From: Planobacterium oryzisoli
Lineage (GTDB): Bacteria; Bacteroidota; Bacteroidia; Flavobacteriales; Weeksellaceae
NCBI RefSeq assembly: GCF_015354315.1
Contig: NZ_JADKYY010000010.1
Span: forward strand, 1-64,000
Length of the DNA stretch: 64,000 nucleotides
Direction of reading: 5' to 3'
Below the pieces are notes generated by a model. The model was given only the letters and a program-made list of their open reading frames with translations. It had not been told where the DNA came from and made no database searches. A program made the translations under genes and the position numbers. The first letter of the stretch is position 1, and each line of letters begins with the position of its first letter. Positions 1 to 64,000 of this stretch are shown here, in pieces.

Positions 1-3
1 GTG

Positions 4-77
4 TGAGCGCGAAAGGATTCGAACCTTTGACCGTCTGCTTAGAAGGCAGATGCTCTATCCAGCTGAGCTACGCACCC
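4..77 (-). tRNA. tRNA-Arg (anticodon TCT)
   Basis: Read on the minus strand, this 74-base stretch folds as a cloverleaf. The seven-base acceptor arms pair with two G-U pairs, the D arm and the TTCGAAT T-loop are standard, and the anticodon loop reads TTCTAAG, so the anticodon is TCT. No CCA is encoded. It is the last of three tRNAs read in the same direction, probably one transcript starting near position 320. Confidence 0.95.
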
Positions 78-109
78 TAAATAGCTGTTCCACCTTTGTG
101 GTAAAAATG

Positions 110-184
110 TCGGGGTGGCAGGATTCGAACCTGCGACCTCCTGGTCCCAAACCAGGCGCGATGACCGGACTACGCTACACCCCG
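110..184 (-). tRNA. tRNA-Pro (anticodon TGG)
   Basis: The minus strand gives a complete cloverleaf with a perfect CGGGGTG/CACCCCG acceptor stem. The anticodon stem is CCTGG/CCAGG around loop TTTGGGA, so the anticodon is TGG. The T-loop TTCGAAT is present and CCA is not encoded. It is the middle gene of the three-tRNA cluster. Confidence 0.95.
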
Positions 185-198
185 AAGATACTTGGTTG

Positions 199-283
199 CG
201 GAGGGTGTGGGATTCGAACCCACGCGACGCTTGCGCGCCGACAGTTTAGCAAACTGCTCCGTTAACCACTCCGGCAACCCTCC
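199..283 (-). tRNA. tRNA-Ser (anticodon GCT)
   Basis: At 85 bases it has the long variable arm expected of a class II tRNA. The acceptor stem is GGAGGGT/ACCCTCC with discriminator G, as is usual for serine. The anticodon stem CAGTT/AACTG encloses TGCTAAA, giving GCT. It lies first in the minus-strand tRNA cluster, directly downstream of a good promoter. Confidence 0.95.
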
Positions 284-325
284 TTGCAAATTTTTATAAG
301 ACCTGCTTTTCTCTAATTGCGAGTG

Positions 326-356
326 CAAATATAGTACGGATTTAGATATTAACCAA
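326..356 (-). promoter_or_regulatory. Bacteroidota-type promoter of the tRNA cluster
   Basis: On the minus strand a TTG (354-356) is followed after 20 bases by TATATTTG (326-333). This fits the TTG-N17-23-TAnnTTTG pattern of Bacteroidota primary sigma factor promoters. Transcription would start about 40 bases before tRNA-Ser. Confidence 0.75.
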
Positions 357-379
357 ACAAATTAGCCTAATTTTTTTTG

Positions 380-387
380 TATTTTTG
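380..387 (+). promoter_or_regulatory. -7 element of the amidase gene
   Basis: TATTTTTG matches TAnnTTTG exactly and ends 29 bases before the amidase start codon. I see no well-spaced upstream TTG. It lies back to back with the tRNA promoter on the other strand. Confidence 0.55.
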
Positions 388-416
388 AAAGTATATAAAC
401 CCCGAAAAAACTGCTT

Positions 417-1451
417 ATGCGTAATACATTATCTCTCATTGCTTTATCAGTATTTGCTGTGTCTTGCAGCACACAGAAAACCTCTGCCACCCCACAGAAA
501 CCTCCGATTCAGGTCGAGGAAAAAAAAGAAACCGCAGTAAAAGCTGAACCAGTGCCTGGCAAAATAGTTAAGCCGCAAATACAGCACCAGGGTGATTTAG
601 ATTTTTTCAAAATTAACATTGCCGATGCTGCAAAGAACGACAACACGATTAGTCATGGTTCCATAGTATCTGCAAAAGCAGCAGGCTATAAAATTAGCAA
701 AGAATATTTTCCTGCTGTTGGACAGAATTTTCGACAGAGGTATATTATTTTGCATTACACTGCATTGGATCACGATAAATCGGTGCGAGTGCTTACTGAG
801 CAAAGTGTTAGTTCACACTATCTAATTGGTGATCAAAACGATAAAATCATTCATCAACTAGTAGATGAGAATAAAAGAGCTTACCATTCAGGTTTAAGTC
901 ATTGGAGAGGTGTGGAGAATCTTAATGACAGTTCAGTCGGAATTGAAATTGTAAATACAGGCTTCACCAATGGAGCTACCGGACAGCGCGAGTTTTACCC
1001 TTATCCCGAATGGCAATTCAGAAAAGTGGGTGCGCTTGTAAAGGATCTTGTAGACAGGTACATGATTTTGCCCGAGAATGTGCTTGGACATTCGGATGTG
1101 GCGCCAACAAGAAAACAAGATCCAGGTCCATTATTTCCATGGAAAAGGCTTTATGAGGAATATGGAGTGGGCATGTGGTACGACCAGCAAGTCATGGAAT
1201 CCTACATGAATCAGATGGATGCTGAAAATTTTTACATGCAGTCGACAGATCCTACATTTATCTTCAAATACCAAACTATGCTCAAGCAGTTTGGCTATGG
1301 TCTAAACCCTTCCGGATCCGAAGATTCAGACACAAAAAAAACGATTGAGGCATTTCAATACCGATTTAGGCCTGAAAAAGCAACTGGCTCAATGGATGTG
1401 GAAACGTACGCCATCTTACAGGCACTATTGGATAAGTATCCAGGTAAATAA
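417..1451 (+). CDS. N-acetylmuramoyl-L-alanine amidase, lipoprotein (Amidase_2 type)
   Basis: Cleaves the amide bond between N-acetylmuramic acid and L-alanine in peptidoglycan, probably for wall turnover in the periplasm. The signal peptide ends in a lipobox (AVSC, Cys17), so the protein should be membrane-anchored. A linker of about 80 residues precedes the Amidase_2/PGRP-like domain at about 105-250. Likely zinc ligands are H113 (ILHYTA), H225 (GHSDVAP) and D235. Residues about 280-340 look like a peptidoglycan-binding helical domain. The order lipoprotein, Amidase_2, binding domain resembles E. coli AmiD. It appears monocistronic, with a -7 element just upstream. The family call is secure; anchoring and the C-terminal domain are inferred. 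Confidence 0.88.
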   Translation: MRNTLSLIALSVFAVSCSTQKTSATPQKPPIQVEEKKETAVKAEPVPGKIVKPQIQHQGDLDFFKINIADAAKNDNTISHGSIVSAKAAGYKISKEYFPAVGQNFRQRYIILHYTALDHDKSVRVLTEQSVSSHYLIGDQNDKIIHQLVDENKRAYHSGLSHWRGVENLNDSSVGIEIVNTGFTNGATGQREFYPYPEWQFRKVGALVKDLVDRYMILPENVLGHSDVAPTRKQDPGPLFPWKRLYEEYGVGMWYDQQVMESYMNQMDAENFYMQSTDPTFIFKYQTMLKQFGYGLNPSGSEDSDTKKTIEAFQYRFRPEKATGSMDVETYAILQALLDKYPGK

Positions 1452-1524
1452 GGTTTAAGCATACGTTGCTTATAGGGTTTGCTAATGACCTAAAATGGTG
1501 TAACTTTCCATGAAATTTTTTCTA

Positions 1525-2922
1525 ATGAACAACTTCAGAAAAGAATCCGACTTACTGGGTGAACTACAGGTGCCTGAGGGTGCCTATTATGGGGTTCAGA
1601 CCCAGAGAGCTATCGAAAATTTCAAAATATCAGGCCAAACTCTATCCTCTTATCCGGAATTTATTAGGGCACTAGGATTGGTGAAGAAGGCAGCGGTAAA
1701 AACCAATTATGAATTAGGACTGCTACCTGAAAAACTGTATCAGGCAATCTCGCAGGCCTGTGACAAAGTCATTTCCGGAGATTATGATGCTGAATTTCCC
1801 ATTGATATGATTCAGGGTGGTGCTGGGACGTCTGTAAATATGAATGCAAATGAGGTGATTGCAAATATTGCATTAGAATTATTGGGGCACCCAAAAGGGG
1901 ATTACCAACACTGCTCTCCTAATGATCATGTAAATCTTTCGCAATCTACTAATGATGCATATCCTACAGCAATCAAGCTAGCTCTCCTACAGCTTAACGA
2001 AAAACTCGCTAAAAAACTAGCTTTTGCAGTTGACTCTTTTCGAGAGAAAGGAAAAGAGTTCGCAGATGTCATAAAGATGGGTCGGACACAGTTGCAAGAT
2101 GCCGTGCCTATGACCTTAGGTCAGGAATTTGAAGCCTTTGCCGCTACACTCGAGGAAGATATCTCAAAACTCAATAATAATGCCGGGCTTTTTGTAGAGG
2201 TTAATATGGGAGCTACAGCAATTGGTACGGGACTTAATGCTCCGGTAGGTTATGCCGTTTTATGTGCAAGAAATTTGGCGCAAATTTCAGGATATCCGAT
2301 TGTTTCAGCCCCGAATTTAGTGGAAGCTACACCAGACACGGGTTCTTATGTTATTTATTCATCTGCGATGAAACGCCTTGCAGTCAAACTTTCGAAAATT
2401 TGTAATGATCTTAGGCTTCTTTCCTCGGGTCCGAGAGCGGGTTTTTTTGAAATCAACCTGCCAGCAATGCAACCAGGATCTTCTATAATGCCTGGGAAAG
2501 TGAACCCTGTTATACCAGAAGTAGTCAACCAAGTATGTTATAAAGTAATTGGCAACGATCTTACTGTTACATTCGCGGCCGAAGCGGGACAATTACAGCT
2601 AAATGTCATGGAACCTGTTCTTTCTCATTGCATATTTGAGAATATAGAATTTCTTTGTAATGCATTGGATACTTTACGGGAGAAATGTGTGGTAGGTATC
2701 ACTGCGAACAGAGAGGTGTGCCTTGCCATGGTCCGCAACAGTATCGGAATAGTCACTGCACTTAATCCTTATATCGGATATAAGAATTCTACACAAATTG
2801 CCAAGACCGCTCTAGAGACTGGTCGCAGCGTGTATGATTTGGTCATTGAGCAAAAACTCATGTCCCAGGAGGAATTAGATTATGTTCTTGATCCTAAAAA
2901 TATGTTAAAACCGCATAATTAG
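1525..2922 (+). CDS. aspA: Aspartate ammonia-lyase
   Basis: Converts L-aspartate reversibly to fumarate and ammonia in the cytoplasm. The 465 residues are the normal length for the fumarase/aspartase superfamily, and the signature GSSIMPGKVNP lies at about 318-328. The order of conserved blocks (GAGTSVNMNANEV, SPNDHVNLSQSTND, GRTQLQDAVPMT) fits aspartase better than class II fumarase. An ATG fifteen bases upstream (1510) is also in frame; I prefer 1525 because family members begin close to the FRKESDLLGE block. It is followed after three bases by a glycosyltransferase gene, so the four genes to 6535 are probably co-transcribed, although aspartase has no obvious link to glycan synthesis. Confidence 0.93.
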   Translation: MNNFRKESDLLGELQVPEGAYYGVQTQRAIENFKISGQTLSSYPEFIRALGLVKKAAVKTNYELGLLPEKLYQAISQACDKVISGDYDAEFPIDMIQGGAGTSVNMNANEVIANIALELLGHPKGDYQHCSPNDHVNLSQSTNDAYPTAIKLALLQLNEKLAKKLAFAVDSFREKGKEFADVIKMGRTQLQDAVPMTLGQEFEAFAATLEEDISKLNNNAGLFVEVNMGATAIGTGLNAPVGYAVLCARNLAQISGYPIVSAPNLVEATPDTGSYVIYSSAMKRLAVKLSKICNDLRLLSSGPRAGFFEINLPAMQPGSSIMPGKVNPVIPEVVNQVCYKVIGNDLTVTFAAEAGQLQLNVMEPVLSHCIFENIEFLCNALDTLREKCVVGITANREVCLAMVRNSIGIVTALNPYIGYKNSTQIAKTALETGRSVYDLVIEQKLMSQEELDYVLDPKNMLKPHN

Positions 2923-2925
2923 ACT

Positions 2926-3828
2926 TTGAAGTTCCTAATAGTCATTCCTGTACATAATGAACAGGATTTTATTTCCTATTGCTTAGAATCACTCGCAAAG
3001 CAAACCTTTGCAGATTATAAGATTGTGGTGGTTAATGACGGTTCCACAGATGCTACAAAGAAAGTGGTGAATGAGACATTCGAAAAGTATTCCTTAGAGG
3101 GAGTTTGTATAAATCTTCCCCCTTCCAGTCACAGTCCTGGAGCTAAGGTAGTACATGCCTTTAATGTTGGATTAAAGTGGGCAGAAGAGAAGGCTATTGT
3201 ATTTGACATACTATGTAAGTTTGATGCAGATATTGTCTTTCCTTCCAATTATCTAGAGCAAGTACGAGAAATCTATGATCGTGACCGTGCGGTGGGGATG
3301 GTCTCAGGAGTAGTTTATATTCAAGGTAAAGCTTCGTCCGATATGGATTATTTGGATTTTTCTACTAATACTTCTGACTGGGTTTTTGAAAATCTTTCCA
3401 GCCGAAAGCATGTACGGGGCCCAATAAAATCATATAGAAAAAGCTGCTTTTACTCCATGCAAGGTCTACGGCCAGTATTAGGTTGGGATAATATCGACGT
3501 GATGCTCGCCCAGTTTCATGGCTGGCAGGTTCGTACAATCCCTTCACTTTGGGTAAAGCATTTAAGACCTACTGCTAATCGCTACAATAAAAAGAAAGCT
3601 AGGAAGTTAGGGGAGTACTACTACAATATCGGATTGAGCTTTCCTTTGGCATTCATAGCTGCACTTAAAGCCAGTTATCTAGATAAGTCTCCATTCCTTC
3701 TTCTAATTACACTATTTTCTTTTCTGCGTAAATCTTCTTCGCCACGTATATTAAATGCTCAAGAAATAAAGTTTGTAAGAAAACTACGCTGGAATCAGTT
3801 TTTCACAACATTAAAAAAGAGTTTATGA
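2926..3828 (+). CDS. Family 2 glycosyltransferase
   Basis: Predicted to transfer a sugar from a nucleotide donor to an acceptor at the inner face of the membrane. The GT-A fold motifs are visible: PVHNEQ near residue 8, VNDGSTD near 36, and a DAD metal-binding motif at about 100-102. Residues about 235-265 are hydrophobic and could lie on or in the membrane. The start is TTG, three bases after the aspA stop, and the reading begins directly with the first GT2 strand, which supports it. The end overlaps the next gene by four bases (ATGA). Donor and product cannot be told from sequence. Confidence 0.82.
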   Translation: MKFLIVIPVHNEQDFISYCLESLAKQTFADYKIVVVNDGSTDATKKVVNETFEKYSLEGVCINLPPSSHSPGAKVVHAFNVGLKWAEEKAIVFDILCKFDADIVFPSNYLEQVREIYDRDRAVGMVSGVVYIQGKASSDMDYLDFSTNTSDWVFENLSSRKHVRGPIKSYRKSCFYSMQGLRPVLGWDNIDVMLAQFHGWQVRTIPSLWVKHLRPTANRYNKKKARKLGEYYYNIGLSFPLAFIAALKASYLDKSPFLLLITLFSFLRKSSSPRILNAQEIKFVRKLRWNQFFTTLKKSL

Positions 3829-5459
3829 AACGAATTTTAATCCTGCTTACTCTATTGCTATTGACAAGTTGTGGGTTGCAGAAATCACCGGTAGATTTTA
3901 TTGTTTATAATGCAACTATTTATACCGTAGATTCCACATTTTCCACCGCCGAAGCTATGGCTATTAAACGGGGTAGAATAGTACGTACAGGATCTAATGA
4001 GCAGATTCGTGGGGCGTTTAAAGCGGACAGCATATATAATGCACAAAACAGAACTATCTTTCCAGGATTCATTGACGCACATGCCCATTTTTATGGGTAT
4101 GGTACTAATTTGCAGTCGGCGGATTTAAAAGGATTGAAATCATGGGAGGCGACACTAGAAGTCTTAAAGAAATTTGGCAGTAGAAATACAGATGGATGGC
4201 TCATTGGCAGAGGTTGGGATCAAAATCTCTGGATTGATAAAGAATTTCCCAACAAAGAACAATTAGACATACTCTTTCCTGAACGGCCGGTTTATATTAC
4301 TCGTGTAGACGGTCATGCTGCTCTTGTAAACCAAAAAGCACTTGACCTTGCAGGAATCTCTCAGCAGACCTCTGTACAGGGTGGCACGGTGGGAGTAATT
4401 AATGGAGTGCTCTCGGGTATTTTGATCGACAATGCAATGGGTTTGGTCGAATCTAAGATTCCAGCCGCTGACAGGTCACAAATGGAAAGAATTCTTCGAG
4501 ATGCCGAAAAATACAGTATTCGGGAAGGGCTCACCAGTGTGGTGGATGCAGGACTGGACTATCCTATTGTGGAAGTGATTCAGGGTATGCATGAAAAAGG
4601 AGACCTTAAGATTAGGCTTAATGTAATGCTATCTGATAATATGCGCAACGTCGAATGGCTCTCTGAAAAGGGAATAATTAAAACCGACCGTCTGCAGGTG
4701 CGAGGTTTTAAATTTTATGGAGACGGTGCATTAGGCTCTAGGGGTGCGTGCCTATTGCGTCCTTATAGCGACAAACCAGAAGAATCGGGATTCTTACTTT
4801 CAGATATTGTCCATTTTGAAAAAATGGCAAAGCTTTTAAGTGAGAGGGGTTTTCAGATGAACACGCATGCAATTGGAGATTCTACCAATCGGGCTATCCT
4901 AGAGGTGTATGCCAACGTACTGAAAGGGAAAAATGATTTGCGATGGAGGATTGAACATGCCCAGGTGGTGGAGCCCTCAGACATTCGTTACTTCAAAGAG
5001 TACTCTATAATTCCATCCGTACAACCCACTCATGCAACATCAGACATGTATTGGGCAGAAGATCGTCTGGGGCCTGAAAGAATTAAGAATGCATATGCAT
5101 ATAAAAACCTCCTTGATCAGAATGGTTTAATTGCACTTGGAACGGATTTTCCAGTGGAGGAAATCAGCCCCTTAAGAACCTATTATGCTGCCGTTGTACG
5201 AAAAGACGCAAAGGGCTATCCGCAAGAAGGATTTCAGTCCGAAAATGCACTTTCGCGTGAACAAGCAATCAGAGGTATGACTATATGGGCTGCATTTGCT
5301 AGCTTTGAAGAGAATGAAAAGGGCAGCTTGGAAAAAGGTAAGTTAGCAGATTTTATCATTTTGGATAATGATATTTTCACTCAGGAGCAGTCGTCTATTC
5401 TTAATACCAGAATTTTGCGCACGTATATTGGGGGGCAACGCGTCCACTCTATTGAATAA
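3825..5459 (+). CDS. Amidohydrolase lipoprotein, YtcJ-like
   Basis: A metal-dependent hydrolase of the amidohydrolase superfamily, subgroup YtcJ/Amidohydro_3. The signal peptide ends in LLTSC with Cys16 as lipid anchor, so it acts outside the cytoplasm. Catalytic features: the HAH motif (H86, H88), later single histidines in NTHAIGD and EHAQVV, and the late aspartate in GTDFPVE. At 544 residues it is a typical length. The substrate is unknown; relatives hydrolyse cyclic amides or amides. Translation is coupled to both neighbours, with a four-base overlap upstream and a TAATG junction downstream, so it shares an operon with two glycosyltransferase-like genes. Confidence 0.83.
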   Translation: MKRILILLTLLLLTSCGLQKSPVDFIVYNATIYTVDSTFSTAEAMAIKRGRIVRTGSNEQIRGAFKADSIYNAQNRTIFPGFIDAHAHFYGYGTNLQSADLKGLKSWEATLEVLKKFGSRNTDGWLIGRGWDQNLWIDKEFPNKEQLDILFPERPVYITRVDGHAALVNQKALDLAGISQQTSVQGGTVGVINGVLSGILIDNAMGLVESKIPAADRSQMERILRDAEKYSIREGLTSVVDAGLDYPIVEVIQGMHEKGDLKIRLNVMLSDNMRNVEWLSEKGIIKTDRLQVRGFKFYGDGALGSRGACLLRPYSDKPEESGFLLSDIVHFEKMAKLLSERGFQMNTHAIGDSTNRAILEVYANVLKGKNDLRWRIEHAQVVEPSDIRYFKEYSIIPSVQPTHATSDMYWAEDRLGPERIKNAYAYKNLLDQNGLIALGTDFPVEEISPLRTYYAAVVRKDAKGYPQEGFQSENALSREQAIRGMTIWAAFASFEENEKGSLEKGKLADFIILDNDIFTQEQSSILNTRILRTYIGGQRVHSIE

Positions 5460-6535
5460 TGAAAAGAAAACTCACATATATTGAACTAGATACGCACGCG
5501 GAGATTTCTTTGAGTTTTTATGAACTATCGCAACATTTTGAAAAGATAGATGTTACATTTTTCCTCTCCGAGAAAATTCTTCGACAGCTGAACATCTACG
5601 ATAACCACTCAAATTTGTTAGTTTCTGAACCTAGAATTGTTAAATCACAATTATCTGCTTCTCATCACGATATGATCGTTTTAGGCACCGTACATCGCTA
5701 TTTTAATGTTTTCAATTCTATTGCAAAAGATTATTCGACTGTTGCTTTAGTGCACAACCGTAACTTCTTCGAGGCAGGCCGTTGGAAATTGTTTACAAGG
5801 GTAGTAAGTAAGGATGCAGTATATCGTATAAAATTGCTTCTGCTAGAGGGTTTACTATGTCTTCCAAGTGTAAGGAAGAACCTGCGAGCGCTTTATGTCC
5901 TGGATAAAACGTTACACCAACCTTCTTCTGGATACCACTTGTTGCCACTCCAATACAAGATGTTTGACGATGAAAGTGGTACAAATGACGAATTTACAAT
6001 AGTGGTGCCAGGCGAAGTTTCTCAAAAAAGACGAGATTATATAGGGTTATTTGAGCAAATTTCTGCTTTTGCAAAAGAGCTTCAAACAAATGGCAACTTT
6101 TTGTGGGATGGGAAAATATATTTCCGCCTGCAATTGGTACTTCTGGGAAGAAAGGATCCCAAACAACAAATACAAGGTTTTGAATTATTGGAAAAACAAA
6201 TTCCAATTATCACTTTTGAAGAAAAAGTCCCTCAAGAGACGTTTAACCATTGGATGAAACGCTCCCATATACTTTGGAGTCCCATACAACATCGAACCAC
6301 TTTCTTTAGTATTACCGAATGGTATGGAAGTACAAAAGTAAGTGGAAATATAGGAGATGCAATAAAGTATGGGAAGCGGGCAGTTTTTACGCTTCTAAAT
6401 ATAAATTCCACTGACCGTCTTATTTCAGAATTACTATTTGAGCAATCGAAAAGTTACGATAAACAGGAATATGAAAAGTCAAAGGTGGCAAGTGAATTGG
6501 AAAATGTTCTTCTGCAGTTTGCAAGAAGTCTGTAG
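5459..6535 (+). CDS. Unrecognised protein, glycosyltransferase-like (GT-B?)
   Basis: I do not recognise this 358-residue family. It has no signal peptide or membrane span. The N-terminal half alternates beta strands and helices, and the C-terminal half contains a stretch resembling the donor-binding part of GT-B glycosyltransferases: ITFEEKVPQETFNHWMKRSH near 250-270, then a loop ending in GNIGDAIKYGKRAVF. Similar layouts occur in the last Rossmann domain of GT4-like enzymes. The start overlaps the stop of the amidohydrolase gene by one base. Its place as last gene after a GT2 suggests a role in the same glycan pathway. Function is an inference from fold impression and context only. Confidence 0.45.
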   Translation: MKRKLTYIELDTHAEISLSFYELSQHFEKIDVTFFLSEKILRQLNIYDNHSNLLVSEPRIVKSQLSASHHDMIVLGTVHRYFNVFNSIAKDYSTVALVHNRNFFEAGRWKLFTRVVSKDAVYRIKLLLLEGLLCLPSVRKNLRALYVLDKTLHQPSSGYHLLPLQYKMFDDESGTNDEFTIVVPGEVSQKRRDYIGLFEQISAFAKELQTNGNFLWDGKIYFRLQLVLLGRKDPKQQIQGFELLEKQIPIITFEEKVPQETFNHWMKRSHILWSPIQHRTTFFSITEWYGSTKVSGNIGDAIKYGKRAVFTLLNINSTDRLISELLFEQSKSYDKQEYEKSKVASELENVLLQFARSL

Positions 6536-6605
6536 CTATTTATAATATTCCCATATTAAAGAATGATGGTATATTTTATGAAATAATACTCATAAATATA
6601 CTTTT

Positions 6606-7058
6606 ATGAAAACTAAATTATTTTCTATAACTCTATTTATAATACTTTCTCTGCCTTTAGTAGCAAGTCCTATAAGTACGCCAGGGACAACCGTGGTTAA
6701 TGCAGAATTTTTATTTCAGTTTAAATCTGATTTTCCGACCGCTACTTTTAAGGAAGTGGAATTTAAAGATGGTCACTATAAAGTTTATTTTATCTCCAAT
6801 AACGGTAAACCGTCCTATGCACTTTACAGTAGAGACAAAGAATTGGTGGAAACTTATTTTGGTATAAGCGAAAATGATTTACCTCTAATTTCCAAATCTC
6901 ATATTAATACCAAGTATCCAGCCCATCCAATTGAAGCAACTTATTTGGTTACTAGTCCAAACCGCCCTGCCCGCTACATTGTAAAGTTGAAAAACACCGA
7001 GGATGTTATGTATAGTGGGGAAGGATACTTTCTTAGATATATTAAAGATCTCATTTAA
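6606..7058 (+). CDS. Small exported protein, PepSY-like
   Basis: 150 residues with a clear N-terminal signal peptide cut near residue 20, so periplasmic or secreted. The mature part has a pattern FKSDFPTATFKEVEFKDGHY followed by a YKVYF strand, which recalls the single-domain PepSY-like proteins common in Bacteroidota. I see no catalytic motif. It is probably transcribed alone. Its last eight bases overlap, tail to tail, the end of the flippase gene on the other strand. The family name is tentative. Confidence 0.55.
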   Translation: MKTKLFSITLFIILSLPLVASPISTPGTTVVNAEFLFQFKSDFPTATFKEVEFKDGHYKVYFISNNGKPSYALYSRDKELVETYFGISENDLPLISKSHINTKYPAHPIEATYLVTSPNRPARYIVKLKNTEDVMYSGEGYFLRYIKDLI

Positions 7059-8526
7059 AAAGACTTTTAACAAAACTAAGGGTAAGGTATCTCTCAATAT
7101 CAATTATTCTCATATAGTGATTACCTATTCCTATAATGATTATAACCACAAGAGGTTTATAAAATAAATTGATCCACGCCTGCGTGCTTTCTGGCAATAG
7201 GATAGATACTGTTATACCTAGGGTACAAACGACAGACGCATATACCATTTCTATAGTAAAAGGAAAAACTTTAAACTTCAAATAGTTAAAGGCAAGTTTA
7301 ACGATATTAAAAAGTGTCAACGAAATAGTTGTAGCAGTTGCTATTCCATAAAGTCCCCAGGTGGTGTAGGTTAAGAAGAAATAATTTAATAGGATGGTTG
7401 TTATTGCTAAAAATAACATTACTACAATTGTAAAGCGATAATATTTACTTAAAGAAATAATATGACCATTAAAACCGGTAGCCAAGTCGAAAATCATAGC
7501 AGAGCCTAGAATCCAAATGACTGGACTTGCGATTTTAAGTTGATCGCCGTTTTTTATATAATCCGTTAAATACGGAAAACCTACAAGGATGCAACTAAAT
7601 AAAATAGCACCTACGAAAAATAGCGAGAGGCTCGTTTTTTTATGAAGCTTATCCAGATCCCTTAGATTATCCTCAGTAATACATTTATTAATTAGTGGTG
7701 CAGAAATGTTGAATAAACCCATTTGAGGAATCATAACAAAAGAGAGAACCGAAAGCATAATGCTATAAATTCCATTTTCCTCGAAAGATAAAAATTCCCC
7801 AATCATAAATTTGTCTACACGGAAGGCAATATAATTTCCAATATTTCCTAAAAAACCAAATAAACTATAAGTAATGACCGTAGCATAGAGACGGTTCTTT
7901 TTTATGTACTCCAAACTAAAATCCCATTTGATCTTTTCGAGACGGTTTGTATAGAAAAAGTATCCTCCAAGAGCTAAAGCAAATACTACTAGGAACAGTA
8001 CATAGGACCACTGCTGAGTATATCCAAGAAAGACGAAAAGGGAAAAAGCAGATAGATTGGCTATTTTAGGAAAAAGGTTTTCGAAGATATTAGATACGGC
8101 GATTCTTTTGAAGTTGCTAATGTATTTATTAAAAACAGCAGAGAGTGCCAATATAAATATCAGAGGCAGCACTATCTCTTTCATCTGATACAACTGCGAG
8201 AGTCTGTATTGTGGAAAAAAATGAAAAAACAGATAAAAAAGAACAAGAAATACAATAAAATTTAGACCTACTGCTAGTAAAGATAACGACAAGAAATTAT
8301 GTGTCTTTCCGGCAGCTTGCGCTTGAGGGTAGAACTTCACATTTGAAAACGAAATGCCAAATACGACAATTGGCAGTAACATTTCCGCAGAAGGTAAGAT
8401 ATACTGTAGCTTTCCATAAAAAGCCATATCATAAGGGAAAATAAAAATCGCCGAGAAAGTACCCAGGAAAAAACCAAGATATCCAATGATGGAATATTTT
8501 ATACCCTGTCTTGCAATGATACTCAT
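7051..8526 (-). CDS. Polysaccharide flippase (MOP superfamily, Wzx-like)
   Basis: A polytopic membrane protein of 491 residues with about 12-14 hydrophobic segments spread over the whole length, as in the Wzx/RfbX branch of the MOP exporter superfamily. Such proteins move undecaprenyl-linked sugar repeats across the inner membrane. Features: a glycine-rich first membrane segment (GIKYSIIGYLGFFLGTFSAI), a conserved YSLFGFLGNIGNYIAFRVDKFMIG block in the middle, and no soluble domain. It converges on the 0.4-7 kb gene group, which contains a GT2, so the region may be a small glycan locus. A -7 element lies about 90 bases upstream. Confidence 0.82.
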   Translation of the reverse strand: MSIIARQGIKYSIIGYLGFFLGTFSAIFIFPYDMAFYGKLQYILPSAEMLLPIVVFGISFSNVKFYPQAQAAGKTHNFLSLSLLAVGLNFIVFLVLFYLFFHFFPQYRLSQLYQMKEIVLPLIFILALSAVFNKYISNFKRIAVSNIFENLFPKIANLSAFSLFVFLGYTQQWSYVLFLVVFALALGGYFFYTNRLEKIKWDFSLEYIKKNRLYATVITYSLFGFLGNIGNYIAFRVDKFMIGEFLSFEENGIYSIMLSVLSFVMIPQMGLFNISAPLINKCITEDNLRDLDKLHKKTSLSLFFVGAILFSCILVGFPYLTDYIKNGDQLKIASPVIWILGSAMIFDLATGFNGHIISLSKYYRFTIVVMLFLAITTILLNYFFLTYTTWGLYGIATATTISLTLFNIVKLAFNYLKFKVFPFTIEMVYASVVCTLGITVSILLPESTQAWINLFYKPLVVIIIIGIGNHYMRIIDIERYLTLSFVKSLFK

Positions 8527-8612
8527 ACGTACTGCTTTATACTACAACATTATAAACCTTTAAATTCGCAAAAAGGCAGAAAAAAAATCCTTTTTGATGT
8601 TACGGCAAGCTG

Positions 8613-8620
8613 CAAATATA
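8613..8620 (-). promoter_or_regulatory. -7 element of the flippase gene
   Basis: TATATTTG on the minus strand matches TAnnTTTG. It lies 87 bases before the flippase start codon, leaving a leader of about 80 bases. No well-spaced TTG is visible. Confidence 0.5.
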
Positions 8621-8716
8621 GTGTTTTTGTTAAAATGTGTTAATTACTTCATAGGCACCTTCTATTTGTTTCGGCAACGAAGTATTGTTTTGTACCTTTA
8701 AGCCCAAAGATTCTCT

Positions 8717-10354
8717 ATGAAGAAATTTTTTATCGTCTTTACAGTACTGTTCGTGCTGTATTCTTGTACTGCTAGGTTAAATACAGCCCCTAAAGAACCT
8801 TTTAATTGGGCGGGTGCAAATTTGTATTTTTTGTTGACGGACCGCTTTAGTAATGGTGACCCTTCCAATGATATTAATTTTGGAAGAACCGATAGTACCG
8901 CAATCCTTCGGGGTTTCGAAGGAGGAGATTTGAGAGGAGTACTAACTAAATTGGAGCAGGGGTATTTTAAAGATTTGGGAGTGAATGCTATTTGGATGAC
9001 ACCTGTGGTGGAGCAGGTGCACGGTAGTGTAGATGAAGGAACTGGAAAAACCTATGGGTTTCATGGGTATTGGACCAGAGATTGGACAGAGTTAGATCCA
9101 AACTTTGGGAATGAAAAGCAGCTGCGCGCGTTGGTACAAGAAGCACGGAAGCAAGGTATTCAAATTTTGCTAGATGCCGTTATAAACCATACAGGGCCAA
9201 TAACGACTAAAGATGTTGCATATCCAACAAATTGGGTTAGAACACATCCAGTGTGTACGTACGAGAATTTTTTAACTACCACAAAATGTACATTAGTATC
9301 TAATTTACCTGACATTCTTACCGAGAGCGAGCAGGATGTTGCACTTCCAAAACACTTGGTGGAAAAGTGGAAGAAGCAAGGGAGGTACGAGCAAGAAATA
9401 AGTGAACTTAATACTTTTTTTAGCAAAACTGGATTTCCACGCGCACCCAAGTATTACATCATGAAGTGGCTAACAGACTACATTCGCGACTATGGGATAA
9501 GCGGATACCGCGTGGATACAGTTAAACATACGGACGAGAAAGTTTGGGCTGAATTCCAGAAAGTGGCACAGGAGGCCTTTGAGGAATATAAAAGGAACAA
9601 TCCAGGGGAGATACCTGAAGCCCAGAAATTTTTCACCATTGGGGAAGTATATGGTTACGGAATTTCCCAAAAATCAAATTACAGCTTTGGAGATTACAGC
9701 GTGGATTATTTTGCAAACGGTTTTGATAGTCTTATTAATTTTGATTTTAAGGCTGATGCCAATTTACCTTACGAAGAGTTATTCTCCAAGTATTCTAGTT
9801 TGCTTCATGAACAAATGCCAGGGAAGCTTGTTATGAACTATGCTACATCACACGATGATGGGTCGCCTTTTGACAAGAGTCGCAGCCGAACCTATGAAGC
9901 TGCCACAAAATTACTACTGACGCCCGGTATCTCCCAGATTTATTATGGTGATGAAACTGCAAGAAATCTTATTATTCCTGGGGCAGAAGGTGATGCAACG
10001 TTACGTAGTACTATGAATTGGGACGAGCTAAAATCTAGCAAAGACATTCAACTCCTTCACTTGTATTATCAGAAACTTGGCCAGTTTCGCTCCAAACATT
10101 CTGCAGTGGGTGCTGGGAGACATGAAATGCTTTCAATAAAACCGTACTATTTTTCGCGGATCTATAACGCGGATAAAGTAGTAATTGGACTCGATTTACC
10201 AGAAGGAATGAAGGAGGTGCCCGTAGAGGGAGTTTTTGAAGAAGGAATAGTGGTAAAAGACTTTTACAGTGGATTGCGCGCACGCGTTAAAGGAGGATCG
10301 GTTAATCTTAATACATCTTACAATATAATTTTACTAGAAGAAAATGAAAAATAG
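8717..10354 (+). CDS. Alpha-amylase family lipoprotein (GH13)
   Basis: Hydrolyses or rearranges alpha-glucans at the cell surface or in the periplasm. The signal peptide ends in LYSC with Cys17 as lipid anchor. The GH13 barrel motifs occur in order: DAVINH (153-158), GYRVDTVKH with nucleophile D267, IGEVYG with acid/base E310, and SHDD with H379-D380. A small beta domain fills about the last 90 residues. At 545 residues it is a compact single-module enzyme without carbohydrate-binding modules. It overlaps the next gene by 11 bases. No SusC/SusD pair is adjacent, so it is not part of a classical starch locus here. The exact substrate cannot be told. Confidence 0.9.
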   Translation: MKKFFIVFTVLFVLYSCTARLNTAPKEPFNWAGANLYFLLTDRFSNGDPSNDINFGRTDSTAILRGFEGGDLRGVLTKLEQGYFKDLGVNAIWMTPVVEQVHGSVDEGTGKTYGFHGYWTRDWTELDPNFGNEKQLRALVQEARKQGIQILLDAVINHTGPITTKDVAYPTNWVRTHPVCTYENFLTTTKCTLVSNLPDILTESEQDVALPKHLVEKWKKQGRYEQEISELNTFFSKTGFPRAPKYYIMKWLTDYIRDYGISGYRVDTVKHTDEKVWAEFQKVAQEAFEEYKRNNPGEIPEAQKFFTIGEVYGYGISQKSNYSFGDYSVDYFANGFDSLINFDFKADANLPYEELFSKYSSLLHEQMPGKLVMNYATSHDDGSPFDKSRSRTYEAATKLLLTPGISQIYYGDETARNLIIPGAEGDATLRSTMNWDELKSSKDIQLLHLYYQKLGQFRSKHSAVGAGRHEMLSIKPYYFSRIYNADKVVIGLDLPEGMKEVPVEGVFEEGIVVKDFYSGLRARVKGGSVNLNTSYNIILLEENEK

Positions 10355-10859
10355 AATAATTTTAGTACTGTCTTTACTGGTTGGAATTTTTAGTTACGCG
10401 CAGAAACCTGTCCAAGATATCAAGAAGGAATTTACCAGTTCTGCATTGGAGGCAAGTGTGATTGGTCTGGATGGCAAAAAAACTACTGTGGGTGAGGTGC
10501 TTGAACCTTACAGAGGGAAAGTAGTAGTGTTGGATTTCTGGGCCAGTTGGTGTCAGGACTGTATTTTGGCACTTCCTAAAACCAAAGAACTAAAAGACAA
10601 GTTTGAACATTTGGAATTTATATATCTGTCGGTGGATAGATCCCACGCGCAATGGACGAGAGGACTTGAAAAATATGGTCTAAATGAAGAAAAGAATTAC
10701 TGGTTTGACCAGGGTTGGAAAAATACTTTTAACGATTACATAGAATTGAATTGGGTACCGCGCTTTCTAGTAGTAGATCAAAGTGGCAAAATTGCACATT
10801 ATTATTCGATATCACCTGAGGACCCCTTGTTTTTAAAAACGTTAGAATCAATACTTTAA
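10344..10859 (+). CDS. TlpA-like exported thioredoxin-fold protein
   Basis: 171 residues with a signal peptide ending near SYAQ (residue 20), then a thioredoxin fold. The redox site is WCQDC with C70 and C73, and the cis-proline block is WVPRF. This fits the TlpA/ResA-like periplasmic thiol reductases, although the CxxC spacer QDC differs from the CPxC usual in that group. It overlaps the end of the GH13 gene by 11 bases, so the two are translated together, but a functional link between an amylase and a thiol oxidoreductase is not obvious. Confidence 0.82.
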   Translation: MKNRIILVLSLLVGIFSYAQKPVQDIKKEFTSSALEASVIGLDGKKTTVGEVLEPYRGKVVVLDFWASWCQDCILALPKTKELKDKFEHLEFIYLSVDRSHAQWTRGLEKYGLNEEKNYWFDQGWKNTFNDYIELNWVPRFLVVDQSGKIAHYYSISPEDPLFLKTLESIL

Positions 10860-10949
10860 ATTCCAGTTCAAAGATTCTGGTGATTGTCGTAATTGTTTAT
10901 TTATTTTCAGTTCGGACGGGCGAATAAAAGCTCTGGCAGAATAATAAAA

Positions 10950-10980
10950 TTGAATTATTCATAAAATTATCGTACTTTTG
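10950..10980 (+). promoter_or_regulatory. Promoter of the DEAD-box helicase gene
   Basis: TTG at 10950-10952, 20 bases, then TACTTTTG at 10973-10980: a complete match to the Bacteroidota promoter pattern. The start codon follows 21 bases later. Confidence 0.75.
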
Positions 10981-11001
10981 CAGAAATTTTTATAATACTT
11001 A

Positions 11002-12693
11002 ATGAATTTATTCTCCGAGTCCAATTTAAGTCCTGATATTCTTAAGGCAATTGGCGAACTGGGCTACGAAGCCCCAACAGAAATCCAAAAACAGACTATT
11101 CCTTTCATCTTAACAGATATTCGCGATCTAATCGCTCTTGCGCAGACAGGGACAGGCAAAACAGCAGCGTTTTCGCTTCCGATTTTGGATATGATTGATC
11201 CAACAAGTCGCAAAATCCAATTTTTGGTCCTTTGTCCGACACGTGAATTATGCCTTCAAATCACGAAGGATATTAAATCTTACTCCAAATATATTAAAGG
11301 TCTTAAGACAACTGCGGTATACGGCGGAAGTAGCATCATGGAACAAATCCGTTCCCTAAAAGACAAACCGCAAATCATTGTAGGTACACCAGGGAGGGTC
11401 ATTGACCTCATAAATCGCAAGGCATTAGACTTCTCAGAAATCAGCTGGTTGGTTTTAGACGAAGCGGACGAAATGCTTTCCATGGGATTCAAAGATGATT
11501 TGGAGACCATCCTAAGTGAGACACCGGAAACCAAGCAAACGTTTCTTTTCTCGGCTACAATGAGTAAAGAGGTAGAGCGTATTTCAAAAAATTACCTTAC
11601 AAAACCGCACCGCATCAGTGTGGGATCGATAAACGAAGTAAAAAAGAACATTTCGCACGAATACTATATCGTTGGGTACCGTCAGAAAAAAGAAGCTTTA
11701 AAGCGACTGATTGATGCCAACCCCAATCAATATTCAATTATTTTTTGCCGTACAAGAATGGAGACCCAGGAAATTGCTGATTTCTTGATGCAGAATGGAT
11801 ATGCAGCTGATGCTTTGCATGGAGATCTATCCCAAGCACAGAGAGATACAGTAATGAAGAAGTTCCGTCTAAAGAATATTGATATCTTGGTTGCAACAGA
11901 CGTTGCTGCGCGTGGATTGGACGTGAATTCACTGACCCACGTTATTCACTTTTCATTGCCTGATGACCCAGAAGTATTTGTTCACCGTAGCGGAAGAACC
12001 GGTCGGGCCGGCAAGGATGGGATTTCCATGGCACTGATTAAGCCTGAGGAGACACGTAAGCTGAAACAGATAAAGTCTGTTACAAAGATTGAAATCCATG
12101 AAAAACAAGTGCCTACAGGTGAAGAGATTATAAAGAGTCAAGTGGAGGGTGTCTTTGAAAGACTTTTCACCGAACATACCGAATTCTTTGCTTTTGATGA
12201 TTCGTTGATCCCCGATTTGTCTGATTTCTCTAAGGAAGAACTTGTGCATAAACTTCTCCAGTTGCAATTACGTGATTTAGCGATGTTTTATAAAGACAAG
12301 AGTGACCTACGCAATGAAAAATTAAATGATGAACGTGATGCTCCTTTCTCTCGCAGAGAGCGCAGAAGGGACGACAGGGAAGGAGGAAGTTGGTCAGATA
12401 GAAAAGGAGATCGTGACCGTGATAGAGGTAGAAAGCCGAGAAGAAAAAGTGCTAATATGACACGTTTTTTCTTTAACCTAGGTAAAAAGGACAATCTTAA
12501 GAAAGTAGATATGCTTGATATCATAAATAAAGCTACTAAGAGCTCTAAGCGCAGGCCTGATATTGGTGATATTGAGATAATGGAGAAGTTCAGTTTCTTT
12601 GAAGTAGAGAAAGATTTTCAAAACGACATCCTAAGAAATTTGGGGTCGATGAAGTTCAAGGGAAAAGATATGCGCGCAGAAGTGGCAAACTAG
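11002..12693 (+). CDS. DEAD-box RNA helicase with DbpA-like RNA-binding domain
   Basis: ATP-dependent RNA helicase of 563 residues, probably acting in ribosome assembly or cold adaptation like CsdA/DeaD. Visible motifs: Q motif near residue 23, AQTGTGKT (motif I, about 47-54), PTRELC, TPGR, DEAD (about 155), SAT, and HRSGRTGR (motif VI). Residues about 440-485 are a charged Arg/Asp-rich linker. The C-terminal 75 residues (MTRFFFNLGKKDNL onward) resemble the DbpA RNA-binding domain. It has its own promoter and a strong terminator, so it is monocistronic. A second helicase at 17467 is shorter and of RhlE type. Confidence 0.9.
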   Translation: MNLFSESNLSPDILKAIGELGYEAPTEIQKQTIPFILTDIRDLIALAQTGTGKTAAFSLPILDMIDPTSRKIQFLVLCPTRELCLQITKDIKSYSKYIKGLKTTAVYGGSSIMEQIRSLKDKPQIIVGTPGRVIDLINRKALDFSEISWLVLDEADEMLSMGFKDDLETILSETPETKQTFLFSATMSKEVERISKNYLTKPHRISVGSINEVKKNISHEYYIVGYRQKKEALKRLIDANPNQYSIIFCRTRMETQEIADFLMQNGYAADALHGDLSQAQRDTVMKKFRLKNIDILVATDVAARGLDVNSLTHVIHFSLPDDPEVFVHRSGRTGRAGKDGISMALIKPEETRKLKQIKSVTKIEIHEKQVPTGEEIIKSQVEGVFERLFTEHTEFFAFDDSLIPDLSDFSKEELVHKLLQLQLRDLAMFYKDKSDLRNEKLNDERDAPFSRRERRRDDREGGSWSDRKGDRDRDRGRKPRRKSANMTRFFFNLGKKDNLKKVDMLDIINKATKSSKRRPDIGDIEIMEKFSFFEVEKDFQNDILRNLGSMKFKGKDMRAEVAN

Positions 12694-12700
12694 TAAAAAA

Positions 12701-12728
12701 AAAAACCGGTTAATTTCCGGTTTTTTTT
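12701..12728 (+). terminator. Rho-independent terminator
   Basis: Stem AAAAACCGG (12701-12709) / CCGGTTTTT (12717-12725) with a seven-base loop and eight T residues in all. It lies eight bases after the helicase stop codon. Confidence 0.85.
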
Positions 12729-12819
12729 ATAGAAAATTGGTTAATGTTAACAAAAGTTAATATTAAATTTATTTTTACTATTTCGCATAGTGCGATATTT
12801 GCACTCTAAAAATTACACA

Positions 12820-13458
12820 ATGGGTATAGGTAATATATTTAAGGCATTCCAACCAAAAGACAAGGTTTTTTTCGTTTTATTTGAAAAAACGGCGGATACA
12901 TTAGTTCAAATGTCAAAAGAATTTCACGAAGGTTTAATAGATTTTGATACAAACGACGAATCTTTATTGAAAAAGATGAGTGATTTTGAACACCAACTTG
13001 ACGACTTAACCCATGAAGTATTCGTTCAGCTAGGTGAAAACTTCATAACACCTTTTGATAGAGAGGATATTAACCACCTGGCGGCCGGCCTTGACGATAT
13101 TGCAGATTATATCTTTGCTTCGTCAAAGTACATCTTTTTGTATAAGACTCCTGAGGTAAAAGAATTTACGGAACTCTCTCTTTTAATACATAAATCGTGC
13201 GTGGAATTACAGTCGGCAATTAAAAACTTGAATGGTTTTAAGAATGCAGCAGAGGTAAAGGAGTCTTGTATTAAAATCAATTCGTATGAGAATATAGCAG
13301 ACGATGTACTGAGTCAGGCGCTAGTTAGACTCTTTGAAACCAACGATCCGATTAATATTATCAAGGTAAAGGATGTACTAGAATATATGGAGATCGTTAC
13401 CGATAAAGCGGAGGACGTAGCAAATACCATAGAAAACATTCTTATTAAATACGCTTAA
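12820..13458 (+). CDS. DUF47 (PhoU-like) phosphate transport accessory protein
   Basis: 212 residues, all-helical, matching the TIGR00153/DUF47 family that works with PiT transporters. Typical features are the N-terminal FEKTADTLVQMSKEFHEGL segment and the acidic, helical repeats with FDREDINHLAAGLDDIADYI. A GTG ten codons upstream (12790) is in frame, but that stretch contains a promoter-like GATATTTG (12794-12801), so the ATG at 12820 is the better start. The phosphate permease follows after 15 bases, and this pairing is conserved in many bacteria. It probably gates or regulates the permease from the cytoplasmic side. Confidence 0.85.
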   Translation: MGIGNIFKAFQPKDKVFFVLFEKTADTLVQMSKEFHEGLIDFDTNDESLLKKMSDFEHQLDDLTHEVFVQLGENFITPFDREDINHLAAGLDDIADYIFASSKYIFLYKTPEVKEFTELSLLIHKSCVELQSAIKNLNGFKNAAEVKESCIKINSYENIADDVLSQALVRLFETNDPINIIKVKDVLEYMEIVTDKAEDVANTIENILIKYA

Positions 13459-13473
13459 TCAAGATAATCTTCC

Positions 13474-14616
13474 ATGGATTTTCCACTACTTCTTATCATT
13501 ATCATTGCACTTGCCTTGATATTTGACTTCATCAACGGATTTCACGACGCAGCTAATTCCATTGCAACTATTGTTTCTACCAAAGTACTGACACCCTTTC
13601 AGGCTGTATTATGGGCAGCACTTTGGAATTTTGCAGCTTTTTTCCTTGCAGCCTACGTTATTGGGGAATTTAAGATAGGTAATACAATCGCAAAAACGGT
13701 TAATGAACAATTTATTAATTTGGAAGTCATATTTTCCGGATTGATTGCAGCTATCTTCTGGAATTTGCTAACATGGTGGTTTGGTATACCGTCTTCCTCC
13801 TCTCATACATTGATTGGAGGGTTCCTTGGGGCCGCACTAATGCATGCCTTTATTATGGACTATCAACATGTAGTTGCTTCCAGCCCAGGACTTGGACTTA
13901 TGGAGTCGCTACAACTTGCTTTGCAGCAACTTTTTACGCAAAGTGTAGTGAAATACGAAAAGGTTATCCCAATTTTTCTGTTCATTTTCATGGCTCCTAT
14001 TATAGGTATGATAGTTTCCATTATCATAACCCTTATTATTGTCAATCTTTCTAAAAACTCGAAGCCGCACAAAGCTGAAAAACAGTTCAAAAATTGGCAG
14101 TTGTTTTCATCTGCATTATTTAGTTTGGGACATGGACTTAACGATGCACAAAAAGTTATGGGTATCATTGGTGCAGCCATCATTTATTTCCATGTCAATA
14201 TGATTGGTGGGGATGATCCGTATGCGGTACTCGACCACTCAGAACGTTTTAATTATTTCACCCAGCATTACATTTGGGTTCCATTCGTTTCCTTTTTAGC
14301 TATTGGACTTGGTACAATGAGTGGCGGGTGGAAAATCGTGAAAACGATGGGAACACGTATTACTAAAGTGACACCTCTTGAAGGGGTGTCTGCAGAAAGT
14401 GCCGGGGCTATTACACTCTTTATTACGGATCATTTGGGAATACCTGTTTCTACCACCCATACTATTACCGGGTCCATCATTGGAGTAGGTTTAACAAAAC
14501 GGGTTTCAGCGGTTCGATGGGGTATTACGGTAAGCCTTCTCTGGGCTTGGATACTTACCATACCAGTAAGTGCTTTTATCGCAGCATTAACTTATTTAAT
14601 GGTTACTCTGTTTTGA
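13474..14616 (+). CDS. Inorganic phosphate transporter, PiT family
   Basis: Low-affinity phosphate permease of the inner membrane, 380 residues with about ten hydrophobic segments. The two inverted PiT signatures are present: GFHDAANSIAT near residue 22 and GHGLNDAQKVMG in the second half, each followed by a glycine-rich pore block with a serine/threonine run (PSSSSHTLIGG and PVSTTHTITGS). A loop of about 60 residues separates the halves. It lies 15 bases after the DUF47 gene and ends at a terminator, so the two form a closed operon. Confidence 0.9.
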   Translation: MDFPLLLIIIIALALIFDFINGFHDAANSIATIVSTKVLTPFQAVLWAALWNFAAFFLAAYVIGEFKIGNTIAKTVNEQFINLEVIFSGLIAAIFWNLLTWWFGIPSSSSHTLIGGFLGAALMHAFIMDYQHVVASSPGLGLMESLQLALQQLFTQSVVKYEKVIPIFLFIFMAPIIGMIVSIIITLIIVNLSKNSKPHKAEKQFKNWQLFSSALFSLGHGLNDAQKVMGIIGAAIIYFHVNMIGGDDPYAVLDHSERFNYFTQHYIWVPFVSFLAIGLGTMSGGWKIVKTMGTRITKVTPLEGVSAESAGAITLFITDHLGIPVSTTHTITGSIIGVGLTKRVSAVRWGITVSLLWAWILTIPVSAFIAALTYLMVTLF

Positions 14617-14641
14617 TTAACTTTTACTTTTAATAAATAGG

Positions 14642-14667
14642 AAACCATCTTTTAAGGTGGTTTTTTT
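14642..14667 (+). terminator. Rho-independent terminator after the PiT gene
   Basis: Stem AAACCATC (14642-14649) / GGTGGTTT (14656-14663) with one G-U pair, a six-base loop and a run of seven T. Confidence 0.85.
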
Positions 14668-14699
14668 ATGTCTCATTTTTCTTACCGCTTAATAAGTGT

Positions 14700-14707
14700 T
14701 ATTTTTG
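14700..14707 (+). promoter_or_regulatory. -7 element of the polyprenyl synthase gene
   Basis: TATTTTTG fits TAnnTTTG and lies 15 bases before the ATG at 14723. It overlaps the in-frame GTG at 14696, which argues against that earlier start. Confidence 0.6.
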
Positions 14708-14722
14708 CTGATATTTGAATTT

Positions 14723-15694
14723 ATGGAATTTTTAGACAGCTATCAGGAAATAGTAGCAAAAGCAATACAGGAATACGAATTTTCAAATGAGCCCCATCAG
14801 CTCTACCAGCCTATGAATTATATTATCGGTCATGGGGGTAAGCGTCTACGTCCTATCATGGTACTTATGGGTTGCGATTTGTTTGATGGGAATATGCAAC
14901 TTGCCATCAAGCCTGCACTTGCGATTGAGTTTTTCCATAATTTTTCTCTTATCCACGATGATATTATGGACGAAGCCCCGCTTCGAAGAGGTCATCCCAC
15001 AATCCACACTATTCATGGTATTAATGTAGGCATACTCTCGGGAGACGCTTTACTAATTAAAGCCTACCAATTCTTTGAAGATTTGGATGCGGAATTGTTT
15101 AAAAAGTGCGTTAGTATTTTTTCTCAGACTGCTGCTGTACTTTGTGAAGGTCAGCAAATGGACGTGAATTTTGAAACACAGGCAGATGTGACCTATCAGG
15201 ATTATATAACGATGATAGGAAATAAAACAGGTGTTCTGAGTGCGGCGTCTTTTAAAATAGGGGCACTAATTGCTGGAGCTAGTGAAAAAGATGCACAGTT
15301 GCTCTATGAATTCGGGAAGCATATGGGCATTGCCTTTCAAATCATGGACGATTATCTAGATGTATTTGGAGATATGGCGCAATTTGGAAAGCGTCAAGCT
15401 GGTGATATCTTTGAGAACAAGAAAACGATACTTTATCTGTTAGCGATGGATCATGCAACAAAGGAAGAGCAGGAAGAGCTTTTGTACTGGTACTCTAAAA
15501 AGACAGAAAACATTGATAAGGTGCATGGGGTTTTGAAAATATTCCGTCGTACTAAAGTAGATGAGAAGGTTCTACGAACAATTCAGAAGCACAACGAAAT
15601 TGGACAGAATTATTTGGAGCAAATTGACCTCCCTCAAGAAAAGAAAGCACCGTTTATTGAGCTTGCCAACTATTTGCTGAAAAGAGAATCGTAA
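14723..15694 (+). CDS. Polyprenyl diphosphate synthase (trans type)
   Basis: Adds isopentenyl diphosphate to allylic diphosphates, supplying menaquinone tails or other isoprenoids in the cytoplasm. Both aspartate-rich motifs are visible: DDIMD after IH (first motif, with the following LRRG) and DDYLD before VFGD (second motif), with GGKRLRP near residue 37. The 323 residues fit the family. The chain length of the product cannot be decided safely. I place the start at 14723 rather than the upstream GTG because a promoter element occupies the extension. It is followed after 13 bases by the GSCFA gene. Confidence 0.88.
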   Translation: MEFLDSYQEIVAKAIQEYEFSNEPHQLYQPMNYIIGHGGKRLRPIMVLMGCDLFDGNMQLAIKPALAIEFFHNFSLIHDDIMDEAPLRRGHPTIHTIHGINVGILSGDALLIKAYQFFEDLDAELFKKCVSIFSQTAAVLCEGQQMDVNFETQADVTYQDYITMIGNKTGVLSAASFKIGALIAGASEKDAQLLYEFGKHMGIAFQIMDDYLDVFGDMAQFGKRQAGDIFENKKTILYLLAMDHATKEEQEELLYWYSKKTENIDKVHGVLKIFRRTKVDEKVLRTIQKHNEIGQNYLEQIDLPQEKKAPFIELANYLLKRES

Positions 15695-15707
15695 GAAGCT
15701 ACTTAAA

Positions 15708-16667
15708 ATGAAATTCCGAACAGAAGTTTCAATTGGCCCGTCGGAGCGAAAGATTGAGCCTCGCCATAAGATATTTACCATAGGATCATGTTTCGCTACC
15801 GAAATGGCGGCAGTTTTTCATAAAGGACAATTCCAGACATTCCATAATCCGTTCGGTACACTTTTTAGCCCACATGCGGTGCACACCGCGCTATCAAGAC
15901 TTCATAGCTGCCAGTATTATGATGAACAGGATCTTATTCAGTATGGAGACCAAATAATCTCTTTGGATCATCACAGTTCTTTCAGTTCCCTTTACACCCA
16001 CCAAACATTGGAGAAAATCAATTATCAGATTGAGGAAGGGAATTTATTTTTGCAATCTGCAGATTGGGTTATTATCACGTTGGGATCTTCGTTTGTATAT
16101 GACTTTCTACCAAAGAATAGACGTGTGGCTAATTGTCACAAGATTCCACAGAAGTTTTTTGCGAAGAACATGTTGACCAGCGAAGAAATCAGTTCGTATG
16201 TATCTAAAATGTACGCACTAGTGAAAGATATTTGCCCGGTAGATACTACCGTTCTGTTTTCTGTTTCCCCCGTACGACATGTAAAGGATGGGTTTACAGA
16301 GAATCTGTGGAGCAAATCCAGACTGATAGACGGAATTTTGAATGCACTTAATGGAATGCAATACGCAGCATACCTTCCTATCTATGAGTTGTTAATGGAT
16401 GATTTGAGAGATTATCGATTTTATAAATCAGATTTGCTTCATCCTAATGAGCAGGCTGTAGATTATATTTTTAGTAAATTTGAGGAAAGTTATTTTTCTT
16501 TTGATGCGAGGTCTTTTCTGGAAGAAAACCTAAGTATATCGAGGGCACTAAGTCACCGTCCATTTCAACCGCAAAGTCAAGAATATGAGCGTTTTATTGT
16601 AAAAATAAAAGAGCGTGTTAATCGGCAACGTCTTAAAGTGGAGCATCCAATTTTTCTAGAATTATAA
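15708..16667 (+). CDS. GSCFA domain protein
   Basis: 319 residues beginning with the family signature FTIGSCFATEMA near residue 24, which names the GSCFA family. The fold resembles SGNH hydrolases: a serine in the GSCF block and a late DLLHPNEQAVDYI block that looks like the D-x-x-H of that superfamily. A further block, WVIITLGSSFVYDF, lies in the middle. The substrate is unknown. No signal peptide, so probably cytoplasmic. It sits between the polyprenyl synthase and tatD genes on the same strand with short gaps. Confidence 0.85.
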   Translation: MKFRTEVSIGPSERKIEPRHKIFTIGSCFATEMAAVFHKGQFQTFHNPFGTLFSPHAVHTALSRLHSCQYYDEQDLIQYGDQIISLDHHSSFSSLYTHQTLEKINYQIEEGNLFLQSADWVIITLGSSFVYDFLPKNRRVANCHKIPQKFFAKNMLTSEEISSYVSKMYALVKDICPVDTTVLFSVSPVRHVKDGFTENLWSKSRLIDGILNALNGMQYAAYLPIYELLMDDLRDYRFYKSDLLHPNEQAVDYIFSKFEESYFSFDARSFLEENLSISRALSHRPFQPQSQEYERFIVKIKERVNRQRLKVEHPIFLEL

Positions 16668-16690
16668 ACTACTTTAAGATTTTTTGAGTA

Positions 16691-17458
16691 ATGATAGATA
16701 CCCATACCCATCTGTATTCCGCAGAATTTGATAATGATATTGATAAAGTTGTGGAGCGCGCTGTAGAGCAAGGTGTAGAGAGATTTCTTCTACCGGCCAT
16801 CGACAGTACCACCCATGAAGCAATGCTTTCCTTGGAACAACGGTATCCACTTCGCATTTATGCAATGATGGGACTTCATCCGTGCAGTGTTAAGTACGAT
16901 AATTGGGAGCAAGAAATTGCATTAGTTCAACAATATCTCTCAAAGAGGTCTTTTTGTGCCATTGGTGAGATTGGTATCGACCTGTATTGGGATACCGATA
17001 CACTGGAAATTCAGAAGAAAGCGTTTGCAAATCAGATTGAATTTGCCCTAGACTATGATTTGCCTATTGTAATTCATTCCAGAGAGAGTTTTAGGGAGGT
17101 GGTGAATGTCCTCAATGAGTATTCATCACCGAAACTTCGTGGAGTGTTTCATTGTTTTAGTGGTACTTTAGGGCAGGCCCAAGAAGCCATCTCTTTAGGG
17201 TTTTATTTGGGTATTGGAGGAGTAGTTACCTTTAAAAACGGCAAGATTGACCAATTTATAAATGAATTACCTATTGAAAGGTTGTTATTGGAAACTGATG
17301 CGCCCTATTTGGCTCCCGTACCATTTCGCGGAAAACGTAATGAAAGTGCGTACGTAAAACTCGTGGCAGAAAAGTTAGCAACACTATACGATACGGATCT
17401 AGAGAAAATTGTCTCCATAACCACTGCTAATGCAAAGAGATTGTTTAATCTAAAGTAA
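16691..17458 (+). CDS. TatD family metal-dependent hydrolase (DNase)
   Basis: 255 residues, the usual TatD length. The metal-binding motifs are in order: DTHTHL at the N terminus, GEIGID, IHSRE, FHCFSG and ETDAPYL. TatD proteins are cytoplasmic 3'-5' exonucleases or, in some cases, D-aminoacyl hydrolases. Its stop codon lies inside the stem of a terminator shared with the convergent helicase gene. Confidence 0.9.
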   Translation: MIDTHTHLYSAEFDNDIDKVVERAVEQGVERFLLPAIDSTTHEAMLSLEQRYPLRIYAMMGLHPCSVKYDNWEQEIALVQQYLSKRSFCAIGEIGIDLYWDTDTLEIQKKAFANQIEFALDYDLPIVIHSRESFREVVNVLNEYSSPKLRGVFHCFSGTLGQAQEAISLGFYLGIGGVVTFKNGKIDQFINELPIERLLLETDAPYLAPVPFRGKRNESAYVKLVAEKLATLYDTDLEKIVSITTANAKRLFNLK

Positions 17459-17485
17459 AAATCCGGTTAATTACCGGATTTTTTT
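17457..17485. terminator. Bidirectional terminator overlapping two stop codons
   Basis: Perfect 11-bp stem AAAAATCCGGT (17457-17467) / ACCGGATTTTT (17473-17483) with loop TAATT. The A-run on the left and T-run on the right let it act on both strands. The tatD stop (17456-17458) and the helicase stop (17467-17469, minus) fall in the hairpin. Confidence 0.85.
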
Positions 17486-18723
17486 CGTTGGAAATTGTTC
17501 TTACGATGTACAGGTTTACCCATTCCAGCTGGCTTTACGTGCTCTCGAGGAATGAATGGTTTGTTATTACTGTCTCTTTTTTCCACTACCAAATTATCAG
17601 TGTGGTAGGGGTGGTCACGAACTACTGGGATTTTCTTCCCAATAAGCTTCTCGGTATTCTTAAGATTAATTAGGTCCAAACCGTCAACAAAAGATATAGA
17701 ACTTCCCTGAGCTCCCGCGCGACCGGTTCTGCCGATCCGATGTACATAGGTTTCTGAAACATCGGAAAGTTCGAAATTGATGACATACTGCAAGTCGTCA
17801 ATATCGATACCTCGTGCAGCAATGTCAGTAGCAACCAAAACTCTCGTTTTTTTTGATTTGAAATTCGAAAGAGCATTTTGTCTTGCATTCTGCGATTTGT
17901 TTCCGTGTATTGCTTCGGCAGAGATATTGGATTTATGTAACCTTCTTGCTATTTTGTCCGCGCCGTGTTTAGTTCTGGAAAATACAAGGACCTGGTCTAA
18001 GCTTTTGTCCTGAAGTATATGAATTAGTAAATCAAGTTTCTCGTCTTTTTGGACAAAATATACAGATTGACTGATAGTATCTGCTGTGGAAGATACAGGA
18101 GCCACCTCTACTTTTACAGGATTTTTCAATATGGATTGTGCTAATGTCTGAATTTCCGAAGGAAAGGTAGCAGAAAAAAACAGGGTCTGTCTTTTTTCCG
18201 GAATTAATTTCACAATACGCTTTACGTCATGAACAAATCCCATGTCAAGCATGCGGTCAGCCTCATCGAGCACAAAAACCTCTAGATTCTTAAGGGAAAT
18301 GATACGCTGCGAGATAAAATCTAGTAAGCGTCCAGGAGTTGCTACCAGGATATCCACGCCCCGTCTAAGATCTTTTTCTTGCGCACCCTGCTTTACTCCC
18401 CCAAAGATAACGAGTGAACGTAAATTTAAGTTCCTTCCATAAGACTTAATACTTTCATCAATTTGGATTGCAAGTTCTCTAGTGGGAGTAAGAATTAGTA
18501 CCTTAATGTCCTTTGACTGTCTGCCTTTTTTTGATAGGTTTTGAAGAATCGGTATAGAAAAAGCAGCAGTCTTTCCAGTACCCGTTTGTGCGGTTGCTAA
18601 AAGATCTCTGCCGTCTAAAATATAAGGAATTGCTTTTTGTTGAATGGGGGTGGGCTGTTGGTACCCTTCCTGCTCCAATGCCTTGGCAATGGGCTCAATG
18701 AGTTGTAAGTCTGAAAAATTCAA
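17467..18723 (-). CDS. DEAD-box RNA helicase, RhlE type
   Basis: 418-residue RNA helicase. Motifs: Q motif ([12 protein letters not shown], about 20-31), [10 protein letters not shown] (motif I), PTRELA, TPGR, DEAD, SAT, and HRIGRTGR (motif VI). The C-terminal 45 residues are basic and without a recognisable fold, as in RhlE proteins. Likely roles are ribosome assembly and mRNA decay. It is monocistronic, with a -7 element 57 bases upstream and a shared terminator at its end. Confidence 0.9.
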
Positions 18724-18780
18724 ATGATGATAAATTTAATAGTAATTGCAAACAGGGTAGTCCTGTATCTTGCGCAGCTG

Positions 18781-18788
18781 CAAATGTA
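18781..18788 (-). promoter_or_regulatory. -7 element of the RhlE-type helicase gene
   Basis: TACATTTG on the minus strand fits TAnnTTTG. It would give a leader of about 50 bases before the helicase start at 18723. Confidence 0.5.
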
Positions 18789-18818
18789 CGGAATTAATAT
18801 TTGTAGTGACAGTAGCTG

Positions 18819-19802
18819 TTATCCGTGCAGTTTCTTCCAGATAACATCCTTGAGCTCCATCAGTCCTTCTTGAGTTACCCCTGAAATAAAGAGAGGAGGG
18901 TTCTCCATAGGAAACTCTTTGGAGATTTCCGATTTCAATTCCGCGTCTAAAAGGTCTGATTTTGATACTCCCACCACAAACTGTTTGTCCAAAAGTTCAG
19001 GATTGTATTTTCTCAATTCGTGTTCCAAAATCTTGAATTCTTCATAATGACTTTCTGAGTCGGCAGGAATAAGAAAAAGTAAGATCGAGTTTCTTTCAAT
19101 ATGTCTCAAGAAACGATGCCCCAATCCCTTCCCCTCAGCAGCACCTTCTATTATCCCAGGTATATCTGCCATCACAAATGATTTGTAATTTCTGTACTCT
19201 ACGATACCAAGGTTAGGCGTAAGAGTAGTAAAGGCATAGTCTGCAATTTTTGGCTTTGCAGCAGATACCGCTGCCAGTAAAGTGGACTTTCCTGCGTTAG
19301 GGAAACCAATCAAACCTACATCAGCTAGAATCTTAAGTTCAAATGTAACATATCCTTCCTCTCCCGGCAGTCCAGGCTGTGCATAACGTGGAGTCTGATT
19401 GGTAGAGGATTTAAAATGTTCATTACCTAAACCTCCTTTTCCACCATGCATAATGATAATTTCCTGTCCGTCCTCCATTATCTCGCCAATGATTTCTCCT
19501 TCTTCATTTTTTGCGATGGTGCCAATTGGTACATTAATATAGACGTCCTCTCCGTAGGCACCTGTAAGTTGATTTTTAGCACCGTTCTGACCGCGGGGCG
19601 CTTTTACGTGACGGGTATATCGTAATGGAAGGAGTGTCCATTCGTGGGCATTTCCGCGCATGATGATATGTCCTCCACGTCCTCCGTCCCCACCATCAGG
19701 TCCTCCTTTGGGAATGTATTTTTCCCTTCTCAAATGGGCTGAACCAGCTCCACCGTGACCACTCTTACAGTGTATTTTGACGTAATCAACAAAATTGGAC
19801 AT
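18819..19802 (-). CDS. obg: GTPase Obg
   Basis: Essential GTPase that binds the large ribosomal subunit and links growth to ribosome maturation. The N-terminal glycine-rich Obg fold (about 1-158: [20 protein letters not shown] and further GG repeats) is followed by the G domain with G1 GFPNAGKS, G3 DIPGI and the TTLTPNLG switch I. At 327 residues it lacks the C-terminal OCT domain found in Firmicutes. The start codon lies 12 bases after the adk stop, so it is the last gene of an hpt-adk-obg operon. Confidence 0.95.
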
Positions 19803-19814
19803 ATGTATTTTTAC

Positions 19815-20405
19815 TTAAGTTTTGTTTTTAATTAGCTTATCCACCTCTTGGCAAAGTTTCATGGTGATTTCTTCGATAGCTCCCACGCCATTTATCTCTA
19901 CATATTTACCCTGCTGCTTATACAGCTCCGCCACTTCTGCGGTCTTAGTGTAATATTCCTTGATTCGGTCACGTATGATAGCCTCGTCGCTATCGTCGGT
20001 GCGTCCGCTTGTTTTACCACGGTTAACTAAACGATCTACTAGGATCTCATCGTCTACCACTAAGGCAAGGCAGATGTCTATCTGCGCATTGAGTTCCTTG
20101 TCTACAATCTCCTCAAGAGCTTGAGTTTGTGCTGCAGTACGAGGAAAACCATCAAAAATGTAGCCATTTGCATTACTCGGTTTTCTCACCTCATCCACAA
20201 GCATATCTATAGTCACCTGGTCTGGAACCAATTTACCACTGTCAATGTAGCTTTTTGCAAGCTGCCCTAATGAGGTGTTGTTCTTCATGTTGTATCTGAA
20301 GAGATCCCCCGTAGAAATTTGTTTTAGATTATATTTTTCGATTAAATTAAGAGCCTGCGTTCCTTTTCCGCTTCCTGGAGGCCCAAATAGAACAATGTTT
20401 ACCAT
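19815..20405 (-). CDS. adk: Adenylate kinase
   Basis: Interconverts ATP + AMP and 2 ADP. The P-loop is GPPGSGKGTQ near residue 7; the AMP-binding block ISTGDLFR and the FDGFPRT block follow. At 196 residues it is the short form, with a compact LID lacking zinc-binding cysteines. It lies 25 bases after hpt and 12 before obg on the same strand. Confidence 0.95.
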   Translation of the reverse strand: MVNIVLFGPPGSGKGTQALNLIEKYNLKQISTGDLFRYNMKNNTSLGQLAKSYIDSGKLVPDQVTIDMLVDEVRKPSNANGYIFDGFPRTAAQTQALEEIVDKELNAQIDICLALVVDDEILVDRLVNRGKTSGRTDDSDEAIIRDRIKEYYTKTAEVAELYKQQGKYVEINGVGAIEEITMKLCQEVDKLIKNKT

Positions 20406-20430
20406 CGGTATGCTTGTATTTAACTATATA

Positions 20431-20985
20431 TTAGTGATTAATGCGACCCTCCGCTAATTGGTACAAATCGGGGAGATTTCTTCCCAATTCGTCGTAATCC
20501 AGACCGTAGCCAAGCACAAACTTATTTGGTATTTCTTTGGCAACGTAATCAATAGTAAAATCCTTCTTAAATACTTCCGGTTTCAAGAGAAGCGAAGCTA
20601 CTTTAAGGGACTTAGGTCTTTGGGTATTTTTGAAATATTCAAACAAACTTTCAATGGTATTACCGGTATCCACGATGTCTTCCATTAAGATGATGTGTCT
20701 ACCCTCCACTTCTTTAGTAAGGTCCATCTTCTTATACACAATCCCAGTTGACTGTGTGCCGGCATAAGAACTAACCTGAAGAAATGCAATTTCACATTGC
20801 CCAGGGTAATGCTTAAGAAAATCGGAAAAGAACATTATAACACCATTCAACACGCCTATGAAAACAGGAACTTCGTCTTTATAATCCTCATAAACCTTGT
20901 GCGCAAGATCTTTTATGATTTGCTGGATTTCATCATTTTTGAGATATGGTACAAACTCCTTATCGTGAATCTTAATTGTCTGCAT
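20431..20985 (-). CDS. hpt: Hypoxanthine phosphoribosyltransferase
   Basis: Salvages hypoxanthine and guanine with PRPP to give IMP and GMP. The PRPP-binding motif LMEDIVDTGNT lies in the middle, preceded by the usual VFIGVLNGVIMF block. I set the start at the ATG at 20985 (184 residues). The reading frame is open for 31 further codons, but a TAnnTTTG promoter element at 21001-21008 lies in that extension and family members start near MQTIKIHDKEF. First gene of the hpt-adk-obg operon. Confidence 0.93.
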   Translation of the reverse strand: MQTIKIHDKEFVPYLKNDEIQQIIKDLAHKVYEDYKDEVPVFIGVLNGVIMFFSDFLKHYPGQCEIAFLQVSSYAGTQSTGIVYKKMDLTKEVEGRHIILMEDIVDTGNTIESLFEYFKNTQRPKSLKVASLLLKPEVFKKDFTIDYVAKEIPNKFVLGYGLDYDELGRNLPDLYQLAEGRINH

Positions 20986-21000
20986 AGAATAGTAAAAATG

Positions 21001-21008
21001 CAAATTTA
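21001..21008 (-). promoter_or_regulatory. -7 element of the hpt-adk-obg operon
   Basis: TAAATTTG on the minus strand, 15 bases before the hpt ATG. It gives a very short leader and decides the hpt start. Confidence 0.65.
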
Positions 21009-21087
21009 CGACATTTTCTCTAAGTGAAGTCTGTGAACTAGTATTTGAACGAAGATAGCTATATCCTGAAAAAAGCAAGGGTGAAGT

Positions 21088-21118
21088 TTGTATGACTCTT
21101 ATTTAAAAAGTAAATTTG
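21088..21118 (+). promoter_or_regulatory. Promoter of purA
   Basis: TTG at 21088-21090, 20 bases, TAAATTTG at 21111-21118: a complete Bacteroidota promoter 25 bases before the purA ATG. Confidence 0.8.
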
Positions 21119-21143
21119 TACCCTATCCATAAATAAGTAAAAT

Positions 21144-22430
21144 ATGTCTACATATGTTGTAGTTGGTCTTCAGTATGGGGACGAAGGTAAAGGTAAAATT
21201 ACTGATGTACTTTCTGCCAAGTCAGACTATGTTGTTCGGTTTCAAGGTGGTGATAATGCAGGTCATACTGTATATGTAGGAGATGAAAAATTTGTTTTGC
21301 ATTTGCTTCCTTCAGGTGTGCTACAATGCAAGGGAAAGTGCATAATAGCCAACGGGGTTGTGGTTAACCCAAAGGCTTTCATGCGTGAAATTGGCCAACT
21401 GGAGAGCAAGGGAATGCGTACCGACCATGTCTACATTTCCAGACGTGCACATGTGATTATGCCCTATCATATTGCTCTAGACACGTACCGTGAAGAAGAA
21501 AAAGGCGGTACAGAAATTGGCACAACTAAAAAAGGTATAGGCCCTTGTTATGAGGATAAAATCGCTCGAGTAGGAATACGTATGGTGGATTTGCTTAATC
21601 CTGAAGTTCTACGTGAGAAAATTGAAAAAAACCTACGGGTTAAAAACAGTCTTTTTGAAAAATATTTTGAGAAACCGACTATGGATCTGGATGAGATTTA
21701 TAACGAATTTCTGGAAATCGGTCAACAACTCAAACACAGGATTGTCGATACTGAAGTGGAATTAAATGAGGCAATAAAGCAAGGTAAAAATGTTCTTTTT
21801 GAAGGAGCACAGGCGCTTATGCTCGATATTGATTTTGGGACCTATCCTTATGTGACGTCTTCATCTCCTACAACGGGGGGTGTGTGTTCAGGCGCTGGAG
21901 TCCCACCCACAGCATTACAGAATTTAATTGGTGTTTCCAAAGCCTATACTACCAGGGTTGGAAATGGGCCGTTTCCGTCAGAACTGAATGACGAATTGGG
22001 GGAACAAATGCGCAAAGTTGGCAATGAGTTTGGGGCTACTACGGGACGTCCCAGAAGATGTGGTTGGCTTGATCTGGTGTCACTCAAACATGCCTGCATG
22101 ATAAATGGTATCAACAATTTGGTCATTACTAAACTCGATGTACTTACTGGAATAAAACCACTGAAAATTGTAACGCACTACCGTACAGAGGATGGTAAAA
22201 TAATTGACTACTTTACTTCCTCAACAACAAAATTGTACCATTACGAGCCTATTTATAAGGAGTTGGAAGGATGGGATGAAGATATTAGCCATGCCCGATC
22301 GTACGACGAGCTACCTCGCAATGCGAAGGCATACATTGAATTTATAGAAGAGTATTTGGGTATTAATGTATACTTGGTTTCGGTAGGGCCTGAGCGTAGT
22401 CAAAACATAATTCGAAAGGAACTTTTTTAA
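21144..22430 (+). CDS. purA: Adenylosuccinate synthase
   Basis: Catalyses the GTP-driven condensation of IMP with aspartate, the first step from IMP to AMP. The N-terminal GDEGKGK loop, NAGHTV block, GTTKKGIGP block and a C-terminal SVGPER guanine-binding block are all present. At 428 residues it is full length. It has its own promoter and is followed by the DnaA-box hairpin with a T-run, which may also serve as its terminator. hpt, in the same purine pathway, lies back to back on the other strand. Confidence 0.96.
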   Translation: MSTYVVVGLQYGDEGKGKITDVLSAKSDYVVRFQGGDNAGHTVYVGDEKFVLHLLPSGVLQCKGKCIIANGVVVNPKAFMREIGQLESKGMRTDHVYISRRAHVIMPYHIALDTYREEEKGGTEIGTTKKGIGPCYEDKIARVGIRMVDLLNPEVLREKIEKNLRVKNSLFEKYFEKPTMDLDEIYNEFLEIGQQLKHRIVDTEVELNEAIKQGKNVLFEGAQALMLDIDFGTYPYVTSSSPTTGGVCSGAGVPPTALQNLIGVSKAYTTRVGNGPFPSELNDELGEQMRKVGNEFGATTGRPRRCGWLDLVSLKHACMINGINNLVITKLDVLTGIKPLKIVTHYRTEDGKIIDYFTSSTTKLYHYEPIYKELEGWDEDISHARSYDELPRNAKAYIEFIEEYLGINVYLVSVGPERSQNIIRKELF

Positions 22431-22480
22431 CTAGAGTCATTTTAAGTTGGGGTTAGCAGCGCTACCTATTCATACAGAGT

Positions 22481-22520
22481 ATTATCCACATTGCACCACG
22501 TGATGTGGATAATTTTTTTA
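22481..22520. repeat. Inverted repeat made of two perfect DnaA boxes
   Basis: A perfect 11-bp inverted repeat: arms 22481-22491 and 22503-22513, with an 11-base loop. Each arm contains an exact DnaA box, TTATCCACA (22482-22490) and TGTGGATAA (22504-22512). The loop holds CACGTG, the core of the parS palindrome, but the flanks do not match parS. A run of seven T follows, so it could instead be the purA terminator. An AT-rich stretch follows to about 22560, with a weak third box TTATTAACA near 22532-22540. Directly upstream of parA. Confidence 0.7.
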
Positions 22521-22595
22521 TTAGTTAATACACTTATTAACAGTACTTTAACTTTAGCATCACTATGCTAAGGGGATTTGGGATTAAAAAAATTG

Positions 22596-22603
22596 TATTT
22601 TTG
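22596..22603 (+). promoter_or_regulatory. -7 element of the parA-parB operon
   Basis: TATTTTTG fits TAnnTTTG. A TTG lies at 22578-22580, 15 bases upstream, slightly shorter than usual. The parA ATG follows 18 bases after the element. The element sits inside the in-frame extension beginning at 22565, which is therefore probably untranslated. Confidence 0.55.
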
Positions 22604-22621
22604 GTCATTAAATACCATAGA

Positions 22622-23428
22622 ATGGCGAAAATAATTGGTGTAGCAAACCAAAAAGGTGGAGTAGGAAAAACAACAACTGCAGTTAATTTAGCTGCTGCAT
22701 TGGGAGTGCTTGAAAAGAAAGTGCTTCTAATTGATGCAGATCCCCAAGCGAATGCTACCTCAGGACTAGGGGTAGAAGAAGTGCGTTATTCTACCTACAA
22801 TCTCCTGGAGCATAGTGCAGATGTAGAAAACTGTATTCAAAGAACAAGTTCGCCTAATGTGGATATAGTGCCTTCTCATATCGATTTGGTGGCAGCAGAA
22901 ATAGAACTGGTCGATAAAGCTAAGCGTGAGTATATGCTGAAGAATGCTTTAAATGAAGTTAGAGACCGTTACGACTTTGTAGTTATTGACTGCGCGCCAA
23001 GTTTAGGACTTATCACTGTAAATGCACTCACTGCTGCTGATTCGGTTATTATTCCTATTCAATGCGAGTATTTTGCACTTGAAGGTTTGGGGAAACTACT
23101 CAATACGATCAAGAACGTCCAAAAAATCCATAATCCGGATTTGGATATCGAAGGTTTACTATTAACCATGTACGACAGTAGATTACGTCTATCCAACCAA
23201 GTTGTGGAGGAAGTAAATTCGCATTTTCCAGAAATGGTATTTGAAACCGTGATAAGTAGAAACGTTCGGTTAAGTGAAGCGCCAAGCTTTGGGGAAAGCA
23301 TTCTTATGTACGATGCGGAAAGCAAAGGAGCTATCCAGTATATCCAATTAGCTGAAGAGGTGCTTTTGAAAAATGACCACTTAAAGTCAAACGTTAAACC
23401 AAAAAAACAGCAGAAAGTTGAAAGATAA
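22622..23428 (+). CDS. parA: Chromosome partitioning ATPase ParA (Soj)
   Basis: Deviant Walker ATPase that binds the nucleoid and moves ParB-parS complexes to segregate replication origins. The N terminus MAKIIGVANQKGGVGKTTT carries the Walker A box with its signature lysine; LLIDADPQANAT and VIDCAPSLG follow. At 268 residues it is the short chromosomal form without an N-terminal DNA-binding domain, so it does not look like a plasmid type Ia ParA. I chose the ATG at 22622 over 22565 because a promoter element lies between. It overlaps parB by 11 bases. Confidence 0.94.
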   Translation: MAKIIGVANQKGGVGKTTTAVNLAAALGVLEKKVLLIDADPQANATSGLGVEEVRYSTYNLLEHSADVENCIQRTSSPNVDIVPSHIDLVAAEIELVDKAKREYMLKNALNEVRDRYDFVVIDCAPSLGLITVNALTAADSVIIPIQCEYFALEGLGKLLNTIKNVQKIHNPDLDIEGLLLTMYDSRLRLSNQVVEEVNSHFPEMVFETVISRNVRLSEAPSFGESILMYDAESKGAIQYIQLAEEVLLKNDHLKSNVKPKKQQKVER

Positions 23429-24302
23429 AAAAAGAGCGATGGGTCGTGGATTAGGAGCTATTCTAAATTCTGAATCCAAGGTGTCCATTCATTCTGCAAG
23501 TGACGAAGGCGCGGAATCTTTTGTGGGTACTATTATTGAAGTGCCTATTGAAGATATTTTTCCAAACCCAACCCAACCTCGAACTTACTTTGATACCAAA
23601 GCACTAGAAGAACTTTCGGAATCAATCAAAAGTTTAGGAGTGATTCAGCCCATTACACTTCGTAAGGAAGGTGAAAAATTCGAAATAATTTCAGGGGAAC
23701 GGCGATACCGTGCATCAAAGTTGGCGGGCCTTAAATCCATTCCTTCTTATATAAGATTAGTTAACGACCAGGAATTGCTGGAAATGGCGCTTGTAGAAAA
23801 TATTCAACGAGAGGATTTAGACGCTATTGAAATTGCATTGACCTATCAACGTTTACTTGAGGAAATAGGGATGACACAGGAGAGCCTTAGTAAAAGGCTG
23901 GGTAAAGAAAGAAGTACCATTACAAATTCCATTCGACTACTGCGTTTAAATCCACAGATTCAGAATGCTATTCGTAGAGGGGAGATCTCCGCAGGTCACG
24001 GTAGAGCTTTACTGACAGTAGAAGACCAGAGGTCACAGTCACTTCTTCTGGAGAAAATACTCAAGGAGGGTCTTAATGTACGTCAAACTGAATCTGCCGC
24101 AAAAGCCCTAAAGAAAAGCAGCGAGATGCCAGGTAGAAAGATTGTGCCTAATGAGATAAAAAAGCTGCAGAAGCAAATGGAAGATAAGCTAGCAGTTAAA
24201 GTAGAGATAAAGACCAATTCCACAGGTAAGAAAGGTAAGATAGTGCTGGACTTTAAAAGTGAAAAAGAACTTGAAGCCATTATTTCATATTTTTCTCTAT
24301 GA
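23418..24302 (+). CDS. parB: Chromosome partitioning protein ParB
   Basis: CTP-dependent DNA clamp that loads at parS sites near the origin. The N-terminal ParB/Srx domain has the CTP-binding blocks NPTQPR, GVIQPI and GERRYRA; a helix-turn-helix region follows (MTQESLSKRLGKERSTITNSI), then a C-terminal dimerisation segment. 294 residues with a TTG start overlapping parA; an ATG seven codons later (23439) is the alternative. The basic N terminus KDKKRAMGRGLGAIL is typical for the family, which favours the TTG. The last four bases overlap the next gene. Confidence 0.94.
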   Translation: MKDKKRAMGRGLGAILNSESKVSIHSASDEGAESFVGTIIEVPIEDIFPNPTQPRTYFDTKALEELSESIKSLGVIQPITLRKEGEKFEIISGERRYRASKLAGLKSIPSYIRLVNDQELLEMALVENIQREDLDAIEIALTYQRLLEEIGMTQESLSKRLGKERSTITNSIRLLRLNPQIQNAIRRGEISAGHGRALLTVEDQRSQSLLLEKILKEGLNVRQTESAAKALKKSSEMPGRKIVPNEIKKLQKQMEDKLAVKVEIKTNSTGKKGKIVLDFKSEKELEAIISYFSL

Positions 24303-24925
24303 GTAAAAGTATCACTCTAATTCTTAGTATACTGGTAATCTTTGTTCAGGGACAAGTAACCAAGAACGACACAATACGGGTGGAAAATTACCCAACGGAT
24401 TCACTCTCTAGCGTGACACCAAAATCCGAACTGCTTATAGAATCAGAGATTCAAGAAGCCAATACGGTGGTCTCCCCAACACTTAGCCCAATAAAAGCAG
24501 GACTGTATTCGGCAGTACTTCCGGGGTTAGGGCAATACTATAATAAAAAATTATGGAAAGTGCCCATCGTGTGGGGTGCTCTTGGTACCGGCGTGGGCGT
24601 AACACTTTGGAATGATAAACAATATAAGCGGTACCGTGAGGCTTTCATCGCGGAGCTAAACGGTCAGCCGCATGAATTTTCTGACATACCGGGAATTACC
24701 AAAGAAGCACTTGGACGGACGCAGGATAAGATGAAACGTCAAAAGGACTATTCCATTGCGGTAACTGCATTAGTTTATATTCTAAATATTATGGATGCAG
24801 TAGTTGATGCGCATTTGTATCAGCAACGAAACGATCCGGATTTGGCTTTGAAACCAGTTCTAATACATGATGAATATTCCACACAATGGGCCAAAGCGGG
24901 AATTAGTTTAAACTATAATTTTTAA
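24299..24925 (+). CDS. DUF5683 domain protein, exported or membrane-bound
   Basis: 208 residues. The N terminus is a signal peptide (cut near GQVTK). Residues about 60-180 match what I know as DUF5683: a SAVLPGLGQYYNKKLWK block, two hydrophobic segments around the glycine-rich GALGTGVGV and the YSIAVTALVYILNIMDAVVDAHL helix. The family is common in Bacteroidota and its function is unknown. It overlaps parB by four bases and precedes dapB by five, so it belongs to the operon. The family call is moderately secure. Confidence 0.75.
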   Translation: MSKSITLILSILVIFVQGQVTKNDTIRVENYPTDSLSSVTPKSELLIESEIQEANTVVSPTLSPIKAGLYSAVLPGLGQYYNKKLWKVPIVWGALGTGVGVTLWNDKQYKRYREAFIAELNGQPHEFSDIPGITKEALGRTQDKMKRQKDYSIAVTALVYILNIMDAVVDAHLYQQRNDPDLALKPVLIHDEYSTQWAKAGISLNYNF

Positions 24926-24930
24926 AAGAG

Positions 24931-25638
24931 ATGAAGATAGCAATAGTAGGTTACGGAAGAATGGGGAAAATAATAGAGAAGATAGCTATGGAAAGAGGCC
25001 ATTCAATTTGTGCACGCCTCAGTGAGACACCGACCAGGGAAAATCTTGGAGGTGCGGAAGTGGCTATCGAATTCTCCAAACCTGAAGTAGCATTTGATAA
25101 TGTTAAAAGTTGTATTGAGCTGGGAGTACCTGTGGTGTGTGGAACCACTGGATGGCTTACTCAGAAACCTGAAATTGAAGCATTAACGCATGCTACAGAG
25201 GGTGCTTTTCTATACGGGTCCAATTTCAGTCTAGGAGTGAATCTGTTTTTTGCTTTAAATGAAAAATTAGCGCAGCTAATGGAAGCACAAAAAGAATATA
25301 CCTGTCAGTTGGAAGAAATACACCACGTGCATAAGAAAGACGCACCCAGTGGTACTGCAATTACGCTTGCGGAAGGAATAGTAGACAACTCTGTGCGATA
25401 CAGCTATTGGAAAATGAATGAAACTAAAGAAGATCAACTTGGTATTTTTGCCGTTCGCCAAGACGACGTGCCTGGGACGCACAGTGTATTCTATAGGTCC
25501 AATGTAGACGAAATTGAGATAAAGCATACCGCCCACAGTAGAGAAGGCTTCGCTCTAGGTGCCGTAGTCGCTGCAGAGTGGATTAAAAATAAAAAAGGGG
25601 TGTTTTCTATGCGCGACGTACTTGGAATCACCTATTAA
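24931..25638 (+). CDS. dapB: 4-hydroxy-tetrahydrodipicolinate reductase
   Basis: Second committed step of the diaminopimelate/lysine pathway, feeding peptidoglycan. N-terminal Rossmann loop VGYGRMGK, then GTTGW, the catalytic block EEIHHVHKKDAPSGTA, and FALGAVVAAEW near the C terminus. At 235 residues it is slightly short but complete. Five bases after the DUF5683 gene and 23 before lepB. Confidence 0.94.
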   Translation: MKIAIVGYGRMGKIIEKIAMERGHSICARLSETPTRENLGGAEVAIEFSKPEVAFDNVKSCIELGVPVVCGTTGWLTQKPEIEALTHATEGAFLYGSNFSLGVNLFFALNEKLAQLMEAQKEYTCQLEEIHHVHKKDAPSGTAITLAEGIVDNSVRYSYWKMNETKEDQLGIFAVRQDDVPGTHSVFYRSNVDEIEIKHTAHSREGFALGAVVAAEWIKNKKGVFSMRDVLGITY

Positions 25639-25661
25639 TAACAGACTCCTGAAAAATTGAA

Positions 25662-27323
25662 ATGAACTATTTTGTAATTTATTCCCTGTACGTGTTGCTA
25701 TTATCCCTATTGATGGGAATTAGTACGTGGAAGCTGTTTAAAAAGCTGGGAATTAACCCGCTATTTGCGTTTATACCATTCTATAACTATTACCTAATAC
25801 TTAAAAAAGCTGAAAAACCCGCGTGGTGGACTGTTTTTGCTTATTTTCCTGTAGTAGGACCAATCATGATAAGCGTATTTCATTTGTACCTAATGCGACT
25901 TTTTGGCAAAACATCTACTACACAGAGAGTACTAACTGTGTTGTTACCTTTCCTCTACATTGCGCTAGTTAATTACGACGCGAAAACCGAACTTGAAGCG
26001 CCCGAATACCTGTTACCTGGTGAAGAAGAAGAAAAGCACGGAAAGGAATCGTTTCTTGGATCGGTTACTTTTGCTGTTGTGTTTGCCACTGTAATTCATG
26101 TTTTTATAACCCAACCATTTGGAATTCCAACAGGGTCTATGGAGCGCACTATGCTTGTGGGTGATTTCTTATTTGTGAATAAGTTGAATTACGGATTTAG
26201 AATGCCGATGCGACCAGTGTCTATTCCTTTCATACAGGGGACTATTTGGGATACTGGTGAAAAAGGAAATCCCAAAGACGATCCAAAATCATATGTGGAA
26301 GCAGTAAAACTTCCTTATTTCCGGTTTCCAGGATGGGAAGAGCCTAAACGAAATGATATTGTGGTTTTTAATTATCCAGACGATTCGGTGCATATTGCAA
26401 TTGACAGAAAAGATCCCTATGTCAAAAGGTTGGTGGCTGAGCCAGGTGATGTAATGGAAATGCGTGCTGGAAGACTATTTATTAACGGAAAGCCCGAAGT
26501 GCGTATGGGGGATGCTCAGGTACAGCATAGTTATGAAGTATATACAAGTTCACAATTAGACATTCCCTCTCTATATGACCTTTATGGTTTCTTACCAGTA
26601 GTAGAGCAACAAACGACCAATGGATATTACTACCATTTCCAAGGTTTAACCGACGATGTGGCTAAGGAATTATCACAGTCGTCACTAGTGCTGAGTATTA
26701 ATGAGATTATCGAGAAGAAGGGGGATAAGGACCTTAGTTATTACCCAGATGTAAACAAGTCCATTGAGTCCCAAAGTTTTGTTCCAAGCACTAAAATAAA
26801 TTATTCGTCCACCATATTTCCACATGATAAGAATTGGAATATGGACTGGTATGGGCCGGTCACTATTCCCAAGAAAGGAACGACAGTTATTTTAACGTCT
26901 CAGAATATAAGACTATACGAAAAGATCATTACAGTTTATGAAAATAATACGCTAGAACTAAAGGACGGGAAATTTATAATTAATGGCCGACCAACAGAAA
27001 AATATACGTTTGCGTACAATTACTATATGATGGTGGGGGATAATCGCGATGCTTCTTTAGATGGGAGATACTTCGGTTTTGTACCGGAAACCCATATTGT
27101 AGGTAAACCCATGTTTACCTGGCTTAGCGTAGAGGGATTGTTTCAAGACCAAAATTCTTCCTATCAGGCCAATGGCAAAAGCCTGCGCTGGGATCGCATG
27201 TTTAAAGCTACCAATACAGGAGAGCTACACAAAACTTCCTATACCTGGCTTGCGGTTCTTCTACTAATTGTGTTTTTTGGATGGGAATATATTATGAATT
27301 TCATAAAAAAGTTTAAAAAGTAG
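25662..27323 (+). CDS. lepB: Signal peptidase I, long Bacteroidota form
   Basis: Removes signal peptides of exported proteins at the outer face of the inner membrane. Residues 1-105 hold three or four hydrophobic segments resembling DUF5684. The catalytic part begins with a membrane segment and the nucleophile S159 (PTGSM); the general base is K255 (VKRLVAEPGD); GDNRDASLDGR lies at about 459-469. Between the lysine block and the GDNRD block lies an insert of roughly 190 residues absent from E. coli LepB. A further membrane segment ends the protein. 553 residues in all, against about 320 in E. coli. Last gene before a terminator. Confidence 0.9.
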   Translation: MNYFVIYSLYVLLLSLLMGISTWKLFKKLGINPLFAFIPFYNYYLILKKAEKPAWWTVFAYFPVVGPIMISVFHLYLMRLFGKTSTTQRVLTVLLPFLYIALVNYDAKTELEAPEYLLPGEEEEKHGKESFLGSVTFAVVFATVIHVFITQPFGIPTGSMERTMLVGDFLFVNKLNYGFRMPMRPVSIPFIQGTIWDTGEKGNPKDDPKSYVEAVKLPYFRFPGWEEPKRNDIVVFNYPDDSVHIAIDRKDPYVKRLVAEPGDVMEMRAGRLFINGKPEVRMGDAQVQHSYEVYTSSQLDIPSLYDLYGFLPVVEQQTTNGYYYHFQGLTDDVAKELSQSSLVLSINEIIEKKGDKDLSYYPDVNKSIESQSFVPSTKINYSSTIFPHDKNWNMDWYGPVTIPKKGTTVILTSQNIRLYEKIITVYENNTLELKDGKFIINGRPTEKYTFAYNYYMMVGDNRDASLDGRYFGFVPETHIVGKPMFTWLSVEGLFQDQNSSYQANGKSLRWDRMFKATNTGELHKTSYTWLAVLLLIVFFGWEYIMNFIKKFKK

Positions 27324-27347
27324 TTTTTACTAGCAAGTACTAATCTT

Positions 27348-27383
27348 TGTGCCGGAGTACTTTTTCTTCGGTGCATTTTTTTT
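27348..27383 (+). terminator. Rho-independent terminator after lepB
   Basis: Ten-base stem TGTGCCGGAG (27348-27357) / CTTCGGTGCA (27366-27375) with three G-U pairs, an eight-base loop and eight T. It closes the par-dapB-lepB unit. Confidence 0.65.
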
Positions 27384-27394
27384 AAATCAATTTA

Positions 27395-28000
27395 ATGAAA
27401 GAAATTTTATTACCCCTTTTTTACTTACCTCCTGTTTCTTGGTTTACTAAATTCTTGGAAGAAGATAGTCAAATAGTATTGGAACAATATGAGAACTTCC
27501 CTAAACAAACCTACCGCAATAGGGCTAACATATACGGAGCCAACGGTCGGTTGTCACTTATAATTCCGATTCGACACAAAGGTCATCGAACGTATAAAGA
27601 TATAGATATGTCGTACGCAGAAGATTGGAGAAAGCAGCATTGGAAATCTATTAAAAATGCCTATCAGACGTCTGCTTTTTTTGAATACTACGAGGATCGA
27701 TTGAAAGAGATCTACGATTTTGAGGGTTCTTCCTTATTCGATTTTAATCAAAGAACACTACACGTTTTACTCTCTATTTTAAAGGTAGAAAGGGCATACT
27801 CTTTGAATACAAAGTACGTGGATCAACATGATTATGACTTTCGGGCGTATTTCTCGGCAAAAGCGGCACCACCTCTTTATCCTCCTTACTTTCAGGGATT
27901 TAGTGATAGGTTTGGTTTTTTGTCGGATTTATCAGTTTTGGATTTGATTTGTAACATTGGTCCCGAGAGTAGTACATATATAAAAAATGCAATTAATTAA
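27395..28000 (+). CDS. WbqC family protein
   Basis: 201 residues with features of the WbqC-like family: an N-terminal LPLFYLPPVSWF block, a RNRANIYGANGRLSLIIP block, and WRKQHWKSIKNAYQTSAFFEYY with the sequence spacing seen in the family. WbqC-like proteins occur in O-antigen loci elsewhere, but the activity is not established; here it is next to lepB and a protease, as in related genomes. Its stop codon is directly followed by the ATG of the next gene. Confidence 0.8.
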   Translation: MKEILLPLFYLPPVSWFTKFLEEDSQIVLEQYENFPKQTYRNRANIYGANGRLSLIIPIRHKGHRTYKDIDMSYAEDWRKQHWKSIKNAYQTSAFFEYYEDRLKEIYDFEGSSLFDFNQRTLHVLLSILKVERAYSLNTKYVDQHDYDFRAYFSAKAAPPLYPPYFQGFSDRFGFLSDLSVLDLICNIGPESSTYIKNAIN

Positions 28001-29731
28001 ATGAAGAAATTATACATAAGTGCGCTGTTTTTCGCCGGCGTAGTAAGTGCATACGCACAGGCTCAAGTGGAAGAAGAAGAAGAAGTGTTAGATGTGGATT
28101 TAGTAACCTGGTACCACAAAGACTTTACGCAGACTAACACATACGGAGTTAACACTCAAAATGCCTATAAATATCTGGAAGCGAAAGGGCTTAGGGCCAA
28201 GCCAGTGGTGGTGGGTGTGCTTGATAGCGGCGTAGAAGTTGATCATCCGGGCCTTAAGTCAAATATGTGGGTTAACCCTAAAGAAATTGCGGGTAATGGT
28301 AAAGACGATGACGGCAATGGTTATGTCGATGATATACATGGCTGGAATTTCATTGGAGGGAAAGAGAAAGATGTAGACGTAGATAATATGGAAGTTACGC
28401 GCGTGGTTAAAAAATACCAGGACGTTTTTGAAGGATCTGATTCTGTCAAAAATAAAGATAACCAGTTGAAATTTCCCGAGGAATTTCAACTGTATATGAA
28501 GAGTAAGGAAATCTTTTCTAGGAAATCGCTCGAAGCACAACAGGGTTACCAGACCTATAGTAAAATTCAGTCTTTAATACCTACGATGGTTTCTCTCCTT
28601 GGAGATAAAACTTTAATTCCAGAAGTTATTTCAAGTATTAAGCCCGAGACACAGGATCAAGCTATTGCTTTAAGTGTTCTGACGAATCTGCTTCAGGATC
28701 CTTCTATGCGTGGAAGTTCCGCTAAGAAATTAGAAAAGGATCTTAGTGAGCAGATGAAGGCCGCTATAGAGTATTATGGTCCACAAGCAACTAAACAGTA
28801 TAATTTGGATTATGATCCAAGGGCTGAAATTGTGGGTGACAATTATGATGATTACAATGAACGGTTCTACGGTAATAATAATTACGAAGGCCCGGATGCG
28901 CAGCACGGAACTCATGTAGCGGGTATCATAGCGGCTGTACCTACCTCTGCGAATCCGCAGTATGGAGTAGCGTATAAAACAGCTAAGATAATGAGCGTTC
29001 GTACGGTGCCTAACGGCGACGAAAGAGATAAAGATGTAGCCAATGCGATACGTTATGCTGTAGATAATGGGGCCCGAATTCTTAATATGAGTTTTGGCAA
29101 ACCTGTTTCTCCTGGAAAAGAAGTAGTTTGGGACGCTATGCGCTATGCGCAGAGTAAAGGAGTGCTACTGATTAAAGCAGCAGGAAATGAGAATGAAGAT
29201 ATTGCCCAGAATGTGTACTACCCAACCAACTTTATCAATGCGACCGATCCGGCTCCATTTATAGACAATATGTTAGTAGTTGGGGCTAGTACAAACTCTA
29301 ATGAATTTTTGCGTGCTGATTTCTCTAACTTTAATGGAAAGATGGTAGATGTGTTCGCTCCTGGAGATAAGATTTATTCCACTGTTCCTGAGGCTAAATA
29401 CGAATACCTACAAGGTACTTCGATGGCAGCTCCCGTAGTAGCTGGTGCCGCAGCAGTTCTATGGGCCTACATGCCTAATTTATCAGCAACGCAAATAATA
29501 GAGTCTCTGATCGCGACTTCTAACAAGTCCACTGTCAACGCTATGCTGCCGGTAAATGAGAATAATCGCTTTGATTTAATTTCGAGAGCCGGTGGGGTAA
29601 TAGATCTGGGGCAAGCAGCACAATATGCCTATGAAAATTTCCATAAAGCAAGCTTACACAAGTCTGGACTAAAAAAAACGGGAGGTGCTACAAGAAGTAC
29701 TACTGCTAAGAAACATCCCTCAACAAAATAA
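28001..29731 (+). CDS. Exported subtilisin-like serine protease (S8)
   Basis: 576 residues with a signal peptide (SAYAQ, about residue 20). The catalytic triad is D75 (VLDSGVEVDHPG), H302 (HGTHVAG) and S474 (GTSMAAP), with AAGNEN as oxyanion-hole block. The D and H are 227 residues apart, against about 30-60 in simple subtilisins: a helical insert of roughly 150 residues lies between the DDDGNGYVDDIHGWNF calcium-like block and the His block. The C terminus is basic and has no visible type IX secretion tail, so a periplasmic location is most likely. It starts immediately after the WbqC stop. Confidence 0.9.
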   Translation: MKKLYISALFFAGVVSAYAQAQVEEEEEVLDVDLVTWYHKDFTQTNTYGVNTQNAYKYLEAKGLRAKPVVVGVLDSGVEVDHPGLKSNMWVNPKEIAGNGKDDDGNGYVDDIHGWNFIGGKEKDVDVDNMEVTRVVKKYQDVFEGSDSVKNKDNQLKFPEEFQLYMKSKEIFSRKSLEAQQGYQTYSKIQSLIPTMVSLLGDKTLIPEVISSIKPETQDQAIALSVLTNLLQDPSMRGSSAKKLEKDLSEQMKAAIEYYGPQATKQYNLDYDPRAEIVGDNYDDYNERFYGNNNYEGPDAQHGTHVAGIIAAVPTSANPQYGVAYKTAKIMSVRTVPNGDERDKDVANAIRYAVDNGARILNMSFGKPVSPGKEVVWDAMRYAQSKGVLLIKAAGNENEDIAQNVYYPTNFINATDPAPFIDNMLVVGASTNSNEFLRADFSNFNGKMVDVFAPGDKIYSTVPEAKYEYLQGTSMAAPVVAGAAAVLWAYMPNLSATQIIESLIATSNKSTVNAMLPVNENNRFDLISRAGGVIDLGQAAQYAYENFHKASLHKSGLKKTGGATRSTTAKKHPSTK

Positions 29732-29752
29732 GATTATTTTAAATTGTTATAT

Positions 29753-29789
29753 AAAGCCAAACTTCCATTTCGATGTTTGGCTTTTTCTT
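29753..29789 (+). terminator. Rho-independent terminator after the subtilase gene
   Basis: Perfect stem AAAGCCAAAC (29753-29762) / GTTTGGCTTT (29775-29784) with a 12-base loop and a T-run. It lies in the in-frame extension upstream of the OmpA gene and so shows that gene starts later. Confidence 0.85.
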
Positions 29790-29853
29790 TTTATTGGCAC
29801 GGTTTTATATACCTATTGTGGTGTACAAAAAAAACAAATTTAAATATTATATT

Positions 29854-30552
29854 ATGAAACTATTGAATAAGACTACTGTTGGAGCATTATTTCTATCCTC
29901 AGCTTTTCTATTAACAAGTTGTGAAACTATTCAGAATGCCTCAAACCAGCAAAAAGGCACAGCAATTGGAGCTGCAGCCGGAGCGGTAATCGGTGGAGTG
30001 TTAGGTAATAACATCGGAAAAGGTGGAAATGCACCACAAGGTGCCGTGCTCGGTGGTGTTGTTGGTGGTGTTGTTGGGAACGTAATTGGTCGCAAAATGG
30101 ATAAGCAAGCAGAAGAAATTGAAGCTTCTTTACCGGGTGCTGAAGTGGAAAGAGTAGGAGAAGGTATTAAAGTAACTTTGCCTGAAAGCATTGTTAATTT
30201 CGGTTTTGATTCCTCAGTTCTTACTAGTTCTGCTAAATTAAACTTGGATAGACTTTCACAAGTATTAATAAATAATCCAGACACTAATATTAATATCTAC
30301 GGACATACAGACAGCAAGGGCACCGATTCTTATAATCAGAGTCTATCAGAAAGAAGAGCGTACGCTGTGAAATCCTATCTTGTTAGTAAAGGTGTAGCAG
30401 CAAGCAGACTATTTACCATGGGTATGGGTGAGCAGGAGCCAGTAGCTAGTAATTCTACGGATGCCGGACGTGCACAGAACAGAAGGGTTGAGTTTGCTAT
30501 AACTGCGAACGAAGAAATGATAAAAGAGGCTCAAGCCCAAGCTAATCAATAA
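29854..30552 (+). CDS. OmpA family lipoprotein with glycine zipper
   Basis: 232 residues. The lipobox is LLTSC (Cys23). A glycine-zipper segment follows (about 35-80, with [16 protein letters not shown] and [10 protein letters not shown] repeats), then an OmpA-like peptidoglycan-binding domain from about 105 to the end, with the family blocks [15 protein letters not shown] and NRRVEFAI. It should tether the outer membrane to peptidoglycan. The frame is open from 29773, but a terminator lies in that stretch and the signal peptide starts at 29854. It ends before its own terminator, so it is monocistronic. Confidence 0.9.
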
Positions 30553-30578
30553 TCAAATTTTAGAATTGATTTATCTCT

Positions 30579-30609
30579 AGCCACCTCCTTTATAGGAAGT
30601 GGCTTTTTT
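30579..30609 (+). terminator. Rho-independent terminator after the OmpA gene
   Basis: Stem AGCCACCTCC (30579-30588) / GGAAGTGGCT (30595-30604) with one mismatch, followed by a T-run. Confidence 0.75.
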
Positions 30610-30650
30610 CAATCTACGAATGGTAGATGTGCTTTTAAGTATAAATATTC

Positions 30651-30658
30651 TATTTTTG
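30651..30658 (+). promoter_or_regulatory. -7 element of the UbiA-like gene
   Basis: TATTTTTG fits TAnnTTTG, 18 bases before the start codon. No upstream TTG at standard spacing. Confidence 0.5.
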
Positions 30659-30676
30659 CTTTAATTAGAATTAGTT

Positions 30677-31564
30677 ATGCAAAAGTATATTGCGCTAATG
30701 CGTGCAGAGCAGTGGGTTAAAAATTTTTTCGTATTCCTACCACTGTTTTTTTCTGGTAATTTTCTACATTTCCATTTACTCTTAAAAAGTGTTTTTGCTT
30801 TCCTAGCATTTTCTTTGGCATCCAGTGCGGTTTATGTAATTAATGATTTCAAGGACCGTCATGCAGATAGTGCACATCCCGAGAAGAAAAACAGGCCTAT
30901 TGCAAGCGGTGCGGTGTCTCCACGTAAAGCTTTAGTGTTTTTTGTAGTTTTGCTCCTAGCTCTATTTATTCTTCTTGTAGTCGGGACTTCCTGTTTGGAA
31001 GTTAGTTTTCCCAACATTGGTTTAGTGATCTTCATCTACTTGCTTCTAAATATTGCCTATACCTTGGAATTAAAACATGTGGCAATAATCGATGTCACTA
31101 TCGTATCTCTCGGTTTTGTATTACGCGTAGTTGCAGGGGGCGCTACTACCAGTATCCCTATATCTCAATGGGCTATATTGCTGACCTTTGTACTGGCAAT
31201 GGTTCTGGCATTGGGAAAAAGAAGAGGAGAACTTATTAATTCAGGTATTTCAGGCAAAACACGTAGAGCACTGGACGGCTACAATGTGCAGTTTGCTGAT
31301 ATTGCATTATCAATTTCTGTCACCTTAGCTATAGTAAGCTATTTAATGTTTACGGTAACTCCCGAAGCACAACTGCGATTTGGTAAGGAAGTCTTTTTCA
31401 CCGTTTTATTTGTAGTGTTTGCTTTTCTGCGTTACCTACAGCAAACATTGGTATACAATAGGACGGAATCACCAACTCAGGTGGCTTATAAAGACCGGTA
31501 CATTCAGATAACAGTGTTATTATGGATGTTTTCTTTCTTGTTATTGATTTATTTTAAAAAATAG
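30677..31564 (+). CDS. Decaprenyl-phosphate phosphoribosyltransferase-like protein (UbiA family)
   Basis: Membrane prenyltransferase of the UbiA superfamily, 295 residues with about nine hydrophobic segments. The N terminus RAEQWVKNFFVFLPLFFSG and the NDFKDRHADSAHPEKKNRP block match the subgroup that transfers 5-phosphoribose from PRPP to a polyprenyl phosphate (Rv3806c/UbiA type) rather than quinone prenylases. The second conserved aspartate block is HVAIIDVTIVSLGFVLRVVAG. The product would feed a pentose-containing glycan. A HAD phosphatase follows after 15 bases. The DprE1/DprE2 epimerase genes often found nearby are not in this window. Confidence 0.75.
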   Translation: MQKYIALMRAEQWVKNFFVFLPLFFSGNFLHFHLLLKSVFAFLAFSLASSAVYVINDFKDRHADSAHPEKKNRPIASGAVSPRKALVFFVVLLLALFILLVVGTSCLEVSFPNIGLVIFIYLLLNIAYTLELKHVAIIDVTIVSLGFVLRVVAGGATTSIPISQWAILLTFVLAMVLALGKRRGELINSGISGKTRRALDGYNVQFADIALSISVTLAIVSYLMFTVTPEAQLRFGKEVFFTVLFVVFAFLRYLQQTLVYNRTESPTQVAYKDRYIQITVLLWMFSFLLLIYFKK

Positions 31565-31579
31565 AACTAAGATTAAAGT

Positions 31580-32167
31580 ATGGTAAAACTTTACTGTTTC
31601 GATTTTGATGGTACACTTACAACTAAGGATACGATGTTTCTTTTTCTAAAGTTCTATAATAAAAAACAGTATTACAGGCAATTTTTAAAGTTTCTACCAC
31701 TTTTTATTCTCCTTAAAATGGGCCTTCTTAAAGCAGAGCAGGTTAAGGAGAGCTTTATAGCTTCTCTTTTGAAAGGAGAAAGTCAGGAGAAACTGAAGCA
31801 TGCTAGCGAAAAATTTTACGAGCTTAACGCCGAGATTATTTTACGGCCAAATGCGAAACGATTCATATCGCAAATGCACGAAGAGGGACATTCTGGAGTA
31901 ATCGTTTCCGCTTCTCTTAATATATGGCTTGAACCATTTGCGCGTCAGTTAAATTTGGACCTGATATGTACACAAGCACAGTTTGTGGATAATAAGTTTA
32001 GCGGAAAGTTCTCCACTCCGAACTGCACACAACAGGAGAAGGTAGTGCGTTTAAAAAGATATTTAGATGGGAAAAGGTTTGACCGTTTAATTGCTTTTGG
32101 CGATAGTTCAGGAGATTTCCCCATGCTGGAGTATTCCAACGAGGGCCATTATAAATATTTTCATTAA
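31580..32167 (+). CDS. HAD-IB family phosphatase
   Basis: 195-residue HAD hydrolase. Motif I is FDFDGTL with D8 and D10; motif II lies in VIVSASLN; motif III is KVVRLKRYL, and motif IV is FGDSSGDFPML. The helical cap between residues about 15 and 90 is basic and hydrophobic, as in phosphoserine-phosphatase-like membrane-peripheral members. As partner of the UbiA-like gene it may remove the 5-phosphate from the prenyl-phospho-ribose intermediate; that is inference from context. Confidence 0.75.
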   Translation: MVKLYCFDFDGTLTTKDTMFLFLKFYNKKQYYRQFLKFLPLFILLKMGLLKAEQVKESFIASLLKGESQEKLKHASEKFYELNAEIILRPNAKRFISQMHEEGHSGVIVSASLNIWLEPFARQLNLDLICTQAQFVDNKFSGKFSTPNCTQQEKVVRLKRYLDGKRFDRLIAFGDSSGDFPMLEYSNEGHYKYFH

Positions 32168-32232
32168 TTTGCATGGTATAAAATGCCTTGGAATTAAGGC
32201 TGATTTTTTACCATTAATAACCCCTTTGAGTA

Positions 32233-33414
32233 ATGACTACAAGAGTATACCTTGACAATGCTGCAACGACTCCCGTGGATAAGCAAGTACTTGCATGTAT
32301 GATGGATACGATGGAGAAAAATTACGGTAATCCATCTTCTACACACAGCGCTGGCCAGGAAGCTAAAACAGTAATTGAGAATGTCCGACGTCAAATCGCG
32401 AAGGTACTAAATGCACAACCAAGTGAAATAATATTCACGTCCTGCGGTACCGAATCCAATAATATGATTATCCACTCTTGTGTGGATCATTTAGAGGTAA
32501 AACGTATTATAACCTCTCCTTTAGAGCATAAATGTGTTGCTGAGGCAATACGGGATACGAAAATGCGCAAAGGAGTGGAAGTTGTTTATTTAAGACCGGA
32601 CAAAATGGGTGTATTGTCTTTAACTGATCTAGAGGATTTGCTAAAGAGCTCAGATAAAAAGACTCTCATAAGTTTAATGCATGCAAATAATGAGGTGGGT
32701 AATCTGTTGGATCTTAAAAAAGTGTCGCAATTAGCACAACAGTACAATGCACTTTTTCATTCTGACACAGTGCAAACCATTGGGCATTTACCATTAGATC
32801 TAACTGATATTCCGCTAGATTTCGCTTCGTGCAGTGCACATAAATTCCACGGTCCGAAAGGCTCAGGATTTGCTTTCATTCGTAAAACATCCCGATTAAA
32901 GCCTTATATCTTGGGAGGACCTCAAGAAAGAGAGCTGCGCGCAGGAACCGAGAACGTTGCAGGTATTGCAGGATTAGGTAAAGCGTTTGAGCTAGCATAT
33001 GATAATTTAGAAACTTATTCAAAGCATATTTCTGAGATTAAGAACTATGCCATCCAACAGCTGAAAGATTCTATTCCTGGTGTTACGTTTAATGGATTGT
33101 CCGGGGATCTAAATTCGAGCTTGTATACTGTATTATCGGTACTGCTTCCTTTTAAAAATCCTTTGATTGGACTTCAACTTGATATGAAAGGTATTGCAAT
33201 TTCTCAAGGAAGTGCGTGCAGCGCCGGAGCTTCTAAGCCTTCGATCGTACTGATGATGCTTCTCGATGACCATGAGCTGGAAAATTCTACGCCATTGCGA
33301 GTTTCATTCTCTCATTTAACGACTAAGGAAGAAATAGATTATTTTGTGCAGGCGGTAAAGGAGATAAGTAGTTCTTCTTCTTTGATAGAAAATGCAGATG
33401 CGATACATAGATAA
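32233..33414 (+). CDS. Cysteine desulfurase (NifS/IscS type)
   Basis: PLP enzyme that takes sulfur from cysteine for iron-sulfur clusters and tRNA thiolation. N-terminal YLDNAATTP, substrate block NNEVGN, PLP-lysine block SAHKFHGPKGSGF, and the active cysteine loop GSACSAG near residue 328. 393 residues, full length for the IscS/NifS group. No IscU or other assembly gene is next to it, so I do not give a gene name. It follows the HAD gene after 65 bases. Confidence 0.9.
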   Translation: MTTRVYLDNAATTPVDKQVLACMMDTMEKNYGNPSSTHSAGQEAKTVIENVRRQIAKVLNAQPSEIIFTSCGTESNNMIIHSCVDHLEVKRIITSPLEHKCVAEAIRDTKMRKGVEVVYLRPDKMGVLSLTDLEDLLKSSDKKTLISLMHANNEVGNLLDLKKVSQLAQQYNALFHSDTVQTIGHLPLDLTDIPLDFASCSAHKFHGPKGSGFAFIRKTSRLKPYILGGPQERELRAGTENVAGIAGLGKAFELAYDNLETYSKHISEIKNYAIQQLKDSIPGVTFNGLSGDLNSSLYTVLSVLLPFKNPLIGLQLDMKGIAISQGSACSAGASKPSIVLMMLLDDHELENSTPLRVSFSHLTTKEEIDYFVQAVKEISSSSSLIENADAIHR

Positions 33415-33443
33415 AAGGCTGCATTTTTTGGAAATTGTTTTAT

Positions 33444-33451
33444 TACATTTG
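33444..33451 (+). promoter_or_regulatory. -7 element of the thioredoxin gene
   Basis: TACATTTG fits TAnnTTTG, 30 bases before the trxA ATG. No TTG at standard spacing. Confidence 0.55.
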
Positions 33452-33481
33452 TCAGATATTTTAAATTAAATACAATTAATT

Positions 33482-33799
33482 ATGGCTATAGAAATTACAG
33501 ACAGTTCATTTAAAGAAACCGTTTTACAATCGGATAAACCAGTGCTCGTTGATTTTTGGGCAGTATGGTGTGGTCCATGTAGAATGCTAGGACCTATCAT
33601 TGAGGAAGTAGCACAGGATTTTGAAGGTAAGGCAATAGTAGGGAAGGTAGACGTTGATAACAATCAGCAGGTTTCTGTGGACTATGGAATTCGTAATATT
33701 CCAACAGTTTTAATATTTAAGAATGGTGAAGTAGTAGATAAAATTGTGGGGGTAGCACCTAAAGAAGTGATTGCTGAGAAATTATCAGCACATTTGTAA
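33482..33799 (+). CDS. trxA: Thioredoxin
   Basis: 105-residue cytoplasmic thioredoxin with the classical active site WCGPC near residue 29, preceded by VDFWAVWCGPC, cis-proline block NIPTVLIF and C-terminal GVAPKEVI. It reduces protein disulfides with electrons from thioredoxin reductase. Own promoter element and terminator, so monocistronic. Confidence 0.95.
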   Translation: MAIEITDSSFKETVLQSDKPVLVDFWAVWCGPCRMLGPIIEEVAQDFEGKAIVGKVDVDNNQQVSVDYGIRNIPTVLIFKNGEVVDKIVGVAPKEVIAEKLSAHL

Positions 33800-33820
33800 A
33801 AAATAATACAACTGAAAATG

Positions 33821-33849
33821 AATGTCTTCCATACAGGAAGGCATTTTTT
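33821..33849 (+). terminator. Rho-independent terminator after trxA
   Basis: Stem AATGTCTTCC (33821-33830) / GGAAGGCATT (33836-33845), one G-U pair, five-base loop, six T. Confidence 0.8.
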
Positions 33850-33860
33850 AGTCAAAAAAT

Positions 33861-33890
33861 TTGCAGGCAAGAGAAAATATCTTAATTTTG
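33861..33890 (+). promoter_or_regulatory. Promoter of the tRNA-Asp pair
   Basis: TTG at 33861-33863, 19 bases, TAATTTTG at 33883-33890. Full match to the Bacteroidota pattern, 36 bases before the first tRNA. Confidence 0.75.
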
Positions 33891-33926
33891 CACTCACCTA
33901 AAAGAAAGACATTCTTGCTTTTTAAT

Positions 33927-34000
33927 GATCCGGTAGTTCAGCTGGTTAGAATGCCGCCCTGTCACGGCGGAGGTCGCGGGTTCGAATCCCGTCCGGATCG
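33927..34000 (+). tRNA. tRNA-Asp (anticodon GTC), copy 1
   Basis: Perfect acceptor stem GATCCGG/CCGGATC with discriminator G, anticodon stem CCGCC/GGCGG around CTGTCAC (anticodon GTC), and T-loop TTCGAAT. The 3' CCA is not encoded. Confidence 0.96.
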
Positions 34001-34036
34001 CAAAGTTTTTTATATTTACTTCAAAAAAATATAAAT

Positions 34037-34110
34037 GATCCGGTAGTTCAGCTGGTTAGAATGCCGCCCTGTCACGGCGGAGGTCGCGGGTTCGAATCCC
34101 GTCCGGATCG
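34037..34110 (+). tRNA. tRNA-Asp (anticodon GTC), copy 2
   Basis: Base-for-base identical to the copy at 33927-34000, 36 bases downstream. The two are probably cut from one precursor that ends at the hairpin at 34124-34157. Confidence 0.96.
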
Positions 34111-34123
34111 CATTAAGTATAAT

Positions 34124-34157
34124 AATTGCTGTAGGAGTTAAGTCTTACGGCAATTTT
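34124..34157 (+). terminator. Terminator of the tRNA-Asp pair
   Basis: Stem AATTGCTGTA (34124-34133) / TACGGCAATT (34146-34155) with one G-U pair and a 12-base loop; four T follow. The remaining 200 bases up to the next gene show only an imperfect -7 element, TATCTTTA at 34341-34348. Confidence 0.6.
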
Positions 34158-34364
34158 CATTTTTGGCTTACGTCTAAGCGTAGTAATTAGTATTTTTCTG
34201 TTTAAATTGCCTCCGTTTTGGTTTGTGGTAGCGCACGTGTTAAATTACCGGACTATCTCCTCTTCATGATAAATTGACTGTGCACAAGATTATAGCCGCA
34301 AAGTAGCGATAAATTCAATCAAGAATTTAAATATCTTCGGTATCTTTACAGTTAAATAGACTAT

Positions 34365-35591
34365 ATGAAGCACTTTATTGTATTATTTCTGTTGATTGCT
34401 GGATTTCTGAGTGCCCAGCAATATTCTTCAGACGATCTATTTCAAATGGCTCGCAATGCAGCATTTAATGACAAGGATTATAATAAGGCAATTAGCCTCT
34501 CACAACAGGCTCTAGAGATTACACCTGATTATACTGATATTTCAATATTTTTAGCTAGACTTTACACTTGGGACGATCAACCAGAGAAAGCGCGTGAAAT
34601 ATTTAAGGAGCTAAAGGAAAAAGGCACAGAAGATGCCGATTTTTTTCTTGCTTATGGATCACTAGAATATTGGAATGATAACAATGAAAAGGCCCTAGAG
34701 ATAGTAAATGAGGGGGTTTCAAAGAACCCCCTCTCATCAGACTTGCTCATTCTAAGAGCTAAGATTAATAACAGTGATCAAAATTATGCCAGTGCGCTCG
34801 CAGATCTGGAGAATGCATTAAAAATTGATCCGCAAAATACCGATGCGCGATCACTTTTAACCAGAGTTCAGTCTAATGGTGTAAAAAACAGTATAGGAGT
34901 TTCATACACGCACTCGCATTTTGATAAGCAGTTTGAAGATGACTGGCGAATCTCTACATTAAGTTATAAACGAGGGACCAAGTTAGGATCTGTGATTTTA
35001 AAATTAAATCATGCCAGCAAGTTTGGTGACTCTGGATTTCAAGGCGAGTTAGAAGCGTACCCAAGGATTTCGGAGACCTTTTATATGTATGTAGGTACGG
35101 GTTATTCTGCAGACGTGGGTATTTTTCCCAAATTTAGACTAGGAGCCTCCTTGTATGCCAATCTTCCTAAAAGTTTTGAGGCTGAAGTTGGCGTTAGACA
35201 TTTGTATTTTAGTGACGGTCTTTGGATGTATACAGCCAGCGTTGGTAAGTATTATAAAAACTTCTGGTTTAATTTCCGGACGTATTTAACCCCATCTTCC
35301 CAAAACGTATCGCATTCCTATACTGCTACAACCCGATATTATTTTAGTGATGCAAACAATTATTTGGGAATTCAAGTAGGAACGGGTATAAGCCCAGAAG
35401 AACAGTTGAATAGTTTGCTTCCTGATGGCGTGTACAAGTTGAAGACATTTAAGGTAGGGGCGGATTATAATTTTACCCTATCGAAAAATAATTTATTCAC
35501 TATTTCCGGCACATACTACCGCCAAGAGTACCGCCCTGAAACTATTGGTAACCAATATGATTTTAGTCTGGGCTACGCCAGAAATTTTTAA
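34365..35591 (+). CDS. TPR plus outer-membrane barrel protein, YaiO type
   Basis: 408 residues. A signal peptide ends near SAQQ (residue 18). Residues about 20-175 form four or five TPR-like helix pairs (for example the repeats around ARLYTWDDQPEKAREIF and ALADLENALKIDPQNTDA). From about 180 to the C-terminal phenylalanine the sequence alternates as expected of an outer-membrane beta barrel and resembles the YaiO family. TPR plus barrel is the plan of exopolysaccharide export porins such as PgaA and BcsC. It converges on the GT2/phosphotransferase gene with a four-base overlap of the ends, which suggests they belong together. Its transport role is inference. Confidence 0.75.
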   Translation: MKHFIVLFLLIAGFLSAQQYSSDDLFQMARNAAFNDKDYNKAISLSQQALEITPDYTDISIFLARLYTWDDQPEKAREIFKELKEKGTEDADFFLAYGSLEYWNDNNEKALEIVNEGVSKNPLSSDLLILRAKINNSDQNYASALADLENALKIDPQNTDARSLLTRVQSNGVKNSIGVSYTHSHFDKQFEDDWRISTLSYKRGTKLGSVILKLNHASKFGDSGFQGELEAYPRISETFYMYVGTGYSADVGIFPKFRLGASLYANLPKSFEAEVGVRHLYFSDGLWMYTASVGKYYKNFWFNFRTYLTPSSQNVSHSYTATTRYYFSDANNYLGIQVGTGISPEEQLNSLLPDGVYKLKTFKVGADYNFTLSKNNLFTISGTYYRQEYRPETIGNQYDFSLGYARNF

Positions 35592-38500
35592 AAGTCCTTT
35601 CGTTTAATATAGTTATTGAAAGTGGAGTCCGGTAGTAACTTTCTGGATTGCAGAAACAAAGAATTTTTTTCAATATACTCTTTATGTGCTTGCTTGGAAG
35701 CTTTTTTAATTAACGGATCAGAAACAGGCGATAAATTAGGAAGTCTATATTGTCCTTGGGGGCTGGTATACACATCTCCATAAATATACTCATCGGATAG
35801 AAATTTACTTTGCATCAGTGGTATATATCTGGACGTTCTAAGGTCTGGCTGTAAGCCAGTTCCTAACCAAGAGGTCTTCGCTGGAACTTTTAAGCCGTAT
35901 AGGTTTTCAAATACGGTGGTTATAAAAGGAGCCACATCGTAGTGACTTACTATAGCTTCAAAGCGGTCCGATTGCGTCAGCAGAGGAGAATAAACTAAAA
36001 ACGGGACTTGGTAGCGGCTGGCTCTGCTCTCAAGTTCTATTTCAGGAATACTGTGATCGCCTGTAATTATAAAAATCGTGTTTTCGAAGAATGGAAATTT
36101 ACGCGCTTCTGTAAAAAAATTCTTTATTGCATAATCGGAATTAACTACTGCAGCTAGTTCATTTTTATAAGTACTTGCAATTTTCTTTTTTGAATCGGGC
36201 AACTCTGAAATGATCTTCTGAGTTTCTTTTGAAAAAAAATCTTGGTCATTAACCTTGAACGGACTATGTGCCGAAAGGGTCATCATTGTGGCCAGCATTG
36301 GTTGCTGTGTTTTTGAGAGGTCCACTAGCAGTTCTGAGAAAACCGCTTGATCTTCGTAGCCCCAGCTCTCTCCCGAGTTCGAGGGTAGTTTACGATACGT
36401 CTTTGGAAAATCTCTTAGATCTTTGATTTTAATAGAAGAAGCTAATAAGTATTTGGACATATTATCAAAATCCGCATCGCCACCATAGTAGTAATTTGCC
36501 CGATAGCCATTTTTTATGAAGATGTTGGCCAAATTAAAATGTTCTGGATACTCACCAAGGTCCAAGAAGCCATTTTTTGCTGTAGGTAAAGAACCGAGTA
36601 TGGCTGGTAACACTTCAAATGTCCTTCCTGAGGAACTATACATGTGGTCCCATACAAGACTCTTTGGTTTCAATGATTGTAAGAAAGGGGTAAAGGAACC
36701 GATGTACCCATTAGAGTCGCTATAGGCCTTTCCTAGACCTTCGACAATAATAAGCACTACATGTGGCTTTTGCTTGGTGGATGTGAAATATTTATCAAAG
36801 AAATTGGTGGAGGTCCTCTCTTTTAAAAAAGGGTAATTGGAATCAAAATTACTTGCTTTTTTAAGTGGTTGAGTACTTTGGGTTGAGCTGATCAATTCTT
36901 CCCAATTTTGTTTGATAAAATATCCCAACTTACTGGTTGACGTATTTTGCTCGTGGTAGGTCACTGTTTTGCTGGCGAATGTGGCTGGAGGTAGTAGTAA
37001 AGATATTATAGCTATAGTGGCTATAGACAATGCAATCCACTCATTACTTTTTAGTTTCAATGTCAGCTTCATAAGAATTTGATAAAGTAGAAGAAGAGCA
37101 ATAAATCCAATCACAAAGTAATTTGCCTTTAAAACTCCCGCCGCCTGCAAGGTGGTTTGTACATCCTGGAGGTTGTAATGCCACAGGTCTGCACCTAAAA
37201 GATTATGAGATTCTTGAAAGTAGATTAAGCATATTAATTGTAAAATTACCATTAGCATTACATAAACTATTGCAAACAGTTCACCTGATTTTTTGTGAAT
37301 TAAGATTATGACAAAACCTAAAGCCATTCCTACGGTAGCTACTAAGACAGAAGTCCGAGCTACATTGGTTAAGAGGGTTATTGTAGTACCAAAAATATCA
37401 GTAAACGGTCTTTCAGAGTGTGCAATAATTACTTCGACTATTCCTAGGATTGATGCCAGGACAATATAGATAAGTGCTGCAGCGGAAGAAAAATAGAGTG
37501 CATGTTTCCAACTTCTGGCCGCTGTAGTTTTTTTGGTGGTATTCTGAGAAAAACCCTGTCGGGTCATTACCCCCCACGAATGGTTTTTTTTGAAATAGTC
37601 TTTGAAACCAAGAACACTCGCCCACACCACCTTCGGATGGAAGTAGAAAGGCTCAATCAAAGCGGTAAGTACAAGCAAGCGGAAATCTTTTCTGTTAGAA
37701 TAAACTTGATAACTTGTTAAGTCCACCAGAATTGCATAAATGGAGAACAAGAATCCGACGGAAAGTACAAGAGAAAGGAGTACAAGAAAAATTTGCCAAT
37801 CTATAACACCAAGAAGTAAGAAAACAAAGAATAAGACATAGCCTGTAAATTCGACTAGAGGTCCTAAGAACTCAAACAAAAACCAGTAGGGGAGACTTAA
37901 CATCCCCATTTTACCGTATTTCTTATTGAATATCATTTTTCGATGGCTCCATAACGTTTCCATCGTTCCGCGCATCCATCGGTTGCGTTGGCGCATTAAA
38001 ATATCTTTTGATTCTGGTGCTTCAGTCCAGCACAAGGGATCTGGAATAGAAACCACATCATAGGGCAGCTCTTTCTCTTCCATGTAGCGGCGCATCCGCA
38101 CTACGAGTTCCATATCTTCTCCAACTGTAGAGGAATCGTATCCTCCGCAAGCTAACACGATTTTTTTATCAAAAACCCCAAATGCTCCAGAAATCAAAAT
38201 AAGACCCGAGGCTCGTGACCAAGCCATTCTTCCTAATATAAAAGCTCTAATATACTCGAGAACTTGCACGCGTGCAAGCCAACTACGAGGCATTTTGACC
38301 TCCACAACCTTTCCGTCTTTAATCGTACAATTGTTTGCTAATCTAATCACTCCACCACATGCGATAACTCTTTTGTCTGTAGTATCCATAAACGGTTTGG
38401 ATAATTTTAGAATAGCATCTTGTTCTAAAATGCAATCTACGTCAATGCATACAAGATACTCCCCGGTGGAAACGTTGATTCCTACATTCAGTGCGTCAGC

Positions 38501-38959
38501 CTTTCCGCCGTTTTCTTTATCTACAACAACGAGTCTTTTGAAGGCAGGATTGGAACTTTTATATATAGCCCTAATCTCCTTAGTAGCAATCTTGTTTTCA
38601 ACGAAGTAGGGTACCTTTTCAAGATGGTATGCTTCCACAAGTCGGGATATGGAATCGTCCTTGCTGCCGTCGTTTATTATGATAATTTCAAGATTTGGGT
38701 AATAGAGAGAAAGCAGTGACCGTACATTTTCCACAACCGTCATCCCTTCGTTATATGCCGGAGCCAGTAACGAGAATCTAGGAGCGTCAGTATTAGATGC
38801 AATTAGACCATAATCAGTTAGAGTATTGCCTTTCTTGTAGTGTTTTACCGCACCCAAAGCATAAACCGCAATCCATGCGTATGTGATTAACACACCCAAA
38901 CCATAGAGTAAAAAGAACCCCATAAGTATATCTATGACAAGATTATTTCCGAACGTCAT
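35588..38959 (-). CDS. Fusion of processive GT2 synthase and LtaS/BcsG-like phosphotransferase
   Basis: 1123 residues, two enzymes in one chain. The first 470 residues form a membrane glycan synthase of the cellulose/PNAG synthase group: a leading membrane segment, PAYNEG and NDGSKDD, DVDC (about 173-176), GED (about 280-282) and QRNRW (about 324-328), then membrane segments. Residues about 485-660 hold about five more membrane spans. Residues about 730-1050 are an alkaline-phosphatase superfamily domain of LtaS/BcsG type: likely metal ligand E740 (IVEGL), nucleophile T780 (SSSGRT), WGYEDQ, TLSAHSPF, and D967-H968 in TGDHS. I infer that it polymerises a sugar and decorates it with a phospho group, as BcsA with BcsG do for cellulose. 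It overlaps the HEAT gene by four bases. Confidence 0.82.
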   Translation of the reverse strand: MTFGNNLVIDILMGFFLLYGLGVLITYAWIAVYALGAVKHYKKGNTLTDYGLIASNTDAPRFSLLAPAYNEGMTVVENVRSLLSLYYPNLEIIIINDGSKDDSISRLVEAYHLEKVPYFVENKIATKEIRAIYKSSNPAFKRLVVVDKENGGKADALNVGINVSTGEYLVCIDVDCILEQDAILKLSKPFMDTTDKRVIACGGVIRLANNCTIKDGKVVEVKMPRSWLARVQVLEYIRAFILGRMAWSRASGLILISGAFGVFDKKIVLACGGYDSSTVGEDMELVVRMRRYMEEKELPYDVVSIPDPLCWTEAPESKDILMRQRNRWMRGTMETLWSHRKMIFNKKYGKMGMLSLPYWFLFEFLGPLVEFTGYVLFFVFLLLGVIDWQIFLVLLSLVLSVGFLFSIYAILVDLTSYQVYSNRKDFRLLVLTALIEPFYFHPKVVWASVLGFKDYFKKNHSWGVMTRQGFSQNTTKKTTAARSWKHALYFSSAAALIYIVLASILGIVEVIIAHSERPFTDIFGTTITLLTNVARTSVLVATVGMALGFVIILIHKKSGELFAIVYVMLMVILQLICLIYFQESHNLLGADLWHYNLQDVQTTLQAAGVLKANYFVIGFIALLLLYQILMKLTLKLKSNEWIALSIATIAIISLLLPPATFASKTVTYHEQNTSTSKLGYFIKQNWEELISSTQSTQPLKKASNFDSNYPFLKERTSTNFFDKYFTSTKQKPHVVLIIVEGLGKAYSDSNGYIGSFTPFLQSLKPKSLVWDHMYSSSGRTFEVLPAILGSLPTAKNGFLDLGEYPEHFNLANIFIKNGYRANYYYGGDADFDNMSKYLLASSIKIKDLRDFPKTYRKLPSNSGESWGYEDQAVFSELLVDLSKTQQPMLATMMTLSAHSPFKVNDQDFFSKETQKIISELPDSKKKIASTYKNELAAVVNSDYAIKNFFTEARKFPFFENTIFIITGDHSIPEIELESRASRYQVPFLVYSPLLTQSDRFEAIVSHYDVAPFITTVFENLYGLKVPAKTSWLGTGLQPDLRTSRYIPLMQSKFLSDEYIYGDVYTSPQGQYRLPNLSPVSDPLIKKASKQAHKEYIEKNSLFLQSRKLLPDSTFNNYIKRKDF

Positions 38960-40002
38960 ATCAATTCACTTTTAGCATGACGAACTATTGCTAATGTAAC
39001 GGTATCGTCTATGTCAGTACTCCATCCCGTCCATGTACCAGACTCCAGATTTTTTGCAGCTTGTATTCTAATATCGGTACTCTTACTATTTAGCAGCTGC
39101 TCTTTAATAAAAGGATATGTGTCTTGGTCCCTTATCTTGCCTAGGGCACACATAATCTCAAGCTGAATCTCGGTGTCTTTATTGTGGTAAATGGAAGTTA
39201 GGATCTTACTAGTACTATCGTTTTCTATGTAGGTTAATGCTGTGATCGTGTTTTTTACGATTTCTTTATTTTCATGTGTTAGGAGCGTAGAAACTTCTGC
39301 ATGCAATTCCCATAGACGGAATTTTTTAACAAGCATCAAGGCCATGGAAACCACGCTTGGATTATCATGTAAAAGCCAAGTTTTTATTTTTTCTAACTGC
39401 TCCGGTTGTACTTCTTTTACTGCTATAAGAAGTCGTAGCATTTGCCATTTGGAAAGCGTTTTATCCAACCTGTCCATGAAATGGAGTCCTTCAAATCCAT
39501 AGTTTTTAACAAGTGCACTTTGTGCTTCCAAATAGACAGTCTTAGAAGGATGGTGAATAAATTCCTTTATTTGGGGCAGCAAGTCTACTTGCTCCATCAC
39601 GGAGAGTTCACGTATTGCTTCTGCTATTGTGCTCTCCCGGTTGGACAGTAATTTATTTAAAGAATAAGTATGAAGATCCATGCTTTGATAATAGGAGCGA
39701 AGCTGCTGTCTCGACGTTCCAGAAAATTTCTGGGACGCCTCTACAATTCGTAGAGTTAGGAGCTTGCGGAAACTATTATTCTTTAAAAGCTTATAGGGAA
39801 TTTGATCATTTCTGTCGGCAATTTCGGTCCTGGTAATTGCCTCCACAAGCAACTGATCAATGAGTAAATTCCATTTCTTTTTTCTTTTAACTTCAAAAAT
39901 TTTCAAGTAATTAAGAATCAACACTATCGCAATCAATATTCCCACAGCCAAGAGAATGCTTAGCAGTGCGAAATAGAGGACCTCGAAGGTTTGGTTCTGC
40001 AT
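38956..40002 (-). CDS. Membrane-anchored HEAT-repeat protein
   Basis: 348 residues. One N-terminal membrane segment (about 9-33) is followed by a basic stretch (KVKRKKKW region), so the rest should be cytoplasmic. From about 110 on, repeats of helix pairs of about 30 residues fit HEAT/Armadillo repeats (blocks such as SKTVYLEAQSALVKNYG, NPSVVSMALMLVKKF, NKEIVKNTITALTYIEN and TEIQLEIMCALGKIRD). No enzyme motif. HEAT repeats bind proteins, so it may dock the receiver protein encoded just upstream onto the synthase encoded just downstream. Eight bases after the receiver gene; four-base overlap with the synthase gene. Confidence 0.78.
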   Translation of the reverse strand: MQNQTFEVLYFALLSILLAVGILIAIVLILNYLKIFEVKRKKKWNLLIDQLLVEAITRTEIADRNDQIPYKLLKNNSFRKLLTLRIVEASQKFSGTSRQQLRSYYQSMDLHTYSLNKLLSNRESTIAEAIRELSVMEQVDLLPQIKEFIHHPSKTVYLEAQSALVKNYGFEGLHFMDRLDKTLSKWQMLRLLIAVKEVQPEQLEKIKTWLLHDNPSVVSMALMLVKKFRLWELHAEVSTLLTHENKEIVKNTITALTYIENDSTSKILTSIYHNKDTEIQLEIMCALGKIRDQDTYPFIKEQLLNSKSTDIRIQAAKNLESGTWTGWSTDIDDTVTLAIVRHAKSELI

Positions 40003-40010
40003 TGAGTCAG

Positions 40011-40364
40011 TTAGTTTTCAAATCGTCTTATCCGTACAAGCAGTTCCGCAGGACTAAACGGTTTCACGATAAAATCAGTCGCACCAAGATTAAAAGCTTC
40101 CAGAACGACGTCTTCTTGCCCTAAACTAGAGAGCATAATCACTGGAATTTTCTTATTCATCTGCTTTACCGCACTTAAAATTTCTATACCTGTTGCAAAG
40201 GGCATCATAATGTCGGTAATAATAAGGTCAACGTTTTCAATCTTCAGAATTTCTATTGCCTCTTTTCCATTACGCGTAATGAGCACATGGTAGCCTTGCT
40301 TTTTCAGATGGTGTTCTACTGTTCTTAATATAAGTTCATCATCTTCTGACAATAATATAGTCAT
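40011..40364 (-). CDS. Stand-alone response regulator receiver (CheY-like)
   Basis: 117 residues, a single REC domain. Acidic pocket EDDE near residue 7, phospho-acceptor D51 (IITDIMMP), the conserved S/T block VIMLSS and the lysine block VKPF near 101. No output domain, so it must act by protein contact, as CheY or Spo0F do, or as an intermediate in a phosphorelay. It overlaps the hybrid kinase gene by four bases and precedes the HEAT-repeat gene by eight, which makes those the likely partner and target. Confidence 0.88.
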   Translation of the reverse strand: MTILLSEDDELILRTVEHHLKKQGYHVLITRNGKEAIEILKIENVDLIITDIMMPFATGIEILSAVKQMNKKIPVIMLSSLGQEDVVLEAFNLGATDFIVKPFSPAELLVRIRRFEN

Positions 40365-43300
40365 AATTCTAATTTTAAGTTTTCAAGTTCCTGCTGGGCT
40401 TTTATTAGCTCCTCTTTTAATTCAGTTAACAGATGCTCTATTTCGTTCCCATTTTTCAGTTGCTCTTCCAGTTCTTTGCATAGGTTAGAAGTGCGCATAA
40501 GTCCGCTGGTGGAAGAAGTGCCTTTTAACTTATGCGCGAGACTCTTAAGTTCTTCTCTGGTTAGTGCATTTGCTTTTAAAGATTCCTGTGCTTTGGAAAT
40601 TTCTTCATTGACCAGGTTAAGAAATACCTGAGCAAATTCTTCATCACCTTGTACTTGTTCTTGTAGTATTTCTTTATCAAGTGTTGGAAAAGTGTCTTCC
40701 AGTAAAGCTGTTTTTTTTGGGGTAGGAATAGAATGCTTTGAAGGAAAGAAACTGAATAGTGCAGTTTCCAGTTCGTTTCTTCGTAACGGTTTTGGCAAAA
40801 ACTCGCTCATCCCTGCGGAAATACATTTTTCTCTCTCTCCTAGGACATTTCCTGCGGTGACTCCAATAATCGGCGTATGCTGATAAGCTGGTAATAACCT
40901 TATCTTCTTTGTAGCTTCTATGCCATCCATAATTGGCATTTGAACGTCCATTAGAATTAAATCGTACTGGTTATTCTGGCAAAGATCTAGTGCTTCTTCA
41001 CCATTTGTAGCTTCACTTGTTTGTACATCCGATCCTATTGTGCTCATCATTTTTATATTCAATACACGATTGACTGGATTGTCATCAACTACCAGTATTT
41101 TTAAGTGGTTAAGTGTACTGTTATCTTTTTCCGTAACTATCGGGCCGGAGTCAGTTAACGGGTTGGTGTAGGTACTGTCTTCTTGCAAACTAGCCCTCTC
41201 TAAAATCGCATAAAGTTCCTCGGATTTTATTGGTTTGATAAGATAGAGTGAATTGAGATCCAGTTTTAGTTTTCGAACTAATTCATGCTCTTCGGAGGAT
41301 GTATGCAAGATGGTGACGGGTTGTTTCTCTCCTTTAGTCTTATAAAGCTCTTGGATTTTGGTGATGGTTTCTGCACCTGTCAGTATCGGCATATGGTAAT
41401 CCATCAAAATAACGTCAAAATCATCTCGCTGCATTAAGATTTGGAGCGCCTCCAATCCGCTAGAGGCAACTACGGACGATATACCCTTATAACGAAGCAT
41501 ATGCTCCATGATTATGCGATTATTTTCATTGTCGTCAACAACAAGTGCATTTTTTAGAGTGATTTTAAATTCAGCCCGCTTCGATTCTTCGTAAGGTAAG
41601 GTAAGGTCAAATGAAAATTCTGATCCTTTACCGGGCTCACTGCGAAGCGTTAACTGGCTGTTCATATAACGTAAAATATTACTAGAAATAGTGAGACCCA
41701 GACCTGTGCCACCGTATTTTTTGCTAACAGAGGAATCTTCCTGAGTAAACGCATCAAAAATACGTTCCTGTTTGTCCTCCGGGATTCCTATGCCTGTGTC
41801 ACGAACTGTAAATCGAAGAGTGACATTGCTGTCCTCCTTTTCAATTTGTTCTACTTTGAGTTCTATCTCTCCTGTTTCGGTAAATTTAAGTGCATTCCCT
41901 AGTAGATTAATAAGTACCTGCCGCGTGCGGGTACTATCCATCCACACCGTTTCCGGAATTTCTGGAGGAACGTTGAGCAGTAGTTCTAACCCTTTCTTTT
42001 GTGCCTGATAGAGTATGATGTTAACCACCTGACCGAGAAGCTCCTTTATATTCTGCTTTTCGATGTACAGTTCCATCTTACCTGACTCGATTTTAGCAAA
42101 ATCAAGTATGTCGTTTATAAGACTAAGTAGAGCTTCACCCGACTCGTTAATGTATTTTAAATATTGATTCTGGACTTCGTTTAGCGGCGTTTGTAAGAGC
42201 AAGTCGGAAAAACCTATTACCCCATTTAATGGAGTCCTTATTTCATGACTCATATTGGCCAGAAACTCCGTTTTGGCAATGCTTGCTCTGTCGGCAAGTT
42301 CTTTGGCTTCTTTAAGTTCTTTTTGAATGTTGATATTATTAGTAATATTAACAATGGAAATAATTACGCCTCCAATAGAGTCGGCAGATATTTTCCAAGG
42401 CTTTACTACCAATTTATAATTTAACCGTCCCTTCTCAGGATGTATTATCTCAAAATTATCATTGCGGTACTCCTTTCCACGGACAGCATTGACATAGAGT
42501 CGCTTTCTCTCCTCAGGTACTACACTAGCTTCGAAAATATGCTTCCCAATAGAAGTTTGTGGAATGTCAAACTCATTGCTCCAAGCACTGCTCATTACCA
42601 TATAACGCAAGTCGTTATCAAGCATTGCAAGTGGAACCGGAGCATTTTCTGCGAACGAACGCATCATGGCCTCTTTTCTTTGCAGTTCTATTAGATTTTT
42701 CTTTTCTTCCGTAACGTCTTGTACAATGCCAAATAGGGAGCGGCACTTCCCTTTCTCAAACTCTGGTACCCCTTTAATTCGTAGCCATATCTGCTCACCT
42801 TCAAAAGTCTGCATCTCGGTTACAAAGTCGTAAGAGATTCCCTTTTCAATGGCTGTATTTATATGGTTTTGTAGAATAAGTTGCTCTTCCTCCTTATAGA
42901 ACTCTAGGATATTTGTCAATGTGGGTTCGAAGTCGTCAGAAACCTTATATATTCGTTTTGTTGAGTCCGACCAAAAGATTTTTCCTGTTTCCAAGTCTAA
43001 ATGCCACCCTCCGACGCGGGCTACTTCATTGGTCTGCATTAAGATCTTCTGAGTAAAAAACAGGTCTTTTTCCAGTTCCATACGTTCTGTCATATTAAGT
43101 GCTGTACTAATTACGTAGGGTTTGTCCTGTTCATCGTAATCTAAAATATTGTGGTACATCCATACCAGACGTTGCCCGTCTTTAGATTTAAGTACCATTG
43201 TGCCCACATCAGAGCCATTTTTTTCTATGCGCTGTAAGTACTGATCAAGAAATACTAAATTTTCTTCTGGTACTAAATTTTTAAGATTGAGTTGCTTTAA

Positions 43301-44272
43301 ATCCGAAGTGCTATATTTTAAAGTTTCCCTACCTTTCTCGTTCACTGCTATGATATTTCCTTCTAGATCATGCATGGTCATTAGGCCAATTGCATTTTCG
43401 AAAAACCGTTGGAATCTTTGTTGGGAACGTTCGACTTTTAAATTTTCAGAAAGTAAATGTGTTACGTTTTTACCAAAGCAGAATTGATGGGAGGAATCTT
43501 TAGCAGGCTTTAGATGCCACTCTACAATAACATCTTCAACATCCGTTTGTATGGTGGTGATAAAGAAATCTTCGCCCTTACCACTAATTAAATGGTCGCC
43601 TAAGGTACTGCTACTGGCTTTGGAGATAGTTTGGAGAAGTTGATAAAAATTATTATTTTCAATGATGCGACTAGATCCACATATACGCTCAAATGCCTTA
43701 TTGTATTCGATGATTTGGTCATTACAGTCCAGAACACAAACTAAATTGGTGGTAAGGTTATAAATGTCTTCAAAAAATCCCGATTGCATACTTGTTTTCT
43801 TCTCTTGAAGCAAGTGTCTTACCACTCGCAGTATCTCTTCAATGGATTCCTTTTGGTCGTCTGTGAAGGGGTTTACATGATTATGTACTATAATTAAGCT
43901 ACCTACGACGATGTCTTTATCTAAATGAAGAGGGAAGCCAGAATAGTATAGGGGACTATTTGAATTGTCGACCGAAGTAAATCTATCTTCTTCAGATGGA
44001 TAGACTCCACTATACACTGAGGAACTTCCAAGTATGTCAAGAGAAATATGTTCTGTAAGATTAGTGAAAGAGTCCTTTGAGCCGTGCGAAGCAATTATAC
44101 AGGGTTTTTCTTTGCCAGCGACCACTAAGGCAACAAAGGGTGCCCTGGCAATGATTGAAACTGCGTGAAGTAAAGCATGTATTTTAGGATCCTGAGTGTC
44201 TTTTATAGCGCCAATTATCTCCAATTGTTGGAGTTTTTCCTGACTGAGATTTTCTTTTATTTTTTGGGGCAT
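40361..44272 (-). CDS. Soluble hybrid histidine kinase (GAF, PAS, REC, REC, Hpt)
   Basis: 1303 residues without any membrane segment. In order: GAF-like domain (about 20-155), four PAS-like domains (about 165-275, 285-400, 405-525, 535-650; each ends near a VTE or ITN linker), HisKA with H676 (MSHEIRTPLNG), HATPase (NALKFT, DTGIGIP, GGTGLGL; about 780-890), REC1 with D958, REC2 with D1109, and Hpt with H1247 (AHKLKGTSS). This is a full His-Asp-Asp-His phosphorelay in one chain, and the receiver encoded next could take the phosphate from the Hpt. It starts the four-gene operon that ends with the glycan synthase fusion. The input signal is unknown but must be sensed inside the cell. Confidence 0.9.
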   Translation of the reverse strand: MPQKIKENLSQEKLQQLEIIGAIKDTQDPKIHALLHAVSIIARAPFVALVVAGKEKPCIIASHGSKDSFTNLTEHISLDILGSSSVYSGVYPSEEDRFTSVDNSNSPLYYSGFPLHLDKDIVVGSLIIVHNHVNPFTDDQKESIEEILRVVRHLLQEKKTSMQSGFFEDIYNLTTNLVCVLDCNDQIIEYNKAFERICGSSRIIENNNFYQLLQTISKASSSTLGDHLISGKGEDFFITTIQTDVEDVIVEWHLKPAKDSSHQFCFGKNVTHLLSENLKVERSQQRFQRFFENAIGLMTMHDLEGNIIAVNEKGRETLKYSTSDLKQLNLKNLVPEENLVFLDQYLQRIEKNGSDVGTMVLKSKDGQRLVWMYHNILDYDEQDKPYVISTALNMTERMELEKDLFFTQKILMQTNEVARVGGWHLDLETGKIFWSDSTKRIYKVSDDFEPTLTNILEFYKEEEQLILQNHINTAIEKGISYDFVTEMQTFEGEQIWLRIKGVPEFEKGKCRSLFGIVQDVTEEKKNLIELQRKEAMMRSFAENAPVPLAMLDNDLRYMVMSSAWSNEFDIPQTSIGKHIFEASVVPEERKRLYVNAVRGKEYRNDNFEIIHPEKGRLNYKLVVKPWKISADSIGGVIISIVNITNNINIQKELKEAKELADRASIAKTEFLANMSHEIRTPLNGVIGFSDLLLQTPLNEVQNQYLKYINESGEALLSLINDILDFAKIESGKMELYIEKQNIKELLGQVVNIILYQAQKKGLELLLNVPPEIPETVWMDSTRTRQVLINLLGNALKFTETGEIELKVEQIEKEDSNVTLRFTVRDTGIGIPEDKQERIFDAFTQEDSSVSKKYGGTGLGLTISSNILRYMNSQLTLRSEPGKGSEFSFDLTLPYEESKRAEFKITLKNALVVDDNENNRIIMEHMLRYKGISSVVASSGLEALQILMQRDDFDVILMDYHMPILTGAETITKIQELYKTKGEKQPVTILHTSSEEHELVRKLKLDLNSLYLIKPIKSEELYAILERASLQEDSTYTNPLTDSGPIVTEKDNSTLNHLKILVVDDNPVNRVLNIKMMSTIGSDVQTSEATNGEEALDLCQNNQYDLILMDVQMPIMDGIEATKKIRLLPAYQHTPIIGVTAGNVLGEREKCISAGMSEFLPKPLRRNELETALFSFFPSKHSIPTPKKTALLEDTFPTLDKEILQEQVQGDEEFAQVFLNLVNEEISKAQESLKANALTREELKSLAHKLKGTSSTSGLMRTSNLCKELEEQLKNGNEIEHLLTELKEELIKAQQELENLKLEL

Positions 44273-44291
44273 GAGCGAAAACTTATGTCCA

Positions 44292-44299
44292 CAAAATTA
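44292..44299 (-). promoter_or_regulatory. -7 element of the kinase-to-synthase operon
   Basis: TAATTTTG on the minus strand fits TAnnTTTG, 19 bases before the hybrid kinase start. No TTG at standard spacing. Confidence 0.55.
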
Positions 44300-44331
44300 A
44301 GCAAATAACCTATATCTTTTCGTACTATTGA

Positions 44332-45540
44332 TTAGATGAGCTCAATCTCAGTTATTTCCGGATGCATTCCCACGCGTCCCGGATAACCAATGACGCCAAA
44401 CCCTCTATTTACATATAAATAAGAACCAGCGGATTCGTATAAATCGACCCATTTTTTATACCTATACTGTACAGGCGACCATTTAATGTTTTTTAGGTCC
44501 AGTCCAAACTGCATTCCATGGGTATGGCCAGAGAGAGTGAGACCAATTTTGCTGGGGTGGTGCTTCACTATTTGGTCAAAATGTGTAGGGTCATGACTTA
44601 GTAGCACCTTTGCAGAGTCTACTTCCAAACCTTTGGTAGCCTTGTCCAGATCCCCGTACTGAGGAAAAGGTTTCTCTCCCCAATTTTCCACACCTACAAG
44701 ATGTAGCGCCTGACCATCTCTGCGGATTGTGACGTGTTCATTACGAAGTGTAACAAATCCTGCGTCCTCTTTATAGGATATTAGATCCAGTAAATTCTGG
44801 TCTTTTTCTTTCTCGGTACGCCACTCCACATACTGGCCGTAGTCGTGGTTGCCAAGGACAGAGAATTTTCCATCTTTCGCTTTAAGAGATCGAAACAAAT
44901 GCTGTAGAGGGAGAAGTTCGGTGGCTTTATTGTTTACCATATCTCCAGTAAATACGATCAGGTCTGCGTTTTGCTTGTTTATCAGTTTAAAGGCGGACTC
45001 TAGCTTTTTTGGATTTAGAAAGCTTCCGGCGTGCATATCTGAAATCTGTACGATGCGGTACCCTCTGAAGGCTTCGGGTAGATTAGGAAGTCTAATTTTT
45101 ACCCTCCGAACCTTGTGGCGGTATTTTCCAAATGCAACACCATCAAGGATTAATAGCGTTAGAGTGGCGGCTAGTCCTAACCCTATTCCACTAAGGAATT
45201 TACGCCTCTCGGGCAGATAAGTATCTCCAGGGGTAGTGGTGCTGTACAAGTATTGTCCTGCCCGTATGATATCATCTATGAGTAAAATGATGCCCGTTAG
45301 CAGTTTGGGAAGAAGGAAAGCAAGAAACACAGTTGCTACAAGTTGCACTCGCTCATGATTGTTTTGCTCATCGGAGCGGAACTGAAAGAAATGATAGAGC
45401 AGAAAAATATAAATAGAAGCGGTAAATAGAAGATAAATGTTTCTGGCAGTGGAGCTGGTGAATAGGGATTTAAAACCCAAATAAATGTAAAATTCCAGAA
45501 AGAAGAGTATTCCTGTAAGGATAAGTATACTTTGTCTCAT
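44332..45540 (-). CDS. Membrane-anchored metallophosphoesterase
   Basis: 402 residues. Residues 1-145 contain four or five hydrophobic segments; the rest is a calcineurin-like phosphoesterase with SDMHAG, FTGDMVN, VLGNHDYG, LSHDP and LSGHTHGMQFG, the full metal-binding set. It resembles the YkuE/YaeI group, whose members cleave lipid-linked phosphodiesters or UDP sugars; the true substrate is unknown. It ends 60 bases before the start of the kinase operon on the same strand, but that operon has its own -7 element. Confidence 0.85.
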   Translation of the reverse strand: MRQSILILTGILFFLEFYIYLGFKSLFTSSTARNIYLLFTASIYIFLLYHFFQFRSDEQNNHERVQLVATVFLAFLLPKLLTGIILLIDDIIRAGQYLYSTTTPGDTYLPERRKFLSGIGLGLAATLTLLILDGVAFGKYRHKVRRVKIRLPNLPEAFRGYRIVQISDMHAGSFLNPKKLESAFKLINKQNADLIVFTGDMVNNKATELLPLQHLFRSLKAKDGKFSVLGNHDYGQYVEWRTEKEKDQNLLDLISYKEDAGFVTLRNEHVTIRRDGQALHLVGVENWGEKPFPQYGDLDKATKGLEVDSAKVLLSHDPTHFDQIVKHHPSKIGLTLSGHTHGMQFGLDLKNIKWSPVQYRYKKWVDLYESAGSYLYVNRGFGVIGYPGRVGMHPEITEIELI

Positions 45541-45555
45541 TAAATCAAAATGCTA

Positions 45556-45589
45556 GGGGGCACCATTTATACTCAAAATGCATGCCCCC
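45556..45589. other. GC-rich hairpin between fabH-like and phosphoesterase genes
   Basis: Arms GGGGGCA (45556-45562) and TGCCCCC (45583-45589) around a 20-base loop, unusually GC-rich for this region. No T-run adjoins it on either strand. It may protect or attenuate the minus-strand transcript after the FabH-like gene. Confidence 0.5.
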
Positions 45590-45623
45590 CGGTTTCTTAT
45601 TATATTAAATTATTGTATATGTG

Positions 45624-46691
45624 TTATCCGTGTTTATAAATAACTGCATTGATATTCATCCCTGCACCCACGGAAGCCATTAAAACGTAACCTTTTGGAT
45701 CGAAATGCTGTCCTTCCATACGACCTCTTTTGATAAGATCATACATCGTAGGGACTGTAGCCACAGAAGAATTACCAAACCGCTGAATAGTCATAGGCGC
45801 TACACTATGATCGTAATTGGAAATACCATAGAGTTTAAAAAGTCGGGAGATGATGGCATGATCCATCTTTGCATTGGCTTGGTGCAATAGGATTTTATCC
45901 AGTTGCTCTATAGAAAGTCCTGCCTTTTCGACCGTAGCTTTCATGGCGTCAGGTACATGCTTGAGTGCAAATTCATATATTTTGCGACCACGCATGCGTA
46001 TATATTTCTTACTTTGATCGGCCATTGGATTCAATGACCTTGCGTTTTCTAAGTATTCTATTTCTTCTCCATTAAAGCAAAGAGTGTTTGTAGAGAGAAT
46101 TCCAACATCTTCCCGTTCTGTAGCCTGCACCACTACTCCGGCAGCACCGTCGGCAAAGATCATCTTGTTGCGGTCAAAAGAATCAGTAACCTTGCTTAAA
46201 GTTTCGGAGCCTACAACCAAAATTGTCTTAGCTTTTCCAGCCTTAATAAGCGTGTCTGCCAGGATTAAAGCTTCAATCCAACCTGGGCAGCCAAATATCA
46301 TGTCGTAATTGACGCAACGGGGATTGGCGATGCCCAATTTGTTTTTTATTATTGCCGATAGGGAAGGCATAAAGCTTTGTTGTCCGTGTTCGTCAACATC
46401 CCCAAAATTGGTTGCACTGATAATGTAGTCTAGTGATTCGGGATCGATTCCGGAATCTTCAATAGCAATTTTAGCAGCTTTGGCGGCCATATCGGAATTG
46501 ACCATGCCTGGCTCGAGGTATCTGCGTTCCTCAATTTCGGTAATTTCAACAAATTTTTGAATTACTTCCTTACTTGGTTTGTCTATTAAGACATTGTTGT
46601 CGTCATAGAACACCGAATCTTCGAAGTCCTTACCACTAATGGTAAGAGAGGGTATATAACTGCCGGATCCTATGATAATTGTATTAGGCAT
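45624..46691 (-). CDS. 3-oxoacyl-ACP synthase III-like protein (FabH family)
   Basis: Thiolase-fold enzyme of the ketoacyl-ACP synthase III group, 355 residues from the ATG at 46691. Active-site blocks: cysteine in MIFGCPGW, histidine in LLHQANAKM, asparagine in RFGNSSVATVP. An upstream GTG (46709) is in frame, but a promoter lies just before, and MPNTIIIGSGSYIP begins directly with the first fold strand. It could start fatty-acid chains or make a special acyl product; nothing around it decides. This is longer than E. coli FabH (317). Confidence 0.85.
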   Translation of the reverse strand: MPNTIIIGSGSYIPSLTISGKDFEDSVFYDDNNVLIDKPSKEVIQKFVEITEIEERRYLEPGMVNSDMAAKAAKIAIEDSGIDPESLDYIISATNFGDVDEHGQQSFMPSLSAIIKNKLGIANPRCVNYDMIFGCPGWIEALILADTLIKAGKAKTILVVGSETLSKVTDSFDRNKMIFADGAAGVVVQATEREDVGILSTNTLCFNGEEIEYLENARSLNPMADQSKKYIRMRGRKIYEFALKHVPDAMKATVEKAGLSIEQLDKILLHQANAKMDHAIISRLFKLYGISNYDHSVAPMTIQRFGNSSVATVPTMYDLIKRGRMEGQHFDPKGYVLMASVGAGMNINAVIYKHG

Positions 46692-46722
46692 AAAGTTATC
46701 TGTCTTCACTGTTTTAGGGAAG

Positions 46723-46755
46723 CAAAGTTAAGAATTAATACGTAATCAAGTACAA
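46723..46755 (-). promoter_or_regulatory. Promoter of the FabH-like gene
   Basis: On the minus strand TTG (46753-46755), 22 bases, TAACTTTG (46723-46730). It is back to back with the -7 element of the next plus-strand gene. Confidence 0.65.
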
Positions 46756-46769
46756 AGCAAAATAATTAT

Positions 46770-46777
46770 TAAATTTG
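46770..46777 (+). promoter_or_regulatory. -7 element of the hypothetical-menaquinone methyltransferase pair
   Basis: TAAATTTG fits TAnnTTTG, 16 bases before the ATG at 46794. No TTG at standard spacing. Confidence 0.55.
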
Positions 46778-46793
46778 CCTTTCGATATATCGT

Positions 46794-47366
46794 ATGATTA
46801 AGAAAAATCCAGCTCTATTTGGACTCCTTGTTGCTCTTGGAGCCTTTGCTCTGTCCTTCGGGGTATATTTCCAGTTTCTTGCAAAGAAAGATGTGTATCT
46901 TGTTGATAATCCCACTCCAGAAACATACTACTTTAAAATCAATGCCGGGCCGCAAAAGATTCTGTCTTCTGGACAGTATGTAGAGGTGGATTTAAAAAAG
47001 GGATCCAACCGGATCGAGGTATTCGATTCTGAGAAGAAACTTATGTATGACAGTATGTTCACAGTAAATGGAGTGCGGGGTTTGGTAAACATCACCCACT
47101 CGGATTACTATATACACCGACAATACTATGGCTACGATTTAAAAAAGGATTCACTACTATCCACTTTAGGGCACACGATGATTGATGGAAAGAAATATTT
47201 TGGAGGAGCAAAAAAGATGGATAAATTATATACGGATGAATTTTATTTTAATATCAACGAAGATTACGATAAAGTGGTGAAAAATATTGATAAAGTGGAA
47301 TCCCGTGTGAAGATCTTCAGAAAGCAGGACTTTTTACTTTACTACAAACAATACTACAAATTTTAG
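46794..47366 (+). CDS. Membrane-anchored protein of unknown function
   Basis: I do not recognise this 190-residue protein. One N-terminal hydrophobic segment (about 8-29) works as a membrane anchor or uncleaved signal; the rest is predicted outside the cytoplasm, rich in Tyr and Lys. Residues about 45-95 form a small beta-rich part (YYFKINAGPQ to LVNITHSDYY). No catalytic motif is visible. The menaquinone methyltransferase gene follows after three bases, so they are co-expressed. Confidence 0.6.
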   Translation: MIKKNPALFGLLVALGAFALSFGVYFQFLAKKDVYLVDNPTPETYYFKINAGPQKILSSGQYVEVDLKKGSNRIEVFDSEKKLMYDSMFTVNGVRGLVNITHSDYYIHRQYYGYDLKKDSLLSTLGHTMIDGKKYFGGAKKMDKLYTDEFYFNINEDYDKVVKNIDKVESRVKIFRKQDFLLYYKQYYKF

Positions 47367-47369
47367 ATT

Positions 47370-48089
47370 TTGAAACAAGTTACCCCTTATAACAGCGAGC
47401 AGAGCAAAAAAAGTCAAGTAGAAGATATGTTTGACAATATTGCTCCGAAATACGATCTTTTAAATCATGTACTATCTATGAAAATAGATGTACTGTGGCG
47501 CAACAAGTTGGTCAAATGGTTGAAAAAGGACCAACCACAGACAGTGCTGGACGTAGCAACGGGCACTGGTGATTTAGCAATTGCAGTTCAAAAAGGTACT
47601 GGGGCCAAGGTTATTGGACTTGATCTTTCGCAGCAAATGTTAAACGTGGGTATTGAGAAAATCTCCAAATTAAATAAATCCACACAAATTGAGATGGTGA
47701 AAGGAGATGCAGAGAATTTGCCGTTCGGGGATGATCATTTTGACGGAGTTACCGTAGCTTTTGGGGTTCGTAACTTTGAGAACCTTGAAAAAGGGCTTAG
47801 TGAACTTCTTCGTGTGGTTAAAAAGGAACGCAGCGTCTATATATTGGAGTTTTCAAAAGTGGAAGGATTTCTAGGTCCTTTGTACATGTTTTATTTCAAA
47901 AATATACTTCCTTTGATTGGGCGCATGGTTTCAAAGGATAACCGTGCATATACCTACCTGCCGGATTCAGTAAATGCCTTTCCTTACGGAGAAAAATTAC
48001 GAAAGATACTCTTGACGGTGGGGTTTACTAGAGTAGAATACACCAAAGTAAGTATGGGAATTGCCACCATTTACAAGGCTACCAAGTAA
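47370..48089 (+). CDS. menG: Demethylmenaquinone methyltransferase
   Basis: Last step of menaquinone synthesis, using S-adenosylmethionine. 239 residues with the UbiE/MenG signatures: VEDMFDNIAPKYDLLNHVLS near the N terminus, DVATGTGDLAI as SAM loop, and the block FGVRNFENLEKGL. The start is TTG three bases after the preceding stop. No other ubiquinone gene is seen and the phylum uses menaquinone, so menG is a better name than ubiE. Confidence 0.92.
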   Translation: MKQVTPYNSEQSKKSQVEDMFDNIAPKYDLLNHVLSMKIDVLWRNKLVKWLKKDQPQTVLDVATGTGDLAIAVQKGTGAKVIGLDLSQQMLNVGIEKISKLNKSTQIEMVKGDAENLPFGDDHFDGVTVAFGVRNFENLEKGLSELLRVVKKERSVYILEFSKVEGFLGPLYMFYFKNILPLIGRMVSKDNRAYTYLPDSVNAFPYGEKLRKILLTVGFTRVEYTKVSMGIATIYKATK

Positions 48090-48173
48090 CGTTAACTTGC
48101 CTTAACCCGTATTTAGCTCACGAGTTGAATGTCAATTTCGGGGAAGCATTCTGTCCTAAAATATCGATTGCTT

Positions 48174-48207
48174 TTGCCTTTAAATGAAAGTTTTTTTTAT
48201 ATTTTTG
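48174..48207 (+). promoter_or_regulatory. Promoter of the coiled-coil/zapA pair
   Basis: TTG (48174-48176), 23 bases, TATTTTTG (48200-48207). The start codon lies 25 bases downstream. Confidence 0.65.
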
Positions 48208-48232
48208 CAATAGTTAGAATGAAAAGTCTAAG

Positions 48233-48535
48233 ATGCTAAAGGATTTGGAAAATGATTTCTCTGTTTTAGAAAGAAGGATTCTGAGTCTTAAGAAAGAGTA
48301 TCAGGATCTTCAGTTTCAGCTTGCAGAACTTACTGCGGAACATAAAATACTGCAGGATAAACTAGCGCTTGAACGCAGAAGAAGTCAACAACTTGAGGAA
48401 GAGCATAAAAGCATTAAACTTCATTCTGCAATTTCAGGTAATCCAGACCATAACCGCTTAATGAAAAACCATATTAATCGGCTAATAAAGGAAGTAGATT
48501 TATGCATTGCAGAACTTCAGCATAAGGGATTATAA
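48233..48535 (+). CDS. Short coiled-coil protein before zapA
   Basis: 100 residues, almost entirely one predicted coiled coil: heptads with Leu/Phe/Ile spacing run from about residue 3 to 60 (LENDFSVLERRILSLKKEY and onward), ending in a second helix near 78-97. No other motif. The stop codon is directly followed by the zapA ATG, so translation is coupled. By size, fold and place it may be a division-linked partner of ZapA comparable to ZapB, but I see no sequence similarity to ZapB and the role is inference. Confidence 0.65.
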   Translation: MLKDLENDFSVLERRILSLKKEYQDLQFQLAELTAEHKILQDKLALERRRSQQLEEEHKSIKLHSAISGNPDHNRLMKNHINRLIKEVDLCIAELQHKGL

Positions 48536-48823
48536 ATGGAGGTAAGACGAATAACCATTACGATTGCAGGAAGAAATTATCCTCTCAATGTGCCTTCCAA
48601 TGAGGAGGAAACCCTACGTAAAGTGGGAAAGCAGATTGAGACTATGATTAAGGAATTTGAATCCAATTTTGACATACGGGACAAGCAGGATGCCTTGGCT
48701 ATGTGTGCACTCAAATTAGGGACCAACGCTGAAGTAGTACAAAGTACTAATGATAAAAATATTAATGCTTCATTACAGCGTGTTCAGCATCTGAATAAGC
48801 TTTTAGAAGCAATGGAAAAGTAG
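48536..48823 (+). CDS. zapA: Cell division protein ZapA
   Basis: 95 residues. The N-terminal part RRITITIAGRNYPLNVP followed by EEETLRKVGKQIETMI is the ZapA pattern; the second half is a helix for dimerisation through a coiled coil. ZapA cross-links FtsZ filaments at the division ring. It starts right after the coiled-coil gene and is followed by the 6S-like RNA, as zapA is in E. coli. Confidence 0.82.
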   Translation: MEVRRITITIAGRNYPLNVPSNEEETLRKVGKQIETMIKEFESNFDIRDKQDALAMCALKLGTNAEVVQSTNDKNINASLQRVQHLNKLLEAMEK

Positions 48824-48840
48824 ATTTTCTTTTCCAGACA

Positions 48841-49010
48841 TCTGCCTACAGTAGTTCTAACACATTACAGGTAAACTCAACGCTAAACAATTACCGGGCG
48901 AAAGTTTACGGAATGGCGTGCCGTCTTGCGCGGATTACAAACCGTAAAAAACAGCTCAAATCGTGTTGATTAGGAGTTTACTCTATATCATTGAACTGCT
49001 GTAGGTTTTT
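48841..49010 (+). ncRNA. ssrS: Candidate 6S RNA
   Basis: A gene-free stretch that folds as a long rod. The closing stem pairs CCTACAGTAGTT (48845-48856) with AACTGCTGTAGG (48994-49005), 12 bp with one G-U, and a nine-base T-run follows. Inside are open bulges of 14 and 12 bases, a perfect 8-bp stem GTAAACTC (48871-48878) / GAGTTTAC (48974-48981), and an inner stem TTTACGG (48905-48911) / CCGTAAA (48942-48948) with a CCG/CGG tip. Length (about 165), rod shape, open bulge and place right after zapA fit 6S RNA, which binds RNA polymerase. Known as 6S-Flavo in this group; assignment by fold and place. Confidence 0.65.
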
Positions 49011-49048
49011 TTTTAAACAAATTGAAACAAATTAAACTAGAATAAAAT

Positions 49049-50620
49049 ATGGATATAGTACACTTAGTAATTGGCATTGTTGCCTTATTGATTGGAGGTG
49101 TTCTTGGCATGCTTTACAGCCGTAGCTCACTAAATTCCAAGGCAAAATTTATAATTCAAGACGCCAAGAAGAATGCAGAAAATTTACTTGAAAAGGCCTC
49201 TGTGCAAGCAGAATCTATAAAGAAGGAAAAGCAGTTACAGGCAAAGGAAAAGTTCTTAGAGTTAAAATCCCAACACGATGCAGATATTCAACAGAGAGAA
49301 AGAAAAATGCAGGAAGCCGAAAAGCGGATTAAAGATAAAGAACAGAAACTCAACGATGATCTGAGTCGAAATGGCAAACTGGAAAAGGATCTAGACAGAC
49401 AAATTGCAGATTACGCAAAGAAGACTGAATTCTTAGAGCGTAAGCAGGCAGAATTAGATACTATTACTGCGCAGAAAATTGAAATTCTGGAGAAGATTGC
49501 AGGGTACTCTGCGGATGATGCCAAGGCAGAGTTGGTGGAGACTCTAAAAGCCGAAGCCAAGACTCGTGCGCAGGCACATGTACAAACTATCATGGAGGAG
49601 GCCCAGCTTAATGCGAAGAATGAAGCAAGAAAAATTGTCATTCAGACCATCCAGCGTATTGGGACCGAACAGGCCATTGAAAACTCTGTGTCCGTTTTTA
49701 ACATTGAATCGGATGAGATCAAAGGAAGAATCATTGGTAGAGAGGGACGAAATATTAGAGCTTTAGAAGCTGCAACTGGTGTGGAAATTATAGTCGACGA
49801 TACTCCGGAGGCAATATTGCTGTCTTGTTTTGATCCTGTTCGCAGGGAAATTGCAAGGCTTTCTTTGCACCGCTTGGTAACCGATGGAAGAATTCACCCG
49901 GCTCGTATTGAAGAAGTTGTTGAGAAGACTAAAAAGCAAATTGAGGAGGAGATCATTGAAATAGGGAAACGTACGATAATTGATTTAGGTATACATGGTT
50001 TGCACCCTGAGTTGGTGAAGATTGTAGGTCGCATGAAGTACAGGTCCTCCTACGGTCAGAACCTTCTTCAGCATTCCAGAGAAGTGGCCAACATTGCGGC
50101 AACGATGGCGGCTGAATTAGGATTAAACGTTAAACTTGCTAAACGTGCGGGACTATTACATGATATTGGTAAAGTTCCAGAACAGGAATCTGAGCTTCCG
50201 CATGCATTGCTAGGTATGCAATGGGCTGAAAAATATGGTGAAAATGCGGAGGTTATTAACGCCATTGGAGCACACCACGATGAAGTGGAGATGACTTCGC
50301 TATTGTCTCCTATAATCCAAGTGGCGGATGCTATTTCTGGTGCTAGACCAGGCGCCAGAAGACAGGTACTTGAATCGTATATTCAAAGACTTAAGGACTT
50401 AGAGGCCGCAGCGATGAGTTTTGAGGGCGTCTCTAGTGCTTATGCAATACAGGCAGGTCGTGAGCTACGGGTTATGGTTGAAAGTGGCCGAGTAAATGAC
50501 GATGCTGCTTCCCAATTATCGTACGATATATCAGAAAAGATTCAAAACGAACTTACTTACCCTGGACAGGTCAGGGTGACGGTAATCCGAGAAACCCGAG
50601 CAGTTAATATTGCACGATAA
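49049..50620 (+). CDS. rny: Ribonuclease Y
   Basis: Membrane-anchored endoribonuclease that starts bulk mRNA decay. One N-terminal membrane segment (about 3-25), then a long charged coiled coil (about 30-200), a KH domain ([20 protein letters not shown], about 230-260) and an HD domain with LLHDIGK and HHDEVE. 523 residues, full length. The start follows the 6S-like RNA by about 40 bases. It is closed by a terminator. Confidence 0.95.
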
Positions 50621-50632
50621 CAAAATGAAACG

Positions 50633-50661
50633 AAAACCTGACCACGTGTCAGGTTTTTTTT
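50633..50661 (+). terminator. Rho-independent terminator after rny
   Basis: Perfect ten-base stem AAAACCTGAC (50633-50642) / GTCAGGTTTT (50648-50657), five-base loop, eight T. Confidence 0.9.
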
Positions 50662-50676
50662 GATATACCAATTATA

Positions 50677-51030
50677 ATGAAAAAGTTATTTTATTTAAAG
50701 ACATGCTCAACCAATAAGAAAATAATGGAGCAATTGGATCTCTCTAACTTTGCATTGCGGGAAATAAAAAGTAGTCCGGTAAGCGAAGTTGAACTTGAGG
50801 AGATGGTAAAACTAGCAGGTTCCTATGAGGCTTTATTCAGTCGGAAATCAATGCAGATCAAAGCTAGAAATATTGATCTTTCGCAGTTGGATGAAAAGCA
50901 ATACCGTAAACTGATTCTTTCACACTATAGTTTTCTTAAAAGACCTGTTGTGATTACAGAGCAGCAAATTTTTATAGGTAATGATAAAGCAGTGCAAGAG
51001 GAACTGCGTCAGGTTTATGGAAAAAAATAG
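50677..51030 (+). CDS. ArsC/Spx-like thioredoxin-fold protein
   Basis: 117 residues of the ArsC-like family. The single N-terminal cysteine is in TCSTNKK, matching the position of the active cysteine; the middle block resembles the family's VSEVELEEMVKLAG; the late arginine-proline pair is KRPVVIT. YffB-type proteins with this form have no proven arsenate reductase activity, so I do not call it a resistance gene, and no ars genes are nearby. The gene sits just after the rny terminator. Confidence 0.72.
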   Translation: MKKLFYLKTCSTNKKIMEQLDLSNFALREIKSSPVSEVELEEMVKLAGSYEALFSRKSMQIKARNIDLSQLDEKQYRKLILSHYSFLKRPVVITEQQIFIGNDKAVQEELRQVYGKK

Positions 51031-51194
51031 CAGTCAAATTGACATTATTTACTTTTTTATGTAGTTTTTGTATGACGTAATGTCCAATAAATGAGTGGGT
51101 TACTGTCATAATTACTAAAAGGAGTGTTCGGAATATTCTTTGCGGTTTTTGATTAAAAAGAATGCAAATTATTTTTAACCAAAATCCAAATATT

Positions 51195-51614
51195 ATGACA
51201 ACATTAATGAGACGAAACAGTTTGTTTGATGATTTTTTTACAAAAGATCTTTTTGATTTTGATAGTCAGAAGTCATCCGCTACTTTACCATCTGTAAATG
51301 TAAAGGAATGTGACAATGCCTTTGAAATTGAATTTGCTGCTCCTGGTATGAAAAAAGAGAATTTCAAGATCAATCTAGAAGGCAACCAACTGGAAATCTC
51401 TGCAGAGGATAAATCCGATGTACAAGATACCAGTTCGGACGGCAGATACACGCGCCGCGAGTTCAATTATAGTTCCTTCCGTCGTTCCTTCACGATTCCT
51501 GAGTCTGTAGATCAGGAAAACATTGAGGCCAGCTATACGGATGGTATCTTAAAAGTCGTAGTACCTAAGAAAGAAGTGACTGTGCACAAAGCCAAAGCAA
51601 TAGAAGTGAAATAG
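51195..51614 (+). CDS. Small heat-shock protein (Hsp20)
   Basis: 139 residues from the ATG at 51195; an ATG eleven codons upstream is in frame, but MTTLMRRNSLFDDFF is the usual type of Hsp20 start. The alpha-crystallin domain covers about 35-135: PSVNVKECDNAFEIEFAAPG, NLEGNQLEISAE, the YTRREFNYSSFRRSF block and a C-terminal DGILKVVVPKKE. A holdase chaperone that prevents aggregation of unfolded proteins. No promoter of the general type is clear upstream, so stress control by another sigma factor is possible. Confidence 0.9.
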   Translation: MTTLMRRNSLFDDFFTKDLFDFDSQKSSATLPSVNVKECDNAFEIEFAAPGMKKENFKINLEGNQLEISAEDKSDVQDTSSDGRYTRREFNYSSFRRSFTIPESVDQENIEASYTDGILKVVVPKKEVTVHKAKAIEVK

Positions 51615-51639
51615 TATACTTTTGAATAGAACTTAAGCG

Positions 51640-51673
51640 AAGCGTCCAGGCAAAAATTTGTCGGGACGCTTTT
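51640..51673 (+). terminator. Rho-independent terminator after hsp20
   Basis: Stem AAGCGTCC (51640-51647) / GGACGCTT (51664-51671) with a 16-base loop and four T. Confidence 0.6.
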
Positions 51674-51693
51674 AAATTGAGAACATGTATATG

Positions 51694-52773
51694 TTATACG
51701 AAAGGAAGTTTTACTACTTTGGCCTCTATTTGCTTGTTGCGTATTTGAACGTAAATTTTGCTCTCCACTGCGGAGAACTGTTTTTCCACATAGGCCAGTC
51801 CCACACCAACTTTTAGCATAGGGGACATGGTTCCTGAGGTGACATGCCCAATTGTCTTTCCGTCTTCATCGACCACAGGGTATCCGTTTCTTGGAATGGC
51901 CTTTTCCTGCATGATAAAACCTACTAGTTTTCTTGTAATGCCTTTCTCCTTTAATTCGCTTATGGCAGTCTTGCCTACAAACTCACCCTTATCAAGCTTA
52001 GTGATCCATCCAAGGCCAGCTTCTAATGGTGAAGTGGTGTCGTCAATGTCGTTCCCATAAAGGCAAAAACCCTTTTCTAGGCGTAGCGTATCTCGCGCCC
52101 CTAGACCACAAGGCAGGATGCCAAATTCCTTACCCGCTTCCAGTAAGGCATTCCATACTTTAAGCACATGCTCATTCGGTAAATAAAGTTCGTACCCTCC
52201 ACTCCCGGTGTATCCAGTGTTGGAAATGATAATGTCCTGGACTTCGGCTAGAGAACCTGTTGTGAAGTGGTAGTAGGATACAGTGCTCAAGTCTGCATCG
52301 GTTAGTTTCTGTAGGGTTTCTAAAGCTTTAGGCCCTTGTAGAGCCAATAAAGACATTCCATCAGAGAGATTGCTGACCTTGGCATCAAAAGCATTGTATT
52401 TGCAAATGTGAGAATAATCTTTCTCAATATTGGAGGCATTTACTACCACGAAGTACTTTTGGTCATCAATTTGGTAGATTATCAAATCATCGATTATTCC
52501 GCCTTTCTCATTTGGAAGACATGTGTATTGTGCTTTGTTGTTTTCAAGGGTTTCCAAATTATTGGATGTGACAAACTGAAGCAAATCCTTTGCTCCCGGT
52601 CCTTCGACCATCAACTGGCCCATATGCGATACATCGAAAAGTCCGACTTTCTCACGTACTGCAAAATGCTCTTCCATAAGCCCACTGTATTGGACCGGCA
52701 TTTCAAATCCAGCAAAAGGTACCATCTTGGCGCCCATTTCTACATGTGTAGCAAAGAGGGGTGTTTTATTCAT
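51694..52773 (-). CDS. gcvT: Aminomethyltransferase, glycine cleavage T protein
   Basis: Transfers the methylene group of glycine from the H protein to tetrahydrofolate. 359 residues with the family blocks: [18 protein letters not shown] at the N terminus, DVSHMGQ, the tetrahydrofolate-binding [27 protein letters not shown], and [19 protein letters not shown] near the end. The other glycine cleavage genes are not in the window. It starts 21 bases after idi on the same strand. Confidence 0.94.
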
Positions 52774-52794
52774 TTCTTTATTTTTTTGATCGTA

Positions 52795-53304
52795 TTAAAG
52801 ATGTTGTTTATACTCGTTGAGAATGATGGTAAACCACGGAGTGAACAGGTTAGGATACGCCTGCATTTCTTTTTCTAGTTCTTCTAATGAAATATATCGG
52901 ACATTCATGACCTCCTCCGGGTTTAGATGGAATTTACCATCGTAGATACCAGTAAATACATGGTCAAGTTCGTGCTCCGTTAACTCACCACCAACAGACG
53001 CTTTATAAATGAAATGGAATTTTTCTGAAATGGAGACTTCTATTCCAAGCTCTTCCATTAACCTTCGTTTTGCAGCATCCTTGTAGGATTCTAATAGGCG
53101 CGGGTGTGAGCAACAGGCATTGGTCCACTGACCTGGAGAATGGTATTTGCTTTTGGCGCGCTGCTGCAATAGCATTTCCCCTTTTTGGTTAAATAGAAAC
53201 ACAGAAAATGCACGGTGTAAAACCCCAGTTTGGTGCGCCACTAATTTATCCATTCTGCCTAAAACGTTATCTTTAGGGTCCACTAAAACTACCATTTCCT
53301 CCAT
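52795..53304 (-). CDS. idi: Isopentenyl-diphosphate delta-isomerase (type I)
   Basis: Converts isopentenyl to dimethylallyl diphosphate. Nudix-fold enzyme of 169 residues: catalytic cysteine in NACCSHPR, metal-binding RRLMEELGIE, and glutamate in EHELDHVF. I set the start at the ATG at 53304; an ATG six codons upstream overlaps a TAAATTTG promoter element, so transcription probably begins at or just before 53304. It fits with the polyprenyl synthase at 14723. Confidence 0.92.
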   Translation of the reverse strand: MEEMVVLVDPKDNVLGRMDKLVAHQTGVLHRAFSVFLFNQKGEMLLQQRAKSKYHSPGQWTNACCSHPRLLESYKDAAKRRLMEELGIEVSISEKFHFIYKASVGGELTEHELDHVFTGIYDGKFHLNPEEVMNVRYISLEELEKEMQAYPNLFTPWFTIILNEYKQHL

Positions 53305-53309
53305 ATAGA

Positions 53310-53317
53310 CAAATTTA
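53310..53317 (-). promoter_or_regulatory. -7 element of idi, close to a leaderless start
   Basis: TAAATTTG on the minus strand ends six bases before the idi ATG. The transcript would therefore have almost no leader. Confidence 0.6.
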
Positions 53318-53431
53318 ATCATTTTTTACTAGTCAAGGCTCAGAAAAAACCCTATTGATTTTCTAATCCGATTGCATAACACTTCCTATGCATTCCTTCT
53401 GTATACTTCACCCTATTTGAACGATTATTTG

Positions 53432-53439
53432 TAATTTTG
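53432..53439 (+). promoter_or_regulatory. -7 element of the HAD-serA-like pair
   Basis: TAATTTTG fits TAnnTTTG and lies 18 bases before the ATG at 53458. The nearest TTG is only 12 bases upstream. Confidence 0.55.
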
Positions 53440-53457
53440 GCACTTAAATTTACTTGC

Positions 53458-53859
53458 ATGGAACCTATGGACCATAAAAACATCTCACCCTCTCTTGGCA
53501 AGGGAATCAAAAATTATCTCATTGATATTGACGGCACCATTACAGAGGATATACCCAATGAAGAGCCAGAACGCATGGTTACCTGTCAACCATTTCCTGA
53601 TGCCTTGGAAACAATAAATAAGTGGTACGATGAGGGTCACCAAATCTGTTTTTTTACCTCTAGGACAGAGGATTTAAAGGAAATTACTGCAGAATGGTTG
53701 AACCGACACGGATTCAAATACCATAGTATTCTCTGTGGGAAGCCCAGAGGAGGTAACTACCACTGGGTAGACAATCATATTGTACGAGCCACAAGATACG
53801 AAGGTAAATTCACGGATTTTGTGGAAAAGGAAGTGACTGTTCAGGTTTTTAAAGATTAG
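53458..53859 (+). CDS. Small HAD-like protein
   Basis: 133 residues. Motif I is LIDIDGTI with two aspartates; motif II is in FFTSRTEDL; the later HWVDNHI block may supply the third acidic group. It has no cap, so it could act on large or phosphorylated polymer substrates, but none is known. In some genomes relatives carry a phosphoheptose isomerase label that the sequence does not support. A TTG start seven codons upstream overlaps the promoter element, so I use the ATG. The dehydrogenase gene follows after seven bases. Confidence 0.7.
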   Translation: MEPMDHKNISPSLGKGIKNYLIDIDGTITEDIPNEEPERMVTCQPFPDALETINKWYDEGHQICFFTSRTEDLKEITAEWLNRHGFKYHSILCGKPRGGNYHWVDNHIVRATRYEGKFTDFVEKEVTVQVFKD

Positions 53860-53866
53860 AAAGTTT

Positions 53867-54829
53867 ATGAAGATATTAGCAAACGATGGGCTTGATCAGT
53901 CCGGAATTGATGCACTCGAAACGAAAGGATTTACTGTGCTTACTCAAAAAGTGGCGCAGGAAGAGTTAAAAGACTTTATTAATACACATAAAATAAGGAC
54001 CTTGCTGGTACGCAGTGCCACGCAGGTACGAAAGGAACTTATTGATGCATGTCCCTCACTAGAAATCATTGGAAGGGGAGGAGTTGGAATGGACAATATT
54101 GATGTGGATTATGCGCGTTCTAAGAATATTCATGTGATAAACACTCCTGCAGCATCCTCTGCATCGGTTGCAGAATTGGTGTTTGCGCATTTATTTTCAG
54201 GGGTAAGGTTTCTTCCAGATAGTAACCGCAGAATGCCCGTTGAAGGAAATAGTAATTTCATGGCCTTAAAGAAGAAATACGCCCCTGGCATCGAACTTCG
54301 TGGTAAAACCATTGGCATCATCGGAATGGGCCGAATAGGACAAGAAGTAGCCAAGATAGCTCTGGGCATGGGAATGCGCGTCCTTGCTGCAGACAGCAAC
54401 GTGGGAAGAGCATCTATAAAGGTCAAGTTTTACAATAACCAATTTATCAATGTGGATATCGAAACCGAGCCACTGGAGCAGTTACTAGAACATTCGGATT
54501 TCTTAACCTTTCACGTGCCTTCACAAACAGGAGGATATCTTATTGGATCTGATCAATTTTCAAAGATGAAAACAGGTGTAGGTCTAGTGAATTGCTCCCG
54601 TGGAGGTATCATTGACGAGTGGGCATTGATTGAAGCGCTGGATTCGGGAAAAGTAGCCTTTGCTGGTCTTGATGTGTTTGAGAATGAGCCACAGCCAAAA
54701 GTGGAGATTCTTACCCATCCTAAAATTTCTCTAACGCCGCATACTGGCGCCTCAACCCTTGAAGCCCAAGACCGTATCGGTCTGTCGCTTGCTGAGCAAA
54801 TTTCCAGCATTCTGCAAATCCAGAGTTAG
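53867..54829 (+). CDS. serA: D-3-phosphoglycerate dehydrogenase-like enzyme
   Basis: NAD-dependent 2-hydroxyacid dehydrogenase, 320 residues. Nucleotide-binding loop GIIGMGRIGQ, catalytic arginine in NCSRGG, glutamate in FENEPQ and histidine in LTPHTGAS. RGGVGMDNIDVDYA is typical of the serine-pathway branch. It lacks the C-terminal ACT domain, so no serine feedback through that domain. Because this group also contains other D-2-hydroxyacid dehydrogenases, the gene name is likely but not certain. Confidence 0.82.
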   Translation: MKILANDGLDQSGIDALETKGFTVLTQKVAQEELKDFINTHKIRTLLVRSATQVRKELIDACPSLEIIGRGGVGMDNIDVDYARSKNIHVINTPAASSASVAELVFAHLFSGVRFLPDSNRRMPVEGNSNFMALKKKYAPGIELRGKTIGIIGMGRIGQEVAKIALGMGMRVLAADSNVGRASIKVKFYNNQFINVDIETEPLEQLLEHSDFLTFHVPSQTGGYLIGSDQFSKMKTGVGLVNCSRGGIIDEWALIEALDSGKVAFAGLDVFENEPQPKVEILTHPKISLTPHTGASTLEAQDRIGLSLAEQISSILQIQS

Positions 54830-54871
54830 TAGCATACCCAGCTCTGAGATTATTCTATTTTGGCCTCTGGT

Positions 54872-55255
54872 CTACAGATTTTTTGAACGAAGAAGGTCGC
54901 GGATTTCCGTGAGAAGTTCTTCCTGGGTAGGTCCAGCAGGAACAGCAGGCTCTTCTGGAGCAGTTCTGCTAAGTTTATTTGCGCCTTTGATGAGCCAGAA
55001 AAGTACTAGTGCAATACAAAGAAAGCTAATCACTGCGGAAAGAAAATTTCCGTAAGCCACCCCATTCCATGTAAGTTTAGCAATATCTTCAGCTCCCGCG
55101 GCTTTAAGTGCAGGGTTTAGAAGTAAAGGGGTAATTACATCTTCCACTAAAGAGGAAACAATTTTACCAAATGCAGCTCCAATTATTACACCCACTGCCA
55201 GGTCGATCACGTTGCCCTTAAATGCAAAAGCCTTAAATTCCTGTACAAATCCCAT
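54872..55255 (-). CDS. mscL: Large-conductance mechanosensitive channel
   Basis: 127-residue pore protein that opens under hypo-osmotic shock. The N-terminal MGFVQEFKAFAFKGNVIDLAVGV block with pore-lining AVGVIIGAAFGKIV is diagnostic; the second membrane segment is FLSAVISFLCIALVLFWLI, and the C-terminal helix is LLTEIRDLL. Monocistronic, with a -7 element 23 bases upstream. Confidence 0.95.
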   Translation of the reverse strand: MGFVQEFKAFAFKGNVIDLAVGVIIGAAFGKIVSSLVEDVITPLLLNPALKAAGAEDIAKLTWNGVAYGNFLSAVISFLCIALVLFWLIKGANKLSRTAPEEPAVPAGPTQEELLTEIRDLLRSKNL

Positions 55256-55277
55256 AATTTATTTTTAGTGTTCTCTT

Positions 55278-55285
55278 CAAAGTTA
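55278..55285 (-). promoter_or_regulatory. -7 element of mscL
   Basis: TAACTTTG on the minus strand, 22 bases before the mscL ATG. Confidence 0.55.
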
Positions 55286-55351
55286 ATAATAAATATAAAT
55301 AACTTAGTATAAAGCAAACACGATTTTAATTACGATCGAAATAAAAGCTCT

Positions 55352-56836
55352 ATGTGGATACTTTCCTACCAGCAGTTGTTAGATGTGGAGCAGTTTACTG
55401 CATCCCAGCAGTCTACAACTCTTTCCCAACTTATGGAAAGGGCAGGAAGGGCATGTTTTGAAGTTCTTCTCCGCAATATTCAGCCAGGTTGTAGAGTCCA
55501 CGTATTCTGTGGTTCTGGTAATAATGGTGGTGATGGACTGGTAGTTGCCCGTCATTTACTTGAAAACGAGGTGCCTTGTTTTGTATACTTGAACGCAGAT
55601 AGAACCCATTGCTCGGACCTATTTGAAGAGCAACTGTCACTAATACAAATGGACTTTCCTAAATTCATCATGAAGTGGGAGGATTTTACTTCAGAAATTA
55701 CGAATAGTTGCGACATTCTTGTTGATGCTCTGTTGGGCGCGGGATGTACCGGTCCATTACGTTCGGGTTTACAAGAAATAATTTTCCTGATGAACCAAAG
55801 TCAAGGGATTAAAGTGTCCCTGGATCTGCCCTCTGGCCTTTCTGTAGATGCGCACATGTCTGTTGAGGGAATTTTTAAAGCAGAGTATACTCTCGTTCTG
55901 GGCGCATGGAAAAGAAACCTTCTGCACCCCGAGTACGCAGAGTACTGTGGTACTTTAATTTTTGTTCCGATCGGACTGGAATTTCCCGAAGGTTTGCGCT
56001 CCATATACGGATGCACTGTAGATACAGAGTCGGTCCGGTCTATCTACCGCTCACGAAGCAATTTTTCCCATAAAGGCGATTACGGCAAAAGCTTTCTCAT
56101 TGGAGGCAGTCTGTCCATGTGTGGTGCACTTCTTCTTGCAGTAAGGGCTTCCCTTAGGTCAGGAAGTGGGTACACGTATGCAGTAGGACCCGATGAGTGT
56201 CGCGTGGTATTACAAACAGCGGCTCCAGAAGCAATTTTTTTAGATAAGGATGACTTTGAGGCAGATCAGGTGCATCAGGTATTTGGGATTGGACCTGGAA
56301 TGGGTACAGGTGCCGAATCCCTGGCTTTACTACGCCACTTGTTGCAAAATTCTTGTTTCCCCGTTGTACTCGATGCAGATGCGCTCAATCTCATTGGGCA
56401 GAATCGCGAACTTATGGAATTAATACCGCCAATGAGTATTTTAACGCCTCATCCCAAAGAATTTGACCGCTTATTTGGATTGCATGCTAGTTCATTTGCT
56501 CGGCTTGACACGGCATTACAGATTGCGAAAAAAAACAAAATTATAGTGGTAGTCAAGGGCCACAGGACACAGATAGTGTGTCCGGATGGAAACATTTATT
56601 ATAATCTATCTGGAAACGCCGCACTTGCAAAGGCTGGATCAGGTGATGTCCTTACGGGGGTAATTACGTCGTTAATGGCACAAAATTATGATCCAATCCA
56701 GGCGGCGGTTCTAGGCGTCTGGATTCATGGGAGAAGTGCCGAGTTGGTGTCTTTGACAAAAGGTATAGAATCGGTCGTGGCAAGCGATATTATCGAGGGC
56801 CTTTGCTTGGTTTATAGTGAGCTTAACGCTCTGTAA
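55352..56836 (+). CDS. nnr: Bifunctional NAD(P)H-hydrate epimerase/dehydratase
   Basis: Repairs hydrated NADH and NADPH. The N-terminal epimerase domain (YjeF_N, about 1-210) has CGSGNNGGDGLVVARHL and LPSGLSVDA; the C-terminal ADP-dependent dehydratase (about 225-490) has FSHKGDYGKSFLIGGS, GIGPGMGTG, LTPHPKEFDRL, and NAALAKAGSGDVLTGVI with the catalytic aspartate. 494 residues, the normal length of the fused protein. Likely monocistronic. Confidence 0.93.
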   Translation: MWILSYQQLLDVEQFTASQQSTTLSQLMERAGRACFEVLLRNIQPGCRVHVFCGSGNNGGDGLVVARHLLENEVPCFVYLNADRTHCSDLFEEQLSLIQMDFPKFIMKWEDFTSEITNSCDILVDALLGAGCTGPLRSGLQEIIFLMNQSQGIKVSLDLPSGLSVDAHMSVEGIFKAEYTLVLGAWKRNLLHPEYAEYCGTLIFVPIGLEFPEGLRSIYGCTVDTESVRSIYRSRSNFSHKGDYGKSFLIGGSLSMCGALLLAVRASLRSGSGYTYAVGPDECRVVLQTAAPEAIFLDKDDFEADQVHQVFGIGPGMGTGAESLALLRHLLQNSCFPVVLDADALNLIGQNRELMELIPPMSILTPHPKEFDRLFGLHASSFARLDTALQIAKKNKIIVVVKGHRTQIVCPDGNIYYNLSGNAALAKAGSGDVLTGVITSLMAQNYDPIQAAVLGVWIHGRSAELVSLTKGIESVVASDIIEGLCLVYSELNAL

Positions 56837-56845
56837 ATTTTTCTA

Positions 56846-57250
56846 TTACTGTTTACTATAAGCAAATGTTTTGCCTGCCGACTTATCTTCTACTAGTATT
56901 AGCTGTGATTCGGTTATACTAAAAACCATCAGGTCTTCACGGCCTGAAAAATCAATAAATACCTTTTCCGAGTGGTCGGTATCAGTGACATCAATGTACA
57001 GTTTATAGGTACCTTGATTCACTATTTGTCCATCTTCAGTGAATTGGTACGAACCATCTGTAGTAAAAATTAATGTGGCCTGGGTTTCTGTGGTTTCTGG
57101 TGTTTCAAGTGGTCCGCCGTTACCAGGATTGGTGGACACCCACTGCCAGGTTCCTACATAAGCAGAATTGTCTAGGTCGTCGTCTTGTTCCGAGCGGCAG
57201 GAATACAGAGACAGAAGTAAAACAGCAGTGAGTAGAATCAGTCTTTTCAT
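56846..57250 (-). CDS. Lipocalin-like lipoprotein
   Basis: 134 residues with lipobox LYSC (Cys18) after a 17-residue signal peptide. The mature protein has a VGTWQWVST block, a strand block ATLIFTTDGSYQF, and QLILVEDKS near the end, the layout of small lipocalin-like lipoproteins of Bacteroidota. Ligand unknown. It has its own -7 element. Confidence 0.65.
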   Translation of the reverse strand: MKRLILLTAVLLLSLYSCRSEQDDDLDNSAYVGTWQWVSTNPGNGGPLETPETTETQATLIFTTDGSYQFTEDGQIVNQGTYKLYIDVTDTDHSEKVFIDFSGREDLMVFSITESQLILVEDKSAGKTFAYSKQ

Positions 57251-57279
57251 GTTAATTTCTTTGAGAGCTTAAAGGTATG

Positions 57280-57287
57280 CAAATTTA
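57280..57287 (-). promoter_or_regulatory. -7 element of the lipocalin-like gene
   Basis: TAAATTTG on the minus strand, 29 bases before the start codon. It separates this gene from the upstream hypothetical gene, so they need not be co-transcribed. Confidence 0.55.
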
Positions 57288-57300
57288 GCGGTGTATTTCC

Positions 57301-57855
57301 TTAGGGTAAGTAAAGTAGAAAATTTATTACGTAATCGCGCTTGCGCTGCGAGTTATCAAAGTAGGATTGGAACAAACTGAAATTATAAGGTACTACCAGC
57401 TGGAATTTCTCTCTTTGGAGCCTATCTGAAGCATGTACAGCTTTATTGTACAAGGGGTTGGGAATGGTTTTCCAAATTTGGACCAATCGGGCATTTAGTG
57501 CTTGTTTTTTTTCTTCGTCGAGATTGGAGACAAATTGGTTGTCACGATTAAAGAACACCGCATTGATATCGGGATATATTCGATAATACTGCTTACTGAA
57601 GGCTTCCAAGGAAGGATCTTGGGTTTTCATTTGGGCTAGGGTTAAAGTGTAATACTGCCGCAGGGCAGATATTTCTTCAGCTAATCGCGGTGAAAGCTGA
57701 AGTGTTTGACGCTCAGTATCATAATGAGTTTTGAGAAGTGTGTTATACTCGGTCAAGAACTGATTATGTAAGGCGGAAGCATCCGTGTGCTGTGCAGTAG
57801 CGAATTGCGAAAAAAGCAATGAAATGGCTAAAGCTATGGTGTATAAAGATTTCAT
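57301..57855 (-). CDS. Exported protein of unknown function
   Basis: 184 residues with a signal peptide cut near ATAQ (residue 21). The mature part is mostly helical, with many Gln, Tyr and Arg residues and no cysteine. I see no catalytic or binding motif and do not recognise the family. It lies back to back with the AGCS symporter gene (48 bases apart) and in line with the lipocalin-like gene. Confidence 0.6.
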   Translation of the reverse strand: MKSLYTIALAISLLFSQFATAQHTDASALHNQFLTEYNTLLKTHYDTERQTLQLSPRLAEEISALRQYYTLTLAQMKTQDPSLEAFSKQYYRIYPDINAVFFNRDNQFVSNLDEEKKQALNARLVQIWKTIPNPLYNKAVHASDRLQREKFQLVVPYNFSLFQSYFDNSQRKRDYVINFLLYLP

Positions 57856-57903
57856 TTCTTAAAAATAATTATTTTTTCGTATTATTACCGCCATTTTTAA
57901 CGC

Positions 57904-59352
57904 ATGGAGAAACAAAATAATTTTACAGTTTTATTAGATAGTTTTATAGTGACCGCCAACGAGCTTATATGGTCTAATGCTCTGATAGTTTTATGTATTG
58001 GTGCGGGGCTTTACTTTAGCATACGGACTAAATTCGTGCAGGTGCGTTTTCTAAGGGATATGATAGGCCAACTGTTTAAAGAGAACTCTAACGAAAAGGG
58101 TGTGTCTCCCTTTCAAGCTTTCTCCATTGCAATTGCAGGAAGAGTAGGGACAGGAAACATTGCGGGCGTTGCAACAGCAATCGCCATGGGCGGGCCTGGC
58201 GCTATATTCTGGATGTGGGTTATTGCATTTTTAGGAAGTGCAACCGCCTTTATAGAAGCCGTACTAGGGCAAATTTACAAAGTTGAAAAGAACGGTCACT
58301 ATCGGGGTGGACCCGCGTATTATATAGAGAAGGGAATGGGTCAGAAATGGTACGCCGTACTTTTTGCTATTGCAACTATTATAGCGTGCGCTATTTTCCT
58401 TCCAGGAGTCCAGTCCAATAGTATTGCGCAAAGTATGGAAAGCGCCTTTGGGTTTGACAAACTCTATATAGGATTGGGAGTGGTCGGTGCACTTGTGCTA
58501 ATTATTATAGGAGGAGTGAAACGTATCGGTCGATTTGCAGAAATTACCGTATCCTTTATGGCGGGAGCGTATATTCTTATGGCTTTAGTAATAATCGGTC
58601 TCAACTTGGAAAATATTCCTGCAGTCTTTAGTCTTATTATTAATTCTGCTTTTGGTGCAGATGCTACGTTTGGAGGGGTTATAGGATCTGCAATAGCCTG
58701 GGGCGTTAAAAGAGGGATTTATTCCAACGAAGCAGGGCAGGGAACGGCACCACATGCTGCCGCAGCCGCTGCAACTACCCATCCCGCCAAGCAGGGTATC
58801 CTGCAGGCCTTCTCGGTTTATATCGACACTCTTTTTGTATGTACTGCCACGGCGCTTATGATTCTTTTTTCTGGCCTTTATAACGTGAAAGACGGAACTG
58901 GGGGATATCTCTATGAGAAATTACCTGGAGTAGAAGAGGGCCCTCTCTTTACGCAAGCTGCTATTTCCGCGCAGTTTCCTGCTATAGGTGATGCGTTTGT
59001 AGCTGTTGCGCTTCTGTTCTTTGCCTTTACAACCGTCTTAGCCTATTATTTTATTGCCGAATCCAACCTGTACTATTTACGACGTAAGAAAATGAGCAAA
59101 GTGTTGATGTGGATACTTCGCATAGGTTTCCTTGGTAGTGTAACCTACGGCGCAGTAAGTACTGGTGGCACTGCTTGGGGGCTAGGCGATATAGGCGTAG
59201 GAATCATGGCTTGGTTGAATATTATAGCGGTGCTAATTATGCAGAAAACTGCATTGTTAACACTAAAAGATTATGAACAGCAGAAAAAAGAAGGGAAGGA
59301 TCCCGTCTTTGATCCCGTGAAACTTGGTATTAAAAATACAACAGAATGGTAA
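57904..59352 (+). CDS. Alanine/glycine:cation symporter (AGCS)
   Basis: Sodium-coupled uptake of alanine or glycine across the inner membrane. 482 residues with about ten or eleven hydrophobic segments. Family blocks: GAGLYFSIRTKFVQVR near residue 32, IAGRVGTGNIAGVATAIAMGG, GPAYYIEKGMG, and SNEAGQGTAPHAAAAA. Apparently single; ends before a hairpin shared with metG. Confidence 0.92.
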   Translation: MEKQNNFTVLLDSFIVTANELIWSNALIVLCIGAGLYFSIRTKFVQVRFLRDMIGQLFKENSNEKGVSPFQAFSIAIAGRVGTGNIAGVATAIAMGGPGAIFWMWVIAFLGSATAFIEAVLGQIYKVEKNGHYRGGPAYYIEKGMGQKWYAVLFAIATIIACAIFLPGVQSNSIAQSMESAFGFDKLYIGLGVVGALVLIIIGGVKRIGRFAEITVSFMAGAYILMALVIIGLNLENIPAVFSLIINSAFGADATFGGVIGSAIAWGVKRGIYSNEAGQGTAPHAAAAAATTHPAKQGILQAFSVYIDTLFVCTATALMILFSGLYNVKDGTGGYLYEKLPGVEEGPLFTQAAISAQFPAIGDAFVAVALLFFAFTTVLAYYFIAESNLYYLRRKKMSKVLMWILRIGFLGSVTYGAVSTGGTAWGLGDIGVGIMAWLNIIAVLIMQKTALLTLKDYEQQKKEGKDPVFDPVKLGIKNTTEW

Positions 59353-59358
59353 ACGAAT

Positions 59359-59391
59359 CTGCCCCCAGAAAAACCTGAGGGCAGCTATTTT
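59359..59391. terminator. Terminator-like hairpin between AGCS and metG genes
   Basis: Arms CTGCCCCCAG (59359-59368) and CTGAGGGCAG (59375-59384) pair with one mismatch around a six-base loop. The T-run on the plus side is short and broken (CTATTTT), so efficiency is uncertain. Confidence 0.55.
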
Positions 59392-59429
59392 GTACAAAGG
59401 TTGCCTTAGCTATAGTATCTGCACAATAC

Positions 59430-61457
59430 TTAGCTTATTTCTATTCCATTATCCGTTGGTTTTTCAGGAGTAACGAACGTGAGCTTACCTTCAGGTGTCT
59501 GGGTGAGAAGAAGCATTCCTTGACTTTCGATGCCTCGAATTTTTCTTGGTGCTAGATTTAACAGTATAGTAACCTGTTTTCCTATGCACTCTTCTGGTGA
59601 AAAGCTTTCCGCAATGCCGGATACAACCGTACGGATATCCACTCCTGTATCTACCTTGAATTTAAGTAATTTATCTGCTTTTTCCACCTTTTCTGCTTCA
59701 AGGATCGTAGCAGTTCTTAAGTCAATTTTGGTAAAATCATCAAATGTTATTTCATCTTTCATGGGGCTCGCTTTAGGATTGGTTTTTTGGTTTTCTATTT
59801 TAGTGTTTTCCAGGCGCATTATCTGTTCTTGAATTTGCTCATCCTCAATCTTTGAAAACAGGAGCTCGGATTCCATCAGTTTCGAGCCACCCGCAATTAA
59901 CTCTCCCTTAACATCAGCCCATCGTAGTTTTTCCATATTAAATTGTCGCAGCAGTTTCTCGGAGGTAAAAGGCATGAAAGGCTCACAAAGCTGACCCAGA
60001 GCAGCGGCAATTTGGGCGGCCACATACATTGTGTTTTTGGTCTCTTCAGGCTGCTCTTTGATGGTTTTCCAGGGCTCTTTACTTTGGAGGTATTGATTAC
60101 CAAATCGAGCTAAATTCATGAGTGCACCAAGAGCGTTGCGGAATTCAAACTGTTCTAAGTGCAGAGCTATTAGTTTGGCGCTTTTTTCAATTTCCTCTAA
60201 TTCCTGTGGTTTCGTGGATGAATTAGGAATAATACCCTCGTAGTACTTATGCATTAGGACGCTCACGCGATTAACGAAATTGCCGAAAATAGCTACTAGT
60301 TCTGAATTGTTTTTTGTCTGAAAATCCTTCCAAGTGAAATTATTGTCTTTGGTTTCCGGTGCAGATGACAGTAACGCAAAGCGTAGTGTATCCTGCATAC
60401 CAGGAAAATCTTTTATGTATTCATGTGCCCATACAGCCCAATTGCGGGAAGTTGATATTTTATCATTTTCCAGATTTAAAAATTCAAAGGCTGGAACATT
60501 GGTTGGCATGATATAATCGCCATGGGCTTTCATCATGGAAGGAAATATAATGCAGTGAAACACGATATTGTCTTTTCCAATAAAATGGTAAAGCTTGCTG
60601 CTTTCATTTTGCCAGTAGTCTTTCCAGTTTTTTCCAAGTTTCTCTGCCCACTCCTGAGTAAAAGAAATGTAGCCTATCGGTGCATCAAACCAGACGTATA
60701 ATACCTTGCCGTCAGCATCCGGTAAAGGAACCGGTACGCCCCAATTTAGATCCCGGGTCATAGCACGCGGCTTGAGTCCTTCACTAAGCCAGGATTTTAC
60801 CTGACCGTATACGTTTGGTTTCCAGTCTTTTTCATGACCTTTAATGATCCAGTCCTCAAGAAATTCACTGTATTCATTTAATGGAAGGTACCAATTCTTG
60901 GTTTCTTTTAATTCAGGAATATTTCCACTAAGCATGGATTTAGGATTCAGTAATTCCGATGGAGAGAGCGTAGATCCACAGCTCTCACATTGGTCTCCGT
61001 ACGCGCCGTCGTTTCCGCAATTTGGACAGGTTCCAACAATATAACGATCTGCCAGGAATTCACCCGCTTGCTTATCGTAGTACTGATTCGAGAGTTCTTC
61101 CGTGAACTTCCCCTTTTGGTATAGGTTGATGAAGAAATCCTGACTTACTTGATGGTGTTTCTCCGAGCTTGTCCGGGAATAGATATCGAAAGATACTCCA
61201 AGCTCTTGAAACGTGCTTTTAATTAATGTATGGTACTTATCCACCACGTCCTGCGGGGATACTCCTTCTTTTTTCGCCCTGATAGTGATAGGGATTCCGT
61301 GCTCGTCGCTCCCACATATAAAAGCAACATCGCTTCCTTTGCGTCGCTCGTAGCGAGCAAACACGTCGGCCGGAATGTATACTCCCGCAAGGTGTCCTAT
61401 GTGGACGGGGCCGTTTGCATAAGGAAGAGCAGCTGTAATAAGTCTTTTCTCTGACAT
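59430..61457 (-). CDS. metG: Methionyl-tRNA synthetase
   Basis: Charges tRNA-Met. Class I synthetase of 675 residues: HIGH motif as GPVHIGHLAG (about 16-25), a zinc knuckle CPNCGNDGAYGDQCESCG (about 144-161), KMSKS motif as DKISTSRNW (about 334), and a C-terminal EMAP/Trbp111 tRNA-binding domain from about 565 (FDDFTKIDLRTATI). Full length. A -7 element lies about 20 bases before the start. Confidence 0.96.
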   Translation of the reverse strand: MSEKRLITAALPYANGPVHIGHLAGVYIPADVFARYERRKGSDVAFICGSDEHGIPITIRAKKEGVSPQDVVDKYHTLIKSTFQELGVSFDIYSRTSSEKHHQVSQDFFINLYQKGKFTEELSNQYYDKQAGEFLADRYIVGTCPNCGNDGAYGDQCESCGSTLSPSELLNPKSMLSGNIPELKETKNWYLPLNEYSEFLEDWIIKGHEKDWKPNVYGQVKSWLSEGLKPRAMTRDLNWGVPVPLPDADGKVLYVWFDAPIGYISFTQEWAEKLGKNWKDYWQNESSKLYHFIGKDNIVFHCIIFPSMMKAHGDYIMPTNVPAFEFLNLENDKISTSRNWAVWAHEYIKDFPGMQDTLRFALLSSAPETKDNNFTWKDFQTKNNSELVAIFGNFVNRVSVLMHKYYEGIIPNSSTKPQELEEIEKSAKLIALHLEQFEFRNALGALMNLARFGNQYLQSKEPWKTIKEQPEETKNTMYVAAQIAAALGQLCEPFMPFTSEKLLRQFNMEKLRWADVKGELIAGGSKLMESELLFSKIEDEQIQEQIMRLENTKIENQKTNPKASPMKDEITFDDFTKIDLRTATILEAEKVEKADKLLKFKVDTGVDIRTVVSGIAESFSPEECIGKQVTILLNLAPRKIRGIESQGMLLLTQTPEGKLTFVTPEKPTDNGIEIS

Positions 61458-61476
61458 CTTAATTGGAAATTTACTG

Positions 61477-61484
61477 CAAATATA
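61477..61484 (-). promoter_or_regulatory. -7 element of metG
   Basis: TATATTTG on the minus strand, 19 bases before the metG ATG. Confidence 0.55.
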
Positions 61485-61839
61485 CTTCTAAAAACGCCTT
61501 AAGAAAAATGCGTTTTACGTTGCATGAAGTTATGATTGTTATCATTAAAGCTGATTTTGGTAAAAATTCCGTTAAATAAGTGTTTAAAAGTATTGTAAAT
61601 TTGGTACAAAGTATAATCTTCGAAAAACAGTATTTTATATGCAAGTAATCAGCACTTTAGGTTCTGTTTTAACTGCTTTTAAAAACATGTTATATTTTAC
61701 AATTTTAAGAAAATTAGTATTAATTTTTTGTTAATTGAAAAATATATAAATTAGGAGGCTGGGTTACTTCTAGTAAATACAAAGAATACTATCAAACGGT
61801 AAGAAGAATAAATTATATTAATCCTTAAATTTTATATTT
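61485..61839. other. AT-rich intergenic leader before the SusC-like gene
   Basis: About 355 bases without a gene. It is very AT-rich, above all 61680-61760. A TAAATTTG (61596-61603) could be a promoter for the SusC-like gene, with a leader of about 230 bases; a second match, TATATTTG (61833-61840), runs into the start codon and is probably chance. AGGAGG occurs at 61753-61758, but no start codon lies at the right distance. I see no RNA fold that I recognise. Confidence 0.5.
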
Positions 61840-64000
61840 GTGAGAAACTATAGTACAGTTTTGAAAATTGCTCCGGCTTTTCTTTTGGCTGGAACAATGT
61901 TGCAAGCGCAGACTACCGACACGATTGATTCTCCGAGAGAACGGCAGATCGAAGAGGTTGTACTGATCGGTTACGGTCAGAGAAAGAAATCGGATCTTAC
62001 CGGATCCATAGTTTCTGTCTCTGCGAAGGACTTTAATGGTGGAGCTACCTCCCCAGAACAGCTAATCCAGGGTAAAGCTCCCGGTGTTTCAATTACAGGT
62101 AATGGAGGTGCTCCAGGAGCAGGTTCCACTATTCGTATTCGTGGTGGTGCGTCACTTAATGCAAACAGTGCCCCATTAATCGTTATCGATGGTGTGCCAC
62201 AGGACTTCAGTGGTGTTTCTGGAGCCTCTGACCCTCTATCTCTAATTAACCCGAACGACATTGAGTCCTTTGATATCTTAAAGGATGCATCGGCGGCGGC
62301 TATTTATGGGAACAGAGCCTCCAACGGGGTTATCTTAATTACAACTAAGAAAGGTACTGCAGGTAAGCTAAGAGTTAATTTCTCAACCGTAGCTTCCGTT
62401 TCTACCAAGATGGGGAATGCGGATGTACTGGAAGCAGATGCATACCGGGCCTTTGTAAATGAAGTAGGTACCGAATCAGCCAAAGCGCTACTAGGTACTG
62501 CTAGTACCAACTGGCAGGACTTGATTTATCAGGAAGCATGGGGAACCGATAACAATGTGGCCATAAGTGGAGGCATTAAGGGACTCCCATACCGTTTATC
62601 TTTAGGATACAATGAGCAAAACGGTATTGTGAAAACCAATGAGTTTCGCAGAACCTCCGTTGGTTTGAACCTTAATCCAAAATTCTTTGACAACCATTTA
62701 ACTGTGAATGCAAGCTTTAAAGGTTCATTTACAGACAACCGTTTCCCAGACGGGGGAGCCATTAATAATGCTATCTATTTCGATCCAACACAGCCAGTGT
62801 ATATGGACGATCAGCGTTTTGGGGGATACTTCGAATGGCTTAACAGTGATGGAGGACTCAATACAGTTTCCAACAGAAACCCTCTGGGTCTATTAAATGC
62901 TACAAGAAACGTATCCTCTGTATACCGTCTTATGCCAAGTCTCCAGTTAGATTATAAACTGCACTTCCTTCCAGAAATGCGGTGGAACGTTAATGTAGCA
63001 TACGACTATAGTAAAGGGTACGGAAGCAACTACACAAACGGATTTAGTGGCGCCGGAAATGGTTTCCACAATGTGGGTCCTTACGAGCAAGAGAAGAAAA
63101 ACAAGTTGTTCGAAACCTACTTGAATTACGTAAAAACTCTTAGTGCTCTTGACACCAATGTGGATTTAATGGTGGGACATTCTTACCAAGATTTCTTCCG
63201 TGATACTCCTGCCGGCCAGAGTATCCGTACCAATGCTACTACGGGTGAGACTGAACTCACTCCTTTTAGAAGATATGCAGACAACCTTACTCTCCTTTCT
63301 TTCTACGGGCGTGCAATCTTCACCATTAAAGACAAGTACATCCTTACTGCTTCCTTGCGTAGAGACGGATCATCCCGCTTCTATAATGGGACTACGGATA
63401 ATGTTTGGGGTAACTTCCCGGCTGCAGCATTTGCATGGAAGATCAACGAAGAGAATTTCCTAAACGAATCCCAAAATCTCTCTACACTTAAACTTAGGCT
63501 AGGTTATGGTATTACTGGTCAGCAGGAAGTAGGAGGAACATATCCCTCTTTTGCACGCTACCAGTTAAGTAATGATTCCGCAGAATATTTGTTCGGCGAT
63601 GCATTTTATCCAATGTACCGCGCTGAGCAGTACAACCCATTCTTAACATGGGAAAAAACCCTTACCCAAAACATAGGTTTGGATTTTGGTTTCTTCTCTA
63701 ACCGAATCAGCGGTTCCGTGGATGTATTCCAAAAGGATACCGAGGATCTTATTGCCTACGTTCCTGAAGCAGCCGGTGGACTTTCCAACTACAATACCAA
63801 GAACGTGGGAGATATGGTTAACAAAGGGATAGAGGTAGTTCTAAATTTTACCCCTGTAAAAACGGAGAATACCACCTGGGATGTAAACTTAAATGCTACG
63901 CATTATACATCTGAAATCACCAGTTTATCAGATCAGGTTGCTGCGGATTTTAAAATTCAGGTAGGAGGACTCTCCGGTGGTGTGGGTAACAATATCCAGG
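61840..64000 (+). CDS. SusC/RagA family TonB-dependent receptor (partial, runs off the window)
   Basis: Outer-membrane active transporter, seen for its first 720 residues without a stop. The start is GTG: the frame is closed by a stop at 61819-61821 and no other start lies before the signal peptide (cut near residue 24, MLQAQ). The TonB-box-like EEVVLIGYG near residue 42 leads directly into the plug domain (GSIVSVSAKDF, IRIRGGASL, PLIVIDGVPQDF, SFDILKDASAAAIYGNRASNGVILITTKKG), and barrel strands follow. The carboxypeptidase-like N-terminal domain of many SusC proteins is absent. A SusD partner would lie beyond the right edge. Substrate unknown: glycan or peptide. Confidence 0.92.
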   Translation, partial: MRNYSTVLKIAPAFLLAGTMLQAQTTDTIDSPRERQIEEVVLIGYGQRKKSDLTGSIVSVSAKDFNGGATSPEQLIQGKAPGVSITGNGGAPGAGSTIRIRGGASLNANSAPLIVIDGVPQDFSGVSGASDPLSLINPNDIESFDILKDASAAAIYGNRASNGVILITTKKGTAGKLRVNFSTVASVSTKMGNADVLEADAYRAFVNEVGTESAKALLGTASTNWQDLIYQEAWGTDNNVAISGGIKGLPYRLSLGYNEQNGIVKTNEFRRTSVGLNLNPKFFDNHLTVNASFKGSFTDNRFPDGGAINNAIYFDPTQPVYMDDQRFGGYFEWLNSDGGLNTVSNRNPLGLLNATRNVSSVYRLMPSLQLDYKLHFLPEMRWNVNVAYDYSKGYGSNYTNGFSGAGNGFHNVGPYEQEKKNKLFETYLNYVKTLSALDTNVDLMVGHSYQDFFRDTPAGQSIRTNATTGETELTPFRRYADNLTLLSFYGRAIFTIKDKYILTASLRRDGSSRFYNGTTDNVWGNFPAAAFAWKINEENFLNESQNLSTLKLRLGYGITGQQEVGGTYPSFARYQLSNDSAEYLFGDAFYPMYRAEQYNPFLTWEKTLTQNIGLDFGFFSNRISGSVDVFQKDTEDLIAYVPEAAGGLSNYNTKNVGDMVNKGIEVVLNFTPVKTENTTWDVNLNATHYTSEITSLSDQVAADFKIQVGGLSGGVGNNIQ

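Follow-up and report, generated by a model that had tools for sequence, protein, structure and literature searches.

Genes and sequence features of the locus

The window is a stretch of 64,000 nucleotides from Planobacterium oryzisoli. Between purA and parA it contains a hairpin built from two exact DnaA boxes, followed by a T-run, an AT-rich stretch and a putative promoter element (Table 1). The hairpin agrees with the sequence-only reading of this DNA, which had described two exact boxes as the arms of a perfect 11-bp inverted repeat, CACGTG in the loop (present at 22497-22502), an AT-rich stretch with a weaker box before parA, and seven T directly after the stem. The same reading, made by eye, had noted no further exact box, but the window does hold a third, at 31984-31992 on the minus strand, inside an open reading frame.

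Table 1. Features from purA to lepB in the window
Feature	Position	Strand	Basis or remark
purA, upstream neighbour	21144-22430	+	ends 51 bp 5' of the left box
Perfect inverted repeat, 11-bp arms (22481-22491/22503-22513)	22481-22513		loop of 11 nt, 22492-22502
Left DnaA box, exact, TTATCCACA	22482-22490	+	word scan of the window
Right DnaA box, exact (TGTGGATAA on the plus strand)	22504-22512	-	word scan; end 83 bp 5' of the -7-like element
T-run of seven T, intrinsic-terminator-like site	22513-22519	+	terminator scan
TTATTAACA, box-like with two mismatches, AT-rich stretch	22534-22542	+	inside the partly conserved TTAACAATANTTTAA stretch
TATTTTTG, putative -7 element (Bacteroidota type) of the parA promoter	22596-22603	+	consensus match
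parA (ParA-type ATPase)	22622-23428	+	NCBIfam ParA-type families matched, all those shown below cut-offs
parB	23439-24302	+	TIGR00180 above cut-off
DUF5683 gene, dapB and lepB	24299-27323	+	same direction as parAB

The -7-like element of parA is named from TAnnTTTG, which we take to be the Bacteroidota promoter consensus. The DUF5683 gene, dapB and lepB possibly form a single operon with parAB. The best named matches of the window ParA are from Chryseobacterium, Kaistella and Epilithonimonas. The DnaA of the same genome carries the box-binding domain PF08299 in a domain search, and its gene sits on a different contig from the hairpin.

Folded as RNA, the hairpin has 14 pairs and a predicted energy of -17.9 kcal/mol (z -5.1). 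No second arrangement of this kind occurs in the 2.1-Mb genome, even with three mismatches allowed. The genome contains 33 exact DnaA boxes (16 forward and 17 reverse), compared with 19 copies of the reversed word, and a simple estimate from the 33 boxes gives about 0.002 exact inverted pairs expected by chance at a spacing of 8-25 bp. When one mismatch is tolerated, the window holds 39 boxes, an enrichment over shuffled sequence (mean 18.9, largest 30). No Rfam family matches positions 20000-26000 at gathering score. A near-match inverted pair, TTATCCACT-N4-TGTGGATCA, is found at 32468-32489 and is probably due to chance.

Conservation of the inverted pair

In the family, which we take, from the ParA matches named above, to be the Weeksellaceae in all counts, the exact inverted pair at a spacing of 8-25 bp is present in 100 of 148 genomes and 20 of 33 genera, and the reversed control is present in none of the 148; the genomes compared are related, and these counts are not independent. 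The pair is single in 91 of the 100 carriers and present in two or three copies in the other nine. Across the order, at a spacing of 11-14 bp, 71 of 76 family genomes contain the pair, compared with one of 319 genomes outside the family (reversed control, 1/395). No parA start is found in the 3-kb locus of this single outside genome. The matched loci lie at parA in 39 of the 46 examined and elsewhere in seven, including the one outside the family. Both exact boxes are found in 19/19 loci from Chryseobacterium, Kaistella and Epilithonimonas and in 27/30 family loci (the window's own included), and in these they start 114-143 bp 5' of the parA start.

The exact pair is missing from 48 of the 148 family genomes, and the DNA 5' of parA was examined in 23 of these. 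In 18 of the 23, parA is present and no exact box occurs within 300 bp of it. One of the 18, G014, has a near-box at 83 bp from the -7-like element. The exact right box is kept in the other five, at 83, 84, 84 and 85 bp from this element in G022, G017, G015 and G033, and at 61 bp in G005. G015 contains a second exact box 72 bp 5' of parA. By eye, the T-run is lost in G015 and G005, and another hairpin with a T-run, GC-rich in G017, stands before the box in G017 and G005. Loss of the boxes with retention of the hairpin and its T-run, the pattern that the earlier reading had set against its own idea, is not seen in any of the 23 genomes; in the five that keep the right box, it is the left box that has decayed.

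No exact box lies within 300 bp of parA in 61 further parA loci, nearly all from other Flavobacteriales; at least one of them (L052, Moheibacter lacus) belongs to the family, and one has less than 150 bp of upstream sequence. Since 48 of 148 family genomes and all 61 further loci lack the pair, parAB does not need it in general.

In one genome (G003, locus L291), two copies of the hairpin are found about 1.1 kb apart 5' of parA, resembling an insertion or duplication between them.

Spacing to the parA promoter-like element

In 66/66 distinct loci with the pair, the right box ends 81-85 bp 5' of the -7-like element (TATTTTTG or TACTTTTG). These were reduced from 85 loci with an exact pair, any locus that yielded no parA start or no exact pair being set aside. 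Among 20 genus representatives, one per genus from the genomes carrying the pair, the distance is 81-84 bp, and it is 83 bp in 12 of them.

Most of the DNA that fills this distance is less conserved than its length. In the 20 representatives, mean identity at positions 11-60 between the box and the -7-like element is 42% (31% when shuffled), identity in the loop is 37%, and identity in the 20 bp 5' of the left box is 33%. The T-run (71%) and the DNA just before the -7-like element (61%) are higher. The TTAACAATANTTTAA stretch starts 24-25 bp 3' of the right box in 49 of the 66 loci. On the upstream side, the gap to the nearest same-strand open frame ranges from 21 to 407 bp in 28 representatives, and it is purA in some, a TonB-like gene (PF03544 below cut-off) in others, and neither in the rest. 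Judged by these distances, the pair is set to the predicted parA promoter element and not to the upstream gene. This is the placement of a DnaA-regulated promoter, in which boxes stand at a conserved position relative to the promoter, with the promoter here identified as a consensus match.

A proposed DnaA-binding element of the parAB promoter

The reading that we favour, and hold to be probable though far from secure, is that the hairpin is a cis-regulatory DnaA-binding element of the parAB promoter that doubles as the stem of an insulating terminator. The earlier suggestion of a DnaA regulatory or titration site for parAB gains support from the conserved exact boxes and the fixed spacing of 81-85 bp, from which we infer binding by DnaA and a response of parAB. 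A DnaA dimer would bind the two inverted boxes, whose starts are 21-23 bp (about two helical turns) apart. The bound pair, with its right box 81-85 bp 5' of the -7-like element, would tie parAB transcription to the level or nucleotide state of DnaA. When transcribed, the same DNA would form an intrinsic terminator that blocks read-through from any upstream gene, and bound DnaA could reinforce termination as a roadblock. DnaA would then modulate parAB, by activation or repression, from about 90 bp upstream. This distance weighs against the proposal, being far for simple repression.

The accessible text of PMC11317965 gives TTATCCACA as the consensus DnaA box of E. coli, reports that E. coli DnaA prefers pairs of boxes 2-3 bp apart, with close matches at 15 of 16 bound regions, and mentions termination by a DnaA roadblock. 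The E. coli promoters bound or regulated by DnaA (nrdA, polA, purH, uvrB and dnaA) share with the parAB locus paired TTATCCACA-type boxes upstream of the gene. Unlike the pairs described in that text, the boxes here are inverted and 12-14 bp apart, a difference that counts against the proposal. The target is also different (parAB), the boxes form a terminator-like stem, and the organism belongs to another phylum. As for the roadblock, insofar as that text describes it, a box in a transcribed region could likewise stop RNA polymerase here, with the difference that these boxes themselves form an intrinsic-terminator-like hairpin. The pair would work like a DnaA-regulated promoter site.

The word TTATCCACA is more frequent than its reversed control in G027 (50 vs 12), G026 (24 vs 13) and G008 (48 vs 27), and less frequent in G039 (21 vs 28). 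It may not serve as the DnaA box in every genome, because it occurs exactly in only three of six likely oriC gaps (described below) and is not commoner than the control in G039.

A possible titration or DARS-like role

An unlikely alternative, though one to be taken seriously, is that the hairpin is a locus for titration, inactivation or reactivation of DnaA, like datA, DARS or a box cluster, and that its placement at parA is secondary. Opposed boxes in an intergenic region outside oriC are shared with DARS1 and DARS2 of E. coli; in the accessible part of PMC5742627, three boxes make up DARS, and box I points the opposite way, so that boxes I and II lie in opposed orientation. The single copy in 91 of the 100 carrier genomes and the presence of other DnaA-box clusters in the family also fit such a locus. 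The anatomy differs in the number of boxes. Two exact boxes are present, not the three with set spacing of DARS nor the minimum of three of datA, and TTATTAACA, whose stretch is present in 49 of 66 loci, is two mismatches off. As the third DARS box is missing, the hairpin is not a DARS by anatomy. With datA and the DnaA-box clusters the locus shares boxes outside oriC that could titrate DnaA; it differs from them in having a single pair and no conserved chromosomal position. The hairpin keeps a fixed distance from the parA promoter-like element and a variable one from parS, which argues against this alternative. Nor does it hold a constant place on the chromosome, as DARS and datA do, lying at 0.36-1.0 of a half chromosome from parS.

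Terminator-like properties of the hairpin

The sequence-only reading had also offered that the hairpin may be only a purA terminator. In appearance it is a terminator. The terminator scan is positive at the hairpin, and at least five of the eight nucleotides after the right arm are T in 66/66 loci. For inner stem pairs 1-4, pairing is kept in 62, 62, 56 and 54 of the 66 loci, where independent columns would give 50, 44, 39 and 33 (kinship ignored), and the covariation includes changes from A-T to T-A. Stem pair 5 and the outer positions have no pairing excess in the 66 loci, and the box part is invariant and therefore uninformative. The stable hairpin, T-run and covarying pairs of an intrinsic terminator are thus all present, the last in inner pairs 1-4 only. 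The words "only" and "purA" do not stand, as the upstream gene changes and the hairpin does not travel with purA.

A control for shared stems comes from 20 loci, each about 20 kb long and 14 of them from Chryseobacterium, in which perfect inverted repeats of 9 bp were compared. The arm TTATCCACA is common to 20/20 of these loci, and the next unrelated arm is found in 11/20. Other terminator-like 8-bp arms in the same loci reach at most 12. Both the box letters and the stem pairing appear to be selected, because the arm is shared by all 20 loci and the inner pairs covary.

These results bear on a further explanation, that the hairpin is no more than the upstream gene's intrinsic terminator, with a stem that reads as two DnaA boxes by chance. 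It accounts for the scan match, the fold z of -5.1, the T-run in all 66 loci and the covarying inner pairs. It does not account for an arm common to 20/20 loci where other terminator-like arms reach no more than 12, for a distance that is fixed to the downstream promoter-like element and variable to an upstream gene that may be purA, TonB-like or neither, or for the exact right box that stands without a T-run in G015 and behind another hairpin in G017. A plain terminator is therefore disfavoured, and we regard it as quite unlikely.

An additional arm, TGAAGTATT, is found in 11 of 20 parAB loci of about 20 kb (L003, L005-L007, L011-L014 and L016-L018), all from Chryseobacterium.

A possible other regulator of the palindrome

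The palindrome TTATCCACA-N12-14-TGTGGATAA could be recognised by a regulator other than DnaA, which we hold to be very unlikely. The spacing within the pair and the distance to the promoter would suit a dimeric regulator, and the exact word is absent from the likely oriC gap in three of six genomes. Against this, the word matches the E. coli DnaA box at every letter, the likely oriC gaps of the other three genomes contain it, and single right boxes survive.

Position relative to the replication origin

The suggestion that the hairpin is part of oriC is contradicted by the position of parS. The parS consensus TGTTTCACGTGAAACA occurs twice in the genome, at 54987 and 56875 of contig C18, on either side of mnmG, and matches with up to two mismatches are confined to the same contig. 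In relatives, the position of parS is that of the close pair of sites. In 21/21 single-contig relatives that carry the DnaA-box pair, the hairpin lies 531-2203 kb from the parS pair and at least 96 kb from dnaA. Relative to a half chromosome, the distance to parS is 0.36-1.0 (eight chromosome lengths exact, 13 rounded to 0.1 Mb), and the position is not fixed. The hairpin positions of G001, G051, G052 and G032 were set from the position of parA. Lone weaker matches were set aside, among them one with one mismatch about 85 kb from the hairpin in G059 and one with two mismatches about 27 kb from the hairpin in G039; the reversed parS control gives one or two matches in some genomes.

The genome of the window is in 20 contigs, and GC skew was sampled in two complete relatives instead. 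In G027, the sampled minimum is at the 1.68-Mb sample, with parS at 1.70 Mb and the hairpin at 2.62 Mb. In G026, it is between the 1.35- and 1.49-Mb samples, with parS at 1.44 Mb and the hairpin at 2.29 Mb. The skew is weak and noisy in both, and the hairpin is 0.85-0.92 Mb from parS. The GC-skew check named in the sequence-only reading thus places the sampled minima of these two genomes, weak as the skew is, at parS and not at the hairpin.

Within the window, GC skew is positive at 1-18 kb and 20-38 kb and negative at 18-20, 38-44 and 52-54 kb. The dip at 18-20 kb falls where genes run on the minus strand (17467-21078).

Two exact boxes and an AT-rich stretch near parAB, together with a nearby change in skew from -0.062 (18-20 kb) to +0.127 (22-24 kb), would suit an origin, but those minus-strand genes lie nearby, the skew is positive at 1-18 kb as well as 3' of the hairpin, the exact parS sites are on contig C18, and the skew minima of G027 and G026 are at parS. 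Because of the parS positions, the sampled minima and the separate contig, oriC at the hairpin is rejected; it is refuted as far as sequence can refute it, and we give it next to no credence.

CACGTG in the loop was considered as a parS half-site and rejected; the loops are not conserved, and parS matches are found only on C18.

Chromosomal parAB usually lies close to the origin, and the sequence-only reading had relied on this. The parAB genes here depart from the rule, lying at least 531 kb from parS (0.53-2.2 Mb) in all 21 single-contig relatives with the DnaA-box pair.

A likely origin between pgk and rpiB

The gap between pgk and rpiB is likely to be the oriC of the window's genome. It is 640 bp long (C18 59004-59643; locus L169), contains two exact boxes TTATCCACA and is 2-4 kb from the two exact parS sites that flank mnmG. 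The parS regions of five relatives contain pgk in five and rpiB in four. An exact box is present in the pgk/rpiB gap of three of six genomes (the window's own, G027 and G061), and none is present in that of G026, G039 and G008. All six genomes show a reversal of skew near the gap, to which we give little weight, as pgk and rpiB are divergent genes and the bins further out are mixed.

In G061, the gap next to parS is 649 bp. The accessible text of PMC8994065 gives a predicted oriC of Elizabethkingia meningoseptica that is also 649 bp and lies far from dnaA. That species belongs, by our reading, to the same family. As far as that text describes it, the 649-bp region is a predicted origin, and the hairpin lies elsewhere.

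A possible DnaA regulon and a second box pair

A more tentative extension, which we consider possible and would not call probable, is a DnaA regulon in the Chryseobacterium group. Inverted pairs would stand at fixed distances before the promoters of parAB (81-85 bp, with a DnaA-gated terminator) and of a small RNA (47-48 bp), and the initiator would set the output of partition proteins in each cycle. If so, control by the initiator could matter here, as parAB lies far from oriC and would receive no early gene-dosage pulse. If the initiator controlled segregation genes by way of a DNA site, the start of replication would be linked directly to the movement of the copies. A single short site with exactly known borders makes the question testable, with genera that have it and genera that lack it as a natural contrast. 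A literature search found no DnaA-box site before parAB or in a terminator, which is weak evidence of absence, most subscription journals being outside its scope.

The candidate small RNA of this proposal would be preceded by a second pair, with a shorter spacer. With one mismatch allowed, TTATCCACA-N6-TGTGGATAA is found in 54 of 148 family genomes and nine of 33 genera, with the reversed control in one. In 27 of the 30 loci viewed (L217-L227 and L229-L244), the pair is part of a conserved non-coding element. The other three (L215, L216 and L228) are of a different kind, L228 being without the motif, and are outside the comparison of 29 sequences, which consists of the 27 loci with G026 and G027; loci L177, L213, L301 and L302 are also linked to the second pair. 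A promoter-like TA..TTTAC word (TACATTTAC or TAAATTTAC) lies 47-48 bp 3' of the pair in 27 of the 29 sequences. After it come about 100 nt, a terminator-like hairpin (GAAGC..GTCGGCTTC or a related form) and the conserved stretch TTGTCTAA.TAAAAAAATGAGAT. This element is a candidate DnaA-controlled small RNA. In five second-pair loci, the only Rfam match at gathering score is tRNA.

The second pair is absent from the window's own genome at up to one mismatch, and an exact motif scan does not find the element in the window. The congener G022 has the element, with TACTTTTG. Two genomes had suggested that the second pair is a uvrA-linked site. This was rejected, as a uvrA C-terminus lies within about 1.5 kb in only 10 of 30 loci; by eye, no exact pair is present in the 260 bp after either uvrA-like gene of the window's genome.

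Intergenic clusters rich in DnaA boxes are found in genus g21 (L123, L278 and L283). Within about 280 bp, L123 contains eight exact or near boxes and L278 contains six, and neither locus has parA. The three clusters are possible titration loci.
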